From: a virus
IMG/VR virus record: IMGVR_UViG_3300007234_000093
Coordinates: 1-24,994 of that record
Length of the DNA stretch: 24,994 nucleotides
Strand: one strand, 5' to 3'
Shown piece by piece: positions 1 through 24,994 of this stretch (positions within the stretch are counted from its first letter, which is position 1; each line of letters starts with the position of its first letter). The position numbers were made by a program, and so were the translations under genes. The notes under the pieces were generated by a model. That model searched no databases, was not told the DNA's origin, and saw only the letters and a program-made list of their open reading frames with translations.

Positions 1-840
1 TGGAGCATCTTGAGACTTCATGTTAAAGTTATTCATGTCCAATTCAAAATCAGTATCTTCTTCTGCGGTACTTGTGGACGAAGGTGAATCACCGTTAAGA
101 TTTAATACACGATATAACTTTGCTTTTAGCTCATTATAATCTTTAAAATTCTTTTCAGCGACCAATTCTTGTAGTTTGTATTGTTTATTCCAAATTGCTT
201 CAATTTCTTCATCACTATTAGCAATTGGAGAAGAACTATCAAATTCCGATTTATCGTAATTTGGATAACCTTCAAACTGTCGAATTTTTAGACGGAAATT
301 AGCACCTTCCCAGAAATCAAATGGGTTGATTGGATTTTCGTCTTCAAATTGTGGGTTCATCAAATCGTTAAGTTTATCAAAAATTTTCTTACCGAATTGA
401 TACATAAAAACCTTACCATCATTTGCTGGGTTCCCACTATCTTTAATAACAAGAATATTAGCAATGTATTTAAGGCGACGCTTTTGTTTACGAGCCTGTT
501 CTTTATCAGAATCAACTCCGCTGTTCCAAAGCTTTGAATTAAGTTCAGAAACAGGATCGTCCTTTCCAATTGATGTTAGAGAGTTTTCAATATACCATAG
601 ACCTGTTGGACCTTGGAACCCATGATCCCATAATCTAACAAATGGCATTTCTTCTCCTTGTGCCGCCGGCAAAAACCGAATAATGGCAAAACCATTACCT
701 GCTTTATCGCGGGTTGGTTTCCACATTTTACCTTCGTTAGGGTCAGAATAACTTTTTTGTGAAATTTTTTCAAGTTGTGAGTTCAACTTGTTAAGTGAGT
801 TTGAACGATTCTTTTTAAGTGCTTCAAACGACATAGTCAT
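1..840 (-). CDS. 32: gp32 single-stranded DNA-binding protein (3' end outside window)
   Basis: Homologue of T4 gp32, which coats single-stranded DNA in replication, recombination and repair and recruits gp59. 280 codons are visible; T4 gp32 is 301 aa, so only the acidic C-terminal tail should be missing. Seen: a basic N-terminal patch (KKNRSNS, residues 9-15), then WDHGFQGPTGLWYIEN, NILVIKDSGNPAND, GKVFMYQFGKKIFDKL and FWEGANFRLKIRQFEGYPNYDKSEF-like blocks that track T4 gp32 in order. The T4 zinc ligands are absent: where T4 has a Cys-rich CPVC stretch, this protein has DDPVSELNSKLWNSG with no Cys. The ATG at 840 has AGGAG 9 nt upstream; the in-frame ATG at 834 is worse placed. It follows gp59 as in T4. 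Confidence 0.95.
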   Translation of the reverse strand, partial: MTMSFEALKKNRSNSLNKLNSQLEKISQKSYSDPNEGKMWKPTRDKAGNGFAIIRFLPAAQGEEMPFVRLWDHGFQGPTGLWYIENSLTSIGKDDPVSELNSKLWNSGVDSDKEQARKQKRRLKYIANILVIKDSGNPANDGKVFMYQFGKKIFDKLNDLMNPQFEDENPINPFDFWEGANFRLKIRQFEGYPNYDKSEFDSSSPIANSDEEIEAIWNKQYKLQELVAEKNFKDYNELKAKLYRVLNLNGDSPSSTSTAEEDTDFELDMNNFNMKSQDAP

Positions 841-882
841 GTTTTGTATCTCCTAATTTTGCGTTGTATTTACGATGTATGC

Positions 883-898
883 GTGGAAATATTTCCAC
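883..898. promoter_or_regulatory. 16-nt perfect palindrome in gp32 leader
   Basis: GTGGAAATATTTCCAC is a perfect inverted repeat between the gp59 stop (902) and the gp32 start (840). In RNA it folds into a 6-7 bp hairpin about 43 nt before the gp32 start; the rest of the leader is A/U-rich and looks unstructured. T4 gene 32 mRNA carries a structured autoregulatory operator in its leader, so a role in gp32 control is possible. A DNA-level operator is the alternative. Confidence 0.5.
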
Positions 899-901
899 CA
901 T

Positions 902-1507
902 CTATTTATCCTGAAAAAAGTGATCTTTGGTAATTTTTGAAAACTTTTTTTTATCAATATCTAAGAACGGATAATACTTCTTTGATAATCTAATTATATC
1001 ACATGCGACGAATTTGTCAACAATTTTTTCATCCCAATAATCATAAACGTTTGATACTTTTGATAATATTGTAAACGTCTCAAGTGATATTTGTTTTTGA
1101 AAATACATTGTCATAATGTGTGGATGTTGACCGTCTTTAACTACTAAGTTTTCGTGATAATCATCTTTGAGTTTTTTTAACTCAGTTTTATATACATGTG
1201 TTATAGAATCAATTTTTCTTTTCCACTCTGTATATATTTCATCGCCTCTTTCTTCCACGATTTCTCGTATCCATGCTTTTGGATTACGAACAAGATTAGC
1301 GACAAGAATATTTAGAGCATCATCTTTTTTTGCAAGTTTATAAAAAAAGAACGCATCATTTCTTGTTTGGAATTTATCAAACGATGCTCTAATTTTACCA
1401 TTATACTTGTGATAATCATAACTATCAGTTTCAAAATGTTTTTTAAGAGCTAAGTAATTTACGTAAGTTCTAAACGATGCTTCATTGGCATAGTTCAGTG
1501 AGGTCAT
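902..1507 (-). CDS. 59: gp59 helicase loader
   Basis: Homologue of T4 gp59, which loads the gp41 helicase onto gp32-coated forks. It has 201 aa against 217 in T4. The N-terminal pattern FRTYVNYLALKKHF, YDYHKYNGKIRASFDKF and RNDAFFFYKLAKK matches T4 gp59 (YKLYLMIKQHM, YDVIKYNWCMRVS, RRDKYFFQKLSEKY); LVANLVRNPKAWIREI and ISLETFTILSKV also correspond. The ATG start overlaps the end of gp33 by 26 nt, and the position between gp33 and gp32 is the T4 order. A strong sigma70-like promoter lies inside the 3' part of the gene (993-1020) and would fire gp32 separately. Confidence 0.9.
   Translation of the reverse strand: MTSLNYANEASFRTYVNYLALKKHFETDSYDYHKYNGKIRASFDKFQTRNDAFFFYKLAKKDDALNILVANLVRNPKAWIREIVEERGDEIYTEWKRKIDSITHVYKTELKKLKDDYHENLVVKDGQHPHIMTMYFQKQISLETFTILSKVSNVYDYWDEKIVDKFVACDIIRLSKKYYPFLDIDKKKFSKITKDHFFQDK
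993..1020 (-). promoter_or_regulatory. sigma70-like promoter inside gp59, toward gp32
   Basis: TTGACA at 1020-1015 and TATAAT at 998-993, both exact consensus, with a 16-nt spacer. It lies within gp59 codons (VDKF...CDIIRL). Transcription would start near 986 and read about 145 nt before the gp32 ATG, through the 883-898 palindrome. T4 gene 32 is likewise served by promoters lying in upstream coding sequence. Confidence 0.7.
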
Positions 1508-1718
1508 TTTTTTCTTTCTTTACAAGTTTCATAGCAATTGCTTCAGACCTAATCTTTTCTTTTATAATAGATGATCTTTTTACAATTTCAGCTACAGTTT
1601 CTATTTCAATATTATTTTCTTTTGAATATTCAACTAAAGCATCAATATATGTGGCACCTTTTGATAATTTTTCAGAAATTGCCATGTGAATATTTTCTGG
1701 TGTGCGTGTTTTAATCAT
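1482..1718 (-). CDS. 33: gp33-like late transcription co-activator
   Basis: 78 aa, probable homologue of T4 gp33, which bridges RNA polymerase and the gp45 sliding clamp at late promoters. The stretch YIDALVEYSKENNIEIETVAEIVKR and then IIKEKIRSEAIAMKL parallels T4 gp33 (YLEATTAFLEENSIPE..., IIEKIQSEAI), and the gene sits directly upstream of gp59 as in T4. The T4 C-terminal clamp-binding tail (LDFLL) is not obvious; this protein ends NDLTELCQ. The start forms a TAATG overlap with the upstream stop. TATAAATA late boxes elsewhere in the window fit a gp33-dependent late system. Confidence 0.8.
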   Translation of the reverse strand: MIKTRTPENIHMAISEKLSKGATYIDALVEYSKENNIEIETVAEIVKRSSIIKEKIRSEAIAMKLVKKEKNDLTELCQ

Positions 1719-1924
1719 TAACCTTTAAGTACTCCTACGCTATCAATCCACTCTCTTACAGCATTTTCAACTGTGAGTCTATCAGTTTTGCCAAATAATC
1801 TATCTGACTGAAATGAGCCATTTATGAAATACTTTGCGGCATAAGTGTGTTCATCTTTATCAAAATGAATTTCTACTTTTAAATTTTTTCCTGAAGTCTC
1901 TCTTAATAATGTATTAACTATCAT
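1718..1924 (-). CDS. small conserved hypothetical protein
   Basis: 68 aa, function not recognised. I start it at 1924 because that ATG forms an ATGA overlap with the stop of the upstream gene and has GGAGAG about 8 nt before it; the longer reading from 1966 would overlap the neighbour by 46 nt and has no such site. The protein reads as several beta strands (VEIHFD, YAAKYFING) and a C-terminal helix (TVENAVREWIDSV). It resembles the next upstream protein in length, charge and the strand-strand-helix order with a W near the end, so the two may be diverged copies. It is coupled by TAATG to gp33. Confidence 0.7.
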   Translation of the reverse strand: MIVNTLLRETSGKNLKVEIHFDKDEHTYAAKYFINGSFQSDRLFGKTDRLTVENAVREWIDSVGVLKG

Positions 1925-2136
1925 GATGCTTCTCTCCAATTTAGTTTTCTTTTTCCTTGTGCCCAATCAATTGCATACCTTTCAACTACTTCTAGTGGAA
2001 ATGATGCAAACTCTTCCTCGTAAAATTTCTTTCCTAAATTATCTTTATATACAATTTGGCTATCATTTTTATTTAAAATAAATACTGAAGCTGATGCACC
2101 ATGTCTATCTTTTATTTGAATATAAAAATCTTTCAT
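1921..2136 (-). CDS. small conserved hypothetical protein
   Basis: 71 aa, not recognised. AAGGAG lies about 8 nt before the ATG. The N-terminal half alternates hydrophobic and polar residues as beta strands do (FYIQIKD, ASVFILNK, SQIVYKDN); the C-terminal half is helical (LEVVERYAIDWAQGKRK). It is first in the unit driven by the promoter at 2178-2206 and is translationally coupled to the next two genes, ending in gp33. Confidence 0.75.
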   Translation of the reverse strand: MKDFYIQIKDRHGASASVFILNKNDSQIVYKDNLGKKFYEEEFASFPLEVVERYAIDWAQGKRKLNWREAS

Positions 2137-2177
2137 TAGAATACTCCTTTTCTTTTACGATTAAGTGGAATAATTTT

Positions 2178-2206
2178 ATTTTATCTTATAAGACATAAAA
2201 TGTCAA
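2178..2206 (-). promoter_or_regulatory. sigma70-like promoter for the small-gene/gp33/gp59/gp32 unit
   Basis: TTGACA at 2206-2201, a 17-nt spacer, and TAAAAT at 2183-2178. Transcription would begin near 2171, 35 nt before the ATG at 2136. The TGA stop of the upstream gene (2205-2203) lies inside the -35 hexamer. Confidence 0.75.
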
Positions 2207-2844
2207 CTAATTTGTTCTTCCTCCGTTTTATATTGCCATTCATCAGTATGACCAACAGACCATTTTGGAGTTGTTTCAACACAATAATTTTGAGTACATA
2301 CTTTAAAGTCAGGTCTTTGTAATTTATCAGGAATTAGTGATTGATCACTCCAAATTACTCTATTATTTGGTTGTGCTGCAAACTGTCCGTTGTCAAGTCT
2401 AATGATATTGAATGATTTGTGCTCGGGATCGTGCTCACTGAAATTGGTATCAATGATGGAACGGTCACGATGTGCATTGTCGATCGTGAAGCAGTATTCT
2501 CCGGGATGCATCCTTTTGTCTTTGCCAAAGAATTCACAACGAGACAAAAGTGGTTTTTGTATGACGGTAATGTCGTAGTCGAAGCAATCCCAAAGCTGAA
2601 GAACATCAAGAGGAAGAAGCTCGCCATGATCAGTTTTCCATAAGAATGCTGAAATAGGTAACTTGTCATATAATGCCCCGTAATCTGTTAATAGCGTTTC
2701 AAAATATAACGCCTTTCCCATTGTAGATTTAACACTAATCCAAATTCCAGGAGTTAATTCACCATGTCCTTTTTCCAAATTATAAAGATATTCTTTACGT
2801 ACATATACACTAATTGGCTGTAATGGGTGTACTAAAAAAGCCAT
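2203..2844 (-). CDS. conserved hypothetical protein
   Basis: 213 aa, no family recognised. It is Trp- and aromatic-rich, without a signal peptide or membrane segment. It begins MAFLVHPLQPISVYVRKEYL and contains WISVKSTMGKALYFETLL, LPLDVLQLWDCFDYDI and HPGEYCFTIDNAHRDRS. The ATG overlaps the last base of the bilin reductase stop codon (TAATG), so it is the distal gene of the heme oxygenase and bilin reductase unit. The name says nothing about function; a link to bilin metabolism is only suggested by position. Confidence 0.8.
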   Translation of the reverse strand: MAFLVHPLQPISVYVRKEYLYNLEKGHGELTPGIWISVKSTMGKALYFETLLTDYGALYDKLPISAFLWKTDHGELLPLDVLQLWDCFDYDITVIQKPLLSRCEFFGKDKRMHPGEYCFTIDNAHRDRSIIDTNFSEHDPEHKSFNIIRLDNGQFAAQPNNRVIWSDQSLIPDKLQRPDFKVCTQNYCVETTPKWSVGHTDEWQYKTEEEQIS

Positions 2845-3527
2845 TAGATCTCCTCGAATAATACGTCGTTTACGTAACGATCTTTGTTTTCTTCCGATAT
2901 TCCCATTGCCAAGATTGATCTATGCAGATGGGGATTTTTCTTTTGATTAATACAGTATCTATTTAAAAGTGGTGTGGTGTCCCTGCCATTATCCCAAGAG
3001 TTTTTTTCAAGGTTCTCTAAATAATAATCTGTTAAATGATATGTAATGTCAATGAATAGATTTAATTCTTCTTCTGTGTTTATATTTCCAACGGCAATCA
3101 TATTAGATGAAAATATTTCTTGCGCCCAATTTGGTAATTCTCTTGCTTTTATCCATTTAACGTTTTTTGTTATATTTTCCATATATTCATTATATGGGTG
3201 CGGAAAACCATGTAATGGGCTATAATCCATAAAAGATCCTGTGATCTTTTTAGGCCCGGCAACAATATCAAATCCTAATATTGGTAATTCAATTCCTGGT
3301 TTTGGAAATACATTAATATGCATTAACCAAAGACCCTTGCCGTCTTGTGGTGTGATTGTTTTCAAATGAGCTTTTTGAATTTTGTCAGAATACCAAAAAT
3401 CGTCTTTCCAACCGGAAAACTTTAAACTATCGTCGTATTTTGGATTATCATATTTTATGAAATATTCATCAAACTTATTTGATATTTGTGTAGCATAATT
3501 ATTTAACCTATTCCATAGGGGTGTCAT
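2844..3527 (-). CDS. pcyX: ferredoxin-dependent bilin reductase, PcyX/PebS type
   Basis: Reduces biliverdin with electrons from ferredoxin; the phage enzymes PebS and PcyX are known to make phycoerythrobilin in four-electron reactions. It has 227 aa, typical for the family. The core runs LMHINVFPKP, ELPILGFDIVAGPKKITGSF, MDYSP and ends YVNDVLFEEI, aligning well with PcyA. By manual alignment the PcyA His88/Asp105 pair is His70/Asp87. PcyA Glu76 is not conserved (Lys56 in the AHLK stretch), as expected for a PcyX-like rather than a true PcyA enzyme, and the position of PcyA Asp220 looks like Asn198. The ATG overlaps the AbrB-like gene by 20 nt and has only a weak Shine-Dalgarno site, so coupled translation is likely. 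Heme oxygenase upstream supplies its substrate. Confidence 0.92.
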   Translation of the reverse strand: MTPLWNRLNNYATQISNKFDEYFIKYDNPKYDDSLKFSGWKDDFWYSDKIQKAHLKTITPQDGKGLWLMHINVFPKPGIELPILGFDIVAGPKKITGSFMDYSPLHGFPHPYNEYMENITKNVKWIKARELPNWAQEIFSSNMIAVGNINTEEELNLFIDITYHLTDYYLENLEKNSWDNGRDTTPLLNRYCINQKKNPHLHRSILAMGISEENKDRYVNDVLFEEI

Positions 3528-3687
3528 TTTTAATATATTTCTTTACTATATATACAGTATCGTGATTTCCATGCCATTCAAGAGTGTCGCCTTCCTCCCA
3601 ACCTAATTGATCTAAAAGATCTTCAGGAAGTTCTACGTAAAGATCTTCAGAATCTTCATACTGTTTGACCGTTGATGTCCAATTCAC
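3508..3687 (-). CDS. AbrB/MazE-like small protein with GTG start
   Basis: 59 aa in a different frame between heme oxygenase and the bilin reductase, overlapping both (32 nt and 20 nt). The core YVELPEDLLDQLGWEEGD followed by TLEW matches the swapped-hairpin AbrB/MazE DNA-binding fold, and similar single-domain proteins occur in marine T4-like phages. The GTG at 3687 is supported by GGAGGA about 9 nt upstream; a reading from an ATG is not available in this frame before the domain. Such proteins usually bind DNA as dimers or act as antitoxins. No toxin partner is visible. Control of the bilin operon is possible but inferred only from position. Confidence 0.8.
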   Translation of the reverse strand: MNWTSTVKQYEDSEDLYVELPEDLLDQLGWEEGDTLEWHGNHDTVYIVKKYIKNDTPME

Positions 3688-4234
3688 TGAAATAATCCTC
3701 CAATTCTTCTAAGAATTTTTGTACCATACTAAAGCATACTTTTGCTTCTTCTGCCAAGTTATTATGTAATTTTGATCGAATGATATCTTTAAGAACAACA
3801 GGATCACCATCAAATTCATATAAAGCAGTTGGGCCTGGAACAAGTTTTTTAATTATTTGGCCTCCTGATAAATCACCCATATGACGCACATACACGTGAG
3901 CAAGCAATTTATCTTTATCATCTTTTATTTGTCGAATATAATTTACATAATGATGTGATGCCGAAAAGATAGGAGCATCAGAAAACTTTTGTTCTGTTTC
4001 CATTGTAATTACATCATTAAATAATGCAGCACCCCTTAATATAGGTTCCATGTCTTTTGTAATAGCACCAGCTTCAGTTGCATAATATTCAAGATTTGTG
4101 TATGAAAATAATTGATTTTTAAGATATACGTAATACTCGTAAGGACTAATTTTTTTCTTTATCATTCTACTCATAAAAGCAGTACGTTCTGCTCTACGGT
4201 GTTCTTGTTTTGTGATTTCTCTCAAACTATCCAT
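3656..4234 (-). CDS. ho1: heme oxygenase
   Basis: Cleaves heme to biliverdin, iron and CO with ferredoxin as reductant in phage and plant-type systems. 192 aa. The proximal His is His12 in ITKQEHRRAERTAFM; the distal helix is YVRHMGDLSGGQIIKK, with the flexible glycines over the heme. I choose the ATG at 4234 because AGGA stands about 8 nt upstream; the in-frame ATG at 4264 has no ribosome site and adds ten residues not typical of the family. It leads an operon with the AbrB-like gene and the bilin reductase, and lies behind a sigma70-like promoter that coincides with a late box. Confidence 0.95.
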   Translation of the reverse strand: MDSLREITKQEHRRAERTAFMSRMIKKKISPYEYYVYLKNQLFSYTNLEYYATEAGAITKDMEPILRGAALFNDVITMETEQKFSDAPIFSASHHYVNYIRQIKDDKDKLLAHVYVRHMGDLSGGQIIKKLVPGPTALYEFDGDPVVLKDIIRSKLHNNLAEEAKVCFSMVQKFLEELEDYFSELDINGQTV

Positions 4235-4289
4235 TCGTGGATTCCTAAATAATCCCACGAACATAATCGTAAGATGTTTATCAATAATT

Positions 4290-4297
4290 TATTTATA
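4290..4297 (-). promoter_or_regulatory. T4-type late promoter box for heme oxygenase
   Basis: Exact TATAAATA on the minus strand, 56 nt upstream of the heme oxygenase ATG. T4-like late promoters consist of this single element read by gp55 with gp33 and the sliding clamp. It overlaps the -10 of the sigma70-like promoter described next. Confidence 0.6.
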
Positions 4298-4320
4298 ACA
4301 CAGATAAATGTAGATGTCAA
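4292..4320 (-). promoter_or_regulatory. sigma70-like promoter for the bilin operon
   Basis: TTGACA at 4320-4315, 17-nt spacer, TATAAA at 4297-4292. It begins 3 nt after the stop codon of the Fe-S carrier gene. Because its -10 is also the first six bases of the late box, the heme oxygenase operon could be expressed both early and late. Confidence 0.7.
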
Positions 4321-4323
4321 CTA

Positions 4324-4608
4324 TTAGATTGCAAAACTTTCACCGCAACCACAAGAAGCGGTTGCGTTAGGATTTATTACTTTTAAATAAGCCCCTCCAA
4401 GTTCTTCTATATAATCAATAGTACATCCAAATACAAACATTTCAGCCATAGGATCTAACCACAAGTTTTCAATGGTAGGTTCTTTATCCGTAGTTCCCCA
4501 TTCGTATTGAAAACCTGAGCACCCTCCACCTTTTACTGTCAAAGATATGTTTGGCTTTCCAACTTTTTGAAGATACTCTTTAGCTTTATCTGTAATATTT
4601 AAAATCAT
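4324..4608 (-). CDS. A-type iron-sulfur carrier (IscA/ErpA/HesB family)
   Basis: Carries Fe-S clusters to apoproteins. 94 aa, slightly shorter than the bacterial norm. The three conserved cysteines are present: Cys30 in KGGGCSGFQYEW and Cys86/Cys88 in the C-terminal SCGCGESF. The N-terminus begins with LNITDKAKEYLQK, the usual first helix. It overlaps the upstream small membrane protein by 4 nt (ATGA) and ends just before the bilin operon promoter. Heme oxygenase and bilin reductase both need ferredoxin, so cluster supply is a plausible role; phage redox enzymes outside the window are the alternative client. Confidence 0.92.
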   Translation of the reverse strand: MILNITDKAKEYLQKVGKPNISLTVKGGGCSGFQYEWGTTDKEPTIENLWLDPMAEMFVFGCTIDYIEELGGAYLKVINPNATASCGCGESFAI

Positions 4609-4763
4609 TCAGATTTCCAAATAGTCCAGGCACCCCATGCAATAGCAATTCCAGCACCAATTTTAGCAAGTGGGGCCATAAATAATACAAGAAGACCAAG
4701 ACCGACCAAACCGATCCCATCCCAACTTGTTCTTTCTTTTAATCTACTTTTTACCCAATCCAT
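4605..4763 (-). CDS. small membrane protein
   Basis: 52 aa. The N-terminus is charged (MDWVKSRLKERTSWDG) and is followed by two hydrophobic stretches around residues 17-31 and 35-47, ending in WTIWKSE. Similar small proteins with a KERTSWDG motif occur in marine T4-like phages. GGAGG lies about 9 nt before the ATG. It overlaps the upstream gene by 20 nt and the Fe-S carrier by 4 nt. Function unknown; it belongs to a run of small membrane proteins next to the lipase. Confidence 0.8.
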   Translation of the reverse strand: MDWVKSRLKERTSWDGIGLVGLGLLVLFMAPLAKIGAGIAIAWGAWTIWKSE

Positions 4764-5031
4764 TTTCAATTTCCTCCAAACGTTTTTCTATACTATCTAT
4801 CTTACTTGTTACTTTAGGATAACGTTTACGCCACGCTTCAGGATCGTCTTGTAACCAATCCCACCCGAAACGATCTACTAAATAATCTAAGAATGCATCA
4901 AACTTTGACATTAAATAAAGTGCGGCGCGTGTATTTCTAAACCACGCTAAAAAAGCTGCACCGATTATTGATCCGCCAATTGCTGTATAAATCCACAGCG
5001 TATCGCCGAACATTCTTGATAACATTTCCAT
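4744..5031 (-). CDS. membrane-anchored protein with C-terminal coiled coil
   Basis: 95 aa from the ATG at 5031, which forms TAATG with the upstream stop; an ATG at 5025 is better spaced from GGAG and is the alternative. One membrane helix (LWIYTAIGGSIIGAAFLAWF, about residues 12-31), then FDAFLDYLVDRFGWDWL and a charged helix SKIDSIEKRLEEIENGLG likely to form a coiled coil. Conserved in style among marine T4-like phages; function unknown. The long upstream reading from 5085 would overlap the neighbour and is not used. Confidence 0.75.
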   Translation of the reverse strand: MEMLSRMFGDTLWIYTAIGGSIIGAAFLAWFRNTRAALYLMSKFDAFLDYLVDRFGWDWLQDDPEAWRKRYPKVTSKIDSIEKRLEEIENGLGKK

Positions 5032-5252
5032 TACATTACTCCGTATGTACTCATAATGGCAGGTCCAAACAAACTCATTACCCACATAAGTACCGCAATA
5101 CTAAATATGCCAATTAGTAACCATTTCATTTTAAAGTCATCTACTTTCATTTGTAAGCCAAGGACTTCATTTCCTAAAATTCTAATTGCAAGCTCAAACT
5201 TACCTTCTGGATGGTCTATCATTTCAATTGCTTTTTGTTTTTCTTCAGACAT
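5031..5252 (-). CDS. small single-pass membrane protein
   Basis: 73 aa with a soluble N-terminal helix (ELAIRILGNEVLGLQMKVDDF) and a C-terminal membrane segment (WLLIGIFSIAVLMWVMSLF, about residues 44-62). The ATG has GGAG about 10 nt upstream and overlaps the lipase gene by 8 nt. It lies between the lipase and another membrane-anchored protein. Not recognised. Confidence 0.75.
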   Translation of the reverse strand: MSEEKQKAIEMIDHPEGKFELAIRILGNEVLGLQMKVDDFKMKWLLIGIFSIAVLMWVMSLFGPAIMSTYGVM

Positions 5253-5994
5253 TTATATTCTCCTTTGTATACTTGCAATAATGAACCATACTATGGTCAT
5301 ACGCGCCATCAAATGGCATTCTCTTTTTTAACGCTGCCCAACGACCGCGCCATTTATCTTTAGTACGCTGCCACTTGCTCATTTTTCGTATTTTTCCATA
5401 GAAGTTGATGTAGCGCGGCGGACAGTGGTGTCTATATCCCATGAAAGCAAAAGGAACAGAAGTGACCATGTCATTATTGTTAACGTGGCGGAAATGAGGT
5501 ATGTGAGCAAATGATTTAACAAATTTTTTATTCCCTACTCGTGGCGAGCCGTAAGTAAATAGGCAATCCGGTTCGCGCTCGCCGTTAATTAAACGGCTAG
5601 TTGCAATTGTAGCCATTGCACCACCAAGTGAATGACCACATATGAAAAAATCTTTTTCTGGTAATTTATTAATACCACCTAAAGCCATCATTATTTTATC
5701 CCATAGTTTATTCACTTCCTCTTGGAAACCATTATGTACCATTCCGTGACCATTAAATGCTTTATCAGGCCAGGCATTTAAATCAGCTTTAATATCTGAA
5801 AATTCTCCAGGCTCGGTTCCTCTAAACGCCAAAACAACTTCCGTTTTGTTTGAAGCTAAGTGACATTGAGCGCCATCTGCTTCCATAAATTTGTGTTGAG
5901 TATAACCTAATCTTTTAAATTCTTTTTTAGCTTCGGGCCCATCCATATAAGCAATCTGGGCGCACTCTGCCATTTTTGCACAATGCTCGATCAT
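5245..5994 (-). CDS. class 3 lipase (alpha/beta hydrolase)
   Basis: 249 aa, Lipase_3 family, hydrolysing acyl esters. The nucleophile elbow is GHSLGG with Ser122; the strand and oxyanion region before it is VVLAFRGTE (residues 53-61). The acid is probably Asp175 in NNNDMVTSVP and the histidine His234 in YDHSMVHY, the expected order for the triad. No signal peptide is visible, so it acts in the cytoplasm or reaches the membrane through partners. It forms an ATGA overlap with the upstream coiled-coil gene and sits in a run of small membrane proteins, which suggests a part in membrane lipid breakdown or lysis; phage lipid remodelling is the alternative. Confidence 0.92.
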   Translation of the reverse strand: MIEHCAKMAECAQIAYMDGPEAKKEFKRLGYTQHKFMEADGAQCHLASNKTEVVLAFRGTEPGEFSDIKADLNAWPDKAFNGHGMVHNGFQEEVNKLWDKIMMALGGINKLPEKDFFICGHSLGGAMATIATSRLINGEREPDCLFTYGSPRVGNKKFVKSFAHIPHFRHVNNNDMVTSVPFAFMGYRHHCPPRYINFYGKIRKMSKWQRTKDKWRGRWAALKKRMPFDGAYDHSMVHYCKYTKENINV

Positions 5995-6317
5995 TTTTTA
6001 CCTCTTAATAATTTTTTCTTAATATCTTGCATTTCCTTTTCATTATTTATTTTGCGGTTCTTGGACGAAATTTGTAATTCTCGTTCTTTATCGTTGGATA
6101 TTTCCAATACACCACTGGATTGTATTTCATCTTTCTCCTTCGAGAAATCTTCCGATGACGATGAAACTTCGATCGCATGTCTAAGTTTTGCGATTCTTTC
6201 GTGTAGGCTTTTTTGTCTTGCGTGAAAGTATCGTTCATATGCGTTTTCCTGAAACTTTTTATCTATTACTTGATCTATATAATCTTTCACAAGCCAATTA
6301 AATAATAGTTTTTTCAT
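5991..6317 (-). CDS. charged coiled-coil hypothetical protein
   Basis: 108 aa, rich in Lys, Glu and Ser, with helical segments (YERYFHARQKSLHERIAKLRH-like, residues about 28-48) and a Lys-rich end (KKKLLRGKK). No signal peptide or membrane helix. It is coupled by ATGA to the lipase, so it may be a partner or chaperone of that enzyme. Not recognised. Confidence 0.7.
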   Translation of the reverse strand: MKKLLFNWLVKDYIDQVIDKKFQENAYERYFHARQKSLHERIAKLRHAIEVSSSSEDFSKEKDEIQSSGVLEISNDKERELQISSKNRKINNEKEMQDIKKKLLRGKK

Positions 6318-6328
6318 TTATTATTTTT

Positions 6329-6697
6329 TTATTCACCTCTCATAATTCTTAATTGTTCTAAAATGCTATCTGTTCTAATATTTAATACTTTTAAATTATG
6401 TTCATGTTTAGTTAACATGGTTTCGTGACGAGCATATGAAGAAGAATGTTTCACAGCAAGGTTTAAAAAATCTTGCTCGTGTTTTTCTTCTGTTTTAGAA
6501 ACTTGATACCCTAATTGCTCAACTTGAATAAGTAAATCTTTAATGTCTTGTTGTTGGGTTGAATAATCTTTTAACAGTTTTTCATTATCCATTTTCATTG
6601 TTTCAATTTGATGATTAAGTGTATCAATATTATCGTGTGCTTTATTAATTTCAAATCCCATACCTAAAAATATAATAAACGCTGTAATAATTTCCAT
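6329..6697 (-). CDS. membrane-anchored coiled-coil protein
   Basis: 122 aa. A short hydrophobic N-terminus (IITAFIIFLGMGF) is followed by almost continuous heptad-like helix (NHQIETMKMDNEKLL, DIKDLLIQVEQLGYQV). AGGAG stands about 10 nt before the ATG. It is one of several single-pass coiled-coil proteins in this stretch. A spanin-like or membrane-scaffold role is possible but there is no diagnostic motif. Confidence 0.75.
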   Translation of the reverse strand: MEIITAFIIFLGMGFEINKAHDNIDTLNHQIETMKMDNEKLLKDYSTQQQDIKDLLIQVEQLGYQVSKTEEKHEQDFLNLAVKHSSSYARHETMLTKHEHNLKVLNIRTDSILEQLRIMRGE

Positions 6698-6712
6698 TTA
6701 TAATGACTCCTG

Positions 6713-7375
6713 TTAATTTGCTAATGGGTTATCAAGGGCTTCTTGTAATCTTTCGGACAGATCTTTATCAAGCTGTTTCATATCATTTCGTATATCTTTG
6801 TCTGTCTGACGCACTCCCGCTTCAACTTCTCTTATTGATTGTGTCACGTCTTTTTGTAGTTGGTTCATTTCGATTCTTATACCTTCAAGAGTATCACCAA
6901 TAGATGCCTGCGTTGATTTAATACGGGCTTCAGAGTCTTCTAAGTTTGTACTAATCCTATCACGAAGATTAGCCATAGTATCTTGATTGTCTTTTAATGT
7001 TGTTCTTAATCGCTCTTCAAATGTATCTAGTTTAGTATAAACATCGTTTCGTAAACCGCGAACAGTTTCTTCTGCTTTTTGAACTTGTCCTTCTAAGACA
7101 CGAACTGTAGCTTCGACTCTTGCTACATCATTAGCTAAATCTTTTCTAATCTCTACGGTATAGTTTATTGCGTCGTCTAATTTTTGAAGTTGTAATTCAT
7201 TAGCCGCTTGGATTTCTTGTATATCTATGTTTTGGATAATCTCTTTCATATCCATATAGTCTTTATAAAATTCAAAACCTCCCCAAAGTGCGCCACCTAG
7301 AGTTGATAGAGCAGTAAGAAGTGCAAACATCTTACCACCTTTGAATTTCATTCCGCCAAATTCAACTTCACTCAT
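6713..7375 (-). CDS. membrane-anchored long coiled-coil protein
   Basis: 220 aa from the ATG at 7375, 1 nt after the upstream stop, with AGGA about 14 nt upstream; the reading from 7399 would overlap the upstream gene. An N-terminal motif VEFGGMKFKGGKMFALLTAL leads into a membrane segment (ALLTALSTLGGALWGGFEF), then about 170 residues of charged helix with repeated RxxL/I and EARI/EERL patterns. Proteins with the same FGGMKF...GGALWGGFEFYKDY start are seen in marine T4-like phages. The function is unknown. Confidence 0.8.
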   Translation of the reverse strand: MSEVEFGGMKFKGGKMFALLTALSTLGGALWGGFEFYKDYMDMKEIIQNIDIQEIQAANELQLQKLDDAINYTVEIRKDLANDVARVEATVRVLEGQVQKAEETVRGLRNDVYTKLDTFEERLRTTLKDNQDTMANLRDRISTNLEDSEARIKSTQASIGDTLEGIRIEMNQLQKDVTQSIREVEAGVRQTDKDIRNDMKQLDKDLSERLQEALDNPLAN

Positions 7376-7376
7376 T

Positions 7377-7859
7377 TTACCATCTTCCTGTTCCAACACC
7401 TATAAAATAAATTATACCTCCAAGCAATACCGTTAATAATGCTATTAAACCTAAAGTAAATACAATTTCAAAAAACGCTTCACGTCTTTCTTGTTGTTTA
7501 TATAATGTCTCTTCTCGCTCTTTTTTGATCTTACGCCGGAGTTCGATCATTTCCTTCCAAGTACCGAAACCAAATCTATAATTCAATATAGCTTCTAATT
7601 CTTTTTCTTGTTCTTCAAGCTTCTTTTTATGAACAAGAATTTGAAGAGCTTCTTGTTCTACTGAACCGCTACTAAATAGCTTAGTAAATATTGGTGGATT
7701 TTTGCGTTGAGATTCAGCTCTATTTAAATCTGCCGCAGCACCATACCATTTTCCTAATTGGCCAACTACATCTTCTATTTCACGTCCTGCATTTACAAGT
7801 TTTTTCACTCCATTGAAAGCAGCAGTTGCAGCCGTGATAGCTGTAACTGGATCAATCAT
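7377..7859 (-). CDS. conserved phage protein with C-terminal membrane helix
   Basis: 160 aa. It begins MIDPVTAITAATAAFNGVKK, followed by a helical middle (VEQEALQILVHKKKLEEQEK) and a C-terminal membrane segment (IVFTLGLIALLTVLLGGIIYF, about residues 132-152). This DPVTAI...GQLGKW arrangement recurs in T4-like cyanophages. It lies between a secreted protein and a coiled-coil membrane protein. Function unknown; the topology (tail-anchored) would place most of it in the cytoplasm. Confidence 0.8.
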   Translation of the reverse strand: MIDPVTAITAATAAFNGVKKLVNAGREIEDVVGQLGKWYGAAADLNRAESQRKNPPIFTKLFSSGSVEQEALQILVHKKKLEEQEKELEAILNYRFGFGTWKEMIELRRKIKKEREETLYKQQERREAFFEIVFTLGLIALLTVLLGGIIYFIGVGTGRW

Positions 7860-7879
7860 TTTTTTATATTTTCTCCTAC

Positions 7880-8290
7880 TTAATTTTCAAATTGTAATTC
7901 TCTTAAACGATTAATTTCTTGTTCTAACTTCATAACTTCAAGTTGTTTTAATCTTAATTCTAATTCATATAATCTATTACAATCAATTCTACTCTTAGCT
8001 ACTTTACCAAGAGGAATGGTAATTCTTGCATAAATTCCAACATCACCAGCCTTTCTATCGTTAAAGTAATTATTCATAGAATCGTACCAACCATTTTGAA
8101 TAATACTTGTCACGCCAAACTCCATATTTGTTGCAGATCCAATAGCATTTGAACAATCTAATTCACCTGCTCTAAATTTATCAGACTGATAGCTACCAGG
8201 ACCTCCTGGTAGTGCTAAATTGATAGAATTAGATTCTGCATATGCGGTCGTCACAGCACAAAATAAAATTATAGTCAATAAATATTTCAT
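7880..8290 (-). CDS. secreted conserved phage protein
   Basis: 136 aa with a clear signal peptide (MKYLLTIILFCAVTTAYA, cleavage near residue 18). The mature part has a beta-rich region (INLALPGGPGSYQSDKFRAG, VGIYARITIPLG), two Cys residues (ELDCSNAIG, RIDCNRLY), and ends in a helix of heptads (YELELRLKQLEVMKLEQEI). Similar proteins are found next to the same neighbours in cyanophages. Likely periplasmic or outer-membrane associated; not a known enzyme. Confidence 0.8.
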   Translation of the reverse strand: MKYLLTIILFCAVTTAYAESNSINLALPGGPGSYQSDKFRAGELDCSNAIGSATNMEFGVTSIIQNGWYDSMNNYFNDRKAGDVGIYARITIPLGKVAKSRIDCNRLYELELRLKQLEVMKLEQEINRLRELQFEN

Positions 8291-8298
8291 TTTTCATC

Positions 8299-8673
8299 TC
8301 ATTTCATTTTTGAGCATATCTTAGAAGAAACCAAGGTGGATCCTATATCTTCTTTTAATATTTTGGACTCAGAACAAATATATGTAATAAATCTTAAATC
8401 ATCGTTTCTCACATATATTTCAATATCGTCTTGGCCAAGATATGAAATTTTTAATAATCTTTCTTTAGTAGCGAATGGAATTGGATTCCAATCTTTATCA
8501 TATACATTAAATTCGTAATATTTAATATCAGCACGTCTATTAAAAAAACGTAAATTCACACTTGATATTCCTTCAAGATATGAAGGTTTAAATTCAAAAT
8601 ATGTCGGCGTCATTTCATGTGCTTGAACACTGTTAGCAAATAGCGCCAACAAAACAATTATATATTTCATCAT
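8299..8673 (-). CDS. secreted protein, PapD-chaperone-like fold possible
   Basis: 124 aa with a signal peptide (MMKYIIVLLALFANSVQA). The mature protein begins HEMTPTYFEFKPS, then SSVNLRFFNRRADIKYYEF, VYDKDWNPIPFA and YICSESK, a strand pattern resembling the N-terminal Ig domain of periplasmic pilus chaperones. It is much shorter than a two-domain chaperone and lacks the C-terminal domain. Its upstream neighbour looks like a secreted two-Cys beta protein. The chaperone reading is inference from pattern only. Confidence 0.7.
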   Translation of the reverse strand: MMKYIIVLLALFANSVQAHEMTPTYFEFKPSYLEGISSVNLRFFNRRADIKYYEFNVYDKDWNPIPFATKERLLKISYLGQDDIEIYVRNDDLRFITYICSESKILKEDIGSTLVSSKICSKMK

Positions 8674-8679
8674 AATCTC

Positions 8680-9183
8680 TTAATTAGGAATACATTCCGC
8701 AGTCACAATTGTAGAATAAGTTCCAGCTGGGAACGATTTTGTATATCCGTATTGGACGTTTGAAGTTACTTTAAACCATGTAGTACCAGCGACAGTTAAA
8801 TCAAATTCAGTAATATTATCATATTGAACTTTAGCAGCTTCATACCCTGACATATTTGTATCTGATACAGATGATACTTCCACGTCACCGGTCCACGTTA
8901 AAGCGTCTGTTAAAGAAGGTGCCGATGAGAATGATGTTGGATATGAAATTTTTGCTGTATAATAATCAGCTGATGCTACATCATAGCGAATGATGGGGTG
9001 CTTACCACCGTCTGCAGGTGTTGTACTCAATTCATAAGGGTTAGGGTTACCGTATACGCCAGCGACGTCGGTATATATTGAGCATTTAGCTTCTACTGTT
9101 CCAGTAATAGGAGTATCAGCGGCCACTGCTATTCCTGTTGAACTTAATAGAAATATAGATAAGATACTAGTAATTTTTAGCAT
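8680..9183 (-). CDS. secreted beta-rich protein, pilin-like pattern
   Basis: 167 aa with a signal peptide (LKITSILSIFLLSSTGIAVA). The mature part starts with ITGTVEAKCSI and ends GTYSTIVTAECIPN, so the only two mature Cys could form a disulfide linking first and last strands. Ser/Thr-rich beta strands fill the middle. Pilus subunits of chaperone-usher type and spore-coat-U-like proteins share the early Cys and the final GTYS..VTxxx strand. It is adjacent to the possible chaperone-like gene. Not a firm assignment. Confidence 0.65.
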   Translation of the reverse strand: MLKITSILSIFLLSSTGIAVAADTPITGTVEAKCSIYTDVAGVYGNPNPYELSTTPADGGKHPIIRYDVASADYYTAKISYPTSFSSAPSLTDALTWTGDVEVSSVSDTNMSGYEAAKVQYDNITEFDLTVAGTTWFKVTSNVQYGYTKSFPAGTYSTIVTAECIPN

Positions 9184-9188
9184 ATATT

Positions 9189-10106
9189 TTAATCTCCAGT
9201 TTGAACGTCATTATATTGAGAACGGACCATAGATCTATGTTTTGCATCACTAGCTAAATTGCTTAATGCCCGTCTATTATCAGGTAAGTTTGCGTCTTTT
9301 AAAGTTATTGTTTCCTCATACATTCCGCCATCAATGGTAATAGAATAATAAGGAGTTATTGTTGGTACGGCTTGAAGAGCAATTAACATTTTGTCTTGTT
9401 TTTCCACATCTATTAAAGCGTCCATTGTAAGTTGACTATCAATGCTTAATTCTTCTTCTAAATCGCTGTCTTTTTCTTCCTCCTGTTGTACATCTTTTTC
9501 TTCTTCAAGTTCAGCTTCTAATTGAAGTTGTGCTTGTACCCATTCGTCATAATACGGATCATCCATACCTAATTCAGTTCCAAGCAATCCATTATCTTTC
9601 AAATATTTATATAATGCCTGCAAAAAACCAGGACATGTTGGGTCATTTAATGGGTTCCAACACATATCATAATTATATCTGTAATTATATAAAACAGTTG
9701 GATCGGAAACAGTACCTTCACCTTCTGTTGCTATTTCTCCATCACCAAATAATTCCGCTTTCAAATTTGGAAGAGGAACTAACTTATTAATTGTATTCCC
9801 AGGTAATCCAGACCAATCATCAGTTTCTTGAAAAATATAACTTTCTTCTTCTGTAATATGTTTATTACGAACGTGTACTAATAACTCATCACCAGTTTCT
9901 TTATCAACAGTATAACGATAAATTACTCCATTAATAGTTAATGTATATCCACTTGTACCAAGATTAGGTAACACATCAGGCATTGCCCAAGTTAAGCCGT
10001 TGATTGCGGCATTATTTGTCTGCCCATAACCTACCGTTTCAGAGTAACAATATGAGGAAGAGAGCACCAATAATGCCGCCGCCCCAAAGAGTTGATTTAG
10101 TTTCAT
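9189..10106 (-). CDS. secreted acidic protein, overprinted start
   Basis: 305 aa, signal peptide about residues 1-22 (LFGAAALLVLSSSYCYS). The front holds NGLTWAMPDVLPN and YTLTINGVIYRYTVDK, which read as beta strands; the middle has two Cys (MCWNPLNDPTCPGF) and a run of Glu/Asp/Gln from about residue 195 to 220. The first 68 nt lie inside the 3' end of the upstream gene in another frame: the same DNA encodes the signal peptide here and the C-terminal membrane helix there. Shine-Dalgarno AAGGA is about 13 nt upstream. Function unknown. Confidence 0.75.
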   Translation of the reverse strand: MKLNQLFGAAALLVLSSSYCYSETVGYGQTNNAAINGLTWAMPDVLPNLGTSGYTLTINGVIYRYTVDKETGDELLVHVRNKHITEEESYIFQETDDWSGLPGNTINKLVPLPNLKAELFGDGEIATEGEGTVSDPTVLYNYRYNYDMCWNPLNDPTCPGFLQALYKYLKDNGLLGTELGMDDPYYDEWVQAQLQLEAELEEEKDVQQEEEKDSDLEEELSIDSQLTMDALIDVEKQDKMLIALQAVPTITPYYSITIDGGMYEETITLKDANLPDNRRALSNLASDAKHRSMVRSQYNDVQTGD

Positions 10107-10614
10107 TACTCATCGGTTCCTTTTTGTCTTCATTTCCAGGCTGTTCAGAAACATTGTTTTTCCACGCTTCTCTTGCTTGTTCTCCAATTAAACCATCATA
10201 TGGACAAGGTGTACCTGCATTCATCATTGCTTTAAACACTCTTGGATCTTGACACATAACAGATACCGCAGCTACCTTCATACCCATATCATATAAAGTC
10301 TTTGCGTTCTTCAGCTTTTCACAATTCATATCTCTTACTGTTTTTCCAGCGGATATACCAAGTATTTGTGTTTGCACTGCTCCTGAAACTCCAACAGTAC
10401 ACAAATCCGAGTTTGATGAATTAATAGATGGGGCAATTGCGGAAGGAGGCGGAGATATAACTTTTGTTGTCGAATCACTGTTTTGTTCGATCACACTCTC
10501 ATTATAATTCTCTGTGCGTATTGTATTATCAATAGCTATGTCTTCAGCATCTTGAGCAAAAGACGGTAATGCCACAAATAATATGGCAACGTAAAAAATT
10601 AGTTTTTTAAACAT
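10039..10614 (-). CDS. secreted conserved phage protein with C-terminal membrane helix
   Basis: 191 aa. Signal peptide MFKKLIFYVAILFVALPSFA, a low-complexity Ser/Asn/Thr region, then a highly characteristic block with LCTVGVSGAVQTQILGISAG, KTVRDMNCEKLKNAKTLYDMG and MCQDPRVFKAMMNAGTPCP containing four Cys. It ends with a membrane helix (WGGGIIGALFLILLL). This block is familiar from many marine T4-like phages, where its role is not known. It is the first gene after the late promoter at 10675-10682. Topology suggests a periplasmic domain anchored in the inner membrane. Confidence 0.85.
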   Translation of the reverse strand: MFKKLIFYVAILFVALPSFAQDAEDIAIDNTIRTENYNESVIEQNSDSTTKVISPPPSAIAPSINSSNSDLCTVGVSGAVQTQILGISAGKTVRDMNCEKLKNAKTLYDMGMKVAAVSVMCQDPRVFKAMMNAGTPCPYDGLIGEQAREAWKNNVSEQPGNEDKKEPMSNETKSTLWGGGIIGALFLILLL

Positions 10615-10674
10615 TCTATTAAACCCTTATAATTTTTTCATAATAAAATGTTCAAATCAAATCACTCACGTGTT

Positions 10675-10682
10675 TATTTATA
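10675..10682 (-). promoter_or_regulatory. T4-type late promoter box
   Basis: Exact TATAAATA on the minus strand, 61 nt before the ATG at 10614 and just downstream of the terminator at 10703-10729. It is the natural start for the secreted and membrane protein run from 10614 toward 4605. Confidence 0.65.
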
Positions 10683-10702
10683 AAATGAAGATCTTTATGC
10701 AT

Positions 10703-10729
10703 AAAAAAAGGGCGACAAAGCCGCCCTTT
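10703..10729 (-). terminator. intrinsic terminator after the outer membrane protein gene
   Basis: AAAGGGCG (minus 10729-10722), a 7-nt loop and CGCCCTTT (10714-10707), followed on the minus strand by a run of seven T (10709-10703, partly in the stem). It ends the transcript carrying the gene at 10749-11546, 20 nt after its stop codon. The opposite strand also has A/T flanks, so weak bidirectional action is possible. Confidence 0.85.
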
Positions 10730-10748
10730 ATTATAATTTTATTATTGA

Positions 10749-11546
10749 TTAGAACGAGAAGCTAAGACCAAGTGTTGGAGTGAACTCTTCGTTATCAAGA
10801 TTGTATGCGGCTCCAGCAGTAACATCAGCACCACCTAAACTAATAGTGTATTCGCCACCAATATTTTGTAACATTTCATCTTGATCACCGTTTAAATACG
10901 TAGTAATGCCCATTGCATTAGCTACCACTTCGAAACCAATATCTTCGGCGTCCATGTCGTATGTCAACGCACCGCCTAATGAAGCAATACCAACATCAAG
11001 ACCGCTTGCACCTACTCCTAAAACAAAATTTTCTGAGTCCATGTTATAATCACCGCCTGCGGTAACATTTAATGTGTCACCAAGGCTAAGTGTATATGCA
11101 CCTTGAATGTTACTAATGTCTGTGACATCGGCTGCCATATCAGTAAAACCAACGGCAACAGCAGCATCACCTACATTAACTTTAACAGCCGTACCCATTG
11201 CTGGGGCTGCGAGTGTTTGTTCACCTTCAGCGCCTGGCATAACACCTTGGTCTGTACCAAGAGAAACACCAATTGATCCACCTATTAACGTTCCAACTGT
11301 CCAATCATTAAGTTCAATTGAATCATTACTATTTAAACCAAAGTCTAAATCTACTGATGCTAAACCAGCCGCATCAATACCAAGATCTAAACCTGTTGTG
11401 GCGCCGTAATCACCTGCTGCAGTTTCTGCAATATCAATAGAAAATTCTCCAGAAAGTGTTGGCCCTGCAGTGGCCGTTGTGTCTTCGGCAAATGCAGCAC
11501 CGGCAAAGATTGCTACAATTCCTGTCGTGATGAGTAGATTACGCAT
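10749..11546 (-). CDS. outer membrane beta-barrel protein, porin-like
   Basis: 265 aa. Signal peptide MRNLLITTGIVAIFAGAAFA; the rest is Gly/Ala/Asp-rich with repeated amphipathic strands (VTAGGDYNMDSENFVLGVG, VTAGAAYNLDNEEFTPTLG) and ends in GLSFSF, the C-terminal aromatic needed for barrel assembly. The repeated D/N-turns mark periplasmic or surface loops. Codon choice is more G+C-rich than its neighbours, suggesting acquisition from a bacterium. AAGGA precedes the ATG. A phage-encoded barrel could change host permeability or mask receptors; which of these cannot be told. Confidence 0.8.
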   Translation of the reverse strand: MRNLLITTGIVAIFAGAAFAEDTTATAGPTLSGEFSIDIAETAAGDYGATTGLDLGIDAAGLASVDLDFGLNSNDSIELNDWTVGTLIGGSIGVSLGTDQGVMPGAEGEQTLAAPAMGTAVKVNVGDAAVAVGFTDMAADVTDISNIQGAYTLSLGDTLNVTAGGDYNMDSENFVLGVGASGLDVGIASLGGALTYDMDAEDIGFEVVANAMGITTYLNGDQDEMLQNIGGEYTISLGGADVTAGAAYNLDNEEFTPTLGLSFSF

Positions 11547-11572
11547 TCTATTTTTTTCCTTATTTTAAATTA

Positions 11573-11803
11573 TTATCGTTTTTGCCAAATGGTATAAAGA
11601 ACCCAGATTGCTACCAAGCCAACTAGACCTTGAGCACCAAGAGTCGCCAGGATTCCGGAAACGTTGCCAACAACGCTTGTTTCTGGAAAGAATGGAATTG
11701 CGCCTAATCCTAGTACTTCTACTACAATCATAAGAGCTGCCAGGGAAACACCTAGATTTGCTAGTGCTCCTGCCCATTCTTGAACTTTCTTAATGATTTC
11801 CAT
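11573..11803 (-). CDS. small two-helix membrane protein
   Basis: 76 aa with two hydrophobic segments (LGVSLAALMIVVEVLGLGAIPF and LATLGAQGLVGLVAIWVLYTI regions) and a charged C-terminus WQKR. AGGAT precedes the ATG. Size and topology fit a class II holin, but small phage membrane proteins often look alike, and no endolysin is seen beside it. It lies just after the tmRNA gene and before the beta-barrel gene. Confidence 0.75.
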   Translation of the reverse strand: MEIIKKVQEWAGALANLGVSLAALMIVVEVLGLGAIPFFPETSVVGNVSGILATLGAQGLVGLVAIWVLYTIWQKR

Positions 11804-11830
11804 TTAGTTTATCCTTTTTTTTATTTTAGC

Positions 11831-12209
11831 GCCACTTTTCTGTTGCTAGGTAAGTGACCAACCCCCTTAATTATGCTGCTAGAGCAAAACCAGAAGGTGC
11901 AAAATTATCATTTGCATTTGTAGTTTTTGGCTGAATAACGTAGGCCAACACGGTGAACTCCACTCAACTATTCCGTCCGTCGATCCTAATTCGCCCCCAT
12001 CATAAACACACGAATAAGTAATGGTCCAAATCTATAACTTTTATATGGATTGCCACTATTAAATCTAAATTCACCCCATTGAAAAGGTGTTCCTTTAAAC
12101 CAACTTATCCAGTGCCAATCCCAATTCATATTTGATCCATGTGTTTATGGTGGAGGCGTCGGGAATCGCACCCGAGTCCGATCCGTCTTTATTTTGTTTC
12201 AACGTCCAC
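11831..12209 (-). ncRNA. ssrA: circularly permuted two-piece tmRNA (ssrA)
   Basis: tmRNA rescues stalled ribosomes and tags the nascent peptide for proteolysis. Here the halves are in permuted order. The acceptor piece comes first, ending at 12148 in a T-arm (TCGGG, loop TGCGATT, CCCGA), CGCCTCC, A and encoded CCA. About 150 nt later the coding piece starts at 11998 with GGGGGCG, then AATTAGGATCGACGG. GGGGGCG pairs with CGCCTCC over 7 bp, with G3-U70, the alanine identity pair. The tag frame (11915-11871) encodes ANDNFAPSGFALAA and a stop; tmRNA tags of this ANDN...ALAA type are alphaproteobacterial, not the ANxIVxFSRQxAPVAA type of marine cyanobacteria. A 7-bp stem (about 11857-11831) may mark the 3' end. 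Piece ends are approximate. Confidence 0.93.
11986..12129 (-). CDS. Trp-rich 47-aa ORF inside the permuted tmRNA spacer
   Basis: 47 codons lying between the CCA end of the acceptor piece (12148) and the 5' end of the coding piece (11998), and running 13 nt into the mature coding piece, where GGGGGCGAATTAG supplies its last codons (MGAN then TAG is partly this sequence). The protein starts MNWDWHWISWFKGTPFQWG and includes YRFGPLLIRVF, with five Trp and several Phe, which is not what random A+T-rich DNA gives. A weak GGAT lies about 6 nt upstream. If translated, the message is the tmRNA precursor itself. Function unknown. Confidence 0.6.
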   Translation of the reverse strand: MNWDWHWISWFKGTPFQWGEFRFNSGNPYKSYRFGPLLIRVFMMGAN

Positions 12210-12215
12210 TTTTTA

Positions 12216-12244
12216 TATATAATACATATTAATAAAAATGGCAA
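12216..12244 (-). promoter_or_regulatory. sigma70-like promoter for tmRNA
   Basis: TTGCCA at 12244-12239, a 17-nt spacer and TATATA at 12221-12216. Predicted start near 12209, about 60 nt upstream of the acceptor-piece CCA. It occupies the gap after the kdsB stop (12263). Confidence 0.6.
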
Positions 12245-12262
12245 TACAAAATAAAATATAGT

Positions 12263-12970
12263 TTACAGTGTTGCATTTTTGTATCTATTAAGATTCCACG
12301 CAATTGCATCTTCTGGAGAGTTAATTTCTAATCCATTAAAATTTACTTTTAAGCATCCAACGTCCCAACCAGCTTTTAACCAACGTAACTGCTCTAACTT
12401 TTCAACTTGTTCTTCTATTTCAATTTTATATGTTGGATAACAATGTAATGCATTACGACGATATCCGTAAATTCCTAAATGCCAATCACCATACCCTGTC
12501 ATTCCGCGACCAAACCAAAGTGCCTTATCACCGCTTCTTACCATTTTTACAGAGTTTTGATCTTCTTGCATTTCTTTAGGCATATCAGTAAACAAAGTTA
12601 CTACATTATAATTTTTAAGATGCCATTCAACTTTTTCTATCATTTCAACAGTTACGTCTGGCATATCGCCTTGAACATTTATAAATTTATCATAAGACTT
12701 AAATAAACTACATAAATTATCGTTAATAGCACCAGCGCATCTTTCGGTTCCATTCTCATAAGGAACACTTTGGTCAATCCAACAAGTCTCCCAAGTGAAT
12801 AACCTAGCGACTCGCATATCGTCTGTAAGTACGTAGGTGTCAAGTCCTGATTTTTTACATCTTTCATAGACTCTCTCAATCATAGTTTTACCGCCTAAAT
12901 CACAAAGAGGCTTGCCAGGAAATCTTGTTGATTTATATCGTGCTGGTATAAGGATTGCAGTATTAGACAT
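12263..12970 (-). CDS. kdsB: CMP-KDO synthetase (3-deoxy-manno-octulosonate cytidylyltransferase)
   Basis: Activates KDO with CTP for lipopolysaccharide inner-core synthesis. 235 aa from the ATG at 12970 (an upstream TTG at 12979 is possible but unnecessary). Nucleotide-binding motif IPARYKSTRFPGKPL (residues 8-22), metal site VQGDMPDV with Asp102, LGIYGYRR and the C-terminal NSPEDA all fit KdsB, whose usual length is about 245-250. No convincing Shine-Dalgarno site precedes the ATG; a short ORF overlapping the start by 8 nt could couple its translation to kdsA. Confidence 0.93.
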   Translation of the reverse strand: MSNTAILIPARYKSTRFPGKPLCDLGGKTMIERVYERCKKSGLDTYVLTDDMRVARLFTWETCWIDQSVPYENGTERCAGAINDNLCSLFKSYDKFINVQGDMPDVTVEMIEKVEWHLKNYNVVTLFTDMPKEMQEDQNSVKMVRSGDKALWFGRGMTGYGDWHLGIYGYRRNALHCYPTYKIEIEEQVEKLEQLRWLKAGWDVGCLKVNFNGLEINSPEDAIAWNLNRYKNATL

Positions 12971-13067
12971 AATTATCAATATAGTGTTGCATTAGTTTAT
13001 AAGGAAAAGTGCATATGTATATGTATATAGACCAAAATATTATATTATATACTATAATTTCTATCAT
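12963..13067 (-). CDS. possible 34-aa coupling peptide between kdsA and kdsB
   Basis: 34 codons starting with a TAATG overlap on the kdsA stop and ending inside the kdsB start (ATGTCTAA, 8-nt overlap). The product is hydrophobic at the front (IIVYNIIFWSIYIYI) and ends LMQHYIDNYV. It bridges the whole gap between two enzymes of one pathway, and kdsB has no ribosome site of its own. It may be a leader-type coupling ORF or chance; no homologue is recognised. Confidence 0.4.
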   Translation of the reverse strand: MIEIIVYNIIFWSIYIYICTFPYKLMQHYIDNYV

Positions 13068-13888
13068 TATGAAAAACCTTTGAAATTTCTATCTATAGGC
13101 GTTGTTTCTTTTTCGGCGTATCTATAATCAACAATATCACGCACGACATTTTTAAAATCTTTGAGATATAACATATTAGGACCGTCGCTTGGAGCACTGT
13201 CTGGATTTGGATGTACTTCTAAGAAAAAGCTAGAAATCCCGAGAGCAGAGCCAGCACGAGCAAGATGAGGCACATACTCACGATTTCCACCAGACGAGGT
13301 TCCTTTAGCTCCTGGTAATTGCGCTGAGTGCGTAACATCATAAACAAATCTTCCACCAAGATTAGAAACGAGATCCCACATGCCAGTGAAATCATTAATA
13401 AGACGTCCGTACCCAAAACTTGTTCCTCTTTCTGTAATCCAAACTTCTACTGCACCTTTTGTTTTTGATAGTATACCAGTTACATCCCAAGGAGATAAGA
13501 ACTGACCTTTTTTTATATTTACAATTTTGTTTGTTTGGCACGCAGCTTTAATTAAATCGGTTTGTCTACAAAGAAAAGCTGGTATTTGTATTACATCTAC
13601 GGCATCATTATATAAATTTGAAATTGATTTTACTTGCATAACATCATGCACATCAGTGAGTGTTTTGATATTATATTGTCCCTTTAAAGCTCGGAAATCT
13701 TGCAGTGTTGCATCCATACCTACACCGCGTTCTCCATTTATATTTGTACGATTTGCTTTATCATAACTTGCTTTAAATATATATTCTATTCCGTATTGTT
13801 CGCATATATTTTTGCATTCTTTAGCAATTTCAGCACTTTGTCCTAAACTTTCATGCTGACAAGGACCAGCAATAATTCTTAGTTTCAT
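13067..13888 (-). CDS. kdsA: KDO-8-phosphate synthase
   Basis: Condenses phosphoenolpyruvate with arabinose-5-phosphate. 273 aa, standard length. Motifs in order: IIAGPCQHES, FKASYDKANRT, IQIPAFLCRQTDL, NIKKGQFLSP, TERGTSFGYG, YDVTHS, FLEVHPNPD and APSDGP. Cys10, His187, Glu224 and Asp235 match the four metal ligands of the metal-dependent KdsA class (Cys11, His185, Glu222, Asp233 in the Aquifex enzyme), unlike the E. coli metal-free class. The start overlaps the cupin gene stop (TAATG). With kdsB it gives two steps of KDO activation; the phosphatase and isomerase are not in the window. Confidence 0.95.
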   Translation of the reverse strand: MKLRIIAGPCQHESLGQSAEIAKECKNICEQYGIEYIFKASYDKANRTNINGERGVGMDATLQDFRALKGQYNIKTLTDVHDVMQVKSISNLYNDAVDVIQIPAFLCRQTDLIKAACQTNKIVNIKKGQFLSPWDVTGILSKTKGAVEVWITERGTSFGYGRLINDFTGMWDLVSNLGGRFVYDVTHSAQLPGAKGTSSGGNREYVPHLARAGSALGISSFFLEVHPNPDSAPSDGPNMLYLKDFKNVVRDIVDYRYAEKETTPIDRNFKGFS

Positions 13889-14244
13889 TATATTTGTGTA
13901 CCTATTGTTCTACGTATAATATCATCGTGATTAAATTCTGCCCAATATAATTCAAACGCTACGCCGTCTTCAAGACCTTCAAATTGATGAATTTTGCCAG
14001 GTTTAACTTGTGTGAAATCACCTGCAGTTAAAATAGTTTCGTCTACTAAACCTTCTTGGTCTTCATCTTGCCAAACTCTTACTAGCATGGTACCGCTTTC
14101 CACATAAAACCCGTTCCATTTGAAACGATGCTCATGCTCGCTACATTTAAATCCTTTATGAAATTCAATACGATGAAATTCTAAAACGCCGTTTGCATGA
14201 ATTAATTCTGTATTTCCCCAGATTTTGCCTGCCTTTATACCCAT
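13888..14244 (-). CDS. cupin-domain protein
   Basis: 118 aa, single cupin. First motif SEHEHRFKWNGFYVESGTMLVRV holds the metal His residues (two His and a later Glu), second motif PGKIHQFEGL holds the third His. Related small cupins act as sugar isomerases, epimerases or sensors. It is translationally coupled to kdsA, so a role with KDO or another surface sugar is likely; an arabinose-5-phosphate-related function would be attractive but nothing in the sequence proves it. Confidence 0.85.
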   Translation of the reverse strand: MGIKAGKIWGNTELIHANGVLEFHRIEFHKGFKCSEHEHRFKWNGFYVESGTMLVRVWQDEDQEGLVDETILTAGDFTQVKPGKIHQFEGLEDGVAFELYWAEFNHDDIIRRTIGTQI

Positions 14245-14276
14245 AATTTATTTACCTTTTTCTTATCATTGTAAAT

Positions 14277-14298
14277 GAAGCACTAACCGTGGTGCTTC
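14277..14298 (-). terminator. stem-loop between the envelope protein and the cupin gene
   Basis: GAAGCAC, 8-nt loop, GTGCTTC: a 7-bp perfect stem followed on the minus strand by ATTTAC, not a proper T-run. The sequence CGGTTAGT appears both in the loop and about 24 nt upstream. It could attenuate transcription from the strong promoter at 14857 or protect an mRNA end. Confidence 0.45.
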
Positions 14299-14326
14299 GC
14301 GAGTTTATTACGCAACTAACCGTTCT

Positions 14327-14830
14327 TTAATCTAATGAAACTTTTACTCGTACTCTTTCACCAACTTTATATTTAAAAGCTGAATCATCTGAATAAATGT
14401 TTCCATTAAAATTATACTTAACAATATAATATGAAATAACCGGTCTATTTACAGATTTTTTAACATCTTCACAGCGTTCTTCATATCTATATCCTGTAAT
14501 TACTTTTTTATCATTATTTTTATTTTCTGCGGCAATCACGCCACCGACGACCGCACCAGCTGCAGCGCCTTGATCTTTACCAGTTACAGTACCACCTAAT
14601 AGACCACCAATAATCATACCTGTTAAAACGTCAGCGCCTGATGCTCCGCCACCTTGGACTCGCCCATACACGGGTACTTCAACGTCGTAACATTCTTTTG
14701 CATATTCCGTTACATAGCGATCAATGTATACCGGTTTTACTGACGCAATTGTTGCGTATTCGTTGCTTTGTGCAACAGTCGCAAAAGGTAATGCAGCAAT
14801 CATACTAGCAGCAAAAAGAACTTTCTTCAT
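14327..14830 (-). CDS. glycine-zipper envelope protein
   Basis: 167 aa. Signal peptide MKKVLFAASMIAALPFATVA. A glycine zipper (DVLTGMIIGGLLGGTVTGKD and GAAAGAVVGGVIAAE, residues about 67-102) matches the Rick_17kDa_Anti/2TM glycine zipper group of outer-membrane-associated proteins. A pair of Cys (ECYDVEVPVYG, EERCEDV) flanks the zipper, and the C-terminus (YKVGERVRVKVSLD) is beta-like as in bacterial homologues. No lipobox Cys. It stands behind a perfect consensus promoter, so it is probably made early and strongly. Confidence 0.85.
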   Translation of the reverse strand: MKKVLFAASMIAALPFATVAQSNEYATIASVKPVYIDRYVTEYAKECYDVEVPVYGRVQGGGASGADVLTGMIIGGLLGGTVTGKDQGAAAGAVVGGVIAAENKNNDKKVITGYRYEERCEDVKKSVNRPVISYYIVKYNFNGNIYSDDSAFKYKVGERVRVKVSLD

Positions 14831-14856
14831 TTTGTTTCTCCTTAATTATCCTTTAT

Positions 14857-14885
14857 ATTATAATAGGATCTGGCCCGAATGTCAA
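14857..14885 (-). promoter_or_regulatory. perfect-consensus sigma70 promoter
   Basis: TTGACA at 14885-14880, 17-nt spacer, TATAAT at 14862-14857: full consensus at optimal spacing. The TGA stop of the sulfotransferase gene (14884-14882) lies inside the -35. The Shine-Dalgarno site and ATG (14830) follow about 20 nt after the expected start. Confidence 0.85.
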
Positions 14886-15520
14886 CAAAAATATTTTCCC
14901 CAAACTTCATAATCTTCTTTATACATTTCTTTTATCATTTTCAATTCCTTTTTCTTATTTTCAAAAACAGGTTTTTCTTGAGTCTTACGAACGGTTGCTT
15001 TTCTTATTGCAAGCGGAATATCAGAGCGCCTGCTTACTTTTGATATAATTGGAAGTAATATATCGTCTATATTATTTGAATTAATCACTTTTGTGTATAT
15101 ACTTGGATTGGATCCTATTTGACTGCATTGTGTATCTGTATGAATTTTAATATTTTCATCTTCTCTTGCATAGTCAATATTGTAAATAAATTTGGAGAAG
15201 GTGTCTAGTGTATCTCTTAAATCACCGTTATTTCTAAATTGAACTCTGTCTTTGTATGCACTAAACAATCTATCTACAGGATCTCTTACAATTGCAATTC
15301 TTATAGGATATTGTTTTAATATATTTTCTGTAAGATCTTCTACATTATATTCTTTCCACAAACCTTCTTCTAAAAGGTTTTTTCTTGCCGAGCGTTTATT
15401 AAATTTTCCTATATATGGATAACCTAAATACTGTATTATTGTTGTTGAACCGCATTTAAGACTTGGCGCAACCATAATTTTACTATTACTTGTATATGTA
15501 ACGCATTGTATATTATTCAT
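14882..15520 (-). CDS. sulfotransferase-family protein
   Basis: Transfers sulfate from PAPS, here probably to a carbohydrate. 212 aa from the ATG at 15520 (ATGA overlap with the upstream stop; a GTG at 15526 is the alternative). The 5'-phosphosulfate loop is PSLKCGSTTIIQYL (residues 19-32) and the 3'-phosphate site is IRIAIVRDPVDRLFSAYKDR (73-92), in the right order and spacing for Sulfotransfer_2-like enzymes. No signal peptide or membrane anchor, so it would act in the cytoplasm. Being next to KDO genes, it may modify a surface glycan. Confidence 0.85.
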   Translation of the reverse strand: MNNIQCVTYTSNSKIMVAPSLKCGSTTIIQYLGYPYIGKFNKRSARKNLLEEGLWKEYNVEDLTENILKQYPIRIAIVRDPVDRLFSAYKDRVQFRNNGDLRDTLDTFSKFIYNIDYAREDENIKIHTDTQCSQIGSNPSIYTKVINSNNIDDILLPIISKVSRRSDIPLAIRKATVRKTQEKPVFENKKKELKMIKEMYKEDYEVWGKYFC

Positions 15521-15750
15521 TTCCACGATCTTTCAACGTAATAAGCACCTTCAGGCTTTTTCATCGCTGCCATTAATTCAAAATACATGTGCGAGCTCAT
15601 CACTATAAGATCGTGCACTTGTTGTTTTTCATTCCATTGACGAATATATACTTCGGAGTCATCTATAAAAACTTGAATATCTTCATAACGACCTTCGTCG
15701 TCAAGAATTGTAGTAACAGTTTCGTCCCAATCAAATTCATTAGTGAACAT
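15517..15750 (-). CDS. conserved small phage protein
   Basis: 77 aa, starting MFTNEFDWDETVTTILDD, then VYIRQWNEKQQVHDLIVMS and ending with PEGAYYVERSW. This family is common in T4-like cyanophages and has no known role. It overlaps the upstream gene by 11 nt and the sulfotransferase by 4 nt. Acidic, soluble, no special motifs. Confidence 0.8.
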   Translation of the reverse strand: MFTNEFDWDETVTTILDDEGRYEDIQVFIDDSEVYIRQWNEKQQVHDLIVMSSHMYFELMAAMKKPEGAYYVERSWK

Positions 15751-16003
15751 TGACGCCGATCTTTTTTAACATTTCCTGAGCCATTGATAAATCCGTGTTT
15801 AAAAGGATATCAGATTCTTCATTTATAATAACTGAATTATATAAATCATCGTTATCTGACATAAAGTGATAAACAAAGTCGTTATAATCTTCTTGTGTCC
15901 AAGATCCTGAGACTTCAGTAATATCCCATCCTTTACTATCACCACAAAATTCTTGAAGAATTTTTGCTAATTTTTTCCATTCATCGTCTTCATCATCAAT
16001 CAT
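15740..16003 (-). CDS. small acidic hypothetical protein
   Basis: 87 aa, very acidic (MIDDEDDEWKKL at the start, then ITEVSGSWTQEDYNDFVYHF). GAGGG stands about 7 nt before the ATG. It follows Dps by 15 nt, so it is probably on the same late transcript. Not recognised. Confidence 0.75.
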   Translation of the reverse strand: MIDDEDDEWKKLAKILQEFCGDSKGWDITEVSGSWTQEDYNDFVYHFMSDNDDLYNSVIINEESDILLNTDLSMAQEMLKKIGVNVH

Positions 16004-16018
16004 TATAAACCCTCATTT

Positions 16019-16459
16019 TTATTCAGTATGAGATGTAATCTGCCATTGCATTTTCTCATGAAAATCAATACGATCTTCAAGAAAACTTGCAACTCCAATT
16101 TGATTTAATTCATCAGCCATACGATGTGCTTCTCTTAATTCAGTAAGAAATCTATCATTATCTTGTCCTAGGCGCACGAACATAAAGTTTGAACTTGGAA
16201 TAGAAAGCTCGTCTGAAATAACAGTCATTTCAGAAAATCTTTTTAAAGATCCTGGTGCAAATGCGTTAAGGGCACGAATATGTTCTGCATAATCATCGAT
16301 AGACTCAAATACACTTTCATAAAATTCAGAAAAGAAATCGTGATATTGTTTAAAGTTTGGGCCGGTTACGTTCCAATGATAATTATGAGATTTTAAATAT
16401 AAAGAAAAAGCGGAAGAAAGTATAACTTTCATTTTTTCTATTAAAATTTCGTTTTCCAT
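16019..16459 (-). CDS. Dps-family ferritin-like protein
   Basis: Dps dodecamers oxidise and store iron and protect DNA. 146 aa, within family range. The core YHWNVTGPNFKQYHDFFSEF and DDYAEHIRALN gives His28, His40, Asp55 and Glu59 at the spacing of the inter-subunit ferroxidase ligands of E. coli Dps (His51, His63, Asp78, Glu82); the residue matching Asp67 is Ser44. There is no Lys-rich DNA-binding tail. It is behind an exact late box with a clear AGGAG. With heme oxygenase, which frees iron, it suggests iron handling during late infection. Confidence 0.9.
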   Translation of the reverse strand: MENEILIEKMKVILSSAFSLYLKSHNYHWNVTGPNFKQYHDFFSEFYESVFESIDDYAEHIRALNAFAPGSLKRFSEMTVISDELSIPSSNFMFVRLGQDNDRFLTELREAHRMADELNQIGVASFLEDRIDFHEKMQWQITSHTE

Positions 16460-16486
16460 ATTATTAACTCCTATAATTCAAATATG

Positions 16487-16494
16487 TATTTATA
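16487..16494 (-). promoter_or_regulatory. T4-type late promoter box for Dps
   Basis: Exact TATAAATA on the minus strand; expected start about 16482, 23 nt before the Dps ATG, with AGGAG in between. It directly follows the terminator of the tRNA block, which isolates Dps expression from the upstream early promoter. Confidence 0.75.
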
Positions 16495-16496
16495 TC

Positions 16497-16524
16497 AAAA
16501 GGGAGGCCTTCCTAGGTGCCTCCC
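16497..16524 (-). terminator. intrinsic terminator of the tRNA/structured-RNA block
   Basis: GGGAGGC, a 10-nt loop and GCCTCCC form a 7-bp G+C-rich stem, followed by TTTTGATAT on the minus strand. It ends the non-coding transcript that starts at the promoter at 17166-17194. Confidence 0.75.
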
Positions 16525-16631
16525 TCTCTATCTGTTTGTTTCGATGTACAGCACCCGGCTAGCTTTCCATTCGGTACTAGCGACTCACCGACCATCCAAA
16601 AGCTGCAGACTAATGAATGGATTTTTCTATG
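16525..16631 (-). other. non-coding stretch between tRNA-Pro and terminator
   Basis: No ORF is supported. The RNA could fold: CCATTC near 16621-16616 can pair with GAATGG near 16574-16569, and GCTAG/CTAGC and CGGT/ACCG pairs lie inside. It may be part of a further small RNA or only trailer sequence. Confidence 0.35.
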
Positions 16632-16705
16632 TCTCGGTGAAGAGATTCGAACTCCTGACCCTTTGGTCCCAAACCAAATGCGCTACCAGACTGCGCTACA
16701 CCGAG
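16632..16705 (-). tRNA. tRNA-Pro (anticodon TGG)
   Basis: Acceptor CTCGGTG pairs with CACCGAG over all 7 bp; D-arm GCGC/GCGC; anticodon stem TTTGG/CCAAA around loop TTTGGGA; T-arm AGGAG-TTCGAAT-CTCTT. Unlike the other tRNAs of the window, no CCA is encoded (CAT follows the discriminator A). Reads CCN, mainly CCA. Confidence 0.95.
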
Positions 16706-16709
16706 TAGA

Positions 16710-16786
16710 TGGTGCCCTCAGAGAGACTCGAACTCCCGACCCCGAGATTACAAATCACGTGCTCTACCAATCTGAGCTATAAGGGC
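16710..16786 (-). tRNA. tRNA-Thr (anticodon TGT)
   Basis: Acceptor GCCCTTA with TGAGGGC (one G-U), D-arm GCTC/GAGC, anticodon stem CGTGA/TCTCG with one T-T mismatch around loop TTTGTAA, T-arm GGGAG-TTCGAGT-CTCTC, discriminator A and encoded CCA. It is 4 nt upstream of tRNA-Pro in the same transcript. Confidence 0.93.
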
Positions 16787-16791
16787 GCAAA

Positions 16792-16904
16792 CTCTGCTTT
16801 CAATAAGATAACCAAGGAATCGAACCTTGCTACCATCTGCAAATGGCCTTCGGATGTTGCAGCACCCTAAGTGAGGACCAATCGTTACCTTATTAAAAGC
16901 AGAG
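16792..16904 (-). ncRNA. tRNA-like RNA with 21-bp closing helix
   Basis: 113 nt. The two ends (16904-16884 and 16812-16792) pair without interruption over 21 bp, two of them G-U. Inside, directly on the helix, sits a perfect T-arm: CAAGG, loop TTCGATT, CCTTG (16829-16813). The inner 7 bp could be an acceptor stem (AGGTAAC/GTTATCT) with a G3-U70 pair. The rest holds small hairpins (GGGTG-CTGCAA-CATCC and CCATT-TGCA-GATGG) but no proper D-arm, and the candidate anticodon loop has only 6 nt, so it is not a normal tRNA. It lies in line with tRNA-Thr and tRNA-Pro. T4 also has stable RNAs of unknown role in its tRNA cluster. Confidence 0.65.
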
Positions 16905-17160
16905 TCCATATATTCTTGCCCGACCTTGTTTACTAACGACGCGCAGGCTACGTCAAACGATAAATCTCTTTAATCCATTTTTACCACTTTAGTGGTTGAG
17001 GGTTTGGAACCTCTCATTACCGTTCTGAATATCTGGTTTTCACGTCACCGGTATTTCACGGGCGGTATATTCACCAGATATAAAGGATTGAGGTTCGTTA
17101 CCGTCATGCTTTTTTACCCGAAGGTGATAGCGCCTTGGCCAATTCACTCATTCCTTATAT
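16905..17160 (-). ncRNA. unassigned structured RNA
   Basis: About 255 nt without any minus-strand ORF, right behind a sigma70-like promoter. Nested pairing is clear: GAACCTC (17096-17090) with GAGGTTC (17013-17007), and inside it ATATCTGGT (17081-17073) with ACCAGATAT (17037-17029). Further hairpins are CCACT-TTAGTGG-type at 16984-16995, a UUCG loop (ACC-TTCG-GGT) near 17120, and GTTT-GACG...CGTC...AAAC near 16935-16965. I do not recognise RNase P RNA, 6S RNA, a group I intron or a known ribozyme core. Confidence 0.55.
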
Positions 17161-17165
17161 TATTA

Positions 17166-17194
17166 TATATAACTGATTCCATATAGAATGTCAA
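17166..17194 (-). promoter_or_regulatory. sigma70-like promoter for the RNA block
   Basis: TTGACA at 17194-17189, 17-nt spacer containing GGAATCAG, TATATA at 17171-17166. Its -35 contains the TGA stop (17193-17191) of the small upstream gene. Transcript would carry the structured RNA, the tRNA-like RNA and tRNAs Thr and Pro up to the terminator at 16497. Confidence 0.75.
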
Positions 17195-17352
17195 CTATTA
17201 TTTATGCAAATTGCTTTTTCTTTTTGTGTGAATGCGGTTTCAAGAACAGCTGCATTAATATTACATTGCATCTCTGTTTGATACAAATCATAGTAAGTCA
17301 TTTTAACTTCGTCCGATCCAAACACGCCGTTTAGTATAACTAAGATCCACAT
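17191..17352 (-). CDS. small MWIL-type protein
   Basis: 53 aa starting MWILVILNGVFGSDEVKMTYY and ending KEKAICINNS. A short hydrophobic N-terminus and two Cys (MQCNINAA, AICINN) resemble the protein at 17848-18036, which also starts MWILV and ends with QAICIYKE. They look like diverged copies of one secreted or membrane-tethered mini-protein. AAAGG precedes the ATG, which lies 1 nt after the upstream stop. Function unknown. Confidence 0.65.
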   Translation of the reverse strand: MWILVILNGVFGSDEVKMTYYDLYQTEMQCNINAAVLETAFTQKEKAICINNS

Positions 17353-17353
17353 A

Positions 17354-17575
17354 TTACAACACCTTTTTCGCGTATTTGATTACTTGCTTATCAAGAGTTG
17401 TTAAATTTTTCATTGAACCAGTTTCAGCCATTTCTTCTCCTACGCGACTAAATGCGTTAAGAATTTCTAATGGAACATTCATATTCTCACCTGATTCAGA
17501 GAACCACATCATGCGGCGACCAAAGCTAGCGATAGCACGTTCCTGTGGAGTTTGTTCAAAAAATGTCAAGTTCAT
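17354..17575 (-). CDS. small hypothetical protein
   Basis: 73 aa, soluble, helical (ERAIASFGRRMMWFSE, PLEILNAFSRVGEEMAE, LDKQVIKYAKKVL). GGAATCACC precedes the ATG. It is the first gene after the promoter at 17605-17633. Not recognised. Confidence 0.7.
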   Translation of the reverse strand: MNLTFFEQTPQERAIASFGRRMMWFSESGENMNVPLEILNAFSRVGEEMAETGSMKNLTTLDKQVIKYAKKVL

Positions 17576-17604
17576 GGTGATTCCTTTTTTCCATTGATAT
17601 AATT

Positions 17605-17633
17605 ATACTATCTGATTCGCAAGAGAATGTCAA
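17605..17633 (-). promoter_or_regulatory. sigma70-like promoter
   Basis: TTGACA at 17633-17628, 17-nt spacer ending GCGAATCAGA, TAGTAT at 17610-17605. It starts 3 nt after the stop of the DUF2061-like gene and shares GCGAATCAGATAG with the promoter at 19624-19652. Confidence 0.75.
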
Positions 17634-17636
17634 TAG

Positions 17637-17855
17637 TTATTTTTGTAATGAAAAGAATTTATGCAAGAAATAAAACCAAAATCCATTTACTATTGGTTCA
17701 ACTATTGCATCAACCGCGGCAAGCTCAATTGCAGCGCCAGTAATAAGATAATTACATGTAGCTGCAATAACAATATGTCCAACCGTATATACGATTGCTA
17801 AATAAAACGAACTGTTTCCAAGCGTGTTAAATATTCCTCTTTTAAACTCACTCAT
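17637..17855 (-). CDS. DUF2061-like small membrane protein
   Basis: 72 aa with two hydrophobic segments. The pattern NYLITGAAIELAAVDAIVEPI followed by FYFLHKFFS resembles DUF2061 (a TxxxxYLITG...A..I...E...K..YYLHER-type signature), found in bacteria and marine phages. Role unknown. It overlaps the upstream MWIL-type gene by 8 nt. Confidence 0.7.
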   Translation of the reverse strand: MSEFKRGIFNTLGNSSFYLAIVYTVGHIVIAATCNYLITGAAIELAAVDAIVEPIVNGFWFYFLHKFFSLQK

Positions 17856-18036
17856 TTTTTGTTTCCTTATATATGCAAATTGCTTGTGAACCTTCTAAAA
17901 AATAGCCAGCATTTCCAGATAATTTTTTTCCTAAACTTTCTCTTGCAAAAAAACATTTATGCATACTATTAAATGAACCGTATTTAATGACATACGGCTC
18001 ATTTGCGTAAATGTATATAAAAACTAAAATCCACAT
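17848..18036 (-). CDS. small MWIL-type protein
   Basis: 62 aa: hydrophobic N-terminus (MWILVFIYIYAN), mature part with two Cys (HKCFFARESLGKKL, QAICIYKE). Related in outline to the 53-aa protein at 17191-17352. Short signal-anchor proteins of this kind are common in cyanophages. Function unknown. Confidence 0.65.
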   Translation of the reverse strand: MWILVFIYIYANEPYVIKYGSFNSMHKCFFARESLGKKLSGNAGYFLEGSQAICIYKETKNE

Positions 18037-18052
18037 ATATAAGTATTAGGTA

Positions 18053-18170
18053 TTATCCTTGTCCTCTATATTTTTTATAGCTACGTTTTTTTTGATTTGT
18101 TCATAGAAGAAAATTTGATATTGCGGCGGCCAATTGACGTTTTCTTATTATTTCTTTTACCTTTTAACAT
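18053..18170 (-). pseudogene. small basic protein split by an A8 run (frameshift or slippage)
   Basis: From the ATG at 18170 (GAGG 7 nt upstream) the frame gives 29 aa, MLKGKRNNKKTSIGRRNIKF then SSMNKSKKT, and stops at TAG (18083-18081). The stop comes straight after eight consecutive A (18093-18086). Skipping one A gives MNKSKK-RSYKKYRGQG and a TAA at 18055-18053, a basic ending like short proteins I know from T4-like marine phages. So this is either a natural or sequencing indel in the homopolymer, or expression by slippage. Confidence 0.6.
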
Positions 18171-18178
18171 TATTATCC

Positions 18179-18667
18179 TCACATCTTACTAAAATTTTCA
18201 AGTAAAGGTTTTTCTACTTTTTTTCGATATTTGCAGCCGATAAATGATGATACAAAATAACCTTCTGGAATTTTATATGCAATTTTTAACGGTTCACCTA
18301 ATGAGTCTGATCTTTTATTTTCTCTTGCAGTGGCAAGAACAGTTTGATCGTTTTCCCAAATAAAATTCCACCATTCTTCCGAGTCCTTCCATTCACGATT
18401 AAAGGCTTCTTCAACCCAATCATGTCTTTTATTAATATGAGCTCGTTCAACAGGGTTTTCATCTTTGCGAGTTGGAATTCTTTCAAAGTTCACAGATTTA
18501 AAAGAATCAAGCGCGTCTTGTGTAATACCAATCACACGCCAATTCAATTCATTAAATGTTGCAGTTAAGCTTGAGAAAGCTCTATACAAATACTTCTTAT
18601 CGGCATGCTTTGCCTTCTGCATGGCAAGAAATATTGCAAAGAACTCATCTCTTTTGACTTTATCCAT
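18179..18667 (-). CDS. conserved hypothetical protein, Trp/charged-rich
   Basis: 162 aa from the ATG at 18667 (AAGG about 7 nt upstream). The apparent extension to 18718 is the tRNA-Leu sequence and is rejected. Seen: DEFFAIFLAMQKAKH, then RHDWVEEAFNREWKDSEEWW, NFIWENDQTVLATARENK and a C-terminal KIPEGYFVSSFIGCKYRKK. No catalytic motif is certain. It lies directly after tRNA-Leu. Confidence 0.75.
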   Translation of the reverse strand: MDKVKRDEFFAIFLAMQKAKHADKKYLYRAFSSLTATFNELNWRVIGITQDALDSFKSVNFERIPTRKDENPVERAHINKRHDWVEEAFNREWKDSEEWWNFIWENDQTVLATARENKRSDSLGEPLKIAYKIPEGYFVSSFIGCKYRKKVEKPLLENFSKM

Positions 18668-18682
18668 AATCGCCTTTTCTAA

Positions 18683-18769
18683 TGGTGCCCTCTGCCGGAC
18701 TCGAACCGGCACGCTCATATGAGCAAGAGATTTTAAGTCTCTGGTGTCTACCTATTCCACCAAGAGGGC
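18683..18769 (-). tRNA. tRNA-Leu (anticodon TAA)
   Basis: 87 nt, type II. Acceptor GCCCTCT/AGAGGGC, anticodon loop CTTAAAA on stem AGAGA/TCTCT, long variable arm TGCTC-ATAT-GAGCG, T-arm GCCGG-TTCGAGT-CCGGC, discriminator A, encoded CCA. Reads TTA and TTG, frequent in A+T-rich genes. Confidence 0.96.
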
Positions 18770-18781
18770 ATTTATTTTTTT

Positions 18782-18858
18782 TGGCGACCCCTGAAGGATT
18801 CGAACCCTCGACCTAGTGCTTAGAAGGCACTTGCTCTATCCTGCTGAGCTAAGGAGTC
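18782..18858 (-). tRNA. tRNA-Arg (anticodon TCT)
   Basis: Acceptor GACTCCT/AGGGGTC (one G-U), D-arm GCTC/GAGC, anticodon stem AGTGC/GCACT around CTTCTAA, T-arm GAGGG-TTCGAAT-CCTTC, discriminator G, encoded CCA. Reads AGA and AGG. Confidence 0.96.
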
Positions 18859-18868
18859 ATTTAAAATT

Positions 18869-18945
18869 TGGTGCTCCCACTTGGACTTGAACCAAGGACC
18901 AAAGCGTTATGAGCGCTCTGCTCTGACCAACTGAGCTACAGGAGC
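18869..18945 (-). tRNA. tRNA with anticodon CAT (Ile2 or elongator Met)
   Basis: Acceptor GCTCCTG/TGGGAGC, D-arm GCTC/GAGC, anticodon stem GAGCG/CGCTT around CTCATAA, T-arm CTTGG-TTCAAGT-CCAAG, discriminator A, encoded CCA. The body, especially CGCTTTGGTC and TTCAAGTCC, is closer to E. coli ileX (lysidine-modified, reads ATA) than to elongator tRNA-Met, so Ile2 is my preferred reading, which would suit an A+T-rich genome. Confidence 0.9.
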
Positions 18946-18956
18946 ACACTTTTAAT

Positions 18957-19100
18957 TTATAGCTTATTTTCGTAAGCAGATTTCCACGCTTTACTAGCAT
19001 CTTTTGATCCGTGGTTGTATCCAATGATATAACCAATCATTCCACCACAGATTGCGATGATAGTAATAGATAAGAGTTCTGGTGTAATAAATTCAAGCAT
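18957..19100 (-). CDS. 47-aa single-pass membrane protein
   Basis: 47 aa: MLEFITPELLSITIIAICGG then MIGYIIGYNHGSKDASKAWK, with one membrane helix followed by a charged tail. AAGGA stands 9 nt before the ATG. It lies between the 30-aa membrane protein and the tRNAs. Function unknown. Confidence 0.7.
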   Translation of the reverse strand: MLEFITPELLSITIIAICGGMIGYIIGYNHGSKDASKAWKSAYENKL

Positions 19101-19114
19101 ATTTTTTATCCTTA

Positions 19115-19207
19115 TTAAAACATTCCATTTACGCTAAGAAAGATCAAGCCAATAACCACCGCTGCCGACATAGATGCAGATACGAAATCTATTAGTAAGC
19201 TTTTCAT
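19115..19207 (-). CDS. 30-aa membrane peptide
   Basis: 30 aa: MKSLLIDFVSASMSAAVVIG then LIFLSVNGMF, a single hydrophobic helix. It starts with a TAATG overlap on the upstream gene and has GGAG 8 nt before the ATG, good evidence for real translation in spite of its size. Confidence 0.65.
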   Translation of the reverse strand: MKSLLIDFVSASMSAAVVIGLIFLSVNGMF

Positions 19208-19593
19208 TAGGCTGCTCCTTCCAAGTTCATTTCAACTTCTTCAAAACGACGATCTTTACGGTTTGTATAAGTATCAGTGTAGAACCATGCAGTACCATCA
19301 AAGATATAAAGATAATCTGCACCAGTGCTACGATCACCGCAGCGAAGAAATACATCTACAGAGTCATAAATCATTGCAGGATCATTATGAACAGCTTCTT
19401 GACGAGACTCAAGGTAGTCTTCTTTTAAACCGGAAATGTAACCACCTTTGGCAACCATTTCTGCATCATATTGGCTGTTATAGTTTTCTACTAACATACG
19501 ACCGTTATAAGCAAGATAGCCATCGTAGTGGCAATAAGAAGCAGTAACCGAACCGTCTTTGTTCAGAATTCCGATCATTGATGATGTACCCAT
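19207..19593 (-). CDS. conserved phage protein (MGTxSxIG family)
   Basis: 128 aa. It opens MGTSSMIGILNKDGSVTASY, followed by CHYDGYLAYNGRML and NYNSQYDAEMVAKGGYIS, the signature of a widespread family in phages and bacteria (MGTRS.IG..DG.V...YCHWDG) with no established function. GGAA is close to the start; it is the first gene of the transcript from the promoter at 19624-19652. Confidence 0.85.
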   Translation of the reverse strand: MGTSSMIGILNKDGSVTASYCHYDGYLAYNGRMLVENYNSQYDAEMVAKGGYISGLKEDYLESRQEAVHNDPAMIYDSVDVFLRCGDRSTGADYLYIFDGTAWFYTDTYTNRKDRRFEEVEMNLEGAA

Positions 19594-19623
19594 TGGTATG
19601 TTCCTTTTCCATTTGATATATAT

Positions 19624-19652
19624 AATCTATCTGATTCGCAGCCAAATGTCAA
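19624..19652 (-). promoter_or_regulatory. sigma70-like promoter
   Basis: TTGACA at 19652-19647, 17-nt spacer ending GCGAATCAGA, TAGATT at 19629-19624. It begins 8 nt after the glycosyltransferase stop codon and serves the small genes and tRNAs at 19593-18683. Confidence 0.7.
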
Positions 19653-19660
19653 TAGTTATT

Positions 19661-20365
19661 TTACCATTCTCCAGTCCAATGTGACATATTAAATTCTTTA
19701 TATAGATCTTTTTTCATTTTTTCATGTCCTTCACTAATTCCATTCTGATATAATATTGTATCATAAGGAGGATCTTCACGATATGTAACTAAAAATGGAT
19801 TTTCTTTAACAATTTTACGAAAGCTATTAAAAAACTCAATACCAGGGTTTGTATCTGCTTGTTCACCAAAGATTGATTTAGAAACGGCATGCATATATGT
19901 TTGTGGACCTAAGTAATAAACGTGGCGATAACCTTGTTTTCTTCTCCAAAGATTTAAACCTATTGCATCACTAAAAGTAGTATTGTTTGGAACGCTTAGC
20001 ATGAAGTCTTGAGAAAAATCTGAGTCTTTATAAGTTGGTAGAACCCAACGTGTATCTTTTTCGATAATTGACGAAAGAGGTGTATTACAAAGACGATCTA
20101 CATCAACATACAAACCACCTTCGATATATATTTTTAATAATCTCCAAATATCGGATTTTGCAACAATATGATCATCCTTAACAAGATCATAATCTAATCC
20201 TAATTTTTCTTTAAGATATTGTTCTATATCATAATCATCATAAACTCGAACTTCCCAATCTGGATTTAGTTCAATTATTTTTTTAAGTCCGTTTTGAATA
20301 AGAATAGAATTACTATTAAGTATATCTTTAGTAGACCAAGTCGTATGAACGATCTTTGGTATCAT
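19661..20365 (-). CDS. DXD glycosyltransferase (GT32-like, Gly_transf_sug)
   Basis: 234 aa. It opens MIPKIVHTTWSTKD, the usual IPKIIHQ-like first strand, and has the conserved block AKSDIWRLLKIYIEGGLYVD ending in the metal-binding DVD (residues 88-90). This is the capsule/OCH1-type sugar transferase family; the substrate cannot be told. GGAG is 10 nt before the ATG. It may add sugars to host or phage surface glycans or to DNA, although DNA glucosyltransferases of T4 belong to other families. Confidence 0.9.
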   Translation of the reverse strand: MIPKIVHTTWSTKDILNSNSILIQNGLKKIIELNPDWEVRVYDDYDIEQYLKEKLGLDYDLVKDDHIVAKSDIWRLLKIYIEGGLYVDVDRLCNTPLSSIIEKDTRWVLPTYKDSDFSQDFMLSVPNNTTFSDAIGLNLWRRKQGYRHVYYLGPQTYMHAVSKSIFGEQADTNPGIEFFNSFRKIVKENPFLVTYREDPPYDTILYQNGISEGHEKMKKDLYKEFNMSHWTGEW

Positions 20366-20384
20366 AATTTAGCTCCTTACAAGT

Positions 20385-20549
20385 TCAAGTTAACTTGTCT
20401 TCTTTACCTAGTCCTTTTTTACCACAATGTGGACAGTGAAAAACGTATCTATCAATACAAATATTTTGTTCCATTGTGGCATAAGTAAACCATCCATTAC
20501 AAGCCGAACATGTTAAGTGCCAAATAATTTCTTTGTGTGCTCTAAACAT
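20385..20549 (-). CDS. zinc-ribbon small protein
   Basis: 54 aa: MFRAHKEIIWHLTCSACNGW, then a second knuckle CPHCGKK. The CxxC...CxxC pair (CSAC, 21-residue linker, CPHC) forms a zinc ribbon; similar short proteins with HxxIxWHxTCxxC occur in marine T4-like phages. The best Shine-Dalgarno (AAAGG) is far upstream (about 17 nt). A late box ends 6 nt before the ATG. Confidence 0.75.
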   Translation of the reverse strand: MFRAHKEIIWHLTCSACNGWFTYATMEQNICIDRYVFHCPHCGKKGLGKEDKLT

Positions 20550-20554
20550 AAACG

Positions 20555-20562
20555 TATTTATA
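20555..20562 (-). promoter_or_regulatory. candidate late promoter box
   Basis: Exact TATAAATA, but only 5 nt separate it from the zinc-ribbon ATG, so a transcript would be leaderless or would serve the glycosyltransferase further down. It overlaps the stop of the upstream zincin gene. Chance is possible in A+T-rich DNA. Confidence 0.35.
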
Positions 20563-20929
20563 TGACCTTTGTAAATTTTTCCAAAAGAGGAACAGCTTTT
20601 TCATAGGCTTCTTTTTCCCACCACCGATCTTTATAAGGCATATCTTTATGTTTATCTAAAAGGTATCCTAAGTCTTGAGTCATATATTGTTTTACGTGCA
20701 CCATTTCGTGAGAAACTGTAGTGAATACTTTTTCAAGATCGCGGTTACAATCAATAAGTATGACATAATTGCCTTCACTCTCATCTATACACATTCCATA
20801 GCTATCTTTAATATCATATTCTGTAATAAAAATTGAACGTGGAATAATACATAATTCTTTACACAAAAATTTTACAAATTTTTCTATTAAGTAATTATAT
20901 GTAGGATCAAGTGAAACTGTAATATTCAT
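20558..20929 (-). CDS. zincin-like metallopeptidase domain protein
   Basis: 123 aa. The motif TTVSHEMVHVKQY gives HExxH (His74, Glu75, His78), and a later WWEKEAYEKA (residues 103-112) offers Glu residues for a third ligand. It resembles the protein at 21416-21829 in both motifs. SprT-like or other short zincins are candidates. It begins 1 nt after the stop of the DUF1281-like gene. Whether it is an active protease is unproven. Confidence 0.8.
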   Translation of the reverse strand: MNITVSLDPTYNYLIEKFVKFLCKELCIIPRSIFITEYDIKDSYGMCIDESEGNYVILIDCNRDLEKVFTTVSHEMVHVKQYMTQDLGYLLDKHKDMPYKDRWWEKEAYEKAVPLLEKFTKVI

Positions 20930-21415
20930 TTAATCTTCGTATTCGTCATCATCATTATCATAAAAAGAAATTTCTTCATATAAATTAAAGTGATCTTTTA
21001 AGTCTTCAGGTATACTATCTAACGTTTTAATATCGTTTGGATCATATTCATAGTATTCATCTTCATTATCAATATACCATCCGATAAAACACATTCCTGG
21101 TTCAAAATATCTTAGTTCTACAATTAAGTCGGGATTTTCAATACTAAAAGTTTCAAAAACTTGAATAGGTGGACCCCAAGCAGTATCTATGGTGCCAGAA
21201 ATATATGCTTCATCTCCGTCTTCTTCTAATACTAAATTTTCTGGGCTTGCATCCCATTTTACACCCCATTTATCAACTGCTGTATTATAATCCCAATCAC
21301 CAATAGGAACCATCACTTCAAATAAACCATCAGACTTTTCTATTTTATTATATAATTCTTCAATTTTAGATGTAGGTCCTTTAATAAGAACGTCGTTCAT
21401 ACACCAATTTGGCAT
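20930..21415 (-). CDS. DUF1281/YubB ferredoxin-fold-like protein
   Basis: 161 aa. It opens MPNWCMNDVLIKGPTSKIEE, continues with KWGVKWDASPENL and DTAWGPPIQVFETFSIENPD, then EPGMCFIGW. This MPNWC...WGTKWD...TAWxPP...EPG pattern marks the Api92/DUF1281 group of phage and plasmid proteins. The tail is very acidic (YDNDDDEYED). It is between two related zincins and touches both, so the three are probably co-translated. Confidence 0.85.
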   Translation of the reverse strand: MPNWCMNDVLIKGPTSKIEELYNKIEKSDGLFEVMVPIGDWDYNTAVDKWGVKWDASPENLVLEEDGDEAYISGTIDTAWGPPIQVFETFSIENPDLIVELRYFEPGMCFIGWYIDNEDEYYEYDPNDIKTLDSIPEDLKDHFNLYEEISFYDNDDDEYED

Positions 21416-21829
21416 TTACATAAATCCTTCTTGTTTAAAAATATCAGACATAATTTTTTCGTATTCATATGCTTCAACCTCCCAAGGAGATTCGTAATAT
21501 GATACGTTATATTTTTTTCCTTTCCACCTTGATGGTAATTTACCAATACCGCTTTTTAATTCATTGTGTAAGTATTGTTTCACATGAACCATTTCATGAA
21601 AAAACGTTGTGATTATATCTTTCTTATTTAATGACGGATTGATATACATAAGTATTTCATTATCATTTGGTTCATATTCAACATAACCACAGCAATCATT
21701 ATTAAACTCACCATCAAAATATATTTCTAATTCGCCATCAATTTGAAGAAAGTCCGACGCAAATATAATCATTTTATCCATTAAAGAATTAGAAATCTTT
21801 TTTGGTTTATCATATGTAACGTAAAACAT
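21416..21829 (-). CDS. zincin-like metallopeptidase domain protein
   Basis: 137 aa. TTFFHEMVHVKQYL holds HExxH (His78, Glu79, His82); SPWEVEAYEYE (114-124) is the counterpart of WWEKEAYEKA in the other zincin. The ATG forms TAATG with the gp52 stop, so the gene belongs to the topoisomerase transcript. Probable paralogue of the protein at 20558-20929. Confidence 0.8.
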   Translation of the reverse strand: MFYVTYDKPKKISNSLMDKMIIFASDFLQIDGELEIYFDGEFNNDCCGYVEYEPNDNEILMYINPSLNKKDIITTFFHEMVHVKQYLHNELKSGIGKLPSRWKGKKYNVSYYESPWEVEAYEYEKIMSDIFKQEGFM

Positions 21830-23172
21830 TATTCACATACCGCATCAAGATCAAGAATAAATTGTTCGTTTGCGGTTGTTTTTTCCCAATATTTAAAATC
21901 TTTAATAGCAGCTTTAATTTCTTTATCAAGCTCTTTTACCATTTCGTCTGTTAAGCTTATGATATTAATACGCAACAAACGGTCTACGTCATCTTTAAGC
22001 GCATTCGTGTGTTCAAGAATTTGCTTTCCAACATCTGCTTTTTTACGATTCTTAAATATAATCTTATCATCAAGTACTGCTTGAATAAATTCCATTTTAA
22101 CTTGTAACCAACCAATTTCAGATTCAATCTCGGCTTTACGTTTTTCAATACGCTTAGATAAAATACCAATTCGATAATCACAAAAGTCTTTGATTAATAA
22201 ACGCTCGTCTTTATAATCACGCAGTTTGCCTTCATGATTAATAACTGTTAAATTTTCAGTTAAAGGTTTTGATAACTTAAACTTACGAATAATGCGTTCG
22301 TCAGGCCATGCTGAACTTGTTTGTTGTTTGAGTTTGATCTCAAATCTAAAACCTGTTTTATCACACATATCCTCATAAGATACAATATCACCTTTATCTT
22401 CAAGATCATCAAGGACTTTAACGTATGACTCACGATCATACCCATATGGTACCTCAGTAATCTCAAGAACTGTTTTACTCTTCTTTTCAAAACAACCAAG
22501 AACTGTAAATTTATCTTCTTCAGCGTTATAGTTTACTGTACCTTTAAAATCCGGAAACGTCACTGGAAGCCTGTTAGCTATATTACCACTCAATATGTAT
22601 TCACGACAGGCACTAGAAAGTGCGGCAGGCGATCGTGGAAGGATGTTTGTGGCAAAACCAGTAGCAATTCCTTTAGTTCCATTTGCGAGTACTAAAGGAA
22701 TTACAGGAAGATAGAATGCAGGTGGCTCATGTTCAGGATCTTCATGTGCTGGTGACAAATCAAGATCTTTAATATATTTATTAAAATTTTCATGAACTCG
22801 AGTATATACATAACGCGGAGCGCCGGCCTCCTGGACCAATCGAGTTCCAAAAGAACCTCGACCTTCGACCAAACAAATGTTGTTATTCCAGGAGGCCGCC
22901 ATCAGCTGACCTGCGCCTGCAGCGCTAGCCTCACCATGATTATATCCATAATCGGAAATAATACCGGCGACTGCTGATACCTTTTTAAAATCTTTCTTTG
23001 AATTTAATAATGAAGAATATAGATAAAATCTTTGTACTGGTTTTAATCCATCAATCATATTTGGAATAGCACGACTCTCAACAGTATACATAGCAAACGA
23101 TAACCATTCATTTGCTGCAACCTTTGAAATTGGATATTCATTTTTTTCTTGAGTAAAATCAAGTACGTTCAT
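21829..23172 (-). CDS. 52: gp52 type II topoisomerase medium subunit
   Basis: DNA-cleaving subunit of the T4-type topoisomerase, equivalent to GyrA/ParC. 447 aa against 442 in T4. It matches T4 gp52 in sequence: FAMYTVESRAIPNMIDGLKP, then VQRFYLYSSLL, DYGYNHGEASAAGAGQLMA, and the active-site GAPRYVYTRV with Tyr121 next to Arg120; PPAFYLPVIPLVLANGTKGIA is also conserved. The C-terminal part is the coiled-coil tower and gate region. A sigma70-like promoter is just upstream, so it can be made separately from the large subunit. Confidence 0.96.
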   Translation of the reverse strand: MNVLDFTQEKNEYPISKVAANEWLSFAMYTVESRAIPNMIDGLKPVQRFYLYSSLLNSKKDFKKVSAVAGIISDYGYNHGEASAAGAGQLMAASWNNNICLVEGRGSFGTRLVQEAGAPRYVYTRVHENFNKYIKDLDLSPAHEDPEHEPPAFYLPVIPLVLANGTKGIATGFATNILPRSPAALSSACREYILSGNIANRLPVTFPDFKGTVNYNAEEDKFTVLGCFEKKSKTVLEITEVPYGYDRESYVKVLDDLEDKGDIVSYEDMCDKTGFRFEIKLKQQTSSAWPDERIIRKFKLSKPLTENLTVINHEGKLRDYKDERLLIKDFCDYRIGILSKRIEKRKAEIESEIGWLQVKMEFIQAVLDDKIIFKNRKKADVGKQILEHTNALKDDVDRLLRINIISLTDEMVKELDKEIKAAIKDFKYWEKTTANEQFILDLDAVCE

Positions 23173-23198
23173 AGTGATTCCTTTTCGTTATTCTATAT

Positions 23199-23227
23199 AT
23201 ACTATCACATTACTCTTGCATTGTCAA
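23199..23227 (-). promoter_or_regulatory. sigma70-like promoter for gp52
   Basis: TTGACA at 23227-23222, 17-nt spacer, TAGTAT at 23204-23199. The -35 and most of the spacer lie in the last codons of the small membrane protein gene. The gp52 ATG (23172) follows, with GGAATCACT in front. Confidence 0.7.
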
Positions 23228-23362
23228 TCTTAACTTACAATATACAAGCCACATTTCATAAATAAAATACGATAGGATTAGTCCAATATATGGAATAAAA
23301 AATAAATTTAAAATAAAATAAGCAAATATAATTGAAGCAAATATATCATACCAAGTAATCAT
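23210..23362 (-). CDS. 50-aa membrane protein between topoisomerase genes
   Basis: 50 aa: MITWYDIFASIIFAYFILNL, then FFIPYIGLILSYFIYEMWLV and YCKLRLTMQE. Two hydrophobic segments and a charged end. The ATG forms an ATGA overlap with the large-subunit stop. Small membrane proteins of similar outline are found in marine T4-like phages. Function unknown. Confidence 0.7.
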   Translation of the reverse strand: MITWYDIFASIIFAYFILNLFFIPYIGLILSYFIYEMWLVYCKLRLTMQE

Positions 23363-24994
23363 GCAAACATATAATCCTTACGAAGTTGACTATCACGCCC
23401 AAACATCATTTGGAAAATACCTGCATCGTCAACAGTTACAGTATCATATTGTGGCTCGTTAATAATAGTATGATATTCGTCTTCTTGTAAAGAACCAAGA
23501 CCTTTAATATATCGATGTTTCCAACCATCTTGAGCTGATTTAAATTCAGATGCTTCCTTATATGTATAGAACCATTTAACATCTTTACCTTTAGTTGAAA
23601 TCATAATTGGAGTACGAGTGATCTTAACTCGTTTTTCGTTTAAAAGTCGAGGCCAAAACTTATAAAAGAAAGCAATTAACAATGGACTAATATGTCCAAT
23701 ACCATCATGGTCAGCATCAGTTAAAGTAGCAATGTTTTCATATGTCATATCGTCAACTGAATTTGGATTTGTAATATCAAGACCAAGAACTGAAATTAAT
23801 TCTGATAGTTCTTTGTTTTTAAGAACATCGGCAGGTTTCATATCCCAAGTATTCATAATCACACCACGAAGAGGATAAGCACCTACCTTATTTGGATCAC
23901 GTACTTTGAGAAGGAAGCCCATTGCCGAGTCGCCCTCAACAATCTTTAATGTTGCATCTTGTGTATTAGCTGCAATATGTTTTGCTACTTTTACTTTACG
24001 AAGTTTTTTCTGTGCAAGTGTAGCGGCACGTTTATCCGCAGCAATTTTCTTTGCAAGTTGAGCTTCAATTATAGGATCAATGATAGATGGAGTATTAAGA
24101 ATTTTACGAGCAAAATAGTCTACTTCACGAATTTCAGATGCGATTACGTGTTCTTTAACATTACTCATAGGATTTGTTAAACGTTCTTTTGTTTGCGAAT
24201 CAAATTTAGGATTTGTAAAATTACGTGCAAACATCACAAAAGTAAGACCATTCTTAATCGTTGAACGAACCACTTCAATTTTGTATTTACGCTTAATCAT
24301 AACTGTAAGTTCGTCAACAATACCATTTATAATAAAATCAACATACGATCCGCCTTGACGTGTATTTACACCATTTATAAACGAATTCGTACGGAAACCG
24401 TCTTCAGAAGATGTAATCAAAAAAGAAAGATTATGTGTTTTTTCAATGATTGCTTCTTCACCAAATAATTCTGAATATTTTTTCAGATTGTTTACTTTGA
24501 TACGACGCTTATTAAATGAAAACGCAATTTCAGGAAATGCCATTTGTAAACTAATAAGACGATCTTCAAGTAAAGCAACAGTGTCAAGATCATCAAGACT
24601 GTCAACTTCAAATAAACTAAAGTCAGGAATAAACCAAACCTCTGTACCGTTGCCTTCTTTTTTACTATAAGCTTCTTTAATTTCTTCTGCGCCGTTTTTA
24701 CAAGTGACAGTAATTTGATCGCCGTTGCTCCACGAACGTCCTGTAAATTTTGAAGACAAGAAGTTTGTTGCGGCTGAACCTACGCCGTTAGTACCAATCG
24801 TAACACGTTCATCATCAAAGCTTGTACCTGCGTTAACTCTTGTCCAAGCAGCCGTTGCACGGTTAATGTTTGTTTGAGTTGTTTCGTCAAATACTTTTTC
24901 TTGTGGTATACCACGACCGTTATCAGTAACCGTCACTTTATTATTATCCACGGATACGTTTATACGATTTGCATACATAAAGTTTGTACGAATT
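23359..24994 (-). CDS. 39: type II topoisomerase large subunit, gp39/gp60 fused (5' end outside window)
   Basis: ATPase and Toprim subunit, equivalent to GyrB/ParE. 544 codons are visible; the frame is open to the window edge, and the ATG at 24978 is internal because the residues before the first GHKL motif are missing. GHKL ATPase motifs VTDNGRGIP (17-25 from that Met) and GTNGVGSAATNFL (62-74), the QTK loop (262-264), then the Toprim motifs VEGDSAMG (Glu349) and LTDADHDGIGH (Asp421, Asp423, Asp425). In T4 these parts are split between gp39 and gp60; here they are one polypeptide, as in most marine relatives. Confidence 0.96.
   Translation of the reverse strand, partial: IRTNFMYANRINVSVDNNKVTVTDNGRGIPQEKVFDETTQTNINRATAAWTRVNAGTSFDDERVTIGTNGVGSAATNFLSSKFTGRSWSNGDQITVTCKNGAEEIKEAYSKKEGNGTEVWFIPDFSLFEVDSLDDLDTVALLEDRLISLQMAFPEIAFSFNKRRIKVNNLKKYSELFGEEAIIEKTHNLSFLITSSEDGFRTNSFINGVNTRQGGSYVDFIINGIVDELTVMIKRKYKIEVVRSTIKNGLTFVMFARNFTNPKFDSQTKERLTNPMSNVKEHVIASEIREVDYFARKILNTPSIIDPIIEAQLAKKIAADKRAATLAQKKLRKVKVAKHIAANTQDATLKIVEGDSAMGFLLKVRDPNKVGAYPLRGVIMNTWDMKPADVLKNKELSELISVLGLDITNPNSVDDMTYENIATLTDADHDGIGHISPLLIAFFYKFWPRLLNEKRVKITRTPIMISTKGKDVKWFYTYKEASEFKSAQDGWKHRYIKGLGSLQEDEYHTIINEPQYDTVTVDDAGIFQMMFGRDSQLRKDYMFA

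Follow-up and report, generated by a model that had tools for sequence, protein, structure and literature searches.

A phage-borne permuted two-piece tmRNA gene whose intervening segment probably serves as an exchangeable slot for small-protein genes

The window, that is, the whole stretch of DNA analysed, is a virus record of 24,994 bases that encodes a T4-like DNA topoisomerase II, and the tmRNA gene described here is therefore phage-borne. ARAGORN and Rfam placed this gene at 12209-11828 on the minus strand as a permuted two-piece tmRNA, with the acceptor piece upstream of the coding piece. The full model was matched both for RF04321 tmRNA_permuted (121.9 bits, E 1.1e-23; cut-off 47 bits) and for RF01849 alpha_tmRNA (108.2 bits, E 5.4e-29; cut-off 50 bits), the latter being a covariance-model search that a preliminary description of this DNA had called for. 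The locus comprises the following features.

12216..12244, minus strand: weak promoter-like site, TTGCCA-17-TATATA, read beside the TTGACA/TATA sites of relatives
12148..12209, minus strand: acceptor piece (T arm, 3' acceptor strand, encoded CCA), from RF04321, RF01849 and ARAGORN
11999..12147, minus strand: intervening segment of 149 nt between the two pieces, the putative cargo slot; ORF-bearing slots are found elsewhere
12135..12149, minus strand: 5' strand of a helix continuing the acceptor stem; pairs with 12001-12015 and covaries across families
12136..12138, minus strand: GGA, a possible weak ribosome-binding site, where relatives have GAGG
11986..12129, minus strand: nested ORF of 47 codons plus TAG, family F3 (42 viral loci; pN/pS 0.08-0.13), overlapping the coding piece by 13 nt
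12001..12015, minus strand: 3' strand of the helix continuing the acceptor stem, from covariation; also codes for the nested ORF
11828..11998, minus strand: coding piece (5' acceptor strand, mRNA-like part), from RF01849; 3' end approximate
11871..11915, minus strand: tag reading frame ANDNFAPSGFALAA plus UAA, from ARAGORN and the Rfam alignment

Elsewhere in the window, the 265-aa product of a gene at 10749-11546 (minus strand) carries a signal peptide, has LSFSF at its C terminus and looks like an outer-membrane porin; it has no match in Pfam or PHROGs. The genes at 12263-14244 (minus strand) encode a cytidylyltransferase (KdsB-like), a DAHP/KDO-8-P synthase-like protein and a cupin, possibly a KDO sugar pathway in the phage. 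Pfam matches to heme oxygenase, Fe-S biosynthesis protein, class 3 lipase, sulfotransferase, ferritin-like protein and glycosyltransferase were obtained for genes at 3656-4608, 5245-5994, 14882-15526, 16019-16459 and 19661-20365 (all minus strand).

The CCA at 12150-12148 and the GGGGGCG from 11998 read exactly as in the preliminary description, and the 7-bp acceptor stem with G3-U70 that it reported is present as GGGGGCG/CGCCUCC. The tag frame plus stop, likewise noted there, was recovered by ARAGORN as ANDNFAPSGFALAA followed by UAA and recurs in the Rfam alignment; the tag ends in a hydrophobic degradation signal. The proposal of a phage-borne permuted two-piece tmRNA of the alphaproteobacterial type is thus upheld by the two Rfam models, by ARAGORN and by covariation of the acceptor stem, which among loci carrying F3 also occurs as GGGGGUG/CACCUCC, GGGGUCG/CGACUCC and GGGGCUG/CAGCUCC. 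Over four stem sequences the stem is fully paired (7/7) in 34 of the 35 F3-carrying loci and 6/7 in the remaining one, and 13 of the 14 F3 carriers compared have tags that start with ANDN and end with AA. By all sequence signs the tmRNA remains functional in F3 carriers, and the window tmRNA is a new example of an already known kind of RNA. The distance between the pieces, given earlier as about 150 nt, was measured as 149 nt, but the gap, previously taken as empty, contains a protein gene, the 47-codon ORF.

The nested ORF runs from ATG (12129) to TAG (11986), with its stop inside the tmRNA body, and reads MNWDWHWISWFKGTPFQWGEFRFNSGNPYKSYRFGPLLIRVFMMGAN. Its length is by itself mildly improbable (49 of 2000 dinucleotide shuffles were as good, p ~0.025), no match was found in Pfam or PHROGs, and AlphaFold, run on this ORF alone, gave no informative model (pLDDT 64). 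Scanning viral contigs gave 42 loci coding for the F3 protein; in most of them it occupies this same position between the pieces of a permuted tmRNA, and the borders (CCATAAACACATGAGGATATA-ATG ... GTGTTTATGAT-GGGGGCG) hardly vary. Among 19 distinct DNA versions pN/pS was 0.13, with 21 of the 32 variable sites at the third codon position; without the border codons it was 0.08, and none of 100 column shuffles was equally low. As read from these substitution patterns, the F3 segment encodes a protein of 42-47 aa under purifying selection. A four-base Shine-Dalgarno sequence (GAGG) precedes the gene in 12 of 13 strict F3 carriers; the window copy has GGA only.

At least 279 distinct viral permuted tmRNAs were retained after filtering from pattern scans of metagenomic contigs; these loci were picked by segment length, and the counts hold among the matches listed and are not population frequencies. 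Among these matches, an ORF of at least 25 aa was present in 144 of the 209 segments of 100-199 nt and in none of the 69 segments of 20-59 nt, while 65 of the 209 longer segments had no recognised ORF. The slot ORFs form 33 clusters, 14 of them multi-member, and mostly encode proteins of ~26-60 aa. F1, with the sequence MKNPLVREVSKWMFKAYIVWSICADITLLAGIIYLVFF, was found in 292 viral stretches and lies directly before the coding piece in 78 of the 80 copies fetched, the other two being cut by the contig end. Values of pN/pS were 0.24 for F1, 0.20 for F4, 0.12 for F6, 0.28 for F7, 0.26 for F9 and 0.34 for F12, and for F1, F3, F4, F6, F9 and F12 none of 100 column shuffles gave a value equally low. 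One multi-member cluster, F11, did not pass as coding (pN/pS 1.2) and was rejected and left out. A four-base Shine-Dalgarno sequence was present in about half of the members of multi-member families (63 of 126). F12 matches Pfam DUF6356 above the cut-off; neither the window ORF nor any other slot family gave a Pfam or PHROGs match to a homing endonuclease, and tblastn searches of cultured phages with individual slot proteins returned no useful match. The slot adds about a dozen unrelated phage micro-protein families and many singletons.

Several carriers have further peculiarities (L numbers denote loci). In L006, L029 and L110, which carry F12, an in-frame ATG starts at the A of the tmRNA's CCA. 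L650 and L703 have two ORFs per segment, the first ending like F6 (..YEDLCM, ..YDDLCM) and followed by F1. The start of F1 is overlapped out of frame, in L014, L657 and further F1 carriers, by a short upstream frame (..MIGDSDEEP..) whose ribosome-binding site, AAAGGAG, is strong. By eye, F1, F8, F9 and F10 resemble membrane peptides.

For comparison with bacteria, a covariance search of Alphaproteobacteria gave a match in 224 of 240 genomes, and the alphaproteobacterial tmRNA spans among the matches listed were mostly 185-260 nt, with three of about 150 exceeding 300 nt. Five intervening segments taken from among the longest (89-232 nt) held no ORF of this kind, their longest frame being one of 20 aa (L739); this control, limited to five segments, is compatible with nested genes in bacteria. 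A pattern scan of genome contigs for the same control yielded nearly all its matches by chance.

A two-piece tmRNA in a phage is by itself not new, as Methylophilales phage Melnitz has a permuted two-piece tmRNA and 53 two-piece forms were suggested among 133 unique phage tmRNA structures (PMC9004378). Both from marine phages, the Melnitz and window tmRNAs share piece order, acceptor stem, T arm, tag frame and encoded CCA; the window segment is 149 nt long and protein-coding, whereas the Melnitz paper (PMC9004378) and record annotate no protein there. At that place the record (MZ577097.1, 45984-46436; L639:1442-1894) has nothing but the tmRNA annotated, and inside this tmRNA gene lies an unannotated nested frame (MFKWLSKTRLVVITRDYFRERNRKADAKIPKYLSG...; MFKWLSKTRLVVITRDYF...) that resembles F6 (MRQWLLNLKFVVITKDYFAERQRKADAKIPKYLSG...), by reading of its slot only. 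The 2025 tmRNA database holds 97,179 sequences, 79 of them from phages, and its paper reports one tRNA gene and one repeat in intervening sequences and, in the passages covered, mentions no protein gene there (PMC11915505). The same paper describes group I intron tmRNA genes with a homing endonuclease, which share with the window a protein gene in a part missing from the mature RNA; the window slot, in contrast, has no intron or homing endonuclease and belongs to slots with small proteins of many unrelated families. It also gives a tRNA-Ala gene in the intervening sequence of one permuted tmRNA, and thus a gene nested in the same segment, but that case is an RNA gene in a single sequence, while here exchangeable protein genes occur in many phages (PMC11915505). 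No description of a protein gene in the intervening sequence of a permuted tmRNA was found in the open-access literature searched, relative to which a permuted tmRNA with an exchangeable protein gene nested in it is a new form.

Among F3 carriers, the ORF DNA is 90-100% identical compared with mostly 55-80% for the coding pieces, and for most of the flanking DNA similarity does not rise above the aligner background. Conversely, 138 pairs of coding pieces that are at least 85% identical hold different slot contents. L100 and L361 have the same tmRNA (99-100%) and near flanks 89-93% alike, with the F3 gene in L100 and a 29-nt hairpin in L361; L406 and L417 are 97-100% alike in both near flanks, yet carry different nested genes. 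Such near-identical tmRNAs with different genes, or with an empty 29-nt slot, indicate that slot contents are exchanged between phage tmRNAs, and viral slots at large hold either many unrelated small genes or a short hairpin only. F3 also exists outside tmRNA, at gene junctions. This occurrence, the high identity of F3 DNA across diverged tmRNAs and the empty slot of the otherwise like tmRNA in L361 would also fit selfish micro-genes to which the tmRNA offers a safe harbour, with no benefit to tmRNA or phage. We regard this as rather unlikely: no mobility protein is encoded, flanking homology is enough to account for the exchange, and purifying selection on many unrelated proteins suggests a function for the phage.

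Individual loci add to this picture of the family. L142 has two F3 copies outside tmRNA, on either side of thyX (L142:3187-3336 and L142:4001-4147), which overlap stop and start codons of adjacent genes. Bearing on a possible transposon or insertion element, direct repeats were seen by eye beside F3 copies in L142 and L151, with ends that vary between sites, and there is no transposase within the F3 cassette. In L152:1110-2138 an acceptor piece and nested gene without coding piece are followed about 600 bases on by a complete tmRNA, apparently a partial duplication. L124 combines the window's coding piece with the acceptor piece of L155-like tmRNAs (L155-L160), with one acceptor mismatch, and is either a recombinant or an assembly chimera.

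The ends of the slot pair with each other and extend the acceptor stem past the CCA. Over 87 distinct border pairs 96% of the core pairs form; swapping the partners lowers this to 73% and sliding them to 51-58%, and all pair types are used; short segments have the same border helix in a less strict form. In the window the whole slot folds as one long hairpin (z -4.9 against shuffles), and the nested gene passes through the 3' strand of the border helix. Since this helix continues the acceptor stem, a gene in its loop would leave the tRNA-like fold reachable. In F3, F4, F9 and F10 the stop lies inside the tmRNA (+13); F1, F5 and F8 end a single base ahead of the cleavage site, and F2, F6 and F7 stop further upstream. 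With a stop 13 nt inside the mature coding piece, as in the first four families, a cut at the mature 5' end would leave a message without stop; RNase P might thus remove the nested stop, ribosomes would stall, and tmRNA from the same transcript would tag the small protein for destruction, so that the tmRNA level would control its amount. Such self-tagging is possible for F3 but not general, given the stop positions of the other six families, and these positions are accounted for by the border sequence alone, being set where the frame crosses the conserved border. As an explanation of the locus we find it improbable.

Two further readings have very little left in their favour. An ordinary phage permuted tmRNA with a chance open frame in its gap would suit the modest length statistic of the window ORF (p ~0.025, 49 of 2000 shuffles) and the failure of cluster F11, but pN/pS is low in six families, where 0 of 100 shuffles equal it, one and the same protein recurs in unrelated tmRNAs as well as outside tmRNA, and short segments have no ORF, all of which makes it extremely improbable; selection and distribution rule it out. 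Equally remote is conservation of the segment as a structured, non-coding RNA processing element. In its favour are the strong covariation of the helix made by the slot ends and a fold of the window segment that is better than in shuffled sequence (z -4.9). However, the helix is limited to the borders, the inner changes fall mainly at third codon positions (21 of 32 in F3) and column shuffling removes the pattern, so that the codon-position pattern rules out purely non-coding conservation.

We therefore consider it very probable that the locus is a phage-borne permuted two-piece tmRNA gene whose intervening segment doubles as an exchangeable cargo slot for small proteins, co-transcribed with the tmRNA. 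The own promoter proposed in the preliminary description is plausible, and TTGACA/TATA boxes occupy the corresponding position in relatives, but the window copy (TTGCCA-17-TATATA, 12244-12216) is weak and was not among the sites listed by a stricter promoter scan. A TTGACA/TATA-like site lies at most 120 nt upstream of 183 of 289 viral permuted tmRNAs, compared with 6 in mononucleotide-shuffled sequence, and the T4-type late promoter motif TATAAATA is no more frequent in the window than by chance. A single promoter would give a single precursor, from which ribosomes would translate the nested gene. RNase P would cut before GGGGGCG and 3' trimming would expose the CCA, releasing the two tmRNA pieces and destroying the message, and translation and tmRNA maturation would compete. 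Because ribosomes would traverse the helix's 3' strand and, in F3, also the acceptor stem, reading of the gene and maturation of the tmRNA would be mutually exclusive. The spread of slot contents may be explained by the conserved tmRNA flanks, which can act as homology arms for phage recombination. We liken the slot to tpr of the E. coli tyrT operon, presumably a small protein coded in spacer RNA that is destroyed by tRNA processing. Spacer genes of tRNA operons such as tpr lie between or after whole tRNAs, whereas the slot gene separates the halves of a single RNA and may extend into a mature piece.

Tentatively, phage permuted tmRNA genes in general might be small-protein expression slots, in which one transcript is both message and precursor, the helix makes translation and RNase P cleavage exclusive, and self-tagging occurs where the stop lies inside the tmRNA. 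As a cargo slot, the intervening segment gains a use, with phages carrying and swapping small protein genes that annotation has missed. It becomes testable whether permuting a gene provides additional coding capacity and whether a stable RNA's maturation can be coupled to translation of an internal message, for which Melnitz, a cultured phage, offers an immediate test system.

Follow-up and report, generated by a model that had tools for sequence, protein, structure and literature searches.

The window analysed here is the complete 24,994-base virus record IMGVR_UViG_3300007234_000093. It carries on its minus strand, to which all features described below belong, a permuted pre-tmRNA gene (11871..12209), identified with Rfam and ARAGORN and made up of a 3′ acceptor/T-arm piece, an intervening segment (hereafter the spacer) and a 5′ piece with the tag frame. 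Covariance-model matches reach 121.9 bits for RF04321 (cut-off 47) and 108.2 bits for RF01849 (cut-off 50). The acceptor/T-arm piece (12148..12209, delimited from the Rfam alignment and the sequence) ends in an encoded CCA at 12150-12148; the 5′ piece begins with GGGGGCGAAUUAGGAUCGAC at G11998, which is the mature 5′ end. All seven bases of the acceptor stem pair with the 5′ piece, the third pair being a G-U of the G3-U70 type; alanine charging requires G-U at this position. The tag frame (11871..11915, from ARAGORN) reads ANDNFAPSGFALAA* and has the hydrophobic A-A ending. As far as its sequence tells, this alpha-type tmRNA gene is real and intact. The record also encodes two subunits of a T4-type topoisomerase, and five tRNA genes (Pro, Thr, Leu, Arg, Met) lie in two clusters (16631-16786 and 18683-18945) on the strand of the tmRNA. 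At another viral locus, L044:249-729, the tmRNA has an unusually long tag peptide of 20 residues (ANDNFKPELSFDFDGVLEAA).

The nested reading frame

Between the CCA end at 12148 and G11998 lies a spacer of 149 nt (11999..12147), delimited by sequence and spacer parsing and recognized through exchange tests as an exchangeable cassette. The original prediction, which gave its size as about 149 nt and placed in it a frame of 47 codons, proved exact on both counts: the frame lies at 12129..11986 and is translated as MNWDWHWISWFKGTPFQWGEFRFNSGNPYKSYRFGPLLIRVFMMGAN*. Its final codons (GGG GCG AAT TAG) come from the mature tmRNA 5′ piece, also as predicted, the UAG stop lying within that piece. We refer to the encoded protein and its relatives as the WDWHW family.

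The leader of this frame (12130..12147) consists of one arm of a helix, UAAACACAUG (12147-12138), followed by a ribosome-binding region, which reads GGAUC in the window and GAGGAUAUA in most relatives. Indeed, the ribosome site GAGGAUAUAAUG is retained in most WDWHW copies, that of the window being weaker (GGA), and a Shine–Dalgarno match of at least 4 nt precedes the start of the longest frame in 25 of 26 distinct tmRNA-embedded relatives. The 5′ helix arm also contains an AUG that opens a mini-ORF of three to four codons (12142-12127 in the window), whose stop overlaps the start of the nested ORF (AUGA or UAAUG); the same arrangement is seen at the equivalent place in L003, L006, L040 and L043 (loci are numbered with an L throughout), so that termination–reinitiation is possible.

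A frame of this length in one such spacer is by itself only slightly improbable by chance (shuffle p 0.027-0.047 for three relatives), and the case for a gene is therefore founded on conservation. Relatives were found in viral contigs at 49 loci by a first scan and at 63 with a profile; most are 77-100% identical, and nearly all are located between the CCA and the tmRNA 5′ piece. None of 33 distinct copies has an internal stop or a frameshift; in L100-type copies the start codon lies two codons later, and the stop marks seen in their alignment precede that start. Variable columns at codon positions 1, 2 and 3 number 15, 18 and 35 of 42, and for these 33 copies, drawn from metagenomic and partly redundant contigs, pN/pS is 0.21 and median dN/dS is 0.14, the latter a pairwise Nei–Gojobori median and not a tree-based estimate. 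Sought in related phages, the frame thus occurs at the same place and remains intact, with a ratio of about 0.14-0.21, and these data indicate that WDWHW is a genuine protein-coding gene under purifying selection. Conservation extends over residues 1-42, and the tail, encoded by the mature tmRNA, varies and is absent in several copies; in L035-L041, L044 and L048 the stop falls before the tmRNA. The loss of the frame from relatives that keep the tmRNA, which would speak against the original prediction, is found in part only: relatives bearing the ORF keep its frame, and many related tmRNAs either lack an ORF or carry another. Bacterial genomes searched with the WDWHW protein profile gave no match.

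The ORF and its relatives matched nothing in Pfam or PHROGs, and neither a group I intron (Rfam, window) nor an endonuclease motif (Pfam and PHROGs, protein) was detected. Matches obtained with tblastn against isolate phages and plasmids were at chance level (E about 1 or worse), those inspected lying inside larger proteins; weak matches to antibody frameworks among solved structures were judged meaningless. AlphaFold2 gave a low-confidence model (mean pLDDT 64) with three beta strands at residues 16-42, and the best Foldseek hit to viral models (E 0.44) was not interpretable. As the gene is optional, exchanged and selected, our guess would be an accessory protein of some infection stage.

A helix extending the acceptor stem

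The first 10-12 bases of the spacer form pairs with those immediately preceding UGAU and thereby extend the acceptor stem. In the window, the 3′ arm is CGUGUGUUUA (12003..12012), which encodes R-V-F and pairs with 12147-12138, as supported by covariation, register tests and the minimum-energy fold. Over the alignment, 85% of cells are paired versus 60% with partners shuffled, and every slid register scores lower. The same helix is found in bacterial permuted tmRNAs (76% paired versus 47% shuffled) and is therefore an ordinary feature of such genes. It is kept in long viral spacers (at least 98 nt, mostly ORF-bearing; 84% versus 59%). Subgroups of WDWHW show a double-sided change within codons, pair 5 going from C-G to G-C (GTG to GTC, both valine), and loci in which the Shine–Dalgarno motif comes first show a compensatory change at pair 9 (C-G/U-A). 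Since the helix persists where the spacer bears an ORF, its codons there showing compensatory changes, the bases of the arm are constrained both as codons and as part of a pre-tmRNA helix. In the minimum-energy fold of the window, the helix includes or adjoins the ribosome-binding bases, the unpaired probability of GGA being near 0; a ribosome-binding region placed within or next to paired RNA could make translation of the nested ORF weak.

Spacers in phages and bacteria

Alpha-type tmRNAs of viral contigs were gathered through matches to their 5′ piece, without regard to ORFs, the sample being the matches listed. Among these, 112 viral pre-tmRNAs could be parsed, with a median spacer of 72 nt and 30 spacers of at least 100 nt. 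When viral and bacterial genes were retrieved with an identical 20-mer, the median among the matches listed was 80 nt for viral spacers (n = 34; 13 of at least 100 nt) versus 34 nt for bacterial ones (n = 98; two of at least 100 nt), and neither of these two long bacterial spacers, the only ones of that size among the 98 listed, held a convincing ORF. The premise that this segment is normally short thus stands for bacteria but not for phages (median 72-80 nt), among the matches listed. About 20 long viral spacers (again among the matches listed) are filled by an ORF beginning right after the CCA, often with AAGGAG immediately behind it, and most of these ORFs exceed the length found in shuffled spacers. 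A scan for CCA followed by AAGGAG added at least 42 tmRNA-like loci, nearly all with such ORFs. Taken together, phage permuted-tmRNA spacers appear often to be enlarged, and in many marine phages to contain small-protein genes.

The spacer ORFs cluster into 18 groups, of which six have several members; the singletons L150, L453 and L475 are doubtful as ORFs. By this count, at least six and probably about 15 unrelated small-protein families would reside in phage spacers. The family MKNPLVREVSKWMF (MKNPLVREVSKWMFKAYIVWSICADITLLAGIIYLVFF), a 38-residue, transmembrane-like protein, has matches in 298 viral contigs; all 80 examined loci end at the tmRNA 5′ piece (71 by an automatic rule, nine by eye), median dN/dS is 0.09, and no relative was found among 50,697 phage records. 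Another family, known from 18 contigs and from isolates (median dN/dS 0.22), includes the ORF MFKWLSKTRLVVITRDYFRERNRKADAKIPKYLSGTRSVYD... inside the annotated SsrA of phage Melnitz, a cultured phage of a Methylophilales host (OM43 strain H5P1), where it starts at position 44844 of MZ577095.1; the Melnitz record carries no CDS annotation within the gene, only SsrA. In other families, a UGA immediately ahead of the mature 5′ end serves as the stop. In the ORF-blind set, among the matches listed, about nine frames stop at a UGA before the cut, seven at +13, two at +30 and five within the spacer. In spacers of the MKNPLV family (L171, L219, L374 and others), two starts overlap, a leader frame opened by AAAGGAG-(A/G)TG overlapping the start of the main ORF (GGGGATCAAGATGAAG), which suggests translational coupling or dual coding.

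Another large class of spacers, of 53-140 nt, is GC-richer, ORF-free and structured-looking, some with a T-arm-like hairpin; it includes L124, L126, L129, L131, L137, L140, L174, L203, L216, L232 and others in viral contigs, and L471-L473, L475, L477 and L480 in isolates. An Rfam search of these spacers (E up to 1) returned tmRNA only, a search in which overlaps within the same clan are hidden and a weak tRNA match can be masked. With ARAGORN at default settings no tRNA was found in phage spacers taken alone, and at its loosest settings matches were not more frequent in spacers (17 for 70) than in shuffles (59 for 350). These structured spacers are possibly an undescribed RNA class. Near the tmRNA of Brevundimonas phage Bajun (L475:1-147), an incomplete GOLLD RNA match, cut by the locus end, scores 50 bits against a curated cut-off of 150, and a glutamine riboswitch aptamer lies directly 3′ of two ORF-bearing phage tmRNAs (L191:1019-1072 and L474:1054-1102), as published for Melnitz.

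Exchange of spacer content

Several pairs of loci combine near-identical tmRNAs with different spacers. L046 and L155 are 99% identical over 200 nt of the tmRNA body and the next 600 nt, and have a 149-nt WDWHW cassette and a 7-nt spacer, respectively; L020 and L397, with tmRNA bodies 98% identical, carry WDWHW and the transmembrane-like ORF. The nearest ORF-less relative of the window (L189) is 96% identical in the 70 nt upstream and has a 70-nt non-coding spacer. Conversely, where spacers are identical at 95% or more (236 pairs), the upstream flanks fall below 70% identity in 133 cases. Because near-identical tmRNAs carry the WDWHW ORF, a different ORF or a mere 7 nt, the spacer behaves as an exchangeable cassette slot whose ORF is, on these comparisons, optional for the tmRNA.

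Mixed arrangements also occur. In L041, a structured-looking RNA comes after the WDWHW ORF in a single spacer, and L044 has two acceptor pieces, one preceding WDWHW and the other a different ORF. WDWHW lies just upstream of the tmRNA in L113, where the spacer itself is structured-looking, and in L108, where it is very short; similarly, the spacer protein of L170 is 55% identical to the product of the Melnitz gene immediately preceding ssrA. L028, L029, L030 (two copies) and L031 have WDWHW at a distance from any detected tmRNA, and the copies of L028, L029 and L031 are accompanied by possible remnants of tmRNA ends. The two copies of L030 (2187-2336 and 3001-3147) occupy ordinary gene positions flanking a thyX-like gene, and a 23-nt segment (GTGGAGGCATCGTCGCTATGAGC) is repeated there, before the thyX-like gene and before the second copy.

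Cargo or switch

We consider it probable (roughly 0.8) that the nested ORF is a genuine small phage gene carried as cargo in the disposable intervening segment of the tmRNA. The spacer would be transcribed together with the tmRNA and cut out during maturation into two pieces, such that inserted DNA would be harmless as long as both ends pair and extend the acceptor stem. Having a ribosome-binding site of its own directly behind the CCA, the cassette could be translated from the precursor or from the excised spacer. Cassettes are swapped between phages, the probable route being homologous recombination in the conserved acceptor and 5′-piece flanks.

The original prediction went further and proposed that translation and tmRNA maturation compete on the same precursor, as a possible switch. 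The geometry for such a conflict does exist: the 3′ arm of the acceptor-extending helix is made of the last codons, which in most copies also supply the mature 5′ end, and a conflict between translation and maturation on the precursor would follow. A regulated version, in which a ribosome on the ORF would melt the extended stem and block RNase P, and folding or processing would hide the start and remove the stop, so that protein and tmRNA become exclusive outputs, draws on the same features, namely a ribosome site in or next to the 5′ arm, last codons that are the 3′ arm, and a helix preserved by compensatory changes; moreover, as the stop of the window lies within the mature tmRNA, cleavage would leave a nonstop mRNA. 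However, the helix was not made for the ORF, being present in short spacers and in ORF-less bacteria (0.76 versus 0.47 shuffled), ORF-less tmRNA bodies are common, near-identical tmRNAs do with 7 nt, another ORF or a structured RNA, and WDWHW also lives outside the spacer (L028-L031, L108, L113). Stops fall before the cut, at the UAG of the tmRNA or inside the spacer, varying between and within families, and we accordingly rejected the production of a nonstop mRNA as a general design; likewise, the overlap with the mature 5′ end is not a conserved feature, since the tail is unconserved and some copies and families stop before the tmRNA. Such regulation is thus unlikely. It is with hardly less reserve that we mention a phage permuted tmRNA acting as a dual gene, in which the ribosome site would be located within or adjacent to the 5′ arm of the helix and the 3′ arm would contain the final codons, maturation and cargo translation being mutually exclusive for each molecule and timing the small phage protein. 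Cargo in a discarded segment explains more of the observations than a switch does.

Three further readings were weighed against cargo. The presence, absence and exchange of spacers on near-identical tmRNAs, together with copies outside tmRNA genes that show possible end remnants (L028, L031, L029) or come in twos (L030), would also be expected of a small mobile element with inverted ends, for which tmRNA acceptors are a harmless landing place and whose ORF aids its spread. Yet the inverted ends amount to the ordinary acceptor-stem extension seen also in bacterial permuted pre-tmRNAs, and we do not favour them as transposon ends; 38-47 residues are too few for known recombinases or homing nucleases, and unrelated ORFs occupy the same slot, all of which makes self-spreading improbable. 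Slightly more improbable still is a role of the nested proteins in ribosome rescue or on tmRNA itself as the reason for their location in or beside ssrA: two families do lie directly upstream of the tmRNA when outside it (WDWHW in L108 and L113, and the Melnitz relative of the L170 protein), but the proteins are mutually unrelated, one being transmembrane-like, and in L028-L031 WDWHW lies apart from any detected tmRNA. Finally, the ends of the spacer are under RNA-structure constraint and many phage spacers of 53-140 nt resemble structured non-coding RNA, so that a conserved spacer might work as RNA with the open frame a by-product. Against this stand the dN/dS values of three unrelated families (0.14, 0.22 and 0.09), the excess of third-position changes, the retention of start codon and ribosome site, and the encoding of the same protein in unrelated settings (L030, L108, L113); the RNA-only reading is strongly disfavoured and the least probable of all.

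Relation to known systems

Cargo in the spacer has partial parallels. Phage morons and other accessory genes are small, optional and horizontally exchanged, and have their own ribosome site. The nested ORFs resemble them in all these respects, but differ in lying within the precursor of a structural RNA and in sharing bases with its helix. As for the tmRNA itself, the two-piece tmRNA of Alphaproteobacteria (RF01849/RF04321) has the same gene order, acceptor/T-arm piece, encoded CCA, 5′ piece, tag frame and expected removal of the spacer, whereas the phage spacer is enlarged by a selected protein gene and the sampled bacterial ones, of about 34 nt, have none.

Methylophilales phage Melnitz is described as having ssrA (PMC9004378; MZ577095-MZ577098). 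This is likewise a phage-borne, alpha-type permuted tmRNA gene with a nested spacer ORF, found in the present analysis and belonging to a different family (MFKWLSKTRLVVITRDYF...KIPKYLSG); the passages of PMC9004378 that deal with the Melnitz tmRNA do not mention an ORF. Homing-endonuclease ORFs occur in group I introns of tmRNA genes (PMC11915505), and they too are protein genes in a removed segment; in the window, however, there is no intron, splicing or endonuclease, and the removed segment is the permutation spacer. Single cases of a tRNA-Ala gene or a repeat in the intervening sequence of a permuted tmRNA are also on record (PMC11915505), which are extra content in the same segment but not protein genes. 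In the open-access literature we found no report of protein genes in a permuted-tmRNA spacer, and novelty is claimed provisionally.

Because the stretch is annotated as tmRNA, annotators leave spacer proteins blank. A helix arm that doubles as codons would offer a clean test of whether the precursor of a structural RNA can also be an mRNA, and, as the cultured phage Melnitz carries a member, the idea of a nested ORF can be tested now. For phage tmRNA genes, a slot for small proteins would represent a further kind of content, besides introns and tags.
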